Of a DNA stretch of 64,000 nucleotides, positions 1-64,000 are shown in pieces. This DNA comes from Hyalella azteca (taxonomy: Eukaryota; Arthropoda; Malacostraca; Amphipoda; Hyalellidae), in assembly GCF_000764305.2 (NCBI RefSeq), contig NW_025938085.1, positions 248,001 through 312,000 on the forward strand. The letters are read 5' to 3'. Each line of letters starts with the position of its first letter. Position 1 is the first letter of the stretch. A model generated the notes under the pieces. It was not told the DNA's origin, ran no database searches, and was given only the letters and a program-made list of their open reading frames with translations. The translations under genes and the position numbers were made by a program.

Positions 1-340
1 CATAAAATACAGTTATTGTCAATATCATGTAAGAAAGTGTGAACAATTAGGAATTTTTCGTTTAAGATGGAAAAATATGTATGTAAATGATATAAAAAGT
101 TTGTAAATTATATAAAAAGTTTCCAAAAAATTGAAAAAATAAGATTTTTTTTTCAGATTTGAAATTTCATAGCTATGAAAATCCCATGCAATAAAAAATA
201 TTGAACTAAATTTCGCATATATATTTTGTCTGTCAGTCTTTCAGTAATAGTGTATCACCACTAGGAATAGATCATATTTTTATACTTGTATTATACGCGG
301 AAACTTTAATAGATCGAGAATAAAGGAATTCCTATAGGGC
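1..340. other. intron, AT-rich, nothing recognised
   Basis: This AT-rich stretch lies upstream of the first visible neuroligin exon and is presumably intron, because that exon begins in mid-codon behind a splice acceptor. I see no exon-like segment, RNA gene or repeat in it. Confidence 0.5.
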
Positions 341-766
341 AGTGAGTGGGGACGTCGATTGCAGAAGTGAGTCAGTAGCAATATTATAGTGTCGGCTCAT
401 AATGAGTGGAGACGTCGATTGCAGAAATGAGTCGGTAGCATTATTATAGTGCCTGCTCAAAATGAGTGGAGACGTCGATTGCAGAAATGAGTCGGTAGCA
501 TTATTATAGTGCCTGCTCAAAATGAGTGGAGACGACGATTGCAGAAATGAGTCGGTAGCATTATTATTGTGCCTGCTCAAAATGAGTGGAGACGTCGATT
601 GCAGAAGTGAGTCGGTAGCATTATTATAGTGTCTGTGCTTATAATGAGTGGAGACGTCGATTGCAGAAGTGAGCCGGTAGCATTATTATAGTGTCTGTGC
701 TTATAATAAGTGGAAACGTCGATTGCAGAAGTGAGCAGCAGCAATATTATAGTGTCTGTGCTTATA
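341..766. repeat. minisatellite, 60-62 bp unit, about 7 copies
   Basis: About seven tandem copies of a 60-bp unit built round GTGGAGACGTCGATTGCAG and GAGTCGGTAGCATTATTATA. The last copies grow to 62 bp by a change to GTCTGTGCTTATAAT. Copies are nearly identical, so expansion is recent. The 60-bp period is a multiple of three, which creates an open reverse frame of no coding significance. It lies in the intron before the first neuroligin exon of the window. Confidence 0.95.
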
Positions 767-1383
767 TACGTCAGAAGTATTTTGCTGAAAGAGGGTCTTT
801 GTGATTACTCTGGCAGGAACGCATCCTAACTTCACATTTCCAGCCATCCAATTACTGGAATGATGACGATGAAGAAAAATACCATTTATCTTGGTATTAA
901 TGACATTTTTTTGTTTGTTTTCTGTTACCTCTTTTCTAATGGAAAATATGAGTATAGAGTGGCTTTTTCAAAATGTCTGTATGGCACTTGAATAATTTAT
1001 GTTAAAGCTAATGAAGTGAATTAACATGCGAGTAATTCAGTGGCATATAAATATATCAGGTGAATTTAAATCAAATAGACATAATGCTCAACGTATTATT
1101 TTCCAGGCAGATAGTACATTATTGAGATTTTTATAAATTTGAAATTCATGACTCGCATTAGTGGTTTGTACATGACCCACTTCAGTACTAATTCTATTCC
1201 TGAACAGGGAAGAGAACTATACAAAGAATCAGCAAGAGTTTTGCACCTTGGACTTTCATTCCCTAAATCAGAGAGCAATGCCTCGTAAGCAGGTATTGGG
1301 TGAGCTCAATTATGGCTAACATATTCATTGGAGTGAAATGTTAAGTAAAATACGATTAATTTTAATTTTTTTTATCTACTCAG
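767..1383 (+). other. intron 3' part with splice acceptor
   Basis: AT-rich intron sequence ending in a T-rich tract and CAG at 1381-1383, a good splice acceptor for the following exon. Nothing else is recognised in it. Confidence 0.7.
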
Positions 1384-1583
1384 GTTCTGGTTTGTTCCGG
1401 CGAGTAGTCCTGATGTCGGGCACGGCCCTGAGCCCGTGGGCACTGGTGCGGGATCCTGCTCATTATGCCCACCAAGTGGCCACGCAGCTCGCATGCCCCT
1501 TCCCTCAGCAGCCTGCCACGCATGCTGCATACGAAAAGCTTCTTCACTGCATCAGGAACAGATCTGTCGAACAAATTCTCAAG
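1384..1583 (+). CDS. Nlg: neuroligin, internal exon A (partial gene, 5' exons outside window)
   Basis: This exon encodes 66 codons of the cholinesterase-like domain of a neuroligin, a postsynaptic adhesion receptor that binds neurexin across the synaptic cleft. It starts in phase 1 after TTTATCTACTCAG and ends in phase 0 at AAG/GTACGA. It opens with SGSGLFRRVVLMSGTALSPW, the segment that follows the nucleophile-elbow region in this fold, with the hallmark QSGTALS-like motif present as MSGTALS. Two cysteines (in ACPF and LHCIR) match the conserved disulfide pair around the RN(R/K) helix, and NRS is a potential N-glycosylation site. GC content is far above the flanking introns. Identification as a neuroligin rather than an esterase rests on this motif plus the RVRDHYRA motif and membrane anchor in later exons. 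The nucleophile position itself is outside the window, so catalytic loss cannot be judged here. Confidence 0.93.
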
Positions 1584-2216
1584 GTACGACTTTCCTTTAT
1601 GATGGATGATGAAAACTCTTCGATGGTTGTAGCATCAACTTTAGTTATGCAGTTTTCCTATTCATTTACAAGTGGCTATATTCAGGACCAGTAAGAATTT
1701 TCAATCTCTTGAGATGCCGAGCGCTCATCAATGTCGTATAATTCACTAAATTCTATTTCATCTTTCCTTTTCTTGTACTGTTATTAATTTATTAATTATT
1801 ATATTGTTATATGAATTATTATGTTATATGAATTATTATATGAATTATTATGTTATATGAATTATCAATTCACCCATCATCACCCTTTTGGTCAGTCACA
1901 TTGGGCAGCATTTAATCGTCTGGACATGTGTGGCAATTGGTTGAACGTCTATCAATTCGGTTGCGGTGATGCTTATCATTCGATCACGCTGATTAATTGC
2001 TCTCTCGGCCCTCTTTGTGCGATGCACATAAATATACATAATTTCATTTTATATTCAACAGCAGGACTATTCGCAGTAACACCTATGCTTGTGTGTCTTG
2101 TGACCAAGATTGCGTAGAGGCCATCCATCCAATTTTCACCAATGGATTTCCGAAGATATCCTCCCAGCCAATAGGACTTGTGATTTTCTAACAGCTTTTC
2201 CTCTTTAACGTTGAAG
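1584..2216 (+). other. intron A-B
   Basis: GT-AG intron. It holds a short AT-rich repeat at about 1803-1863 (TGTTATATGAATTATTA reiterated about three times). The acceptor is unusual: two in-frame AGs lie 6 bp apart (2214-2216 AAG and 2220-2222 CAG), so the next exon may begin at either. Confidence 0.75.
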
Positions 2217-2313
2217 GTGCAGTTGAGTTCACCTCAATTCCTGTCAGCCATCGGTCCGAGCGAGGACGGCGTCACAGTCAAACCAGACTGGAGACAACGG
2301 CTGGCAAATCTGG
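2217..2313 (+). CDS. Nlg: neuroligin, internal exon B
   Basis: This 97-nt exon encodes VQLSSPQFLSAIGPSEDG and then VTVKPDWRQRLANL, the stretch of the neuroligin ectodomain with the conserved FGP-x-x-DG signature (here IGPSEDG) that follows the disulfide loop. It enters in phase 0 and leaves in phase 1 at CTGG/GTAAGA, a strong donor. The start at 2217 was chosen because VQ fits the family spacing after exon A; the alternative acceptor at 2223 would drop those two residues without changing frame. Joined to exon C it restores the reading frame across the split Gly codon. Confidence 0.88.
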
Positions 2314-4597
2314 GTAAGAGGATCTGTCTCTTCCTTGAACGTTTGTTCGTTTCTCCGTAGGCTTGATAACTGCTGCTGCTGCCGTGATAAAGTGATCATT
2401 ATTGTTCATGTAGTAATTGCTTTATAGCATGAATGAAGTTTTAGAACAGGAATGGTCTCAATTGGTAATGCTTTGGAATTTTTACAAGGCATAGGGAAAT
2501 CTAAAATAGCTAATGATGGGAATGAAATAGTTCAGAAATTTTTCTTTTGGAATCTGACGATAATCTTAGGATGATTTTGCCGGGTTATTTTCGTTCGTTT
2601 GTCATGAATAGTTCGAAGGTTTGACAGTGTGGATGTTGTGGTCGATCATTTTATCTTCAGAATGCATGATGGCAGACAAGTTCGTGACACGTGGTATTTG
2701 CCGCGATACAGAGCACCTCTTGAATAGAATATCAGAATTTAGAGCGTATACATGAAACATTTTTCCAGAAGCTATGTATTTTTTGTCATGAATATGAATA
2801 TATGAATATACAATATACAAATAATATGTTGTATATTATTATGAATATACAAATATGAATATACAAATAATATGTTCTTGAGCGGACCTTCCCATAGAAA
2901 CTCGAATGAAAAGGACCGTAAAAATTTGAGAACTGAATTCAATGAACCCACTGAAATAATTTGAATATCATACTTCAACAAAAGCTATCATTGAATATTC
3001 GGAGAATTATGAACAAAAAAGAGCCATGTTTCTCTGCTCGTCTCTTTCTTGTTGTCATTTTCGCGCTCTTGCCATGTAGGCAGCTGAGAAGGAACTCACT
3101 AATGCGTATTCCCAGAGGCCGCAGTTTCTCTTGGGAATAAAAATGCTGAACTTCCCAACAAGACATTAGGAAAACTTGTTTGCTTCCAATTACGTGCGTA
3201 TAACTGACGAAATTAATCCGAAGTTTAATCGGATGAAAAACATCTAATTATTTTTACAACATTCCTATAAGTAGTATCTTTTTTCACAATCATACGTTAA
3301 TTCGCAGCAAGAGTTCATGAAAGTAAGAAAAGGAATATTTACACAGAACATTTGCCACTGCTATAGCGCTGATCCGAGTGGTCAAATAAGCCGATAGTCA
3401 TCAAGTTTTGCAATGTAAGGCACAATTTGTACGAGGCGCACGCAATCTAATCCGCAAAAGCCCTCGACTTTCTCACCACAGCTCTACAGCTCTACGATGG
3501 GACCAAAAATTAGCCAGACACGAGCTTTTCTGCTGCCGACAGGGAGAGTGTGAATTCCATCGTGTTTAAAAATATTTGATGTCCGAATATTTGTTTGATT
3601 TTTCACGTCTCGTTCATTAACTCGTTAATCATTTCGTTTTGTCTTTAGCATTCACAAATTAGGTTGAGAAAAAACTTAAGTAATAATGATCTAGTTAGAT
3701 TTTTATTAGGTAAACTGGCACAACAAAACAACAAATGATTCTAAAAATGTTGGCCACGTGGCTCGCACACTCGTTATTCACGAAATTGTCAGGAACTTTT
3801 CATGGGTTTTCTTCTTTCCCCGAGAATCCTCCTCTTCAAACTTCCCCTTCAAACTTTTCGCTTTTATAGACCCAGTTTTCTTCTCTTGCTCACATTAAAG
3901 CCGAAACTTTTCTTCAATAGAATCCTGAAAATGTTACGAACATAATCATTTATTGCGAGAAAATAATTTAAAGTTTGTCGGGAAATTTGCATGACTTCCG
4001 CAATTTTTCATGTCTTTTATATTGTCAATTATTACGATGCAATATTACAAAGGAAAGCCTCACAACAAATTCACATTCATTTCGAAATTATATCTATCCA
4101 CTCTAAAAATTCTGGAAAATATCGGGTGGTTAAAAAATAACTCCCTCGCTTTATACGGTTTCTTCTCGTCTTGCTTGGCTGCTTGGCAATGCGATTTTTT
4201 TCGATCTGTGCAAAGTGATATGATGAATTTTTTCGTTAAATAGAATGTTCAAAACGCATCAATGGAAGAAATTATATGAAATTTCGTAGAATTTTCTAGC
4301 TGCTGGAAGATTTTTGATTCGCTACCATTATACAATTGCGAAACGTAGGTTGTAAAAAAATTGTTCCAACGGAATTTGCAAGTTCGGACGTCGGTCTTTG
4401 CACTCCATTCCTAATATTTCGAATACATTTATTTTCATATCGATTCATATGTATCAAGATGTATCTTAAAAATTATTTACAGCTTTACGTTGGGACATCA
4501 GGTACCGAATGTTTTCTTTTATCTCCGACAAAACTTTTGATACTGTACTGACCTACATCGTGCCAATACATTCGGTAATAAAATGGAGTGGTCTTAG
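2314..4597 (+). other. intron B-C, no gene seen
   Basis: A 2.3-kb AT-rich intron. A low-complexity run at about 2795-2880 repeats GAATATACAAATA-like words. Small open frames on either strand have no family resemblance. It ends with the acceptor GTCTTAG at 4591-4597. Confidence 0.75.
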
Positions 4598-4758
4598 GTT
4601 CGGACGGCAAGACTCAAGTTGAAGTACTCCTGGGCGTTTCGGAAGTGATGCGTGACAAGATCTTCACTGAAGAACAAGAGGAGAAAGGCATCGACGCGAA
4701 CACTCGAGATAAACTCGTCAGGACGTTTGTAGCGAATAACTACCACTACCATCTGCAG
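4598..4758 (+). CDS. Nlg: neuroligin, internal exon C
   Basis: This 161-nt exon completes a split Gly codon and encodes GSDGKTQVEVLLGVSEVMRD, then KIFTEEQEEKGIDANTRDKL and VRTFVANNYHYHLQ. It matches the neuroligin segment in which a V/ML-x-GV strand is followed by an acidic helix (EEQEEKGID) and the conserved RDKLVRTFVxNxYxYHL region of invertebrate family members. It enters in phase 1 and leaves in phase 0 at CTGCAG/GTGAGA, a consensus donor. The exon is GC-richer than its flanks. It reads straight into exon D (ELVLAITAEYTDW), which supports the splice choice. Confidence 0.93.
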
Positions 4759-6158
4759 GTGAGACTACTTCTTTAACTATTGTGAGGAGCAATGTTGTGA
4801 AATTTTAACGTAGAAGATATGTGGACCTTTTGTCACTTTAATTTTCGTCTCTAAAGTACAAACTAAATGACTTCTAAATCGCTACATTTATGTAGTCGAG
4901 AGTATTTCTGAATGGGTTTTATTTTAAGTGGTTTCACTGCGCACGCGTCATTAGTAAGCGTGATTTTATATTAGCTGCATTATTTTAAAATAGAAGTTTG
5001 AATGGAAAGAACTAGTTTTCATTACGCATGAATCGAAGAAAGCAAAAGCATAAGTTTAATTATTCAACGTATGTCGTGCACCTGTAAACTTTTTGAAAAT
5101 GTGTACGAAATCTAATTGGAGAAGAAATCTTTAGCAATATTATTGCACATAAACTGCATTGTAAAAAGTCTTGCACATTTTAATTTTCATCTGGAGCACC
5201 GGGATTCCCGAGTATCGCAACGAGGGAGCTTTGAAGTATGAAGCACTTTATATTTCGTCCTAGAAAGATGAGGCGTCGTTTTCTGGGCCTGCCACATAAT
5301 AGAAGTGAGCTGACAGAGTCCGGGTCTTGAGAGTGGGATTATCTTCTGAGCTGACAGAAAGTGCTAAGAATGTTGTCCCGGCGTCTTCAGACCATCGATT
5401 CTAAGCCATTCGGCCGAACACATCACTCTATTTCTGTTGTACTTGTCATCACTCTATTTCTGTTGTATTTGTCAACACTCTATTTCTGTTGTATTTTACA
5501 TCAGACTATTTCTGTTATACTTTACAGCAGGCTATTTCTATTATACTTTGTACAGCAGGCTATTTCTGTTATATTTTATATTGCTCTATTTCTGTTATAT
5601 TCAGAAAAATCTCACTCTTTTGAGCACTTTTGACATTAACAAAATCTTATTAATAAGCTGTGTGAAGAACATCAGGCCAAGCGAAAATTAAAACACAATA
5701 TTCGTTATGTTTGGGTTTGATTGAACGCCAGGTCCTTTAAATGTGTAAAATATTATTGAGTATTTTCTGCAATGTTGTTTTGTATTTTGTTGTTGCAAAA
5801 TTCTTAGTTTAAAAAATTTAAAATGAAACATTTTATTTTGAAATAAGTTAAGACTGTTACCACATCCTAATTTATCTTTTGCTTATAAGAACATTGTTGG
5901 TCAAAATTTTATTTACAATGTGGGAAAATTTCTCCATAATCCAAGCGTTGGAGAATAAATTTATAGGTCGTGCGTCAATAGGAATACTGGCAACTTTTAA
6001 AGCGCGTTTAATTTTTCAAGGGAGCATAAGGTGGATTTGTATTAGTTATATGGGAATTTCATTCGAGGTTTTCTTTATGAAACCTTTGCTTCGTTCCACA
6101 TGAAAAACATACCTCACAAATACTATCCACTTAACTTTTTCGTCTCTCACAATCCCAG
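4759..6158 (+). other. intron C-D
   Basis: GT-AG intron of 1.4 kb, AT-rich apart from short mixed patches. It contains the imperfect minisatellite listed separately and ends in the acceptor TCACAATCCCAG. No exon-like segment was recognised. Confidence 0.75.
5422..5612. repeat. imperfect minisatellite, about 26-30 bp unit
   Basis: Seven imperfect copies of CACTCTATTTCTGTTGTATT-like units spaced 26 to 30 bp, drifting to GCAGGCTATTTCTGTTATAC. Overlapping open frames through it (repeated ISVV / FCCI words) are repeat translations, not genes. Confidence 0.85.
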
Positions 6159-6356
6159 GAGCTGGTGCTCGCGATCACAGCAGAGTACACCGACTGGGCG
6201 CGCCCCTCGCAACACCCGCTGGCCCTGCGCGACATGACCGCTGAGGCGCTACACGACGCGTCCCTTGTCGCCCCGGCGCTCACGGCAGCCAACAGCTTCA
6301 GCTCCGCTAAACGCAACACATTCTTCTACGTGCTCGACAACAGACCCAGAGATCAG
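6159..6356 (+). CDS. Nlg: neuroligin, internal exon D
   Basis: A 198-nt, phase 0-0 exon of 66 codons. It starts after CAATCCCAG and encodes ELVLAITAEYTDWARPSQHP, a strong neuroligin signature (NEYTDW followed by Q/HP), then LALRDMTAEALHDASLVAPA and a strand ending in NTFFYVLDNRPRDQ. The FFYVLD strand corresponds to the family's TFFYxF strand that precedes the conserved His loop. The donor is CAG/GTATCC, which is weaker than the other donors. Directly beyond it lies adapter-derived sequence and a minisatellite, and copies of this exon's last bases with their donor recur at 6,731-6,880. The next visible exon does not continue with the expected HGEELPY-type segment, so an exon seems to be missing between D and E. 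Confidence 0.93.
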
Positions 6357-6375
6357 GTATCCATTAATGCAACAC

Positions 6376-6410
6376 CTGTCTCTTATACACATCTAGATGT
6401 GTATAAGCAG
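6376..6410. other. Nextera mate-pair junction adapter (library artefact)
   Basis: CTGTCTCTTATACACATCT (Tn5 mosaic end, 6376-6394) is followed by its reverse complement AGATGTGTATAAG..CAG (6395-6410) with three bases missing. Two back-to-back mosaic ends are the circularisation junction of Nextera mate-pair libraries, not biology. Translation gives the SYTHLDVYK peptide known from contaminated protein models. Sequences on its two sides need not be neighbours in the genome. Confidence 0.95.
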
Positions 6411-6728
6411 CGGTCGGGGTGTTGGGTGAGTCCAAGCCAGCGGTCGGGGTGTTGGGGGAGTCCAAGCCAGCTGTCGGGGTGTTGGGTAAGTCCAAGCCAG
6501 CGGTCGGGTTGTTGGGTGAGTCCAAGCCAGCGGTCGGGGTGTTGGGGGAGTCCAATCCAGCGGTCGGGGTGTTGAGGGAGTCCAAGCCAGCGGTCGGGGT
6601 GTTGGGTAAATCCAAGCCAGCGGTCGGGGTGTTAGGGGAGTCCAAGTCAGCGGTCGGGGTGTTGGGTGAGTCCAAGCCAGCGGTCGGGGTGTTGGGGGAG
6701 TCCAAGCCAGCGGTCGGGGTGTTGGGTA
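6411..6728. repeat. minisatellite, 30-bp unit, about 10-11 copies
   Basis: Tandem copies of GTCGGGGTGTTGGGTGAGTC CAAGCCAGCG (30 bp) with GTGAG/GGGAG/GTAAG variants. A multiple-of-three period keeps frames open on both strands (repeats of VLGESKPAVG on + and LDSPNTPTAG on -), which explains the long frames here. It abuts the adapter junction on the left and duplicated exon D ends on the right, so copy number in the assembly is unreliable. Confidence 0.93.
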
Positions 6729-6890
6729 TCTTCTACGTGCTCGACAACAGACCCAGAGATCAGGAATCCATTAATGCAACACATTCTTCTACGTGCTCGA
6801 CAACAGACCCAGAGATCAGGTATGCATTAAAGCATCAGCTTCTTGCATGTGCTCGACAACAGACACAGAGATCAGGTATGCATTTTCCAC
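6729..6890 (+). pseudogene. three tandem copies of exon D 3' end with splice donor
   Basis: TTCTACGTGCTCGACAACAG plus ACCCAGAGATCAG, the last 33 bases of exon D, recurs at 6731 and 6787, and more diverged at about 6843, with a 56-bp period. The intronic bases after the donor are copied too (ATCCATTAATGCAACAC). Copy 1 has lost the donor (GAATCC for GTATCC); copies 2 and 3 keep GTATGC. The unit therefore spans exon end, donor and intron start. The copies lack an exon body and are not in a usable frame with one another, but copies 2 and 3 could act as decoy donors. Confidence 0.9.
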
Positions 6891-9342
6891 ATCACCCTTT
6901 ATGTATGTGCTAGACAAATCAACAAAGCGCTTATAAATGAATGTGCACACGTAATACTGAAGATTTTAATTTTAATTAAAAATGTCAGTCTGTTTTCTTA
7001 AATGATCAACGCCTTGAAAATTTTTAGAAACTTTGAATGATTGAAGAAATTCAATTTGTTTCTTAACCTAGCCATGACAATCAATAATTATACAATCGAA
7101 AAGACAGAACTGCGTATATCGGAGGCTCAATAAAGACATTGTATGCGATTGAATGGTACTAACCTGAAGAAATAACAATTCGATGCTTGAAGAGAATGGC
7201 TGGTGTAAGCCTTTGCGGGGAAATAAAAATATCTGCTTGAGTTGGAGCCAAGAGTTTCCTCGTCTCTGAAAGCAGCAATCTAAGAGTGCAATAAGAATTA
7301 GTGTCGCTCGCAGAAGGAAATTGTGTGGTCATGAAGTCTTTGCTAACAACCTTTTTGGACGTTTGGCGTCGATATTTGGCGAAGCCCTGCGCTCATAAAT
7401 AATGCCGACAACCATAGGGTTTTATCCCAGCTACGCCTCTCTGATGCAGATCTACGACGCGGTGGGTTCAGCTTGAAGTCATGCAACGTCTCGAGGTTAT
7501 GTGTTTGAATACGTGACATAATTCCCACAGCAAAAAAAAAATATATATATATGGAGGAAAAATGAAGGCATGGAAATTTTATTTGAATCACTACATAATT
7601 TTTCTTAGAAAACATCAGGTGAACTTGGATGGTAAAATTTTTATCATCTTCCAATTTTCAATAATTTTCAGCTGCAACCGACACTAATTAAAAGGTTGAA
7701 AATCATTTTCATAGAAGCCCTCAGCGAATAATCAACGATGTCGAACTCTTTTTTAGTAAATTAACAGGTGTAACATAAACGTATTGTATTATTCCATCGT
7801 TGTCTCACATTCGTCAAATCTCTGCAGGTGTTCATTAAAACGTATGTCTTGTTTAATTGGTTGTAATGTAATAGCCAGGATGCCGACCACACGGACAAAA
7901 GAATCGATGCTCCACCGTTGATTGGTCCTGACGGCGTAAATTACGAATGAATTAAAACGAACGGACTGCAATGAATCGGTCGCCCAATAATCTTTCAATG
8001 GGTTCGTGGCGCTGTCCCAACAATGGAAATTTTAACGGCTGTGTTCATGCATCTATTGTTACTCTAAATTGCAATGACATATGAAATTTATTGCATACAA
8101 TCAAGCTTCAACTATTGAATCTGAAACCTCAATACAAAAATGCAATTAGGGCAGATTGGGTTGAAAAATAATTGCTCGAACATGGATTTGATTTCGAATT
8201 TGTTTGTGTATCATATATTTCTTTAATGAGTGAGATGAAATATGGCGGCATTGTTTAGTGGAATATTCCAAATGTGAGAAGCAAAATATCCCTGACAACA
8301 TCTCTGCACAAAACGCGTCTGGAGAGACGGGATATTAAATGCAGAATTTATTACTTTTCTCGTCCCTACACGTGCGATCTCGCTTTATTTCTTTCCCCGA
8401 AAAATAAGCGCACCGTTGCCAAAATCCATTCTATTTTTGTTGCATCAGACCACGAGGCCATATCCGTGAATGGGAAGACTCGTCTATAGTCTCGTCAGCA
8501 TATTTTTAATCGATCTGCAGCATTGCGAGGGATTTTTGTTGGGACTCTTTTAATTGAGGACAACAGGTTCGACTAATTGTGTCCTTGTTAATTTCCGTGC
8601 CGTCACTCCTCAAATTGTCATTATTTAGTCCCTTTGATGATTTCATGCTTGTTAGAATTAAGGATAATTAGTGGTATGGTCACATCTTGAACTTACAGCA
8701 ACCAAGTGATTTCCACCGAAAATTTTCAGTACTTTCGAAAAAAAATTGATCATGTCATTTATTTATTGTCATTGCCTGTCAATGTAGAGTGACGTTTTTG
8801 TTCGCAGTAATCGCGACACTTCGAGATAAATTGATTATTTTTTGTCGCGCATCCAACCAAGAGTCAATACGGCAGCAATATATCTCTTCGAGATGGCTGA
8901 ACGAGATCGCTCTATTGCAAGCGATGAACAATAGAAGACGTGGCTGGCAAGCTCTCGCTTTTCAACGCGTGAGGAGCAGAAACGCGTGAAAGCAATGGGC
9001 TGGGGAGGGCAGACAAAAAACATCGAATAACACAAACGAAAAGGAAGCGTTTTACTCTCTATTTTTCAATTTGAATTCAATAGGAATCAATAAATGTGAG
9101 TAATTTCCTTGCTGTATTTCTTATATGTATTTGGAGAAGAGCGCCAGCTCTATTACCTAGCGACAAAATTTATTTTCCTTATTATCGATTCTAGTCTTCA
9201 AGAGTTCGTCATAAATTACAAGTAGATCCATCGATCACAGAATTGAGCTGTCAGAAGATTGATCTCTCAAACTTTTCCCGTTTAGACTTGGTCTTGCATA
9301 AATTGATGACGAAGTCTCATTTGTTTTATTGTCCAGTCTCAG
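6891..9342 (+). other. intron D-E, expected exon not found
   Basis: AT-rich intron ending in the acceptor CCAGTCTCAG (9333-9342). Neuroligins have about 20-25 residues between the FFYVLD strand and the AP-L start of the next exon, carrying HGEELPY-(V/I)-FG. I looked through both strands of this interval for such a segment and did not see one. Besides the SINE-like piece at about 7,380-7,553 I recognise nothing. Confidence 0.65.
7380..7553 (+). mobile_element. possible tRNA-derived SINE with A-rich tail
   Basis: A GC-richer island ends with a B-box-like GTTTGAATAC (about 7502-7511), then a short unique 3' part, ten A residues and an (AT)n tail. That layout is typical of a SINE inserted on the + strand. 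No clear A box was found, target-site duplications were not identified, and a family cannot be named. Confidence 0.3.
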
Positions 9343-9485
9343 GCACCTTTGACGGAGCTCGACTTGCTGCTTGGGAGTCCGCTGGGTGCCAACCATCCTC
9401 TCCAGCCGCCCAGGAACTATACAAAGCAAGACAAACTCTTGAGTGAAGTGGTCATTCAGCTGTGGGCCAACTTTGCCAGGACCGG
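9343..9485 (+). CDS. Nlg: neuroligin, internal exon E
   Basis: A 143-nt exon, phase 0 in and phase 2 out, with acceptor CTCAG/GCACC and donor ACCGG/GTGAGT. It encodes APLTELDLLLGSPLGANHPL and then QPPRNYTKQDKLLSEVVIQL followed by WANFARTG. APL, NYTKQD, LSEVV and W-x-NFA-(R/K)-TG are diagnostic of neuroligins, and the last is the conserved helix before the DPN loop. NYT is a potential N-glycosylation site. The APL normally follows HGEELPY-x-FG; that preceding part is absent from exon D, which points to a lost exon rather than a diverged one because phases still match (0 to 0). Confidence 0.93.
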
Positions 9486-11952
9486 GTGAGTTTTTTGCCT
9501 ACTGACTCTAGTAAGGAAAAATCTTGAAATTTGAGGCTAACTGGCACAATTTTAGTTCTCCTGCGTTAATTTTAATATGGAACAGTAGAATTTTTTTCAG
9601 GAAACTAATTTTTACATGATATAGTGGGTAGAAAATGGATCTTAATATTTCATTTAGATAGGAGAAGGTCGAGGTTTTTTCGCAGGTTGAGAAAAAACAG
9701 AACAGAAATTTTCTGTTTTTTTTTTGTTTCCGAAAATCCCTGCGAGGATCCCTCTGGTCCGTAATAAATAATAATAATTGAAGAGGAATGACAAATTCAA
9801 ATTAGCCAAAGGCTAATTCAGTATAAAGTTGTCAGTTGAAGTAGAGTAAAGAACGCTTCAACGTACTTTACTAAATTTTGCAACCACAATAATTTATCCT
9901 GGTATGATTTTTTTTGCGCGATTTTTATATGAAAAATTGCAATGTCGCAAGCGTAAATAAATACTGTGGCATATGAACTCAAATTTGAATTTATTATTCT
10001 TAATTTCCGACTCTTTGGTCTCATTTCTTTCCTTTCATTTTTAATATAAGTGATAACACGTGCATTTCTGAGGCACGTATTACCTACCACTCTAGCGTAA
10101 AATTCATTGCTCAAACCTTTTTATTTAAGGTTTCGAATGCTAAAATTAATTTTTAAATAGAGCGTCTTTGCGGGAAAAATATTGTTAACATAGACTTTCG
10201 AATCTACAGTGAAATATTTTTACAACTATTTCGAGCTTCAAAGGCTTCATTTGAATTTGAGTGTTATATCAATCGGAATATTTTTCACTCTAATAAAAAT
10301 ACAGCTGCCGGAAACTGAATTGAATTGACCTGTATTTCAGTTGAGGGCAGATAGGCTGTTAGGGATTGCAATAGGATTCGTGATATTAATCATTTTATTT
10401 TTGATTAACCACCGCTATGACTTCGCCCATGAATGTTTTCTTATATGTCATTGTTGCATGATCCACCACAGATGTACGAGGTCCCATTGGTTCTGGCAAT
10501 ATTAGAGATTAGAATATGCGTGTAAATTGAGTGGTGCTTGAATAATTACTGTCGTTAATTTAAGGATAAATGTATATATGTTATTTATTCACGTGTATAG
10601 TGTTCGGTTCCATATTCAGTGTTTAGCTAATTATTTCTAATCCTAAATTTGGGTTTATTTCTATATTCCAGAAAGGCTCCGAATCTCTAATCCGAAAGTA
10701 AAACATGAAATAAGGAAACGCACGGTTTCTTTTGTCGATTTGATTTCTTGTATTTACCGTTTTTTCATTACAGTTTTTATCATCATTTTATTCATCCTTT
10801 ATTTGCCACTATACCTACGACAAGGCGGTATCAAGATGTTCCATATTCATATAACCTGCGCTATAAATGCGGTTTACAAGAATTGGCCTTATTTTAAAAT
10901 ATCTGGTAACACATTTAAATATCCGGATATTAATGGGATTATCCATAATATTTATTCAATCCGCAATGATCTTCATCCGGTCAACATCAACTTTCCTGCT
11001 ATCATAATAATTCTCAAATCTAAATCGGGTGAATTATAGGAGTACGTGCTAGAAATCCTTTGTTCGAAGAGTCTTCGTTTATTTTTAATGAAACAACTAA
11101 ATAGAGCGGAAAAATATATAAAATAAGTACAGTTGATCAACGATCACTTCACATTTCAAATTAACGCGATTTTTTCGATCGAAACATTTGAAGCCAGAGG
11201 AAATCAAAATTCTAAAAATTTTATCGTGAAATATGCGCTCGCTAGAAAGTACATATTTCATTTGTCGTTGTTTCTTGTCCATCGTAAAAATATATGATTT
11301 TACATATTTTTTTCAAGCCTGAGTTAAATAATCGCGAACTCATGAATAAGAAAATGTCGGTCACATGACCATAGATGTTTTGTTGAGATATTTCTGGCTA
11401 CGCTGATCTTATATAGGCATTTTGATATGCTTATTTACCTTTTTATTCCGGCAGGATAAATATAATTAAGCATCATCTTCATTATTCATTGAGAGACTTT
11501 CTTTTTCAGGAATAAAATATAACTCAAAATTTGGTACTGAGTTGTATTTTTCTTTAGATAAGTTTTCTTCTAGTTATTAAAATTTCCACGCCACAATGTC
11601 CTGCAATATTGAGTCTTTTTACTTATTATTCAACAATCACCACGACTTTTCTTCTCAATATTCATTAGTTATACTAGAAATTATTAGATCACATTTCGTC
11701 CTCTTCGAAGCTATCAACGAAGAGAAATAAAATATTATTTAATATTGTTGATATTATTTAATATATAATAAAATATGATTAGTATATAGGCAATCTTCGA
11801 AGCTGTTTATATGTATTTTAAATTTACTTTATCCTTTAATTACTTTATCCTTTTTAATTAATTACCTTTGGTTAATTAAATAAGAGTTAATTTAATTAAC
11901 TTTTATCCTTTACTTTTACTTTAATGGCTTGTAATGAATGGTTTTATATTAG
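9486..11952 (+). other. intron E-F, no gene seen
   Basis: A 2.5-kb, strongly AT-rich intron. A weak hairpin-like segment lies at about 9676-9755 and AT-rich runs at 11,740-11,920. The acceptor is TTTTATATTAG at 11952. No coding signal was recognised. Confidence 0.75.
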
Positions 11953-12077
11953 GGACCCCAACGGCGTGGAGTACAACTCGAGTGCCGTGCCTGCCGCGGC
12001 CGACCACGACCGCTCCCAGTACCGCGCTACCTCGTGGGAGCCTTACGACATCGAACACAAGAAGTACCTCGAGCTTG
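11953..12077 (+). CDS. Nlg: neuroligin, internal exon F
   Basis: A 125-nt exon (phase 2 in, phase 1 out) encoding DPNGVEYNSSAVPAAADHDR, then SQYRATSWEPYDIEHKKYLE and LG. The DPN at the start directly follows FARTG of exon E, as in all neuroligins. W-x-PYD-x-x-x-(Q/K)-KYLEL is the C-terminal strand of the esterase-like fold before the stalk. NSS is a potential N-glycosylation site. Codon use is strongly GC-ending, in contrast to the AT-rich introns. The donor CTTG/GTAAGC is close to consensus. Confidence 0.93.
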
Positions 12078-12376
12078 GTAAGCTGCTGGTAACGTTCAAG
12101 ATAGAATAAAGAAATTGATTAATGGCTTAAAAATGAAAATCACTTTTCGTTGTACTGTTTTATTCCTCGTGTTACTTTATTTTAATTAGATTTTTTTTAA
12201 ATAAGTAAAATGCTTGACAGAAAAATAAATTTAAGTCCTGGGCATATATCCTAAACAAGTATTATGGAATATTATAAGCTACACCGAGTTCAATTCCTAA
12301 TTTATATTGGTTTATTTTCAGTCTACCCAAAATATTTGGAATTTACATTTATTTGAATTGCGTGTTATTGTAACAG
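12078..12376 (+). other. intron F-G
   Basis: A short 299-bp AT-rich GT-AG intron ending in TTGTAACAG. An open frame extends back through it from exon G to 12,307 but has no conserved residues, so it is not counted as coding. Confidence 0.8.
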
Positions 12377-13008
12377 GCCCAGGCAGGGGCAGAGTGCGTG
12401 ACCACTACAGGGCTCCTCAAGTGGCCCTCTGGACTTGGTTGTTGCCAGCCCTCGAGAAAGTGGGCTCAAGATTTGGTCCTGATTCATCTTTCCATGACGC
12501 ATACGCAAGTTCCGACTCATTTTCAGGGCCAACCCGACCTAGGGCTTTGCTTCCTTTAACTTCAACACGAACACCAACATTAAAAGATCCTCACCACCCA
12601 GATAGTGGCCTCAATAGCGACTTAAGTAACATGACGAACCCCACTATGAGCATCCACGATATGATGGATACCATCGAAGCCGTCCAGGTGACAGGCAAAG
12701 AGAGTTTTATGGATGATGTCCACTACACTACTGCGCTCAGCCTCACCGCAGCCTTGGGCATCTCTTTGCTACTGCTTAACATCCTGGTTTTGGCAGCATT
12801 CCATTACCGGAGAGGAGTGGCGTCTAAATCAGAAGGTCATAACTCAGGACGAAATAGAGGCCCTACTGCTGGGTCATCTCCGTCTCACTGCGAGACTCTC
12901 CCTTCCTCAGATACTTTACGATCCCTGGCTTGTCCTCAGGACTGGCCTCCAGACTACACGGTGTCGTCATGCGTGGACTCGGATCAAATTGCTTCCATGC
13001 ATCCATGA
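12377..13008 (+). CDS. Nlg: neuroligin, last exon G: stalk, TM helix, cytoplasmic tail, TGA stop
   Basis: The exon completes a split Gly codon and encodes PGRGRVRDHYRAPQVALWTW; RVRDHYRA is the neuroligin hallmark closing the esterase-like domain. A Ser/Thr/Pro-rich stalk follows (about 85 residues, with one NMT glycosylation site), then a hydrophobic helix TALSLTAALGISLLLLNILV-LAAF (12,727-12,801) and basic HYRR as stop-transfer signal. The intracellular part includes the family-type motif WPPDYTVSS. Reading stops at TGA 13,006-13,008 after SMHP. Neuroligin tails usually end in a PDZ ligand; this one does not, while the in-frame continuation does (see the readthrough entries). No strong splice donor (GTRAG) was seen between the TM helix and the stop, so this looks like the true terminal exon. 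Confidence 0.92.
12727..12804 (+). other. transmembrane segment of neuroligin
   Basis: About 24 hydrophobic residues (TALSLTAALGISLLLLNILV plus LAAF) are flanked by acidic DDVH on the outside and HYRR on the inside. This fits a type I single-pass orientation with the positive side in the cytoplasm. Confidence 0.9.
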
Positions 13009-13014
13009 CAATTA
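13006..13014 (+). promoter_or_regulatory. candidate stop-codon readthrough site TGA-CAATTA
   Basis: The neuroligin stop TGA is followed at once by CAATTA. This fits CAR-YYA, the 3' context known from tobamovirus replicase readthrough (there after UAG), which promotes readthrough in eukaryotic ribosomes. The same frame continues open to 13,446. Seen directly: the motif and the open frame. Inferred: that ribosomes use it. Confidence 0.5.
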
Positions 13015-13446
13015 CCTTTAGATTTGACGTTGCCGCCTGCGCCGGCTAATGTCCCCAGTCCTGTTTCCTCGTGGACAAGCACGACAGCGAACGTTATCGT
13101 CACAGTACAAAGTCCAGTTACATCACACGGGGTTTCAACTTTCAATAACAAGACGCAGTGCCACTTCGCTCATCATTCTCCACTTCTGCACAATCCACAA
13201 GAAAATAAGTCAAGCATTCAGTCGTGTCCTGTAGGAAATTTTTCTCTTCAACCAGTAAAGCATTCACAAATCAAAAAAATTCAGCAACAAGAGCACACAC
13301 AGCAACAGCAGCAAACACAACACGCACTCAAACGTCAGTCCGACAAAGCTCAAGAGTCTCAAGTTCAAACACCGCCCCTTACTTCTTCTCTCCCCGATCT
13401 CTATCCTGCTTCGTCATCGCCGAATTCACACCTCACATTCCTTTAG
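13009..13446 (+). CDS. in-frame C-terminal extension of neuroligin (putative readthrough product)
   Basis: Beyond the TGA the neuroligin frame is open for 145 codons to TAG at 13,444-13,446. The extension begins QLPLDLTLPPAPANVPSP, is rich in Pro, Ser, Thr and Gln (a short run of five Gln within EHTQQQQQTQ), has no hydrophobic helix, and would form a disordered cytoplasmic tail. It ends in SPNSHLTFL: T at -2 and L at 0 fit a class I PDZ ligand, the type that links neuroligin tails to PSD-95-like scaffolds. GC content stays nearer to exons than to the AT-rich flank until about 13,446. Alternatives: a TGA sequencing error or SNP, a cryptic splice using CTTTAG (13,021) or CCCCAG (13,058) as acceptor, or chance. 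Confidence 0.5.
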   Translation, partial: QLPLDLTLPPAPANVPSPVSSWTSTTANVIVTVQSPVTSHGVSTFNNKTQCHFAHHSPLLHNPQENKSSIQSCPVGNFSLQPVKHSQIKKIQQQEHTQQQQQTQHALKRQSDKAQESQVQTPPLTSSLPDLYPASSSPNSHLTFL

Positions 13447-14340
13447 TTATCCGCTGAAAGTTTCGTCTCGTTTGGCTAAATGTGTGTCTGTGATGACATT
13501 ATTATTACAAAGCAGTGTTTCTACACGCTATTGCGCAAGTGTTAATTTGCCAAGAACAAAAAAGCGTGTTCATCCGTGGCAGAAGCTGTTTTTCAACAGT
13601 CATTTATTGAGTACCTTGATTCGATAAGGTCGCGAAGCTCATATTTTTTACTTGGTTGAATCTTTCAACATATTGTACAGTGTACATACAAAACGTTCGT
13701 AAGAAATATGAGTGTAAATGTATTGTACATAGCCAAAGAGTTGGTCGACGAAAAAGTACTGAAAACTTATCTTTAATAACCTGATCATCGAATGTCAAAG
13801 TATTAAAAAATTTTCGCTCGTGATTGTTGTGAAATGATCAATTCATCCGCTGAGAAATGAAATGACTATTCATCCGAATTCATCCGCTGAAAAATGAAAT
13901 GGCTATTAGAAGTCAGATAGGCAGAGTGGTTAAGGTTTCGAAGGCCTCAAATTTATGAGGTTATAGTTTGATTGTAAATGTAAACCATGCAGTTATATTT
14001 TGCAGTGCAAAATTAAAATTTTTGTTAATTAGGATCAATCGACACTCCTATTCAAATTAATAACAGTTTAGAGAAAAATGTCATTCGTCGCTGTCAAGGG
14101 CATGGTCAGTCCCTTGCTTGGTTTGCATGGGCGTGTCAGGTTTGATACGCAATGTTTTTAATTTGAATTCTTAGCGTGCAATCCCAACTATTATAACTTT
14201 AAAACAATGACCAATAAGTCAAGCACAAAGTCGAAGAGTCCTGGAGGATTTAAATGTCAGAAAATAGGTTACCCGCATTCGTTCCTTTTTACGTTGCTTT
14301 TTTATTTTCGTATTTCTGATTTGATAGTTAATAAAACAAA
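13447..14340 (+). other. probable neuroligin 3' UTR
   Basis: AT-rich sequence after both possible stops. Candidate poly(A) signals are ATTAAA at 13,802-13,807 and AATAAA at 14,330-14,335; a further AATAAA lies at 14,963. A 31-bp near-identical direct duplication (AATTCATCCGCTGARAAATG and onward) occupies 13,840-13,870 and 13,877-13,907. The true transcript end cannot be fixed from sequence. Confidence 0.4.
13912..13992 (+). mobile_element. tRNA-derived SINE fragment or tRNA pseudogene (Ser/Leu-like)
   Basis: TAGGCAGAGTGGTTAAGG (about 13,918-13,935) closely matches the A-box/D-arm of class II tRNAs for Ser or Leu. A 5-bp stem CCTCA/TGAGG follows in the anticodon-arm position, and then a degenerate B box TAGTTTGATTG. 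The acceptor stem does not pair and the B box is damaged, so this is not a working tRNA. Confidence 0.45.
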
Positions 14341-17300
14341 ATCTTTCGGAAGCGGAGCGAAAAGAAAGCAAATAGGCCTCCATTTATATAAGATCCAGTT
14401 TCTGTCGAAATAATAAGTTGAGGCATTTGAACAAATTATAATGATTAATTACCACTTATGAACTTCCTTGAATTACCAGTACGTTAGTTTACGTTCCTAG
14501 CAGAAAATATCAAACATCACGTTGCTTTAGCATTCATCACAGAATTACTTGGTCTTCCATTATGCCGCTCTCGGAACCATTGCATTAGACTTGAATGGCT
14601 CACAATCAAATACAAAATTATCTTCCAGATTTTCATATGAAGACCATGCGGCGACACAACACAAAAAATTATGAAGTGATAGCTTCTGAGTTGTTATTCA
14701 TAGATTAAATTAACTACTTGTTATATTGATGGCAAAAACAATCAGTATCAATTATTAAAGTCAAAGAACTGTTATATGAAAATACCCATAAGAAGCCTCA
14801 TTACAGCTTCTCCGATTTGTCAATATCCCCTTTATTGGGCATGTAATAATGCTTGATTGTTGTTGACCTTTCATTCGTCTTTATGTGTAAGAAATTGATA
14901 CATGTGAGTCTAATTTTATTGTACACATACATTTTATCAATAGCATTTTGTTACCTCTTGTAAATAAAAAGATGTCGTTGACGACAAACGCAGCTCATTA
15001 GTTCAGCTAAATAATTATTCATGTCTAAATAGATGTGAGAGAGTGAACTTGATAAGCTTAAGATAGTTTTGCTATTTTCAATTTTAGGGAACTAGAAGTT
15101 TATGAAGTGAATAGTGTAACAGTAAATAATATGTGTAGTAATTTTATATACAATCTCAGTGCACCCACATCTAAAACGGTCTTTATTTTTCGCTCCAGGC
15201 TGCGAAAATTCACATAAATATTTTATAATCTTAGACTAATTATCAACATGACATAAAAAACAAAGTGAGCATAACATCGTTTGGAGTCTCAGAATTTATT
15301 TAAGAATATATTCTATGCTGAATTTGTTGTGCACTTAATTAAACGTTTGCAGCACGTGGAAAAAAATTTGCTTCTCTTTAATTTTAAATGCAAAAATATT
15401 TTTGAGTTGAAACGAACCTGTTTCATTTTTTACGTTGTGACTGATGATTGCTTTGTTCTCCGAACAAGTATCGAAGATTGACTGCAGCAAAGCCACGAAT
15501 CTGAAAATATTTCTTTTTCAAATGCGAGCTCAATTACGTTCAAGCTAAAGACCTGCAGTTACAGGCACTTTTGTTTAAACCCATTACTTTGCGGAACATT
15601 GGATACGAGAAGTTTTGATCGAGAAAAACCAGGAGGAAGTTAACTCTACATCTTTCTTTTTGCTATCAAAACGAGTGTTCCATGTAAATTTATTCGCAAA
15701 GAAATTGCTCTTTAAATTTTTGTTTGAAGTTGATGCATGTGCAATCAAATTTAAATGGCAAAAAGTCTTTTGTTTGAAAATTGAATTCGTGCTAAAAATT
15801 TAGATAAGAAGTTATAATTATTTAGAGACCAAATATTAGACTGAGTAATTAAGATGGCTAACTATAACTAACCGGACATTTTTGAATTAAGATCACTTGA
15901 TTGCTTAAATCTCAAGTTTATCAAGAACTTTATAGCAAAGAAAACAGCTAAAAAATTCACCATTGCTAATGCGAAAAAACGTTTTTTGACGCGAATTTCA
16001 GAGCTCCTGTATATTTTTAAGCAATATTTTAGTCTAAATGCAGCCTACAGTTCATATCCCCTCGAAATTGTAAATAGATAGGTTTGTTTGCTCATGTTTA
16101 CCTCATTATCATTTGTTTTCATTTGAAAAGTTATCTTTTATTACATTCAATGTGTATTTTAGTTTGCTACTTATTTATACTTGTGTTTTAGGTTTTTCAA
16201 CTGACGATGGAGCTGGACTCCAAAACGTTTTGTCGCATAAAAAATGGTGAACTTTTTGACTGTTTTCGTAGCTTTTAAAATCTTGATGAAAATTCTGGAA
16301 GAATAAGCAATCAATCGACAGATAAAATTCAAAACGGCGAAGAAACTTTTACGGCTAAAGTTACGTATGTATCGCGTTGAAGTTTAAGCGGGAAATGAGT
16401 TGTTAACCGTAGACAAAAATTCACTGTTGTACATATGCCAATAACAGAGTTTTTCAGAGAGTTTAATTGTTGTTAATTAGTTATTTGGTGTTTTACCACC
16501 GCATAACATTGATTAATGCAGAATGACTATTGCTCCGGATTCTTGAATCGTAATTAGAATTTTTTCTGAACCCATTTCACCGATTTCTCAAAAATTCAAT
16601 CGACGGTACAAAGTGTGTTATTTGAAGATATTCGAAGAGTTAGCATAGAAGCTAATTAGTTGTTTCAGTCTCGTCAATGCTGAATTTCAATTGCTAGAAT
16701 ATCTTTCAAGTTCGAATAAAATAATTTACCTAAGCGACAGCGACAGATGAGATGATTTATTTATTTGATAGTTTTATTTGCTCTTTGATTTTCTCGACAA
16801 AAATATTATATAACGCATAGGGTTGTAGAAGAGCTAATTTTAACCGTAGTTGAGGGAGCGGTGACTTAAAAAGTAATTTAACTCATTAAATTCGGTTAAA
16901 AGGAAATTATTAAATTCCATATGGATAAAACAATCTCAATTTTCAAGCCCAACATAGAATCATCTAATTGCATGAACAACAGAAAAATTATTTCGCAGAT
17001 AACGTTTTTGAGAGATAACTCATCACAAAAATGTGAATACATATTATTAGAGATAAATGAATGTCAAGAAAAATAAGTCAGGAATGCGAAGTGGATTCCC
17101 TTGTAATAAAAATGTTTACACCGCCTAATTTAAAAAAGATTTGATCCCATGTAAGATAATAATTAATGTGAAAGAACATGAAAGAATTCCGTTGCTAGTT
17201 TGTTCAAGTAAAATATATTTATTGATTTCACGATATCTTTAATTTTAGCGTAAGCTTTCTCTTCTGTAAAGTTCATCATTTCTTTTTTTATATAATCGAG

Positions 17301-18100
17301 TGTTCGATACTGTACAGTCAATTTACAATATTATTGGAAGATATTTAACAATGAATTGAAGGTTGTTATATTCATGCAATAAATTTAGACATTCGTTTCA
17401 TCTCGAATCTTTCGTCATTGACCCTCGTGTTTGTGTTCTGTCAGCACCCCAAGTTTCTTTAACAAATTAATAATTTGATCGTAACTAGGCTGATACTAGT
17501 GAATGATACATTTTCAACTCGTTGGGAAAAAACGAACTAAACTGAACATATGCATAAATTATATTATTGTTCATTAGAGTAAGAAGGAATGATGTACTAA
17601 GTCATGGAAGCTTAATTTAGGTGGGACGTCAGAAGTTCGAGAGCTTCTCGATGAGTGAGTTTCCAACGCATTCAAGTGCGCATTTCATTACTTAAAATTT
17701 TTTTTAATTCAATAAAAGCTTTGATAAGAAGGCATTAAATTTCTGAAGTAATAGGGCCCTATGTATAGCGGACATCACGCGTCCTTTGCAATTGCAGGCA
17801 AAAAATAATTTAAATGTTCTTTTCCAAGAAAATGTGTTAATTTTTAAATTATCACTTAATTGTTTTCAAATATTTGAATTTAGAAAACTTTTTATTGTAC
17901 TTTTGTTGTACTAGGAAAATGTGTACTTAGGTACGAAGAAAATCCATTAAGAAATAGAGATATAATTATTCACTCAAAGGTTTCAAAGAAGCATATACAT
18001 TTGAGAACGTATGTAACATAACTTGTATATAATTTGAGAAACTTTTCTCTTATTAAAGAGCTCGCATTTCAGAATAGAGACCCTGCAGTGTCCTATAGGA
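14341..18100. other. intergenic, no gene recognised
   Basis: 3.8 kb of AT-rich DNA. Open frames are short, AT-rich in codon use and without family resemblance. The only structured element seen is the hammerhead-like motif at about 16,195-16,236, listed separately. Confidence 0.6.
16195..16236 (+). mobile_element. degenerate hammerhead-like motif, possible Penelope-like element relic
   Basis: CTGACGA (one base off the hammerhead core CTGATGA) is followed by a perfect 5-bp stem TGGAG/CTCCA, then AAAACG where GAAACG would be expected, then TTTTGTC. The order matches the hammerhead ribozyme core found at the ends of Penelope-like elements. Two core bases differ, so activity is unlikely. No reverse transcriptase frame is nearby. 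Confidence 0.35.
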
Positions 18101-18150
18101 CGTATAGGACACGCTCTAAAATGTTACCATTTTAGAGCGTGTCCTATACG
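18101..18150. repeat. perfect inverted repeat, 23-bp arms, 4-nt loop
   Basis: The left arm 18,101-18,123 (CGTATAGGACACGCTCTAAA then ATG) is exactly complementary to 18,128-18,150 around a TTAC loop. An extra partial copy GTCCTATAGGAC, itself a palindrome, lies just upstream at 18,089-18,100. It could be a tiny fold-back element, an extruding hairpin, or a local assembly fold-back. Confidence 0.9.
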
Positions 18151-18236
18151 AATGATGCACATAGTTAGGAATATTCACAGCATACCAAATCACTGAAGCA
18201 TGAGTCAATCGCACGTTTGCGATTATATGCCATTAA

Positions 18237-18755
18237 TATTCATCGTGTTGGGTTGGAGTTGCACAGCGCAGGTATGAGACCGTCAACATTCATCATACTG
18301 GGTTGGAGTTGTACAGCACAGGTTATATGAGGCGTCAACATTCATCATGTAGGGTAGGAGTTGCACGGTGCAGGTACGAAACAGTCAATATCCATCACGC
18401 AAGGATGAGGGCTTCAACATTCATCATGTTGGGTTGGAGTTGGATGACGCATATGTAGGAGGTCTTCAATATTCATCATGTTGGGCTGGAGAGGATGACG
18501 CATGTAAGAGGTCCTCAACATTCATCATGTTGGGCTGGAGTTGGATGACGCATGTAAGAGGTCTTCAACATTCATCATGTTGGGCTGGAGTGGATGACGC
18601 ATGTAAGAGGTCATCAACATTCATCATGTTGGGCTGGAGTGGATGACGCAGGTAAGAGGTCTTCAACATTCATCATGTTGGGCTGGAGTGGATGACGCTG
18701 GTAAGAGGTCTTCAACATTCATCATGTTGGGCTGGAGTGGATGACGCTGGTCTGT
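18237..18755. repeat. minisatellite, 49-60 bp unit, about 10 copies
   Basis: Core GTCTTCAACATTCATCATGT plus TGGGCTGGAGTGGATGACGC. The distal copies are regular at 49 bp and highly alike; the proximal copies (18,237-18,420) are diverged and longer (about 57-60 bp, CACAGCGCAGG version). Homogenisation is thus directional. Frames through it (STFIMLGW words) are repeat translations. Confidence 0.93.
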
Positions 18756-19149
18756 GTTATTGACAAGCCGCGGCTCATTGCAAGCCACGAGATAAATGAC
18801 ACGAGAATGCCACATTCTCGCTCCAATTACGGCCTCCGCTATTGATGCCTTCCTAGAAATTGAGTGCCGATTCCGGGCCCACAATTCAGCGCTACGAATT
18901 TATTTTATTTCGGTTGGGGTCTGGCGGCCGTGATGTTTTGATCATGAATGGTTCATAACATACTTGTGGCTTCTTGATGCCAGCAAAAATATGAAAAGAT
19001 TTAATCTGTTGAATTTGTGATAATTCTATAGTAAATAATTGATAAATACTGAAAATAACAGATGAAGGCAAAAAATGTTTCATAATTTTTACTGGGAGCT
19101 TGAAGTAAATGGAACCGATTGATACAAAAATCATTGTAGCAACGTCTGC
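18756..19149. other. intergenic, nothing recognised
   Basis: A mixed-composition spacer between two minisatellites. The first ~120 bp are GC-richer and contain CACGAGAATGCCACATTCTC, a short imperfect inverted repeat. No gene seen. Confidence 0.5.
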
Positions 19150-19625
19150 CAGTTTTTACACATAGCTTCAGGTACACGATGGTACCTATAGAGAATTTCT
19201 GTACGTGGCATAAGCTGCACGACTTGAGCAGCAGAAAACATTTGCACGAGGCTATAGCTACAACATACAAGATTCTGGTGAGTCACTGCACGATTCTTTT
19301 GCTACTTGAAAGCAGCTGCAAGAGGGTCTCGGCACCAAATGTTTGCTGCACGACATCTAGTGTTTTCTATCGGCACGATGTAGTACCTTAACTGGACGGC
19401 AGCGGCGACTGGTCTCTGCACGAGGCTTCAGCTACACGACGGCAGCGGCAGCCAGTCTCTGCACGAGGCTTCAGCTACACGACGGTAGCAGCAGCCAGTC
19501 TCTGCACGAGGCTTCAGCTACACTACGGCAGCGGCAGCCAGTCTCTGCACCAGGCTTCAGCTACATGACGGCAACGGCAGCCAATCTCTGCCCGAGGCTT
19601 CAGCTACACGACGGCAGAGGCAGGC
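19150..19625. repeat. minisatellite, about 43-bp unit
   Basis: Five regular copies (19,390-19,622) of GGCAGCGGCAGCCAGTCTCT then GCACGAGGCTTCAGCTACAC GAC. Upstream to 19,150, degenerate relatives (CTGCACGA, TTGCACGAGGCTATAGCTAC) suggest an older and longer array. Confidence 0.88.
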
Positions 19626-22600
19626 AATGCTGCCTGATGGCGTCGCAGGTGTTGTCGTTGGCCATAAAAAGTCATTACCTCGAGCTTTCGTGCGTAATTT
19701 TTAGACTTTTTTCTTACTTTCATTTTTCCTTGGAATTCATGAAAATCAGATTCATTAATCAGGATTTTAATTCTAACCCTTTGGTACACTTATAAAGTAC
19801 TCCGTAAATTTTTGTGTGGCTTATTTTGATGTGTAAATATGTCATTATTTTTCCATATATTGATTGAAATTAATCCGTTATTTTGTCCTCTTAAGAAATT
19901 TCGTGCCTAACTAATATTTTGGCCTTTGAATTCAGCTTTCAAATACTTACAAGTTCGAGTCAATCAGAGTTTCCTCGAGCGTCACACATCAATACAAATA
20001 AGTTTTAAGCCAAAGTGAATATCCTGTGTAGCATTAAGCGGCTTGGTGTTGCAAGCAATCTTGTCCTTACACGTCTTCTAACCAAAATGCTCTTAGCTTT
20101 AACGAGTCTGAAAGAAAAGGCCTTGATAATACCGAACACGCGTAGTGATGAGTATTTTGCATACAGTTTAATACAGTCGCTGGTCCCAACGTTTTACGGT
20201 GATTGCAAGATTCCGAAATTATTATGATACAAGGTATTAATCGCAAGCGACTAAATGGACAACAGGTATACGTATAAGTATACTCTGCAAAAGCTTTGCT
20301 GAATTTGAATTGCGATATCATAAATTACTCGAATTAAGGAAACTTCTCATAATAATAAATAATAATTTAACGTTGTAAATTAGCATTAACGAACGAAGTC
20401 CCCTCACTGAATGTCGGACGATTAAATATTATAATTGGTTAGATTTTTAACCTAAAGCAACATAAAATTTCTGAAGCGCGAAGAGCGCCCAAGCACTCAA
20501 AGCCAACAAAATTAAATCGAATAATATTTTAGAATTCATAACAACAATATTGAATTTGTAAAATACACATGACAATATATTTGAGAAAAACATTGAATCT
20601 GGCGAGAAATATCAAATCTCTGATTTATAAATAATAACGATGGGTTTAAATAATATTCGTGCATTATTATCATCCCTGCTCAACCAAAATAAAATGGTTC
20701 TTCCGAAAGAAATTGTTTACTTTGTGTGTATCACAATAGAAAAAAGAGTGCCTGCTTCATTTTTCCATAAAAGACATCACGGGGAAAATATATGCATAAA
20801 TCATCGACGGACAGAGGTATTATTCTACTATATCAGAACGAAGTGAAATATTCGTCTATTATCAGAAAGAATATTTTATGGATCGGTCATCGAGAGTTTG
20901 GGTTCTTTACATAAAACTAAAGACTTATCGTTTGATGTGCTCGCCTTGGCGCTGTCTCTGGTGAAGCTGAGTAATTTCAAAATTGTAGCAGCGACGAGTT
21001 GAACCTAACTGACAAACCTCCGAGAGCAGCATGACACATAGATTTATACATTACTTATGTGGAAACTTTACTTTTTTGCAGCATTTCACCAAAAAAAATG
21101 AATGGGTCTTACTGTCCGAAAAATGACTCATTTTACCCGCTGTATGTGCAGAGAGCGGAAGCAGAGCTAGAGCACCGATGCACTCTCATACCGGACCGGA
21201 CTGGTGGGTCAGAATTAATGAGCCCCGCAAGTTCAAATTGTGCATCGCTGTTTCGATTGACTCATTTCTGAATGAATTCTACTAGTTTTGATAAGAGTAT
21301 CGTCCATTTTTTATGTTAATTGGTTTAGATATTTAAAACCGGTCAGTTACCCTCGAAACATAAAAAAAACTAAATCATGCTTAAGTTGTATAGTACCAGA
21401 GATGGTGAAAAATATTAAAAAATTTGCGTTAGTAATTCTCATATTATAAATACCTTATTAAAAATGCGACGAAACCAGGATAGAGTAAAGTAATTATACT
21501 TAAATTTAGATAATCTCTGAGAACCTAACGACCTCAATTCATCACCGGTCCAGGTCTCAGTTCTAGCTCATCCCATAGAATACATTGATATCTCCCTGGG
21601 CTTGTTTAAAGCTCTAAAGCTCGTCTGTATTTTACCAAGCCAATTTGCTAACCAAATTTTGTTGAGAGACTTGCCATGCTTAGGAAGGCAGGGCCGGGCA
21701 GTCGGCCGTCTCTTGAGTGCTGCCTAGGGCAGCGTTTGCAGCATCCTGCCTCCATCTTGTTTACAGTTATGGCATCGTCTAAGGGGTCTGTAGTGAACGA
21801 CGTGGCTCACAAAATGTTTCGGCAATGAATGGAAACAATGCGTGCTGGTGCTATACTCTCCTACAGCGAAAGGCTACTCGCTTACGCTAGGCTATACCGG
21901 TATTGGGAAGTGCAGGTTCTAATTACGCGATGAAATTTTTCTAAATTGCTCTGATGATGAGTGAATCATTTCTCGAGTTTGATTCATTTATCAGCACGTT
22001 AAAATTTTTTCCGGAAACTATGCGAGTGGAAATCTACGAATGCTCATTAATATGTGCTTGTAAGGTTTTAATGTGCAATCATAAAATTATATTCTGTCTT
22101 GAAGATATTAAAAAAATACAAGTCTAGGAATATAAAGGAAGGAATATAAAAAATTACTAAAAACTCTTAATATACGTATATAGATTAAATACGTTACCAG
22201 CAAAATATATGGTACATTTTCTTTGATTTTTGATTTGATTAAAATTTAAGGTTAAATAGCGATTAAAACAATCACGTGATCGTAACGCTTAAAACAATCT
22301 ACGATTAGTTTATGATCATGGACGTGGTCACGGCTCAAGTATTCCAGCTTGACAGGATGATGGACTAGGATTTGTTTGACACGCACAACCATTCACCGAC
22401 GATGCTGCAGGAAATTAGTTTTCCCAAACTTCTAATTGCTTGCAGCTTGCATGGGGCAGCGTACACTTAGTTTAGCAGCACCAATGCTTACATATAGCCT
22501 CCGTGTACCCAACTGCTAGCAGCATCCACATTAACAACCAGGATTTACCCGATATATAACGGCCCTGCAGACTTTGTTTATGGAAATTTGAAACGGGAAC

Positions 22601-23145
22601 CGCGGACCTCAGTTGCATAAGCAGGTAACTTTATCTTAACCTTCCACAGAGCATTGGTTGTTCCTGTGATGAAAATAATTGAATTATGTCGACTTTAGAG
22701 TGCAGTGCTGATTCATTCCAATGTGTTATTTGTAATGAAAAAAACATCAAACCATGAATCGTAAGAATCATTGAATGACCGAAAACTTATATTCATATTA
22801 CGAAATTTGGTCAATTCTCTACTTCTTTTCTCTACTCAATATAATGTGCCGTCTCGCCCTCAGGTCGCGCTTATTCTACCTAAAGGGTTACACAGTTCAT
22901 TCATTTTACGTTGCTGATTTATCTTACTTTAATTCAATATATTGTAATTCCACGAAATACATTAAACTAAATGTGCCGGAGTCTGAGCTAAAATTATAAT
23001 TTCATGGCTCTATGGAACTTACAACTTGCCTGTATGATCGTAAAGGTTAAATGCCACTGATAAATAATAATTTTAACATTTTATTGCACACCAACACCGA
23101 TATAGCATTTTATACGAATAATCGCCAGTGAACGATAAAACTGTA
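19626..23145. other. intergenic, no gene recognised
   Basis: 3.5 kb of mostly AT-rich DNA with GC-richer patches near 21,680-21,900 and 22,320-22,640. Open frames are short and lack motifs. No RNA gene was recognised. Confidence 0.6.
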
Positions 23146-23490
23146 GGCTGTATAATTGCTATTACCGGTTATTGCGATTACCGGTTATTGTTATTACCGG
23201 TTATTGCTATTACCGGTTATTGCTATTACCGGTTATTGCTGTCTCTTATACACATCTAGATGTGTATAAGAGACAGCGGTTATTGCTATTATTGCTATTA
23301 CCGGTTATTGCTATTACCGGTTATTGCTATTACCGGTTATTGCTATTACCGGTTATTGCTATTACTGGTTATTGCTATTACCGGTTATTGCTATTACCGG
23401 TTATTGCTATTACCGGTTATTGCTATTACCGGTTATTGCTATTACCGGTTATTGCTGTTACCGGTTATTGCTATTACCGGTTATTGCTAT
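23146..23490. repeat. minisatellite, 16-bp unit, about 19 copies, interrupted by adapter
   Basis: Tandem TTATTGCTATTACCGG with a few GCG, GTT and ACT variants. The 16-bp period makes the three forward frames read the same LLLPVIAITGYCYYR cycle, which explains overlapping hydrophobic frames. The array is broken by the adapter at 23,239-23,276, so its assembled length is not trustworthy. Confidence 0.95.
23239..23276. other. complete Nextera mate-pair junction adapter (library artefact)
   Basis: A perfect 38-bp palindromic junction: CTGTCTCTTATACACATCT (23,239-23,257) and AGATGTGTATAAGAGACAG (23,258-23,276). Two Tn5 mosaic ends back to back are the circularisation linker of the library kit. 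It shows that gap filling used untrimmed mate-pair reads. Confidence 0.97.
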
Positions 23491-25330
23491 AACCTTCTTG
23501 ATCCGCGCTTCGAGCTTAAATTTAACTCCTTAGGTTTCAGCCTAAATGTTGTCGTTTGAGATTCAGTCATGGCATTTTAGGCTTTTCTGAAGAAACCGTT
23601 TAAAAAAGTGAATAACTAATAGTTAACTATATATAATAAATCTGTCTATAAACATGAAATCAAAATATTCACAAAATTCACATTCCGTATATACATGTTC
23701 ACATATTCACATCGGATCCTAACTTTGCATCCATTTCCGCTCTGGCTTTCCACGCAACAATAACCATATCTAACCATAATTAGCATTCCGCACATTTCCT
23801 ACGGTAAACCCTAAAACGAAAATGATAGCCAAATTTCGAATTATAAATAATTTTTAACAAAATATTACGGCCTCAAGTTAAGCTAAAATGATAACGATTT
23901 CTATCATTTATAATAACAACTTTGTGATTTTAATACTTCAAGTTGTGTATTGAGATTTTAGGCTTGGAAGTCAAATCCCGAGGCATTTATTTAAGTCATT
24001 GGTGCTTCGCAGCACAAAACAATATCTTAAAATCTGCATTCTATTCTAAAATCTGCATTCAACTTCCGTAAATTTTAACTATAATGACAATTCAAATATC
24101 CGAATTATAAATAAAATTGTAAGTACATGATGCCTTATTGCATTATGCCAAAATGCCAATGAGATATTTATCCATTTAATTTTGAAAAATGCTGTTTGCT
24201 AATTGCTTCCATCATTATTTTATTAATTGTTTTAAGACCACATGTGAAATATTCTCAGAAAATCCAGCGTTGAGACTTGACGAGAATTGATTCATTTCAC
24301 TCGATCGCCTTGAGGTGAGACTATAGCAGGCCTGCCACTTGAGTGGCTTCATCTACGCAAATTGAATCGGTGACAGCGCTGCGTGTAGTCCGCTACCTCA
24401 CACACGAGAATTTACCCTGCTTCCCGAGTCGCTGTATGTTTTCTCATTCACACTGAAATTGTGGTTCGTTCCTTTCAGTTTATGTTTCATTCAATCAATT
24501 CAATGACCATGACGCATTCAATGACCGTGACGAATTGTGGTTCGTTCCTTTCAGTTTATGTTTCATTTAATCAATTTAATGACCGTCATTCGCTTAACAT
24601 TTTCCGATTTCTACATGTATTTGAATATGAGCATGTGACTTCTTTTATGAGCGAGCAAAATTTCAGATTTAAATTCCAAATCGAATTGATGGATTTTGAA
24701 ATAGTTTCTGGGAACGGTTCAGTGAAGAGTAACTTTTATAAACTGAACAATTTCATTGTTATTTCAAGAACGAAATATGCGAGAATCCATCTTAGTTTGC
24801 CGAGTTATGCCTATATATACATACTCTTTTACTTATTTTCCTGTTGAAAAGTTATGGAAGTCTTTAAACAGTTTCTCGAAGCCTGATTTCTTACATTCAA
24901 TTGCAGGATGTAAAACTCAATATTCAATTACTAATAGTAAAAATAGAAATGTAAAAATTTCACGTGTGTCAGCCTGACTCAATTCCTGACTCTTTCAGCG
25001 TTCATCTCCACCATCGCAAACTAAAAAAAATTTATTCTTGAAATGAATGAAAAAAATAATAAAAGAAAGAAAATACGTTCAATATCAAATTTATTTCTTA
25101 TTTTTTACATCTTGATTCATTTGTAACTAAACTAAATTTCGACAGCAAGAACATAAAAATTGGACGAAAAAACAATAAGCTCACGAAAGTAAAGGAAAAC
25201 TAAAAATTTTGCTGAGTTGCCAATAAGAGTCTCATTATGAGCAGAAAATCTAAAGCCAATGTCATTTAAATAAAAAAAATCGGTTCCTTAATTGCATTAA
25301 CTCGCCAGCCAGCAGCGGCCTAGTGGGGCC
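23491..25330. other. intergenic, no gene; one 76-bp-spaced duplication
   Basis: AT-rich. AATTGTGGTTCGTTCCTTTC plus AGTTTATGTTTCATT occurs at 24,457 and again at 24,533, each followed by an AATTCAATGACC-like run, so a ~55-bp segment is tandemly duplicated. No coding signal was recognised. Confidence 0.6.
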
Positions 25331-25332
25331 GT

Positions 25333-25503
25333 GCGCAGTGAATTAATATATTCCGGTTAATAATTAATATATTCCTGTTAATAATTAATATATTCCTGTT
25401 AATAATTAATATATTCCGGTTAATAATTAATATATTCCTGTTAATAATTAATATATTCCTGTTAATAATTAATATATTCCCGTTAATAATTAATATATTC
25501 CGC
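25333..25503. repeat. minisatellite, 21-bp unit, about 8 copies
   Basis: Tandem AATTAATATATTCCTGTTAA T with CCGGTT and CCCGTT variants. The period is a multiple of three, so the reverse strand shows a repeated NILIINR frame without coding meaning. Confidence 0.93.
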
Positions 25504-25615
25504 TCTAAATTATAACTCGTCCCCAGTATTGGCTGGGATCGTGGGCTGCAGACGCCGTCAGGACCATGGCGGGGTGCGGCCTTGGTGAAAATATTGTACA
25601 AATTATGGGGTTTCT

Positions 25616-25795
25616 ATTTTTAGCGCATTTTCTCATTTATGGAAAAAAAGGCGCTATTGTGCTCGTCATGTCCGTCTGTCTGTCCGTCTGTCTGTCCGTC
25701 TGTCTGTCCGTCCGTGACTTCCCGTTTTCGTCGACGAGAAAATGAGCTCTCTGTCACTCACTGCAGTGAGTACTGAGTTACATTTTTTATGTAAT
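25616..25795 (+). mobile_element. short dispersed repeat, copy 1 (inverted-repeat-bearing, TCTGTCCG microsatellite)
   Basis: Shares its whole layout with the copy at 27,103: TTTTTAGCGCATTTTCTCAT, an A run, CTATTGTGCTCGTCATGTCC, a (GTCTGTCC)n run, CGTTTTCGTC, GAGAAAATGAGCT, then the 16-bp palindrome ACTCACTGCAGTGAGT (25,756-25,771) and ACTGAGTTA-T-rich. The inner arms AGCGCATTTTCTC and GAGAAAATG(A/C)GCT are inverted repeats. It looks like a MITE or SINE-like element of unknown family. Confidence 0.7.
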
Positions 25796-27102
25796 GATAA
25801 TGCACGGCTTAGAAGTGGACAAATAGTATGAAATTTAAATTTTTCGAGATATTAGAAACATAAATATTCAAACTCTAGCTATTCTATTTGCAATTAACGC
25901 AAAATAAAGTTGTAATATATAATCCCGACATTTGCAAATTTGATACAACGATTTGTCTAATTAAAGGAAAAAAACAGCGTTTTTTATCCTGAATGTTGAA
26001 GATAACATTTTGCAACAGTTCATAAACAACGAGTTCTGTTCAAACGAGCTTCAAACGAGTTTGTTCTACGCTAATTTGTGTGTTTGCTCTGCACGTGTGA
26101 TTGCTGTGTATATTTGCACTGAGTCTGTGCATTTTATTCAGACGTAATTCAGCTTCAACAAAGAACTAGTTTCGTTCCGTCAATATTAAGAGAGATGGCA
26201 GAAGGCAAGTTCCTACATTGAATTCCGCCGCACGTGCCATGTAATGTAGTGGAAGTATATGAATCTTTTTAGTTTTATGCAACGGAACCTAAAGAATGTA
26301 TTACCACATTATGATATAATTTATTGTTTTGAGTAATAATGACATATTTGTCTACTGCGAACCTGGAAAATTACATTCCAGTGAAATTTGAGTTGTGTAA
26401 TAGTAAAATATTCTAAAAAAAATTCTTGACCAGGTAAATAGTTTCATGCCAACTGATTTGAAGGAACGAAATAGTTGGCACTTGATACAAAAGGCCTCAT
26501 TATATAGTTTTATGTCCACTAATTTTTATAGAAAAATATTAAAACACAATTTAATTTTTAAACAATAATAATTCTTACAGCTCATTAGGGATGGTACTTT
26601 TTCTCTTCTAAAGTATTCCATTTAATTAGATTTGCATAAAGATGACAACGAAAAATTGCTTAAGATTACGGCAATGAGAGGAGTCTTTTTGAAGCGGCAT
26701 AGAAGCAAAGAAAATGAATTCCCAACAAAAGCTCGTCGTTATAATAGCTGATAGGAAAAGAAGTCAATAATTCTCCATTTATCTTCTAAATATAAAAAGA
26801 ATGAATTTCAGCTCAATAAATTTTATATCGTAGCTCGAGTTATTAATTCACAAACCACGCATCCAGCATTTTATATAATTCCGTTCATTGGGTAAGCGAG
26901 TAGTAAAGTTTTCCTTTCTCCCCTGCAAAAAATTTTTTGCGTACTGTAGCTAACGAGGGAGAAGCATGCAGAGAAAGCGTTAATTAAAGCGCATTGCAGC
27001 CACAGTACCGGTCGGGGCACGCCGTATTGACGCCCAGCTGTTGGTCTTCCCTTTGACTCATTCCATGGTCGCAGCCGATGCAAGCTCGTTCAACTAATGA
27101 AC
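25796..27102. other. spacer between two dispersed repeat copies, no gene
   Basis: AT-rich DNA with a GC-richer patch near 26,940-27,080. No protein family or RNA gene was recognised. Confidence 0.55.
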
Positions 27103-27272
27103 ATTTTTAGCGCATTTTCTCATTTATGAAAAAAATGCACTATTGTGCTCGCCATGTCCGTCTGTCCGTCCGTCTGTCCGTCTGTCTGTCTGTCCGTGAC
27201 TTCACGTTTTTGTCGGCGAGAAAATGCGCTCTCTGTCACTCACTGCAGTGAGTACTGAGTTATATTTTTTTG
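27103..27272 (+). mobile_element. short dispersed repeat, copy 2
   Basis: Second copy, in the same orientation, 1,487 bp from copy 1. Here the 13-bp inverted repeats are perfect: AGCGCATTTTCTC at 27,109-27,121 and GAGAAAATGCGCT at 27,218-27,230. The palindrome ACTCACTGCAGTGAGT is at 27,238-27,253. The microsatellite part differs in length. No coding capacity. Confidence 0.7.
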
Positions 27273-28464
27273 TTATTAACGAACGCAATTGGAGTGACGT
27301 AATTACTAATATTTGATCGAATTTCAATGACAGTAAAGTGCGACGTGATAATTTATACGATGTGACTGACAAGTGATGAATTGAATGATCTTTCGGTGAA
27401 TTTAGCAACAGCTTAACTGAGGCCTGGTAGTTCAACCGGAATTATTACCACTTAAATTCCTTTTTAAAGTTAGTTTATTCACATAATATTGATCTTAAAA
27501 TGTTTTACTGGATGACGTATTTGAAATAAAAAAAATAATAGATACTACCGTATAATTCAACTCATACTAAATTCTATATTTGCTCAGAAAATAATGACTT
27601 GTGCAGCAAACTATATCGCTAAACAATCATTCTTAATACGCGAACATTACTGTGACTGTAACTTACATGGATTAAATTCAGCAGCATTCTTTTTCATTAT
27701 TGATATGTCGTGAGTGACAACTCAAGATCACAAGTCACGCCTCAATACCAATTTAAAAAATATTTACACTGTCCGGAATACGAAATGCACTGAACATTAC
27801 TTCCGAGCATGCAACAGCACTAAGAAGTGACCGTCAAGACGTCAAACATAAGTTGCTATCGTAATCAGATCAGAACTTGCAGAGCTACATTCAAGCATCC
27901 ACTTCAGTATTAGAGATTGATGCTAAAGTATAAAACTAGCAAAATTAAGCGATGTTGCCTTCTAGTAACCAAATGAAGATGGCAACGTGACAAGTAAAGA
28001 GAAAAGAGCTCAAATACAACCTCTCATGGCTCCAGGACCAAAGATATTCTTCATTACTTTGAATCACCGTAGTGCTTTTTGCTCGTATTCTATTGCTCAG
28101 GAAATTGAGTGCAGTCTTATTAAGCCTTAACCATAAGACTGAATATCTATCTATGTTTTGTTAGACACATAATTATCAGTCACTTTGTTTGATATTCAAT
28201 TCTACCCATTTTGAATTTCATTTTTGTGGGTTTCCCTACGAAATTATTAGTTAATGAAGCAAAACGAAAAAAAAAAATCTGAAATCTCTTACAAAAAGTT
28301 TTCACCCAAAAATTTCGTGCAGTGATAAATGACTCGCATGGAACATTTATATTTTTGTTGAGGTGTCCGGAACTTCAGAATTTGAGTTTAAGAAACACCA
28401 AAGCGAAACTCTGCGAACATTGACAAAGATTTTCTTCATTATTCTTTGCAAGTTCTAAAATTGC
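27273..28464. other. intergenic, nothing recognised
   Basis: AT-rich DNA without a convincing frame, RNA gene or repeat. Confidence 0.55.
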
Positions 28465-28938
28465 AAGTATTTACAGAGGCCTTCATCAAAAGTATTTACA
28501 GCAGCCTTCATCAGAAGTATTTACAGCAGCCTTCATCAAAAGTATTTACAGCAGCCTCCTTCAGAAGTATTTACAGCAGCCTTCACAAGAAGTATTTACA
28601 ACAGCCTTCATCAAAAGTATTTACAGCAGCCTTCATCAAAAGTATAAGAAGTATTTACAACAGCCTTCATCAGAAGTATTTACAGCAGCCTTCATCAAAG
28701 GTATTTACAGCAGCATTCATCAGAAGTATTTACAACAGCCTCCATCAGAAGTACGTATTTACAACAGCCTTCATCAGAATTATTTACAGCAGCCTTAATC
28801 AGTAGTATTTTCCGCAATCTTCGTCAAAGGTATTTACAGCAGCCTTCATGAGAAATATGTATTTACAGCAGGTTTTATCAGATGCATTTGCAGCAGCCTT
28901 TAATGCAAGTAATTACAACAGCCTTCATCACTAGTATT
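28465..28938. repeat. minisatellite, 25-bp unit, about 18-19 copies
   Basis: Tandem AAGTATTTACAGCAGCCTTC ATCAG with insertions of 5-9 bp in a few units (for example AAGTATAAG and AAGTACGT) and more diverged distal copies. All three frames read the same peptide cycle, so the long frame here is not a gene. Confidence 0.95.
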
Positions 28939-30955
28939 TAAATGGTCTTAAATTCCAATTAAATTCGCTATATCTAATATATTAATTGAGCATACCTTCC
29001 CAAATCCCGAATATAACTATAAAAAAATCAGGTAAATTATGTCTGTAGTGTTCAACTTATCAGCTCAGTCATATCCTAACCTTTCTGCACCGTTTCTCGT
29101 GTTTTAGTTAGGGTCAATAAAAATCTGCAGGGATTGTCGCAGGAAATTTCTATCACGAATTTACGTCATTTCCCGTGATGATTTTTTACAGTGAAAGCAG
29201 AAGATCGTAAAGAATCCGAAGCGAAGCTCGATTTAATGCCTTACCTTGTCTCTGAGTCAGAGATAACAGCGTATATACTTCATTGGTTGGTCACATTCTC
29301 CGAGAAACACTACACGGGTAAACAACGCCGTATTTGGCTTTGCTTGGAACTGTTCCGTGCAGGTCCAAGCCTGCAGGAGCAACACGTCCCAACAACAGAT
29401 CCCATAAATACTCTTTCCGCTACATTAACTCCTCTTCCAATTTACGGCGAATTCTCTTATATATTTTAGCCAAGAACGACAATGTCTGCAAAGAAGTATT
29501 GATGAGTTTGCTGCAGAGCGCGGCTACGAGACGACTTCCCTTTGATTGGTGGTTGTAGATTTAAAAGGAAACGAACCATAATTTTAGATAAATTGTAGCC
29601 ACCTGAATTATCTGATTAACGCTCATTGAGAATGCGAATATATATTTTAAAATAAGCTGCTTTTATGGTGATCTCAGAACATGAATTTTAACTTTTTTGA
29701 AAGGTTGCTTCTGAATTTCAAAATAAGATTGTTCAAGATTGAGGTGGCCATAAGTATAATTAAGGTCTTATAAAAAAATTGACGTCTTATTAACTGATAC
29801 CGTGCAGAGCTGGAGATTATGCAGGTCAAGATCTATTTTTCTCCTTTCGCATTTTTAAATGTAATTTCTCTCCTTGTTTGTCCACCATGGAAATTAATTA
29901 TAGATTCAGCAAGATGCATTATAAGTTCTAGATAAATATACTAACACACATAAGTATATTCGATTAATTCTGTGATGAAGCTCAAAGAAACAAAAATAGT
30001 CAAATATCACCTCGGAAACACGTTTATCGCGAACTATAAATGTAAATGTGTAAGTATTTTAGAACGTTTCTGCTTCGAGGATGCCCAAAAATATGAAGAG
30101 ACGCCTGCTCTTCCTGTTTGATCTCTTCTTCAGAGGCGTCGATTATGCAAATGCTTCGGGAGAGCCGACTTAAAAGTTACACCTCGCTAGTTAGCGACTT
30201 TTAACGGAACGACCAGCCGAATTTCTCCTTCCGCTTTTTAAACCTGGCCGGAAATAGAATTTGAGGTAAATTGGGGAGTTTTTACTTGAACTGTTTGCCA
30301 CAGTTGTCGTTCAATTAAAGTTAACAATTTTTAAAATGTAAATTAACAATTAAAGTTTTATGACGACAAGCTATGGATACAAACTCGATATTAATAAGCT
30401 GTCATGTAAAAAATGCACAAAGAAAACGTACAATATTTATATAATTCAATACTTTCGTCTGTTTATTATCATGCATTAACCAACACCTGTAATGCAAACA
30501 TCAAATCTTTACACACATTACCTTATCTCCCTCCTTCCTAAATTGCTACATATGGATAGTTATTTTAAAGAATACGTTAGAAAAAACGCAGAGGACGTAG
30601 ATTTCGGTTGAGCACAAACGTTAACTAATTCGACTGAATGCTTGTTATTTAGAATACATGTAGAGACAACGATTTAATGACGAATGACTATCAGTAATTT
30701 TTTAAATTGTCCGAAAATTTAATTAAATAAAATTTCATACGCTATGTTCGACGGAATGTAGTTATTTGTGAAGATGTGTTGTTGGTTTGTGTGAAGTGAA
30801 TTTTAAGCTAACTACCCTAAATGGAAATGACAAATTAAAACTACCACTTCTTCGGCTAAAATGTACATTGTCTTTAATTTTAGGCCAAATTTGAATTATT
30901 ATATATCAATTATGTTGAAAAGTTTCCTAGATTCGAAATCTTTGATGCCGGAAAA
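28939..30955. other. intergenic; weak coding-like patch at 29,190-29,560
   Basis: A frame 29,191-29,469 (VKAEDRKESEAKLDLMPYLV and onward) follows TTTTTTACAG, an acceptor-like site, and a second frame continues to LPFDWWL at 29,558. Composition is slightly richer than the surroundings, but I recognise no family and no matching exons. The rest is AT-rich and unremarkable. Confidence 0.3.
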
Positions 30956-31345
30956 ATTGTAGTCAATTTGGCAGTCCGGCCATGTTGATTCCAATTTCTT
31001 GCCCGGCGCCTCTGCGTTATCCACGATGAAATCTCCCCCATTTTTCCGTCACTGTTCTCCACAGGCCCACGGTTTAGACGAGCGAAAATATAAAGATCTA
31101 ACATTACGGATATTGGGATTTTTTGAGTCGCTTGCAGTAGCTCGAGGCGCAACATGCGCGGATATGGGAAATTGATATCGCGTCGGTGGCGTAAAATTGC
31201 ACTTTACGACTACGGGGAAGCAGCCACAAACATCGCTGATTTTCGAGGACAGCTTTGTGCGCTGCGACTGGCAGTGGACGGACGGCAGCGAGCGCAGTCC
31301 GCGCCTGTGTGGAGCGAGGCTCAATCTCGACCAAATTTATGACCA
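30956..31345. other. GC-rich patch, open on both strands, unassigned
   Basis: A sharp compositional island in AT-rich DNA. On + from 31,176 a frame reads VKLHFTTTGKQPQTSLIFED and on through FVRCDWQWTDGSERSPRLCG with GC-ending codons, but an in-frame TGA (31,173) lies just before it and no good acceptor was seen. On - three overlapping open frames cover the island. It could be an isolated exon, a decayed gene or a transposon fragment; I cannot tell which. Confidence 0.3.
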
Positions 31346-34300
31346 ACAGCCGAAGCTTTGGTACAAAAATATTTATTTATTTATATCTATCCCCAATCTG
31401 AGTTTATGAAATCTGATAAAAACGTCGTAAATGTCGAAATAAAAACCAGGCGATTAAGCTAATGCTGGCAATTAATTTAAAATGATCTAACTTCAAGAGT
31501 AAGAACATTGACGAGTAAAAATCAACTGAAGAATAATTAAAGGATATGCAATGTTATATTAATCCATATAAAAAATATTTTGTTATCTTTATTACTTCGA
31601 GGCGATAACTTCGGTTTTGGCTGCTAGATTTACTGTTGAAGCTCGAAGTTTATTAATTGATAGCAAGTGTCACAACTCTGGTCAGTCAAATCAAGAAAAA
31701 AATATAATCTCATTCATTTTAGTAAACTCCGTTTTCCTGCTAGGAAATATTATTCTCCAGCCAGAATTCTTTTAAACTAACATAAATTACGTAAAAAAAA
31801 TCCATTAGAACCTGTATTCAACCAAAACCCCCAGTCAACTATCGTTTGAAATTTGAAGAAAACTCTATTTTGCTTACCTAAAAAAATTCCGGAATCGTAA
31901 ATTTTCGCTCATACTATACTTTGTCTATGATTCCTATATGAATCCACCTAATAAACTAAAATTTTAGCGCCAGGTTACATTTCGATATAATGAGTCAAAG
32001 TGAAGAGAGATATAGGGCAAATGGGAATAGATATAGGGCACTTTATTTAATCATACTGCATCCAATCTTGCAAATAGTAAATAATAATTAGGAAAAGTTT
32101 ATAATAATATTTCTATTGTAACTTCAACTTTGCATAAAAATTTTCTGCTCAACTACGCATCTCATAGTAAAGAATGCCGTTTTTTCTATTAAATTACTTG
32201 CAGTTAAGAGCGATATTTACAGTCGATTATCAACACCTCGAAAAGTTCGACACAAGGAAGATTTTTTCTTAAAAAAATTCCCGCAAACGGCCAAGAAAAA
32301 TACTGTGCAAGAAAGAATTGGCTGTGAAAGAAACCGTTCTCTTTCATACACTGTCGGCCTGAGAGAAGCAGCACTATGATTTATGAAGCACAGCCTGCGC
32401 TATTCTTCGAATTGGCTACAGAAACCTGCATCTTATGGGAAACCTTTACGTCAACATTCCAAGGTGTTACTGAGTAGCAGAAGTCTGGTCTTCTGCATGA
32501 CAAGAAATAGCATGAATGAAAAAACTTTCCACTTTACTCTATGATTATAGAAAAAGTACGCATCAATAGCGATCTTCTATCTGTATTGGGAGATCTTTTT
32601 TTTTTATATCGCAACTGAAACGGGCAATGTCAATCGAAATTACACACACTAGAGAAATAATTACTGAAGAAAAACAAGGGGGAAATCAGATATTAAATAC
32701 GCTTTTAACATACATGGGCACAATCCATAATTACCCGTCCCTACAGCACTACCAGCCGCAAGAAACAACCGACAGCATCGTGCATCAGTTAGCCCAAGAG
32801 AGGGTATCTGCGCCGTAGTCATGGACTGGCCCTTGAGACCTCGACAGCGAGAGCGACTCGCCTACCTGGCCAGACTTGGGCGATTGACAGAGTTGGGGCT
32901 CCAACAAGCGTGGCCTGGGACTGCAACGCCTGTAAACACATACTAAGTATGTTGAGCAATAAGCATACGTACAAACTGGGGCCTAATTCTAGTAATTCTT
33001 CAACTATGTCGCTAATTGTTGATGAGAGAGGCATATGCTCTTTAGGGCGTTTGGTGGTGAAATTCGGTAATTTATCATCTGGTAAGAAAATGTGTACTCA
33101 CAAGCTCAATGAAGGTCCCAAAACTATTTTCATGCGCATAGAATGTTCGTAAGAAATACTTTGATGCTGCTGCACTACCGATGTAAATAATTTGTGTCTT
33201 CATTGCATCGTAATTTTCCTTAATTTGTTGAATCACATCTTGACCGTTTGGTTCAAGATTTGAGGTTTCCATCCCATTAAATATGGTTCCATATCTTGTT
33301 GATAGGAATCCTATTAAATATTCCTATTTGGGGAAGTATATGGAGTATATCCTGTTAACGAATACCCATCCTATTCCCCTTCCTCAAGTTTCAATATCCT
33401 ATTAAGTTTATGTGCTCTTTGCTTACAGAAATAAGAAACCTCCAGCAACGCTTGCGCTAGTCTTCGGCTTCTCTAAAATAAAACAGAATGTTCCCATTTA
33501 AGCTCCTTCTAAAAGCCAATCTTCCCATTGAAAATTCAAAAAAAAATAAACCGGTAAATCAGAACCAACATTATTTATCCCGTATGCGAGGCGCACAGCG
33601 GCCGCATTCTAACAGTTTCAGATAAAGCATGGTTTCGCTTATTCCAGGCCATTTGCAGAAAATCCAGCGCAGGCAAAACACTCAATATGGAATGGATTTT
33701 GGGTTCGCTAACGTGCCTTGTTTACCGCTATCTTTCAGGCTCGTGTCATTAAACACGACCACTCCATTAAAGACGAGTGTTATGGGTGCACTTCCTCCTC
33801 GAATATCGGTCCAGGTCGTTCTACATCGTCTTGAGATCTTGCAGAAGAAGGATCAAAAAGTGTTTGTAGGTTCTATTCAAAGGATATGGTTGGCGTAATA
33901 GCTAGCTATATTTGTGCCCCATAAATATTTTATATTGTTCGTACTTTTTATAGGTTTGATAGAGAACAACTTATCTGTATGTTAAACGTGTTTCCTTATA
34001 TCTCAATGGTAGGTAAAATGATAGGAGCTTTGTTAGATAGAAGCTGAAAAGACCGTTCGAAGAGGAAGTTTTAGTCTCGAAGTTTGAATTTGAAAAGCTG
34101 AATATTATTCTACGAACTTTGTGTAGCAGCAAGCATTCGGTTTCTTTTCTTCCTGATCATCGGAAACTTTCTAGCATCAAGAAGTTGACTCGCTAATGTT
34201 GTTAAATGCAAGACTCGTCTTGGGAGACGCAATAACATAATTTGGAAACTTCACAAATATAAGACTAAACAGAAAAAAGTTGAAAAAAGGACATCTAAAC

Positions 34301-36560
34301 AAAGTACTGGGCAAATTCATTGTTATCTTTTCATTTGAAACGCAAATAGACGCAAGGGGTCGGTGACATGGATGATGACATCAAGGAGCAAGTGGCACTC
34401 GCTGAAGCAGTTTTGCCACCTATCCAATTAGGTGGCCAGAGTTGTCATTTGCGTCCGCCATTTGGGCATTTCTCGCTGCCGAGTTTCAAGACCATCAACA
34501 ACTCTCGCCGTCGACTCTATGCGACTCATAAAAAAAGTTGACGTGTTTCTCATCTCGCTTGTCCTCAAGCTGGAATGACGTTGCGTTCGTCACAGTTGAA
34601 ATGAAGTCCTCGCAAACGACGAAGTTTTCATCATTTTCTTATGGACGGCAGATCACAGGCGATGTAATAAAAGATAGCACTAACGATTTCATGAAGAACT
34701 CAAGAGTATCGCGTTTCATTGCGGGCGTAGAGATGATATTGCCATAGAGGAAGAGTTGAAGATTAAGCCACCCGAATTGAAATAAAGATTGAATGATACC
34801 TCTATAAGTAACGTGAACGGCAGGTCGCAAGTGTTCAGTTTATTGAGTGTTCGTAGGACTAATTTTGCTCTCCTGAAGAGATAACTCAGGACATGAATAA
34901 TGGGTGAACTTGTCTGCACCATTTTTGAGAGATTCTTGACATATCGGATGGTTTCTTGTGCAATTAGTTACACATAATTAAAAGTTTCCAGCACATATCT
35001 TTTAAGGTCGAAGCTATTTATCACGATGGTTTTTTGATGTACGCGATTTACTGATATAAAAAAAATTAACTTAACCCAACAACTCAGATGAGCGGCTTCA
35101 GCATGAAAAAATCTTATACTTTATTCAAGTTTTTCTCCACTCCTGCGGGGTGTCTTGATGGTTTCAGAAGCTAGATATGAGCTTCTCACGTTGAATAAGA
35201 GGAAATATACATTCAGGCATTTACGATTTACTCAACCAGATGATGATTTGCTTGCTTTATCCGCGATATAAATTTCTTAATATTTTCATTTCATACTTTC
35301 ATAAAGGACGTCCAATTTCCCAGCCGAGTTATTTCGACTCAAAACAATAAATTTATGACTCTTTATTGAATCAAAACAAATTTTTGAAAACAAATCTGAA
35401 AAATGTGTTACAAAAATGTACAGTGGAATAAGATTTTCTTCGTCTTACAGATTAAACTATTTTAGCAGAGGAGTGCTCCTTCCACCAAATTTATCTCTAT
35501 TTCTTTTAACGAAGTTTGTTGTGATGACTTCAGAATGTCAACACTAACATAATACCTAATTATACGTTTGTATAAATTCAGGAAAAATTTCGGTCATGGA
35601 GCAATCATTATATAACTTGACTATCATAAGACCAGATCTCTTGATTTGTGAAATATTGTTCTATAATAATTTTAATTTAAAGTGTTCAAAAAGTTAAAAG
35701 AGTTCAAAAAGTTAAAGTTTAATTTTGTTCAATATTGTCTTCACTCATTAAAACTTGAATGATTGCATATATTGCGAGAGCTCTAGAGAGCTTTTGACGC
35801 GCCACTCAATTCCTTAACTTATCGTCACGCCGGTCGCGTTTTTTGCTGAATCCTTTGAAGAATCTCAACATTCCGCAGAATGCTGGAGACTCAGGTGAAA
35901 TCTTGACACGCATCCGACTTTCTTATTGCCCTGCTTGGCTAATTGCATCGGGCAAGTTTTGTCTCATAAGTTAAGGGACGAGGCATCCCGTAAGCAGGAT
36001 TAGCAACTTTACGGCGCGACGTAATAAGGCTTAGCTTTACGTGGCCTGCTTGGCTATTGGCCGAAGAAAATATTTCCGTTGACGAGGCTGAAAAGAGGTT
36101 CGTATATTTATAAATAAAAGGCGAGGACATTGGATGGTGGAATTTGTTCTTTTTGTCAGGTGTGCCAGTGGCAGAAAATGTATTTTATTAACAAAAAAAT
36201 ATATGAATATCATGGAGGATTTTATTCAATTTTCAATAGATCGACCATTATATTTAGTTGGCGAAGGTAGATCAAAAATAAAGCTTTAAGGTTAGAATGT
36301 AATGACAGTCATCATCCCGTAATAAGAGACTAACAAGTTATTGCGGCGTTACTCGGTCATGATAATACCTGCAATTTTGAAATCCCGTTATCCCGAATCC
36401 CTGTAATAATAATAAGGAAGCAAAGATATAAGATAATTAAAGAAAAACACTTTCAAACCTGCATTTTACGCAGAAAAAGCAAAATATTGAGTCATTGCAG
36501 AAGTCGTTTGCAACGACTCAACATTTTTCTTCTAAAAATTTTTTCTAGGTTTAGGCAAAA
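31346..36560. other. intergenic, no gene recognised
   Basis: 5.2 kb of AT-rich DNA. Short frames (for example 33,629-33,898 on +, 34,538-34,747 on +) show no motifs. Some CCTATT-type words recur loosely at 33,245-33,420. Confidence 0.55.
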
Positions 36561-36561
36561 T

Positions 36562-36706
36562 ATGATGCGATAACTTATATGCTGACTAAACATAACGACG
36601 CGATAACTTGCATGCTGACTAAACATAACGATGCGATAACTTACATGCTGACTAAACATAACGATGCGATAACTTACATGCTGACTAAACATAACGATGC
36701 GATAAG
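36562..36706. repeat. minisatellite, 33-bp unit, about 4.4 copies
   Basis: Tandem CGATGCGATAACTTACATGC TGACTAAACATAA. The period is a multiple of three, so the minus strand reads a repeated VMFSQHVSYRI cycle; not a gene. Confidence 0.93.
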
Positions 36707-39700
36707 GTCGGTGATATCGTGACACGCTTGCTTTGCTCGGCTTCAAACTCACAAACAACCGTTGATAAATATGTGCATGTGAGTTTTTTTGTGAAAGTAA
36801 ACTAAATACGTAGAATATTGGTCAAGTTAATCGCAAACTTCTCCTGTATGCAATTTAATTTTAAAAATAACAATACGAAGAAAATAGTTGATTAAAATCA
36901 TTCTCTAGTCTTGAATGAAACTTGCATAAATACAGGGAGGATAAGATGTAAGTAATTTTGACAATCAAAACATAAATTTATAAAATTACTTCCAATATAA
37001 TTCCTGACTAAACTGGTAGTATAGAGATTGATAGTTCTAATGAGTTCTAGTGTCATCCGTATGATGAGGGACTCTACTACCACCAGTCGAATATAGCTGA
37101 GGTCCCTCATAAGTAGAATTTTCTATAACTTGACAATAAATGTGACATTTTGAACTTTAGAAACCGGCATTTCTATCTACCAACGGCAACTAAAGATATT
37201 GTTGAACTAAAAAAAAGCTATCCATAAAATTATTTATGAAATCCTTTTCTTCCTATTTAGTCAAAGATGCATGATTATATATCTAATTATATGATAACTT
37301 TTCTTAATTTTTAATTCACATTGGACACAAAACACCCCAGCATACGATAAGATATATACCACTAAGATATAAGGCTGCAGCGGTGAAACACGTGGACGGC
37401 TTTGCAAAATCTACCATTCTTAGACAACTTCGCTTAAGCTACTGAAAATAATGCATGCCTGCAGAGGGTCGATAACTGAGTATTTTATTGGTCTCGGTGG
37501 AAAACTTAGCTCATTAACCATCTACGATTGCCAAGGCAGCAAAACTCAGTCTCTGACACGCACGTGTCTTTCAAGCGAAATGCTGAAGATACTGACAGAG
37601 GCATGCACGGTATCCTGCAACCATGGCAGTGTATTGCGAAGGTCTGCAACACTGCAACAGTACTACAGAGGATTAACAGTGTTAAAATTTATTTATTTTT
37701 AATTTAATTTCATTGTTTAATTTTATATTCACGCCCCAAGAGTAGTGACATTATTGTGGCCAGTATATGAAAAGTGCCCTAAACGCAGGCGAGTTTTAAG
37801 TCATTACCTTCCGATGAATAAATACTTAGAGATGGTTACCCGTATACAAGTTGCTAAATAATTCAAGCCATGAATACGTATGATCTCTAGCGATAAACCA
37901 AATGAGAAATTGAGCCCTTCTGCCAAGCAAGAAAAATGACTGAAGGTCTCAACCAAAATGCAACGGGGAGTGAATTTGGAAATTACTATTAAAGAGTGGA
38001 TGAGAAAATTATGCGGCCTATGGAAATAGAATTTCGTCTGTACGTCCACAAATGGTTGAACCAGTCATGCGTTCCGCGAACAAAACAAGTGCATCAAAAA
38101 GATATACTGAAGAGTTTATGAGGCAATAATTTTTGCGCCATCCATTACTCAGATTCATTAAATCAAACAACCATTCAATTTAACAAATTTCCAAACGAAA
38201 GTAGCCTCTCAAAAAATATTTTATCTTTTAGGCCGTTCTTTTTCAAGTTACTCATTTTTATCAGTACAGTGCGACAACATAAATGGAAGGGCATGATCGA
38301 ATCTATTTCACTTAGCAGGTTTACACTTCTTGAATGGTTTTTCAAACAACGTGGAGATAAAAATCACTTGTACGAGTTAAAAAAAAAACAATTTTATTTT
38401 CGATCGAAACATATAAACTATTAGTTATAACATTTGAAAATACTATAACTATTCTAATATTTGAAAATATTATAACGAAAAATATTCTTGAACTTTAATG
38501 GTGCAAGCCACAAGCAAGCATTGCTGCAGAAATACAGAAATGAAATCAATTACTGTGGCGTGTATGGGAGCCGTACATGGCAGCATAGCAGATAGCGACG
38601 CCATGCCTGCCAATAAGGGAGACGGGATCGACATGGAGACAGCGACGCAAGGCGGCGGTGCGACGGCAGAGATCGTGAGTGCAGTGACAGCTCGACACGC
38701 TACGGCTGATTGGCGAGAATTAACGGAGCTTCATGGACAGGATTATATTGGAGAACGTCAGCCAAATTCTGGAAGTCTGACTAAATTTATCTGTTTAAAA
38801 TTTGTTTTACTAATTGATTTGATTTTGAGTTTGTTATATGAATTTTGATTAATTAAACATTTACGCACTTGCATCAAACAAATAATGGGTCGTTTTTATT
38901 ATTGATGTCAATAATCTAACTATTCAATGTCTTCCACCAATTTTTTTATAGTTAGTTCTTGAATGAAGGAATCGATAAAGCCTTAAGTTACTATATCACG
39001 GATATGAAAATATACGGCCCAATAAAGATCTTTTTGCCGTTTTTTGCGTTTGCCTCCTAATTTAGGTAAAAGTGAATTCAAATTTTAATGCTTTTTACAA
39101 CACTTAATTCTCTTTAACTTCACTTCTTGTTTGTTTGTCTGCTATAAATCTTATAACCGATATTTAGCACGCTTCTACTTCTCCAACCGATCTTAAATCT
39201 TGCGTACTTGCTTAAAGTTGGAGACAATTCATGAATCAATTGACAGAATAAATACTTTTATAAATTTGTCAAGAAAATTTTAATATTAAAAATAAATTAG
39301 TTAGTTATTAAAGTTGAACACATTGCATGAATCAATTGACAGAAGAAGTAATTTTGAAGATTTATATTTTTAAACATCAAAAAGTTGAATTTTTTTGTGT
39401 TTTAATACGTGAAAATGAAATTAGAAATTCGTTGTACATGTGTAATATCGGAGACACTGGATTCTTTAGAAGTGTTGTCTTTAGAAAGTAATTTTTAAAC
39501 GCATGTTATTTAAACTTATATTCTATTAGTTACTAATTCTGAAGCATTACGTAGATGCTGCTAAGAGGAGGCTCCGCTTGGGCCAGACTCACCTCGATTA
39601 TGGAAGCCAGAAAAAGAAGCTGCAACTCATCCACCTGGTCAGTCAACCGTCCGCTCAGACTTGAAAACGAGTTGAATATTTTTCGAGAAAAAAGACCTTC

Positions 39701-41320
39701 TTATTTGGTTTTGCCTTTGAAATTGAGTTGGATATTTGATTCTGACCCACTTAGTTAATTTATTGCTTCTTTAACTGCAATGAGGCCTCATTTGGTCGTT
39801 TAAAGTTCGTAAGTTTCAGTGTAGCGCAGAGATGTTATCTGTGAGCTTTACGGCGGTAGCCGCTACGAAGCGTCGGCTAAAAGTAGCCATTCAGCCGCTC
39901 TTGTTTGAATCTACGGCTTTCTGAAAGATTAGGCCAGTGGTTTTTTTTTATCTTGTGCGTGGCTTTGAATATCTTATTCGGAATTTCATCCCAAATAGAA
40001 ACTCCGAGTTAGAAAAGGAAGTCAGTGTTTTCTTTGTTTGTCATAGATTGATATTTATTGAAGAAAATTTAAATAGGCATTTTTCAACACCATGATAGCA
40101 AATTGTGTATATATGAAAGAAATATTTTTAAATTCACTTTATTGGGATTTTTCGGAGCTCTAACTTGAGGCTTTGAAGTGATTTTAAACTTCAATAAATC
40201 TTTGAATATCGAAGAAAATTCGTAAAATAAATTCACTAGATTAAGTAATCAAATAACGTTAACGTCACGTGAGCGCCCGGAAAACTGCATTATTTATCAG
40301 AATTTCCTTCCTCAGATATAGTTTAGGCTTTCTCGTTTTTCCTTGATCCTTGGGATGTTAGAATAATACAACAGAGGCGTTACCTTAAATGCAGACTAGT
40401 TGCGAAATTCAACTCCCTTAGAAAGCAAGCGCACGCTACAACACTGCGCATACATTCCTTTGTCGCCATTTGTATCTATTGGGCGTACAAACGACGCAAT
40501 CAATTCCTGTCGCTTACTTGAACTCCAGCCGAGCTCGAGAGAATCGTACGAAAGCTGCCATGCAGGCAACCTTGAATTGGCTTTCCACTGTCGCAATTCC
40601 GAACTTAGACATTAGAGGATCCGTGTACAGGAATTCTAGTAGGTACGACAAATTCTAATTCATTGTTTCTCAATTTTTATTTAAAGAGACAAAACATGTG
40701 CTCTTTCTTCTGCAGTTTATCCATATATCGTTTTTTTATTCTTTTATTCCTTTTATCAAGTTCCCCTATAGAAATATTAGGATATAACATAAAAATGTTT
40801 GGATGGAAATCCCAAAACAAAGCCTTGTAACTTGAAAGAACATTCCAAATATTTTAATTTTCAGTTACGGATATCAATAAACTAAGATGTAATATTTTCG
40901 CAAATCTCGTAGAATTTCAATCATTCTGAAGGTAATGACCCATAACATCCATAAACAAACATTTCCTCATTTCCCCTTTAACTCAGTACTATAAAAAATA
41001 TAATTTTATTATAAAATTTAAGATTTATAATACAATATCAAATGCTTACCTCTTTTGATGTATAATTTGATCTCAAATGCCTCCAATCTGTATGAAATAC
41101 TGGCCACCAACTATCAGGTTTCCGTCCCCAGTCTAATACTAGCAGTTGTCAATCGAGCAAGACTTGGTCTGTCAGCTGACTGGGCTTCAGTGTTCCGTTG
41201 CGATGCAGCGCTGTTTAAAGGCATCGGGCGCCTGCCGTGAACAAGACCATTCAGGCAATAGACATGGCATGCTTCGATAACCAGGAGGCTGATCCTGCTA
41301 CTGACATGGCGCATGCTCGC
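36707..41320. other. intergenic, no gene recognised
   Basis: AT-rich with GC-richer spots near 38,570-38,740, 39,550-39,650 and 40,400-40,600. The frames there show no domain or motif and no consistent splice signals. Confidence 0.55.
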
Positions 41321-41324
41321 TCTG

Positions 41325-41805
41325 CTCACATGCAGTCTCTGTAGGGACCGGTGCTCGCTCAGCTCCCAAGCTGTCTCTGTAAATACCGGTGCTCGCTCTG
41401 CACCCATGCAGTCTCTGTAGATACCGGTGCTCGCTCTGCACCCATGCAGTCTCTGTAGATACCGGTGCTCGCTCTGCTCAACTGTCTCTGTAAATACCGG
41501 TGCTCGCTCTGCACCCATGCAGTCTCTGTAGATACCGGTGCTCGCTCTGCACCCATGCAGTCTCTGTAGATACCGGTGCTCGCTCTGCTCCCATGCAGTC
41601 TCTGTAGATACCGGTGCTCGCTCTGCTCCCATGCTGTCTCTGGGTATCGGTGCTCGCTCTGCACCCATGCAGTCTCTGTAGGGACCGGTGCTCGCTCTGC
41701 TCCCATGCAGTCTCTGTAGGGACCGGTGCTCGCTCTGCGCCCATGTCGTCTCTGTGGGAACTGTTTCTCCCACTATGATCATGCAGTCTCTGTAGGGACC
41801 GTTTC
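41325..41805. repeat. minisatellite, 38-bp unit, about 12 copies
   Basis: Tandem TGCAGTCTCTGTAGATACCG GTGCTCGCTCTGCACCCA, with GTAGGGACC variants at the right and two units shortened. Because 38 is not a multiple of three, the minus frames all cycle through the same peptides and produce a 251-residue open frame (41,114-41,869, minus). That is a by-product of the array. Confidence 0.95.
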
Positions 41806-44800
41806 TAAACAACACCCATGGCGGCTGTATATGAGAGAAAACTTGATTCGAATTCAACTTATGACCCACGAAGACAATATAATATTTACAAGTGAATTTT
41901 CAGCCTATTATTTGTTTGCCAAAACTAAACGAATAAATCGTGATGAGACATTTTTGGATGTGCATGTGGTGAGGTAAATGCATGGACTGATGAAGACCAG
42001 CATAAAAGTAGCTAAATTTTAATTGAACGAAATAATTTTATTCTCTATATTCGTAGTGTTCGATTCAAAAAGTATTATGACTCAAATATAAGAACTGCCG
42101 AGAACCGACCCCACAAAACATGGGAATAATATTTTTAAAAATTCACTCTTTTTGGAAGGAAATAAGAGCAATATTTCGCGAATTATACATGAGTCATAAC
42201 AATATTTCTTCCATGTTCACATATATATTTCATTTTCAGGTAATTATTTACTCTACAAATTTTGTCCTCAACGAAACATTACTTTGCACAAATTCCCAAG
42301 CATCCTACGCTTGCAGGCCACATAGCGATGCCCTGTTGATGACAAATAAACCCAGAGGGACCAACATCGCTCCTCCGCAAACAAGCTGAGCATCAAAGGG
42401 GATGCCTCTAATAAGATGTCACACGTTCATCAGTCGCCTCCTAATTGCTGTGTAGGCTTAGCTGCTCTTTGAACGCTTGACGGTTTAACGCGAGCTGTCA
42501 TCAGCATCCACGTGCCTTGACTGATCTTGTATCAGCAAAATTATTTATAATATAACCGCTAGCTTAGTGATATGCTACGTTGTAGCTCAAAAATGACATG
42601 AGACGAATGAATAGTTTTTGTACGTTGACCTCATAGCCCCAAGTCGGCAATCGATAAATAAATTTGTAAATAAAAATTTCAATGACACTAGATATTTTAT
42701 TAATTTTCATGATCCAAAAATATTTGAATATGCTAAAAATTCGGTAACTGTGACTGAATAAATTTGAAAAGAAAGATTTTGTTGTTTGAAAGTGACCTTG
42801 AAAAATTTATTCCCTATACAGATAACAGATCATCTGTGTAGAAAACGATAATAAAACACGAAATATACAAAATGTGCAGAAATCGGTTTCATAATCCTTT
42901 TTCGAATAAATAATCGATTTCACTTAGCGAACGTAAATCATCTAGCAAAAGAAAAATGATTTTCAGACGTGACTTCATACCGCTGAGCCGGAATCTTGAT
43001 GAAAAGTGATGAAAATATTATTTAAAAAAAATAGAACTCTTGATGATCATTTCAGCTTGACGATAAAAAATAACAATAAATTTCTTCCATTTCAATATTT
43101 TTCCGATCAAATATTTTATGGGAAGTTACGTTTCCAGAGAATAATACTGCTTTCACTTTTGACATAAATCGAATTCAGCTGTTCTATAGCACAATAGTCG
43201 TCGAAATACGTCAACATCAAGGATGACCATTGATTGGTGGAGCATCAAAGTTACAACTGTAGAGATTCAAAGTATTACAGATTGAATTCTATATCACCAA
43301 CGACTGTTTCGTTAAATTGCCAGATATGCTCATACTAAGGAAAGAAAAAAACGGATAGATAGTTTTCAAAAGAGAGCTATGAATATGGATAGATTCGTTC
43401 CGACTCGGATAATATGTTGGCCTTTGAATACCAAAGATAAACGGCATGGATGCGCGTTGATGGAATTCACGGACGGCAATGCTTCACATGCCATCGCTCC
43501 ATCAATCATACAGGCTGTCAAATGGCACCGGTATATCGGACCTCACTGCGTCGCGGTTTGAATTCTTCGAAATGGGTTTAGGATTGTAGTGACACGAATT
43601 TCTGATTAACTTGAAGCGAATATGCAGCGTTCGGATGGTTGGGCGTCGATCGAATGGTAGCTGGCCAAGTAAGTGACTAATCGGGTTAAGGATTTCTAAT
43701 TAAAGTATTGTTGGCGCTGGATCTACCTGAGCCGTTTTAGAGTACACCATAGAGCACTGCCGCATATTAATTTTTTTACCTACATTATATATTAACATTT
43801 ATGACTTGACGCTAGCAATTGAACTGATGATCGCCAGTAAACGTAATTTTCACAAGTAATCCTGGATTCTAGGAATATGTCGTTGTCGATCTTTTTCACC
43901 GACTCCGATGCTCAATCCAATGATATAAATGTTCTGTGACATTTACATCATTGGAATGATATAAATGAATAAAATTATATAAATGATCGTAGAATTTCTC
44001 AATGCGCGAAACTGCGCCTCTACAAATTATCACGTTGATGTATCATTATTACAGCAAAAAACAATTTTTATGACTGAATTTAAAGCACTTAATTATTGAA
44101 AAAATGACGAAGTGAATTGATAAAGATGTTCATAGAAAATTTCAAATTCCTTTCGTTTCTTACCGAAGCTTAAATTGAAATTTGAACGCCTGCGATCATT
44201 AAACAGTCTGTACATCCGCCTAAAACTTTTCATTCCAGGCTCATTTTGGTGAAATAATTCTGATTTTGCATCATTCGCATTCCGATGCTAAGTAGAACCA
44301 TTAGCCCGAGCACTCAGCTCATTGCCTCTGCTAAAGCACTTGATGCATCAGATCATCAGGAATCGACGCTCAAACTCAGAAAAACGGCAGTTTTAAAAGC
44401 CGGCAAAAAAACTGCAGCGGATTGACACTTCGAATGAAGTGCGAGTAAAAAAAACATCCTATCAAATTGAATCGCTGGAATAGAAGAGCCTTTGGCCAAA
44501 GTTTTTAGATGACCTCATTAGGTAGATTTTTCTAGGTTTCGTGGATGCGAAACCGTAGATAAGTAGACGTTTCAATTCTCATTTATTGAAATCATGGAAA
44601 TTAATTTATCCAATTTGTGTTATATGCGTGATCTAGTTAAATGGAACAACATTATTTAATTTTAAGTATAGTGTTAGGCTCTCGTTTCAGTTTGACAATG
44701 TGTTTTTTTTGCTCGCCTACTCGCTTACGGCAGATTTTGACTAATTCGCTATCACAACATCCGAAGCTATCTTCGATTTTTCACCAATTATAATAGTCAC

Positions 44801-45880
44801 TATCATTCTTATCTGTAAAAATTTGCCCTGTAAGTAATTGTGAGATAACCATCCGCATGAGGTCACTCGTTAGAAGATAAATTACGCGGTCAACATAAAA
44901 ATTATAAAATAGCCGCGTTAATATTACCATTTGGATTGGAGATTTGGAGTGTCATCCAATCAGACGAAGTGTTTTCCTTTCAGCCAGAGTTCTGCCTCAA
45001 TTTGCCTGACCACAAACAAATTATTAACGCTTATGATAGACTTGTTACTGCGTATCGGAATTGTTGACGTGTGACTCGCTCTGAACTATAGGATATGCAT
45101 GCCAATCATAAATGACCTGATATATATTATTAAAGCATTGTGTTTCTGACTTGCAGGAATGTATTTTACTGTACATTGTTGCCAAATAAAAATTTTTCAC
45201 TTCATTAGTAGATTGCCATTTATGCACAATAAAGAAGGAAAATATCAAAAAAATATATCTTATCGTATGTATATACGCCGCATTTCATTAAATTATTAAT
45301 AAACATTTGACTGACAGAATACTACATGCGTGTAGCGTATTATAATTAGTCGTCAAACCCAATTGTTCGAATAAATTAGACTTCTGTATATGTATTTATG
45401 TGTCAGTACTTTATATTCGAGTATTCACGCATTTACGATCAAGTTGCTTTATTCAGTAATTTTAAGGCTGGTTTCTCGACTCGGAACTCTCAAGATATTA
45501 ATTAAAAAAATACAAAAAGTTTAGCATGACCCGAGTTAGTGGCATGGCGTACATGAGGCTGGATGGTCTGTCGCTGAACACTACAAGTTGATGCATAATA
45601 TTTGAGGCTTTGTATTTTTTTAGTGTGAGCAATATTAACCATAATTCAATCAAAATCCGATAAAAAATTAAAATAAAGCCTAGAAATGTAATATCAATGC
45701 CAGATGCATATATCATTATTATTAGATATTCAACTAGAATAGCATTGGTTTAGCTCGGAAGTTTATTTTATTTATTTTATTATTTTTGAATCTCTGTGTG
45801 GAATTATTTCTCTTGCTATTTTTGCTATTCTCAAACTAAATTTAAGTTAACTCAAAACGAATACTCCTTCCATCTCTGAT
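41806..45880. other. intergenic, no gene recognised
   Basis: 4 kb of AT-rich DNA. An imperfect hairpin (16-bp arms with one mismatch, 43,917-43,932 and 43,939-43,954) is the only structured item. Small frames lack motifs. Confidence 0.55.
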
Positions 45881-45889
45881 GTTCCACAA

Positions 45890-46278
45890 ACTCAATGGAG
45901 AACTCTTCACATTCCTTAACTCTTCACATTGGAACTCTTCAACAAACTCAATGGAGAATCTTAACATTGCAGAACTCTTCACATTGGAACTCTTCAACAA
46001 ACTCAATGGAGAACTCTTAACATTACAGAACTCTTCACAATGGAACTCTTCAACAAACTCAATGGAGAATCTTAACATTGCAGAACTCTTCGCATTGGAA
46101 CTCTTCAACAAACTCAATGGAGAACTCTTCACAATGGAGCTCTTCAACAGACTCAATGGAGAATCTTAACATTGCAAAACTCTTCACATTGGAACTCTTC
46201 AACAAACTCAATGGAGAACTCTTAACATTACAGAACTCTTCACAATGGAACTCTTCAACAAACTAAATAGAGAACTCT
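45890..46278. repeat. minisatellite, about 55-56 bp unit, about 7 copies
   Basis: Unit AACTCTTCAACAAACTCAAT GGAGAATCTTAACATTGCAG AACTCTTCACATTGG. It has internal sub-repeats of AACTCTTCA and AATGGAGAA, so it arose by nested duplication. Frames on both strands (LELFNKLNGE, LLKSSNVKSS) are repeat translations. Confidence 0.93.
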
Positions 46279-46496
46279 TCGCCGGTTTCTGTTCCTTCAT
46301 TAACTGATAGGGATCCATTTAGAAGTGATCATTGAAGGATCATTTGAACACAGTGCCAATAAATTGCACCTCGACAACCCAAACAATTTCGGCCTCTCGA
46401 TGTACAAAAAGCGTACATTAAGTGGGAACATTTTTGTGCTCGTAGTTCCTGCGACCATCAGACGAATACCGAGTAGTTCTATTCAATTACATATTA

Positions 46497-46797
46497 TTCA
46501 ACACGGGTGGTTAATGGCCAGAGAATTCGTCAATTTAAATTTTCAGGGTCGAACAATATTCTTCAGATGACATTAGTTGATCAAAATACAGGTTCAAGGG
46601 AGTAATATCACTTTATTAACGACGTTTCGAATGTAACAACATTCATTTTCAAGTTACAGGAAGCATTGAATACAGAAATTTTGATGGAAATAAGTACNGA
46701 ACCTGCATTTTGATCAACTAATGTCATCTGAAGAATATTGTTCGACCCTGAAAATTTAAATTGACGAATTCTCTGGCCATTAACCACCCGTGTTGAA
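46497..46797. repeat. fold-back: 99-bp inverted arms, 103-bp loop with the only N
   Basis: 46,497-46,595 is the reverse complement of 46,699-46,797 with a single mismatch (A/G near the inner edge). The single N of the window, 46,698, sits exactly at the inner edge of the right arm. The loop contains GACGTTTCGAATGTAACAAC-ATTC, a Penelope-type motif. It could be a genuine inverted insertion or a misjoin of one contig end onto its own reverse complement. Confidence 0.92.
46610..46662 (-). mobile_element. degenerate hammerhead-like / Penelope-type terminus in fold-back loop
   Basis: On the minus strand: CTTGAAAAT, a perfect 6-bp stem GAATGT/ACATTC with loop TGTT, then GAAACGTCG. GAAAC-GTC after stem II matches the hammerhead core of Penelope-like elements; the CTGATGA box is degenerate (CTTGAAAAT). 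No reverse transcriptase or GIY-YIG frame is nearby. Confidence 0.35.
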
Positions 46798-49700
46798 ACA
46801 AGCTTATTCTGCCTTCTGATACTAATTACATATTAATATACATACTATACAAGTACTTTAGTGGAACTGATAATTATCGATTGGCTTCAGCCCATCTTAT
46901 ATTTTGACTTTTTGGATTATGCCGGAAAATATACGAAAAAATACGTCTGGAAAAATATGGAAGATATTTCACTGTTTACCAACTGAAAGATGACACATTT
47001 TTAAATTCCGTCTACGTATCCGATGAATACTAACTAACTTCGATGTATGGCATAGGATAATAATAAACTGATAACTGTTGCACTTTTTCGCTACTGTCAC
47101 GTTGAATGAACCGGCATGTCCGAATCACACAAATATCAGAGAGGACTAAGATTTACATAAGTCTTTTCGGATGAATTGTCATGGAATTTAAACTTTAGCT
47201 GGAAAGACATCAATAAATTTTCCATATTGAAGTTAATTAAAGGCCATGTGAAAGATGAAAGAAATTGAAAAAAAACTCCCGAGTAAAAAAATCCTCAAGG
47301 GTAACTCATGGAAACGGACACATTCAACTGATCTCATAAGTCGATCAATAAATACAAATTTCTTTACGTCTAAAAAGAAAATAAAATATTTACATCTGAA
47401 TTTCATTTCTATTTTCAGCTTCTCTAACTAATGACAAATCCAACATTTCTTAGATACGTCGTAATAACAATCAAATTCACAAAAAACCATCTCTAGAGAG
47501 AAAAGGAGGCCATGCGTGTTAGATGCGCGGAACTCTCTTGAGTGTACATGTAGAGATTGTATCTCAACAACCCGGTGCGTTGGTAGCGAGCTGGGAAGTA
47601 CCTCATCTTTTGAAAGGTCATGCCGTTCTTATGAACATTTCTGCCCAGAGCAGCTGCAGCAAGGGCGCAGTATAAATGAAAAATGTAGGGCAGTTCTGCC
47701 GCATGTTGAACGCATCGTAGGCGATGCAGAGTGCAATACAAGCGTACGGCGTAGCGCCTGCACCGGGCCAGGGTATCGTGGCTACAAGTTATGACTGTTG
47801 TCATCGGATAATTCATGGCCGCTTTAAAAACTGTTCCAGCTATGATGAATCGCAATTACAACTTTTAAATTAGTTGTAATTGAAATTAGATTGATTTCTT
47901 TGGAATGTTACGAGCAGGAGCATATCATCATTCGAAATTGTTAACATATTATCATTCGAATGGTAAATTTTTTACAATTTTACAATCTGGTTACATGCCC
48001 TCACCTCCCATTTTTAAATTACTTTTTTGAATAAAAAAAATTGCTTGTTAATTTAAAAATGATAAATTTTTCTTCCAGCTAAAATTAGTTTGTAGAGCAA
48101 AGCTATCTTAGTCAACACCTCATTTTTTTCACGAATATCGAGCTGAGATAACCACCGCTGTGGAATAATTCTCTAGACAATGAATTGTTCACAATTCTTG
48201 TAAAATTGTGCAATATAATCAATCATAATTTAAACTAATGGAAAATAATATTGAAAATATCACTACAGTAGCTCACATCCGAATTTTGGCAACCATATAT
48301 CGTGATCTCTCAGTAGAATAAACGAACTCAGCCATTTTCCCGACCCTTAGCAATTTATCTACGTACCATTGTACGCGGACCTGATAGTTTATAGATCGTC
48401 TATGACCTGCGATTTCTACGTCCAGTGTGGCCTTGGACGGCTACGTTCGAAAATCTTCCTAAGGATACCATGGAAGTAGAAGTTCCTAGTCTTTCATTCG
48501 TAGGTGCACTGTTGCTTCTTCAACTTGCTTCCAGGGAACAGCAAAGTCTCGGGACTGACGCGCAACATTGTCCAGGCGAGCTTACCCAAAGCCATGGGCA
48601 GGTTTTTGGGATCCGAGGATCACACGGCAGACCAATGATTTCCGCTCCTGATAGCCATGTGAGGGGAAATCATGACACGAGGAGTGATTTTTAGACTGGA
48701 TTTTGGAGAGTGGGAACATAGTTTTCTCCAAATGTTTTTCCTAGGAATTTTGTCCAATATTCAAACAAGTCAATCATAGAGTGATTGTGATTAGGTAGCA
48801 GTGTTTTATGTTTTCAAGTATAGTAAATTGTTGGCAATGAAACGCATGACTTGATATTCATTGAGCCTAAGAAAGACATAGATTAGTTTGTTAAAATTAG
48901 TTCTCACAATTTTTTCTTCTTGTCTAGTGAGTTTGTATTTTTGGTGCTCGTATGAAGTGTATAGACTCGTTATTACATATGCTTTGTCATGCGCGTGCAC
49001 AAAGAGAACGGTTGCTGCGCGCAAGCAGTGCATCATTGTCTGTAAAGTTACGCAAATAATAATGCTTAGCGGCTCCATTTTCTGTGCATTGGATAACGTA
49101 ATAAATTTAATTTACCAAAAATTTACACAACTGTATAATAAATTTTTTCCTCATAATAAATACTAAGATTAATATTAAATACTAAGATAATGTGTGCTAT
49201 ATTACTCCATCAAATTATTTAAAAGTTCAATGGTATACGATTATACTGAATTTTTCTTAAGCATTTAGTTTCACTTAAGCCTATGTATAATAAAATAATA
49301 ATACTGTGTACGGCGACAAATAGGGAAAACCCTTACGTTTGCTTTGATTTTTTTTCGTATATTCTTGAGCAAAACATGCGAAATTGTGTCTATCGGCAAA
49401 GAATTTTTTTCTCATCGCACTAGTGAACGCCTTCAATGGTGACCGTGTCCATATAAGCCCTTGCGCGCTTCAAGTTTGAAGAAAATATTTGCTGCAAGAA
49501 TACTGTCTTTTGTTGCTGATTCAGCATTGCAGACGATAAAATCTTCATATGCTGTGCTACATCTCGATCCATATTGCCTTGGTAAGATGTGCTCCATGCA
49601 ACGCTTTGTTCATGTGTAGTCTCAGCGACAATCGTAAAGCCTCCGTGAGTGCTGGGCGTGCGAAAAATATGAAATATTCGTGATAGACGCGCATGCTGTC

Positions 49701-51628
49701 ATCATATTCCTTGCAATATTATTCCATTTCAGGCATTCAGGACTTATGTGACATTATGTAAACGTTGTCCTACTTGCACCGCCGGGATTATTTTGATTAA
49801 TTTATTTCATTTATTTAAATTTTATTAGCGGTTAAGACAATGTCGCAAATAACTTGAGGATGGAACTTCTGATAATTGACTTGAATTAAAATTCTGGAAG
49901 GAACCGTAGAGAAGTGTTAACGTGGATGTTGGCACTGAATAAATGTACCCTGAATACATTTGACGTTTTATTCTGATTGGTGACCTTTAGAATAATTTTT
50001 AGTACAAGACGGTGCGTACATTTTCATATGTCGAGATACTGAAATATTCGTTTTCATTTCCGTAGACCTCTTATAAGTAAATGACTTGATTGTTTATTAA
50101 CAAGTGCTCTATCAGCAAATGTACTTCGTGTTAGTTCACCAGACGGCACTGCTCGCTAAGATTTGATAATTTCTTTTCATCCTGGAATGTCATTTCGCGT
50201 CATCGTGATTGAGTCACGCGTCAAAATTACTGCGTAATACGATTCTCGTCATAAATTAGGTTAGCTGGATACGAGTCTCAATCTTGCAGTCATAAATTGT
50301 TCTGTTTACTGTTTGCTGAAATTTTCTGTTTAGCTCATCCTGCATTTGCAGTCACTGCTATGGCCGGTGAAATTGCGCCTGCCGTGTTCCTGGCTCAAGC
50401 TATTTACTCTCGTTAGCGCCGGTCACAGCTCAATAGAAATCGAAATATTGCGAATTTCTGTGGGGCTTCAGCAGCCCTGAAGAGTCGGTCGCTGACGTTG
50501 ACGCGCTGAAGTTAGGGTCTGTGTATGCAATTTGTTGTTACTTTAAAGGTGCATTGTGGCGCTATTTGGAACTCGGCACCAGGAACTTGAAATCCTTTAC
50601 AAAATGTTTGTTTTAAAGAGAGTATTATTTTTCAAAAGAGTATAGAATTTTGCTTTTATTGGAATTGATTATTATTACCGTGCTCCCATGTCCGTCAATA
50701 TGGTGGGTTTAGTGTGAACGCATGAAAATCATGTTAAAAAACAATACGTGCATCATTGAAGTTAGTTAGTAGGAAGTTTTACTTAGGCTTCGTTGCATAT
50801 AGAAGTGAGCAGCCACCTACACTAACCGATGACATGTGTTTTGTCTGGCGAAAAGTAAGCCAGTACGCCTAGCTGTTGGTCTCTCTGGTGCTGGTGTTGC
50901 AATTCGCAGTACGAGATTTCCCCAGAGCTTCCGCCTAAACAAATCACAACAGAGTGTCATGCTGTACGTGGCGCCGCTGTGTGTATATATTAGCCCTTAT
51001 TTCTGAGCGTTACGAGAGCATCATATCACGGAGCCAGCGCGCTAAGCCACTTCTCATAATTTTCTTCATATTTTGCTGAAGGAGCTTGGCCACTGTGTTG
51101 AGAACGTCTTGACGAGCAGCTAAATTGCTCTGTAAATGAAGTTAAGCTTACATACACTGCGAAAGGGTTGCATTAGGATTACAATATGCGTCAATTATTG
51201 TTCTAAAAAAATATATCCGCGAATCGTTTGTTTCAATGTTTAACCTGAATTTTAAATTTAGTTCATTTTTATACCATATGCTGTGAACTTTTATAAATTC
51301 TATGGCGCAAATTTCCAAATTGAACACTAATTTCAATTTAATGATTTGTATCTTGATTTTACGATCTCCAGCTAGTTTCCGTGAGTGTAAAGAAATAAAT
51401 TTTTGCTCCAAATAATTTACTCGTTTTCAAAAATTTTGAGACTAGAAAACTTAAGACTCACTCGGTTGGATTCTTGGCTGAGAAGATCTTCGTTAGCATC
51501 TCTAAGGAAGACCTACGCTGCGGAGACTAACGCTGGCCAGATCACGTCGGCTGCTTTAGTACGATAGCTCAGCTGGCATCGGTTTTCGATGGTTTGCGAC
51601 TCTCTTCGAGGAAAGTGCTGCGCTCACT
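46798..51628. other. intergenic, no gene; one tRNA-like A box
   Basis: 4.8 kb without a convincing gene. Frames at 47,493-47,855 (-), 48,425-48,694 (+) and 48,806-49,078 (-) have no motifs. TAGCTCAGCTGG at 51,565-51,576 is a full tRNA A-box match, followed by a degenerate B-box-like GGTTTGCGACTC at about 51,591; no cloverleaf forms, so it may be a SINE or tRNA relic. Confidence 0.45.
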
Positions 51629-51760
51629 TAGGATGTACTCTTGCATGAGCAACTGCATGAGCTTAGGATATACTCTTGCATGAGCAACTGCATGAGCTTA
51701 GGATATATTCCTGCATGAACAACTCAATGCGTCACTGCATGGAATTTACTCTCTGCATGA
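51629..51760. repeat. short tandem repeat, about 35-bp unit, 2-3 copies
   Basis: TTAGGATATACTCTTGCATG AGCAACTGCATGAGC is repeated two to three times and then decays (CCTGCATGAACAACTCAATG). Confidence 0.85.
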
Positions 51761-53740
51761 TACCCAACTAGAGAGTCATGAAAATGTTTATACTATGTGA
51801 CTGAAGCATATATGTGATTAGGATAAAGCAATGCAAATATATTTAATTGTTTATTCTAAATGCCTTATACAGCAATTATCTATTCGAATATCAATTAAAT
51901 TGTGAATAACGTTGCTCGTCATTTTATGTCCAATCTTACATTTTAGTTTAAAACATTGCAAATTTCCGATCATTACAACTACAACATAGATTTATAATTC
52001 GTACAAAAGTCTCGTGAGACTGTAAAACATATCAATAAGAATGGACAGTTGATGACAAAAAATGGGGGCCTTTCATCACGTGTCTTTTGTGAGGAAGGTT
52101 GTCTGAGACTTGGAACCACGACGAAAATAGAGCAATGTTTCACAAATGTAGATTTCAGGCCTCGATGCAGCAGCCTTTCTTCTTTTATGCGCTTCAGGCA
52201 TGTTGGCCATCTTTCATCCAGTCTGCAATGGTCATAACTTGCAGCCGCAAGTGCCTGCAGTAACGCCGCTGGCACTCAATAAAGTAACTCTGAGTTGGGA
52301 GGACAAACCACATGGAAAGCCATCGTCTGTGTGAGCCGCTCAGGACAGCCTCATGATTCTGTCTTGTGTGGACATCAAAGAATGGTGCGGCTCTGAGTAT
52401 CTCACTGCCATCCGCAAAAAGATTGTGACCGTTCTGGAAATTGTATAATTATCTTCCTTTCTTATGAATGACATTTTGAACTAGGCCTTCTCGTTTCGGC
52501 AAAATAATTTAGATTTTAGGGCGAAAAACATTCTTAGCTTCATCAATATATTCTCTAATTTCTATTTAATTCGCCAAATCATAGAGAACACCAAGTGCTG
52601 GTCTCGGTCATTATTGCCCCAAGGAATTCTTGTGAATTGGACCGACGTCCTCGCCGAGATGACCGAAGTTTGGTCTCGTTTTACTGTTTATCGCTCGATT
52701 ATTATGAAAGTTTAGGCGATCATTTTTCATCGTGCGTCAGCAGTAATTACGAAACTCGGAGAGTTTTACCGATCAGAGCTGCACGACCCTCGGCGATGAC
52801 CATGTGCTTCTGTGTATGTATTTATTTATTACTACCTTTTCGAAATTATCATTCTGTAAATTTAATTTTTTATAACGAACTTCAATTAAATGTATGAATA
52901 TTTCTCCTAACCAAACAAAAAGATAAAAAGGCAAATAATTACAGCTACTTAATAATACTATTTGGATGCTATATTCATCTTCGCTTCGAGAAAGCCGAGG
53001 TGATCCAACTTTGTGATATCTCTGAGCTTGCGACCATTAACAGAATCTTAATGCCAAGCTATCGACTGAATTTTTTCTGCTACCACTCCTCAGGTCATAC
53101 AAAGTCACGGGATACGATCTGTATTTTTGCCAGTTCAGAAGATCATACAATCATCCATCGAATTGAACTTTGTTCTCATAGGCTCATAACATTTGCATGA
53201 CTCCTTGTGAACAAACTTCTTGTCGAGTAAAAGGCCTGTTAATGACATCTCATTTGCATATCTAGTGCATTTTTTTCGTTTCCATGGAGTGACCGATATC
53301 GGAAAGCTTTCGTCAATGTGATCAAAGAGCAAGTAAACCAGCTTCATCGGATACCGCTTGAATTTGATTAGAAGTGAGCAAGAACGTGTAAGAGATTAAG
53401 CGATCGGAATGTTCGCATCAAACGATATTTATGTTTGGTTTCGGTGGGAAATTAAATTTTACAATGACATGGAAAATTCTACCATGACATTGTAGCTATT
53501 TTATCACAGTTAATTGAAACGAGATAACTTCACCAGTACATGTAATTTGCGGTCACAAATTCATACTACAGATATAAACCTGGTTTCGGTTGCCTACAGC
53601 CTGCAATCTTGATCATCTCTGAATGTCAACTCGCTTGCGTAGGCGTGCATAACACTGGTATCTATGCTACGATACACTAACTTGAGGTCACGATCATAAA
53701 AAAAATGTTCTTTCACACCCAATGCCGCGTCGACCTGCTA
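51761..53740. other. intergenic, no gene recognised
   Basis: AT-rich with GC-richer spots near 52,050-52,400. The overlapping short frames on both strands show no recognisable family. Confidence 0.55.
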
Positions 53741-53744
53741 TCGG

Positions 53745-54085
53745 GATAAGCTGCTAACCTGGATAACCTGATATCCTGGACTACCTTTCATGTCAGGTCA
53801 ACGTGCTAAACCGGGATTACCTGTCATGCCAATTCAACTGCATCACCTGTATTACCGGTTACCCAGGATTATCTTTAATACCAATTCAACTGCTACACCG
53901 GTATTATATGTTCCACGGGATTATTTACAAGCCATACCAATTAAATCGCTACACCAGTATTATCTGCCATGTCAATTCAACTGCTACACCGGTATTTCCG
54001 GTTACGCAGGACTGTCATTCTTTAATACCAATTCAATTGCTACACCGGATTATTTGTTACCCGGGATTGCCTGTCATTCTGAGTA
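53745..54085. repeat. imperfect minisatellite, about 55-60 bp unit
   Basis: Five to six diverged copies built from CAATTCAACTGCTACACCGG, TATTACCGGTTACCCGGGAT and TACCTGTCATGCC. Two overlapping + frames across it read the same peptides and are not genes. Confidence 0.88.
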
Positions 54086-57000
54086 AACCTTCTGCGTCTC
54101 ACTCACGACTTCCAAGCTACATCAGGATAATTTCTTTACATTGTGATAGTGCAACGTTCAAAATGGCAATGGTCAATTTCATCAATAAATGCATTTGAGC
54201 AAACTACAACTTATTTCAGATTCACTAGATAACAAAGGAGTTTCTCATGATAGGTATTCGTTGAGATATGGAAATACCGTTACATTATATTTTTTTGCTG
54301 ATATCACATAACTGACACTGAATTCGTATCAATTACTAAAAACCTCGAGGCACTTATTTTAGACGGTACCCTAGCTCTAAGGTATGAAATGATATTTGAT
54401 TGTTTAAAAAATCACTTAAAATTAATTTGAAAATTTGTTTAATAATAGTTATGTTTATTTTGAAACCATATTTGTAAGCTTCCGAATGATGGTGCATGGC
54501 TTCAAGCTCACACACATACATACACTCATACTGTCATACACAAACTTTTAAGAATAATATTTTTTTTTAGGCATAAACTTTCCTCCCATCAAACAAAACC
54601 ATTTAATAAAGCGGATAAATAAAAATATTGGCTTCTATGCTACTATTTGTTAGTAGAATTGATAAAAATATCAATGTTATTGGTAAAAATCTGTTGGTGA
54701 GAGCATTAATAAAATCAAACTTTATACTACCAATGTCGAACATTGTTTGAAAAAAAATTCATATGCATTTTACCGCATACCAAACAGGTTCGAGTTATGT
54801 AAAACATGAAAACAGATGGTCTCGAAAAAATAAATGAGCCCCATGAATAGGTTGTCTTTTAAATCATGAGTGTCATCCTTGAGGCAAAACAAATCTATAA
54901 TTCAGGATTGTTGATGCTCTTTTGAAACATTTTGCACTGTTTTGAAGCAAGCAACTGGGTATTTTAATCCAGAACTGGACAGATTCTTTTCCAGTGATTC
55001 CAAAACACCACGTCAGTCTTAAAAGGTTTCTTCATATAATATATATACTTTATATGTATATAGACGCTATAGCGTCTTTCAAGGCATCTAAAATACCTAA
55101 TATCGGCCGGGAAATATGATCACAATATCACAATAATATTTCAACTTATTACTGGACTGTATCAAGTTTGCGATTTCGGAATATAGCATTTATCGAGCCA
55201 ATTGTATGGTATATCTTTGATCGCGCCACCTTCCTATTCTGGTATGTAAATTAACGGTAAAAATTCCTTTCCTGAACGACTGATTTGATGTGAATATGCA
55301 TGCGGGCGCTGTGGCAGTAATCGTCTTCGATAATAATGAACAAGATTCGAGATGGGTTTTCTGTTAAAGAAACAAAAAGGATCGCTAATTTTTAACGCAC
55401 CATGTAGAACCACACTATTTTGGACATGTTACTCTGTGAATATGAAATTGACTACTTTCAGCTCTCGATTCATGAAAAAAATTGCATGCATTCTTTTTAA
55501 TTTACAAATTCGATGCTACTTCTTCCAAAGTGTAGAATAAATTATAAAAATTCATTCCATTTACAAATAGACATTTAATTTAATATGGGAATTCGTAGTT
55601 AAAACCGGCTTTGGGCCAATTCAGATCGCGGGATTCCTTTCCCTAACCGAGTAGAGGCCGCCTTAATTTATAGTGGGGCAAAAAGCACCCGAACTGAAAC
55701 TCGAAGCAATAATTCCCATCGCTAATTGCTAGGCCTTTGGCTTTTAAGAGCCTGTCAAGCTCTTTATCAGAGCAAGGCGGGGCCTCAGGTTACCTTTGAT
55801 CACCATTCAGGTCATCAACGCAATCCAAGCCTCACTAATTGCTATCAATTCAAGCTTGCAGTCGAGCGCAGGTGGATTGTGGAACCAGCCACGCAGCGCT
55901 ACGTTACGAATGCGTTCCCATTCAGGCATACACTCACTTCAAACGTGTATTTATACGACACGAAGTTTTCACTGATTATTGAGGATCGGGATTTACAAAA
56001 GTAAGCTTAGAACATGTATAGCTTTTGATTTAGCTGTTATAGACTAATTTAGACGAATTTAGGCTGATTTTAGTACGAGTAATTTGCCTTAAAACTTCAA
56101 TGTATACATTCTCTAAGTTTGCATAGGTTGGGATGGAAATTGAAAATTAAGCCAGTGAATATGGGTCCCTTGCTCTATTGTCTCTTCACTTGATTAATAT
56201 TTTGGGCATACGGTCGCGTCAAGGAAATAACAAGGTTGACTTCTTCGCAAATTTGAAAATGTGCGCAGAGTTCTAGCTTTACCCATATACGACTACATAT
56301 ATATAACCGCGAAGCAAACGAAGTTGAATCAATGCTGAAATAACCGTTATGTGGTTGAATCAACGTTGATTAAACGTTTTTTTCAATGTCGTTATATATA
56401 GCAGATTAAATTGTAGTATTACTCTGGCTGAGCTGCTATCAATCATTAGCAAATGGGGCAACGGCACAGATGGACTATAACAGAAACTCGTTTCATATAT
56501 TTACGCATGGAGGAAATGACCGTTCAAATTTTTCTCCTGGTCATTGCTTCGGGTGTGACCTTCTTTATGAACTCGGTAAAAATGTGGCATTGGCAACAAA
56601 TTTACTTCGTCGCCAAAACAGGTCTTAGCGCTGAGCTGGTGCAAGACATGAATCCGAAATCATCTTTATTTCTTGCGTTACTCCGGCCCCGAATTTTTGC
56701 TCGTTTCTGGTTTTCCCCGTTGCCATCGCAATAAATCTCGGACTGTCACCTGTCGCGAGGCCTGAGAACAATGAGCTGAAACCCAAGTAAAATTCTCTCC
56801 GCGGCACTGGGGTCTAACGGAGAAAGGATGCGATGCACTGACAGGAATTTTAAATGACTCTCCGAAATGATCAGCTCGGCAATGGTATAGGTAGATAATA
56901 TTATCTCAAACTGCGATTATATAAACATCGAGGTACGCTACAAATAAATACTTTAAAGTTAGCATATTCATTGAGGAACATTGAAGAAAATTTCTTCGAA

Positions 57001-57818
57001 AACCTGATTAGGAATAAAATTTAAATCATCTTCTTTACTTAGAGTTTTCACCCTCAGTCCTATTTCCTTACTCACAATGATAGTTTATCGATTGAAAAAC
57101 TGAACCCTGGCAAATTACCATTTTTTTTATTTGTTATTTTTTCTTGTTCTTTTTTTTTTGTCTTGTTGCTGCTTCAGCCACAACTATACATAAGGTGACA
57201 AACAGCTCAGCAAGAACGTTACTGAGTTAAAATCTCATACAAGCTCGAGTTCAAGTTAAACGAAGCGTATTACAGTCAGGAAAATTTTCCGTCAAAACGT
57301 AGAAGCTCGTTAGAAAATCATTTTTGTCATTTCCGAAATGAAACAATACTGAGAATTTATTTCTACACCTATTTGTTCAATTAAGTAGGCCCAAAAATGT
57401 ATTAAAGTCATGGAATTTTCTAATTCATGCCCTAATATAAAATTTCTTCTTTAGCAACAGCTGCTGCAACCAATAAGAAGTTTTATTGTCCAGATTACGT
57501 ACTAATTTGCACGATGAATGTACATATTTTCCAGGCTTGAATACGCGTATCAGTGTAAATGATACCTCAAACCAAGAAATTAAGTTTAATCTTAATCTTG
57601 CTTCTAATCACTTATAGCGCAACAATAATTAACAGCACCCAGTGAGCGAGCTTCATCGTAATTGCGTCTGGCTCGGGTCAGCAGAGCCGCAAATGAGGGA
57701 AGCTCTCAGCGCTGATCCAACTGACCTCATCTGGCGGGTTTGACGCTGATCCTGCCAGCGACAACGACCAAGAAACTGATTCTCGGCAGCATCAGCACCG
57801 CCTTGACAGCGCTGCAGA
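54086..57818. other. intergenic, no gene recognised
   Basis: 3.7 kb of AT-rich DNA. A perfect 16-bp palindrome AGACGCTATAGCGTCT lies at 55,062-55,077. GC-richer patches at 55,720-55,930 and 57,640-57,820 have no identifiable coding content. Confidence 0.55.
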
Positions 57819-58870
57819 GTTGAGCTTCAGCGTCTGTTCAGGAGCTCCTTTTTAAAGATTTTGAGTCGAGTTTCAGCGTCTGTTTAGGAATTCATTTACA
57901 ATTATTTTGAGTCGAGCTTCAGCGTCTGTTCAGGAGCTCATATACAATGATTTTGAGTCGAGCTTCAGCGTCTGTTCAGGACCTCCTTTTTAAAGATTTT
58001 GAGTCGAGCTTCAGCGTCTGTTTAAGAATTCATTTACAATGATTTTGAGTCGAGCTTCAGCGTCTGTTCAGAAGCTCATTTACAATGATTTTGAGTTGAG
58101 CTTCAGCGTCTGTTCAGGACCTCCTTTACAATGATTTCGAGTTGAGCTTCAGCGCCTGTTCAGGACCTCATTTACAATGATTTTGAGTCGAGCTTCAGCG
58201 TCTTTTCAGGAGCTCATTTACAAAGATTTTGAGTCGAGCTTCAGCGTCTGTTCAGGAGCTCATTTACAAAGATTTTGAATCGAGCTTCAGCGTCTGTTCA
58301 GGAGCTCATTTACAATGATTTTGAGTCGAGCTTCAGCGTCTGTTCAGGAGCTCATTTACAATGATTTTGAGTCGAGCTTCAGCGTCTGTTCAGGAGCTCA
58401 TTTACAATGATTTTGAGTCGAGCTTCAGCGTCTGTTCAGGAGCTCATTTACAATAATTTTGAGTCGAGCTTCAGCGTCTGTTCAGGACCTCATTTACAAT
58501 GATTTTGAGTCGAGCTTCAGCGTCTATTCAGGAGCTCCTTTACAATGATTTTGAGTCGAGCTTCAGCGTCTGTTCAGGACCTCCTTTACAATGATTTTGA
58601 GTCGAGCTTCAGCGTCTGTTCAGGACCTAATTTACAATAATTTTGAGTCAAGCTTCAGCGTCTGTTCAGGACCTAATTTACAATAATTTTGAGTCGAGCT
58701 TCAGCGTCTGTTCAGGACCTCATTTACAATAATTTTGAGTCGAGCTTCAGCGTCTGTTCAGGACCTAATTTACAATAATTTTGAGTCGAGCTTCAGCGTC
58801 TGTTCAGGACCTCCTTTACGATGATTTTGAGTCGAGCTTCAGCGTCTGTTCAGAACCTCTTTCAGACCGC
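57819..58870. repeat. large minisatellite, 46-bp unit, about 23 copies
   Basis: Tandem GATTTTGAGTCGAGCTTCAG CGTCTGTTCAGGAGCTCATT TACAAT. The core CGAGCTTCAGCGTCTGTTCA is nearly invariant; the 3' part alternates between GGAGCTCATTT, GGACCTCCTTT and GGACCTAATTT, and runs of like variants sit together. This is the largest array in the window. Outer copies are more diverged, as expected for unequal exchange. Confidence 0.96.
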
Positions 58871-60434
58871 CTCAGAATTGAGCTTTAGCGCACGAATAAA
58901 TAATTAATCTTTGAGATTCATATATCGGATAATCTTAGGATTAATAAATCGGATAATCTTTAGAGATTAAATTTTTGCTTCCATCAGTGTTTGTATGAAT
59001 CTCACAAATCATGCAGCGGGTAACAGAAAAAAAACATATTAAAAATAACAAAAATTGTCAGGGAATAATAAAATAGTATTGAACTTTTTTCCAGTTTTTC
59101 AGCATGAACCTAGACTCATTACACTTTAGGAGCCCCAAAAGTAATATAAATGAAGTCTCACAATTAAGACAAATCAATTTTCATATGAATGAAATTATAT
59201 ATTCAAAAGTTAATGTAATGAGGTTGTTGAATTCAAAAACTAGCATTTGCATCAGACCGAGAATTCTTGCACGGATTAGCCCGGGCGAGTTGTTCTTGGA
59301 AATTTATGTATCGTGATCCTAATATCCATGCAATGAATGTGCGAGCAGGGCAGAGTCCTGCAATGTATAATATTGGAGATGCACCACTATTTAGCGGCGT
59401 CTGTAAGAGAGAATTATTTCTTTCGTTTAATCAAGATAATTCCGAACATTGCACCAAAGATTACGCTGAGTTTTATCATGCTGTCTTCAATACACGTGGT
59501 TTTATTCCGATTTATTTTAAATTCTCAAGCTTCTCCGAATTTTATGATGAAACTATTAGTTTAGATTTATCGAAATCTAATCGTCTGTTGCGTGTAAAAG
59601 AACACGTCCTAAAATAAATGAACAAAACTGAAAATTCCACTCAATACTCGGGTAGAGGATTTTACTTAATCTCTTTTGAAAGCCTTAATTTCCGGCGAAA
59701 TTTACGCTGAAAAGAACATATCACGACCGTACGGAAATTTGTATATTTGTTCCATTTAAGAAAAATGTTCCACTACTTTTTCAAATAACCTCTTGACTAA
59801 GAACCCTCATTTAGATTATTTTTTAATGGATCCAGGACATTCTTACTCTTTTTCGATACTAATCACTTATGATTGGTTATGATTTTGATCGATAAATAAA
59901 ATAAAAACAAATCAGGGCTCCAGAAGACAATCTAGATAAATAATCAACACTTTTCACGATGACATATCAAATTTGATGTACTTAAGGTGTACGAGCATTT
60001 TATACCAGATCATTTCTATGTATATTTGCGAAAGAGATCTGTTTTGAAAGACGATATGATTGGGATATAACATTACTATCGATCCTGGAGAAATTATTTT
60101 TAATATAGTGGTTTTTTAGGCGACGTATAGTTCACCGCTCAGGATTGAACTGATTTTTAACGGCTAATCGACAATATCTATTATATCTATTTATTTGCTG
60201 CAATGAAATTATTGGAAATTATTGGAAAATGGAAAAAACATCCTTAATTAAGTGCTTCTTATGCTAAATTTTTATTAAAATTAAAGTATTTTTTACTAAA
60301 TCTTTTAATAAATCTTTTTTGAAAAGAATGTTCGGCTCAATTTCCCGATTCAATTATTTACAGGGAAAATACTGGGCAATCAGTCAAGCTAACTACTGCG
60401 GTGCCTCGGCATGGCTTCCCACGTACAAGTTTGC
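58871..60434. other. intergenic; one unassigned open frame at 59,267-59,617 (+)
   Basis: A 116-codon + frame runs to TAA at 59,615-59,617 (...GDAPLFSGVCKRELFLSFNQ and onward). It has mixed codon use and no domain I recognise, and it overlaps other frames. It may be chance or a decayed transposon frame. The rest is AT-rich. Confidence 0.3.
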
Positions 60435-60647
60435 TCAAACTGCAGCCTTTTTCTCAAATTTATAGCTGACGAAACTCTCGTCGATTGGATTCCCCTTAAT
60501 ATCCAGCACTCCGACCTGAAATTGATGTTTGTTTTCAGCGGAATCTTCGAGCGTTAACTCACTGGCATTTTGTTTCCTCTTCAATTTGGCGAAAGTTTCA
60601 ACGTCCAAAGTTGCATGATTCGCGTCGCAGTTGTCGCGGCAGGACAT
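60435..60647 (-). other. unassigned exon-like open frame (minus strand)
   Basis: The minus frame reads FAKLKRKQNASELTLEDSAE and then NKHQFQVGVLDIKGNPIDES to FVSYKFEKKAAV and a stop. Composition (charged, soluble, balanced codons) resembles real protein more than the neighbouring AT-rich frames do, and an internal CAATTTCAG/GTCGGA looks like an acceptor. No family was recognised and no partner exons were found, so it may be a terminal exon of an unknown gene or a chance frame. Confidence 0.22.
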
Positions 60648-63600
60648 TACTCAGCCGAAGAGCATTCTTTGCTAAATGTTTCATGTCTACTCGACCGATG
60701 TGCTCGAATAATTCCCACAATAAAAAGCATAACTCGTTGTAGGATAATATTAAATGTTATAATTGAGACTACGCGAAATTTATAATGTTGGCTGGTGTAA
60801 AAAAAGGGAATGATTACGGCAGAGGGTTTATCTTGCACCAGTAAATAAGAGCGGAATGATTTCATGTGAACATAATTTTTTTCCTTATCATTCTATATCT
60901 ATTATTTTGAGTCATTATTTTTAAAATTTGCGATTATTAGTAGTCATTAACATTTTAGTTAGAAATGATTGCAAATGCGATTGTGTGTTAAATGATGGGT
61001 GTGTTGGTAAAATTCTGACTGCCGAGAACGACTGAAATACTTATAGAGCAAACTAAACTACAAAATTGGACGCTCGATTAAATTGAATTTATTGCCCCCA
61101 TTTGGACGAAATAATTTTCTTCTCCTGACAACTGCAGCAATAAAAACCGTGATGAACTTCTCCCTCAATCGGACGCTGACTTCTTGGCCTGCATTCACTT
61201 TGGACTCATAATGAAATTTTTGCCCGCATTTAAACGACTCTGAACCAGCCTAAAAACTCGCAAGCTCTAAAATAAAAATGTTCAAGACGTAAAAAGTGTT
61301 CATGGTATCAAATTCTTAAATATGATATTCTATTTACTGACGGAGAGAGTATACTTCTAAATACGCGGTGCTGCGGTGTTCCGTGTGAACGCCGGTCTGG
61401 ATTGAGAAACCAAAGAGTCCCGTGTTCTCACACGGTGCTTCCTGATGCCGTATAGCTGAGCTTTATGTTCAGCCACTTCCGATGCCACTGCGCTGCAAGG
61501 AGACAGCCCAATCGCCGGCTACTCCCTCAAGTCTTGCTGCTCTAATGTTTTTAATATTTTTCATCTTATTTTTCATATTTCATTTTTGGTAGGTTATAAT
61601 TTTTTTAATTTCAGACAAGAATGTTTGAAATGATTATTTCCTGGTTAGAATCATTATCTGGTGAGATGTCATTTAATTTAGGATCTCATTTACGATCATT
61701 TGTTTCTAGCGAAATATCATAGAAATCATAGAGTAGAGATGTACTGAATGCTTATTTTTTTCTGATGATACTACATTCGGGAAAATACCGAATGAACAGT
61801 CATAACTTCTTTGATCTTCCCGGAGAACACCATTATATCAATCGAATTTAATTTAATTTCTCTTATTCCTGTTTGAAGTCTTGCATGGAAGTCCATTAAG
61901 AAGTCTCAGGTTCTGGCAGTGGCAGCAGCGCTCGACAGCCTCACGTTTACAGCCCTGCGTTTAACTGCACCTGCGATGAAGCTCCTCATCCGCAGCGCCC
62001 ATGCAGGCGTTCTGTGGAAAGGTTATATAGAGTGCGCAATGTTGCGGCAGAGAACAGTTCATGAGTCGTACTGTCGCAAGACACTTCAAGTACACGTAGC
62101 GGTTGATTTCACGTCCGTGATTGCTGGGTTTAGCTTGAAAAGTTGCAATGGATTAGCTGACAGTGTTTGTTATGAACTCGTGACGATTTCCTGATAGTAC
62201 GTCCTATTGCCTATGTCCTATAGCCTACTAGTTCTTCCCTGAAGCTTCAGATCTCCGTTGAAATACGGTGATCAGTTTGCTTTATTGTTGAAATGCGTGT
62301 AATCACTTGGCTTCCAGTATCAAGTTAAGATTGCTTGACATCGACTGCAATACTTCTCATATATGTATTCTTCATCACAATAAATTTCTTTCGTTCAATT
62401 TTAAAACTATGTCCTGGATTACTTACATGAAAGATTTTCGTTAGGAAGTTCCAGAATTGTATTCTTGGATAGAGGGAGAAATTTTCGATTGTAGGGAAGC
62501 TTCGAATCATTCCTGAAGTCATGAATAATAATAAAAAAATAAATAGTTATGTTCCGACGCTCACCAAGTTATTTATGCATAAAATTCAAAAATTATTTTT
62601 CAACAAGCGCCATGAATGTTGGCGTCCATTTCTAAAATGAATGCATCCGATATGCAGTTGCGTTTGGATGGAAAATGAACTACTTTATTTAATCTTCTAA
62701 GTTCGCCAGAATAAAATTCATCAAAACAATGCAGCCGAGCACGAGCGCCTCGATTCATGGTTTAGTCCCATAGCTTCGCAGATAAGACGTCAAGTGCCTC
62801 AGCAAAAAGTCTTATCAGCAAACGGAAGAACCTGCGCCATTTTTAAAAACACGATTAAAAAGCAAATCTTGAGCAGGGCAGCAGAGTTGGCAGAGTGAAT
62901 AACAAGTAGCTGATCATGAGGGGGGTATGGAGGTCTTGCTTTATTTCGAGAGGGCCTTTTATTTTTGATAATGAAAAATTTTCCCATTTTAAAAATAAAT
63001 ATTGCTCTCAATATTCGCTCTTGCATGAATACACTCATGTGCGGATTTAGCGTTTAGCGCATTAGAGCTTTGAATGGCGTTTAGAAATCAAATCGCGTAT
63101 TCCCCGTTTTCGCGTGAAATAGAAGACTTGTTGATGAAATTACTGAGAAATATTCTTGGTTTTAATTGACTTGGTATTCTTGGTTTGTATGACTTGTATG
63201 TTAAATTTGTATGGCAGTTATTGCCTACTGCCATACAATTTTTTCTAATGCAATTTAAAGAGTATATTCTTGAAACTCTACACAGCAATTGAGCTGAATC
63301 ACGTTAGAATGGGTTACGATCACGGGTCACTAGTTAAATAGTGGGAGATCGCTTTAAGTCACTCACCCTGCAGCTCATTGATGCGCGTTTCTGATGAGTT
63401 TTCCGCCATTCGTTGATCATTCATGAACACATATTTTAGTTAAAAACCGGATCATATCAAGTTTAATAATGAATAAATTTGAAGTGGATATCACTTTAAT
63501 AATAATATTTAATAATTATGGTAATTAATAGTCATATAACACATTTAGGATTTTTGTGGACAGTGAGTGGACAGTTTGCGTGCTCGATTAACATTTTGGC

Positions 63601-64000
63601 TGCATAACAACTGAATATTCTAACCTAAGTTAATTATGCAATAAACGGGGTTCACAGAATTAGCTGATTTTGCTTGAAACATTAACTTGATGTAGGTGGA
63701 TTACTCAACAGGCTGAGTAAACAGGTAGTTTGAATTATTGCTCAGTGCCCAGAATTTCGTGAAATTACCGTATATACCTGCTCGCTAATAACCCAATTAA
63801 ACTGCAATTATTCTCATTCTCTATTGGGTTGTAGGATACCGTTTATAATTCCAGGAAAAGATGTGTTACACTTCCTTCATATTTTAGAAATCTGTCAGCT
63901 ATGAATAATTAATTCAAATATATTTCCACAAACGGTCAGAATTTTGGTCGCGTGCGACAGTTTGACAAGCAGAAGCGCGAAATGCAGTCTATGCTTCGCT
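60648..64000. other. intergenic to window end, no gene recognised
   Basis: 3.4 kb of AT-rich DNA with a GC-richer stretch at about 61,360-61,530. Short frames (61,919-62,194 on +, 62,799-63,038 on -) have no motifs. No RNA gene or tandem array was seen. Confidence 0.5.

Follow-up and report, generated by a model that had tools for sequence, protein, structure and literature searches.

Programmed readthrough of the TGA stop codon at positions 13006 to 13008 best explains the 3' end of a neuroligin gene on the + strand of the window, the 64,000-nucleotide stretch of DNA that was analyzed here, and we put the probability of this reading at roughly 0.68. A preliminary description of this DNA had proposed that readthrough of this stop produces a minority receptor with a longer tail. 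Of this proposal, readthrough itself is supported by the exact CAATTA context of the stop codon, by an end of the short protein that two relatives share, and by an in-frame coding signature in the extension, with an in-frame splice as a rival to it. The window neuroligin probably adds a further case to a phenomenon already known, stop codon readthrough.

The window is part of a 519-Mb eukaryote assembly and contains the 3' part of the neuroligin gene, with seven exons that matched crustacean neuroligins by tblastn between 1384 and 13008. The joined exons matched Pfam COesterase (PF00135; E 2e-39), corresponding to a carboxylesterase-like ectodomain, and the best solved chains for them were neuroligins. 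A membrane helix and a conserved juxtamembrane tail are also present, with YTTALSLTAALGISLLLLNILVLAAFHYRR aligning to neuroligins. Among named proteins, those nearest to the last exon belong to lobsters, crayfish, and shrimps, so the animal is, by this measure, crustacean-like. The first six exons below were defined by tblastn with crustacean neuroligins and by splice sites, and the seventh by tblastn and by the same end residues in two relatives.

1384 to 1583, + strand: neuroligin exon, esterase-like domain, SGSGLFRRVVLMSGTALSPWAL...
2217 to 2313, + strand: neuroligin exon
4598 to 4758, + strand: neuroligin exon
6159 to 6356, + strand: neuroligin exon, ELVLAITAEYTDWARP...
9337 to 9485, + strand: neuroligin exon
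11953 to 12077, + strand: neuroligin exon, the weakest match (E 0.001)
12377 to 13005, + strand: last coding exon of the short form, with the end of the esterase-like domain, stalk, membrane helix, and cytoplasmic tail to SMHP

The last exon ends in ...SCVDSDQIASMHP, followed by TGA and then by CAATTA. The stop codon, the hexamer, the 145 sense codons, and the second stop were all found where they had been described, as were the peptide ends, SMHP for the short form and HLTFL for the long form.

13006 to 13008, + strand: TGA stop codon, readthrough candidate (from the sequence and from the end common to relatives P0001 and P0002)
13009 to 13014, + strand: CAATTA, fitting the CAR-YYA readthrough hexamer (hexamer role from PMC3609751, in excerpt)
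13009 to 13443, + strand: 145-codon in-frame extension, with no ATG, rich in S, Q, and P, ending HLTFL (from the sequence, a coding signature, and a single genome match)
13026 to 13053, + strand: possible RNA hairpin starting 17 nt 3' of the TGA (weak)
13237 to 13255, + strand: possible 3' splice site within the extension, next base 13256 (score 11.0; in frame with the exon ending at 12077)
13306 to 13313, + strand: 8-mer CAGCAGCA within the extension, enriched in fly and mosquito readthrough genes (PMC5100048, in excerpt)
13435 to 13443, + strand: T-F-L end of the long form, fitting the class I PDZ ligand pattern (about 5% by chance)
13444 to 13446, + strand: TAG, second stop (from the sequence)

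In the window, counting both strands and all frames, CARYYA hexamers are found after 12 of the 7747 stop trinucleotides and after 4 of the 2790 TGAs, the neuroligin TGA included. CAATTA is a tobamovirus-type signal, and the TGA-CAATTA of Drosophila bi gave readthrough of 37.7% in psi- yeast and 95.9% in PSI+ yeast (PMC3609751, in excerpt), in line with the promoting role that the preliminary description had assigned to the hexamer. TGA-CAATTA thus has the leaky stop and the context of known readthrough genes. The possible hairpin downstream was assessed against six control stretches, with a modest outcome that varied with the stretch chosen (z of -2.2 in a 50-nt, -2.1 in a 60-nt, and -0.6 in a 100-nt stretch), and gives weak support.

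The position of the stop appears to be conserved in two relatives. These, the closest sequences in the protein database, P0001 and P0002 (76 to 77% identical), both end at SMHP, with the ends ...SCIESDRMSSMHP and ...SCVDSEQLSSMHP, respectively. Because these proteins are encoded on contigs of 4494 and 10334 bases, both genes most likely meet a stop codon at that place, which suggests that termination at SMHP is common to a clade. A base or assembly error at the TGA appears unlikely, since both proteins end at the same residues.

The length of the extension was then compared with chance. The probability of 145 open codons, which had been given as about 0.1% with uniform codons, was 3.8e-5 at the base composition of the window and 6e-5 when the window was modeled as a first-order Markov chain; with the composition of the extension itself it was 1.8e-3 (mononucleotide) or as much as 0.048 (dinucleotide). 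With a chance of up to about 5% at its own composition, length alone is not decisive, granted the C-rich composition. The window holds 39 open stretches of at least 100 codons and 6 of at least 145 codons, the extension and the last neuroligin exon included. Frame 0 is the sole open frame of the six in the extension, the others carrying 3 to 10 stops, and the GC fraction drops from 0.46 to 0.35 past the second stop. The 145 residues include 21 S, 20 Q, and 16 P but only 1 R. Because the extension lacks an in-frame ATG, reinitiation at an AUG cannot explain it. A protein search of the genome returned one match only, so the extension does not look repeat derived. Elsewhere in the window, repeat-like open frames as long as real exons occur at 6364 to 6913 and 41114 to 41899; those at 6.4 to 6.9 kb have a strong period-3 bias, a caution for arguments from open reading frame length in this genome.

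Codon-position bias in the extension reached a chi2 of 26.4. Among simulated sequences that were open, 2 of 2786 attained this value under a first-order model and 1 of 5288 under a second-order one, and the bias persisted without the glutamine run (p 0.003, of 2662). As a measure, it is imperfect, since the real last exon reaches only 10.6 and 4 of the 39 open stretches of the window outscore the extension, 3 of them in the 6.4- to 6.9-kb repeat. Codon usage was scored with three training sets. For the set of six same-genome neuroligin stretches (1919 codons), frame 0 was the best of six, no Markov sequence (0/1000) or base shuffle (0/2000) scored as high, and the score was positive in every quarter of the extension, including the first 36 codons. 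When the two Q-rich paralogues were removed from the same-genome stretches, the score fell to about zero (-0.003), yet frame 0 was still the best of six and only 3 of 1000 simulations were as high. The smallest set, the last exon of the window alone (208 codons), gave no signal; frame 0 was not the best, and 662 of 1000 simulations were as high. A coding signature in the frame of the first open reading frame is thus present with two of the three training sets and absent with the other, and by this single-genome signature, the extension looks translated.

Translation of the extension, or of part of it, from an alternative splice form in which an intron removes the TGA would require no readthrough; we consider this unlikely, although it is the main rival. 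In the likeliest version, the exon that ends at 12077 is spliced to the acceptor before 13256, and the resulting form would be soluble and lack the membrane helix. With generic scoring matrices, this acceptor reached 11.0, compared with -3.0 to 10.6 for the real acceptors of the gene. Its frame matches that of the real donor after 12077 (7.4), and there are weaker in-frame acceptors before 13022, 13106, and 13235. However, this splice would leave the first 82 codons untranslated, yet the codon-usage signal is clearest in codons 1 to 36 (0.098 per codon) and 37 to 72 (0.078 per codon). Within the last exon, donors in phase with 13256 score no higher than 2.8, against 4.9 to 11.2 for the six real donors, and the best last-exon donor (12688, 7.1) has in-frame acceptors of at most 2.1. 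Under splicing, moreover, the CAATTA context would be a coincidence. A search for an alternative tail exon further downstream gave no convincing candidate in the 40 best tblastn matches of the window, and its + strand showed no tail motif.

The extension could also be the remnant of an older, longer tail that has gone untranslated since the TGA arose, a quite unlikely history. P0003, P0004, P0017, and P0022 have similar juxtamembrane tails with 147 to 311 residues after WPPEY, and an ancestor may therefore have had a long tail. Against this, the end common to P0001 and P0002 indicates that the stop is not recent, unless the species are very close. In simulated neutral decay (600 runs per level, with redraws giving the same base counted), 5% of extensions still had no stop after 0.2 base redraws per site, and 0.5% after 0.4. 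No true homology was found between the extension and these long tails. A wider comparison drew on 30 database proteins, of which 21 had a tail that could be used, with P0001 and P0002 (which end too soon) and P0025 to P0031 (seven proteins without the tail motif) left out, and none of the 21 tails showed convincing homology to the extension; those of more distant relatives resemble it mainly in Q-richness. The P0022 tail, as a candidate homologue, was equaled by 0 of 300 plain shuffles but by 27 of 300 local shuffles, the similarity being driven by Q runs, and the P0023 tail by 1 of 300 in both shuffle types; given the 21 comparisons, neither is taken as a homologue. The only Pfam match of the extension, a weak one to eIF3h_C (E 0.016), fell below the cutoff. 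In a search for DNA of relatives, no match was found among viral contigs.

The extension is very unlikely to be open by chance alone within a C-rich 3' untranslated region. Openness at its own dinucleotide composition (about 5%) and the training set without signal are compatible with chance, as is the protein search, in which none of 12 candidate homologues reached an E value of 0.001 or better; this negative result is weak because the window's own extension is absent from the same database. The codon-position bias and two of the three codon-usage tests nevertheless persist after conditioning on composition, and the CARYYA context has a chance of its own of 12/7747.

Rfam includes models of SECIS elements. 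We give hardly any credence to the idea that the TGA encodes selenocysteine or is itself an assembly error: the assembly is not error-free, with apparent Nextera adapter remnants elsewhere, but two relatives end at the same place, and neither a SECIS element nor any other Rfam family was matched in 12000 to 16500 at E values up to 1. Exact copies of AGATGTGTATAAGAGACAG, which we take to be the Nextera transposon end, occur in the assembly at 6376 to 6394, just after a neuroligin exon, and as an inverted pair at 23239 to 23276; they are probably adapter remnants.

Drosophila melanogaster bi is a different gene, not known to encode a synaptic adhesion receptor. As an arthropod readthrough candidate, it shares with the window neuroligin the same stop codon and the same six bases after it, but it was picked on comparative evidence (PMC3609751, in excerpt), whereas the neuroligin candidate comes from a single genome. 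Most insects, and the sole crustacean tested, have abundant readthrough (PMC5100048, in excerpt), as the preliminary description had held for arthropods. The Anopheles and Drosophila readthrough genes of that study resemble the neuroligin in having an in-frame second open reading frame and CAGCAGCA in the extension, an 8-mer carried by 35.3% of the readthrough regions in flies and 23.5% of those in mosquitoes; their extensions diverge fast, and they were called from many aligned genomes rather than from one. Disorder and a high content of P, Q, R, H, and S characterize the readthrough extensions of flies (PMC4999894, in excerpt). Drosophila Dfr/Vvl has a similarly long, disordered, and Q-rich extension, but it is a transcription factor with a UAG stop, and its extension was shown by mass spectrometry and antibody (PMC8417969, in excerpt). 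Mammalian AQP4ex, like the proposed long form, is a membrane protein whose readthrough tail matters for anchoring; its extension is only 29 residues long, and in AQP4 the PDZ ligand, SSV, ends the short form, the reverse of the proposal for neuroligin (PMC6444679, in excerpt). The words neuroligin, nlg, and PDZ are absent from the main text of PMC5100048, and on readthrough, the available portion of PMC8387733 cites readthrough acetylcholinesterase only. Consistent with the earlier claim of novelty, no description of neuroligin stop codon readthrough was found in the literature searched, subscription papers and supplements lying outside its scope.

The preliminary description had also held that the long form can be anchored at synaptic scaffolds by a PDZ ligand. 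The very end of the long form, T-F-L, does match the class I pattern [S/T]-x-hydrophobic. The claim is nevertheless weak, since about 5% of random ends with the composition of the extension would also fit; scaffold anchoring of a minority long form through this predicted ligand is only possible. All five honeybee neuroligins, which like the window protein have an esterase-like domain, a membrane helix, and a cytoplasmic tail, end in RV, in contrast to SMHP in the short form and TFL in the long form (PMC2570956, in excerpt). The C-terminal RV PDZ ligand is absent from both window forms. An RV end was present in 5 of the 25 relatives listed (with HV in 4 more) and in 2 of 8 loci of the genome, and because it is this rare, its absence does not exclude the gene as a neuroligin.

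Searching the genome with the last exon and the extension identified eight contigs with neuroligin-like sequence. The open codons after the first stop numbered 145 in the window, 290 in C1422, 18 in C1356, 11 in C179, 10 in C4260, and 0 in C3617, with 4 in C1597 and 8 in C4282, where the end of the open reading frame may differ from the true end of the gene. The C1597 (L008) and C4282 (L013) sequences are near-identical by eye and represent two copies of a single neuroligin-like gene, which are either haplotypes left uncollapsed or the product of a recent duplication. The C179 paralogue (L012) ends GELRV at a TAG-CGC stop, with C after the stop, before its 11-codon second open frame.

In C1422, the first neuroligin open reading frame ends in ELRV at TGA-TGG, a context that is not CARYYA, and is followed by 290 in-frame sense codons (L010:2071-2943). 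The chance of this many open codons at their own base composition is 3e-7, none of 60000 simulated sequences was open under each of two models, and codon usage favored frame 0 with all three training sets (0, 2, and 20 of 1000). The C1422 extension had one match only in a protein search of the genome, and it showed no similarity to the window extension. These open codons could be explained by readthrough or by an in-frame intron, and an intron with its donor at L010:1719 and its acceptor at 2169 or 2247 is a fair alternative. Taking the two genes together, readthrough as a switch on neuroligin tails in this arthropod lineage is a tentative and rather improbable generalization. Under such a switch, readthrough would be the only way for the window neuroligin to gain its long tail and possible PDZ ligand, and C1422 would bury its exposed ELRV end under up to 290 added residues. 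If so, translation termination, not splicing, would set the number of synaptic receptors with a scaffold-binding end.

For the window neuroligin itself, programmed readthrough would work as follows. The TGA would be programmed to leak, so that most ribosomes terminate at SMHP and yield a receptor with a short cytoplasmic tail, while a fraction, aided by the downstream CAAUUA, decode UGA as an amino acid and add a 145-residue tail rich in S, Q, and P that is probably disordered. We infer both the occurrence of readthrough and its level, as well as the extra cytoplasmic contacts that the tail would give the long form, with scaffold binding via T-F-L as one option. If this is true, the leakiness of ribosomes would give a core trans-synaptic receptor two tail forms. 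The abundant and mostly unexplained readthrough of insects and crustaceans would then be tied to a protein whose job is well studied, through a tail switch open to direct testing.
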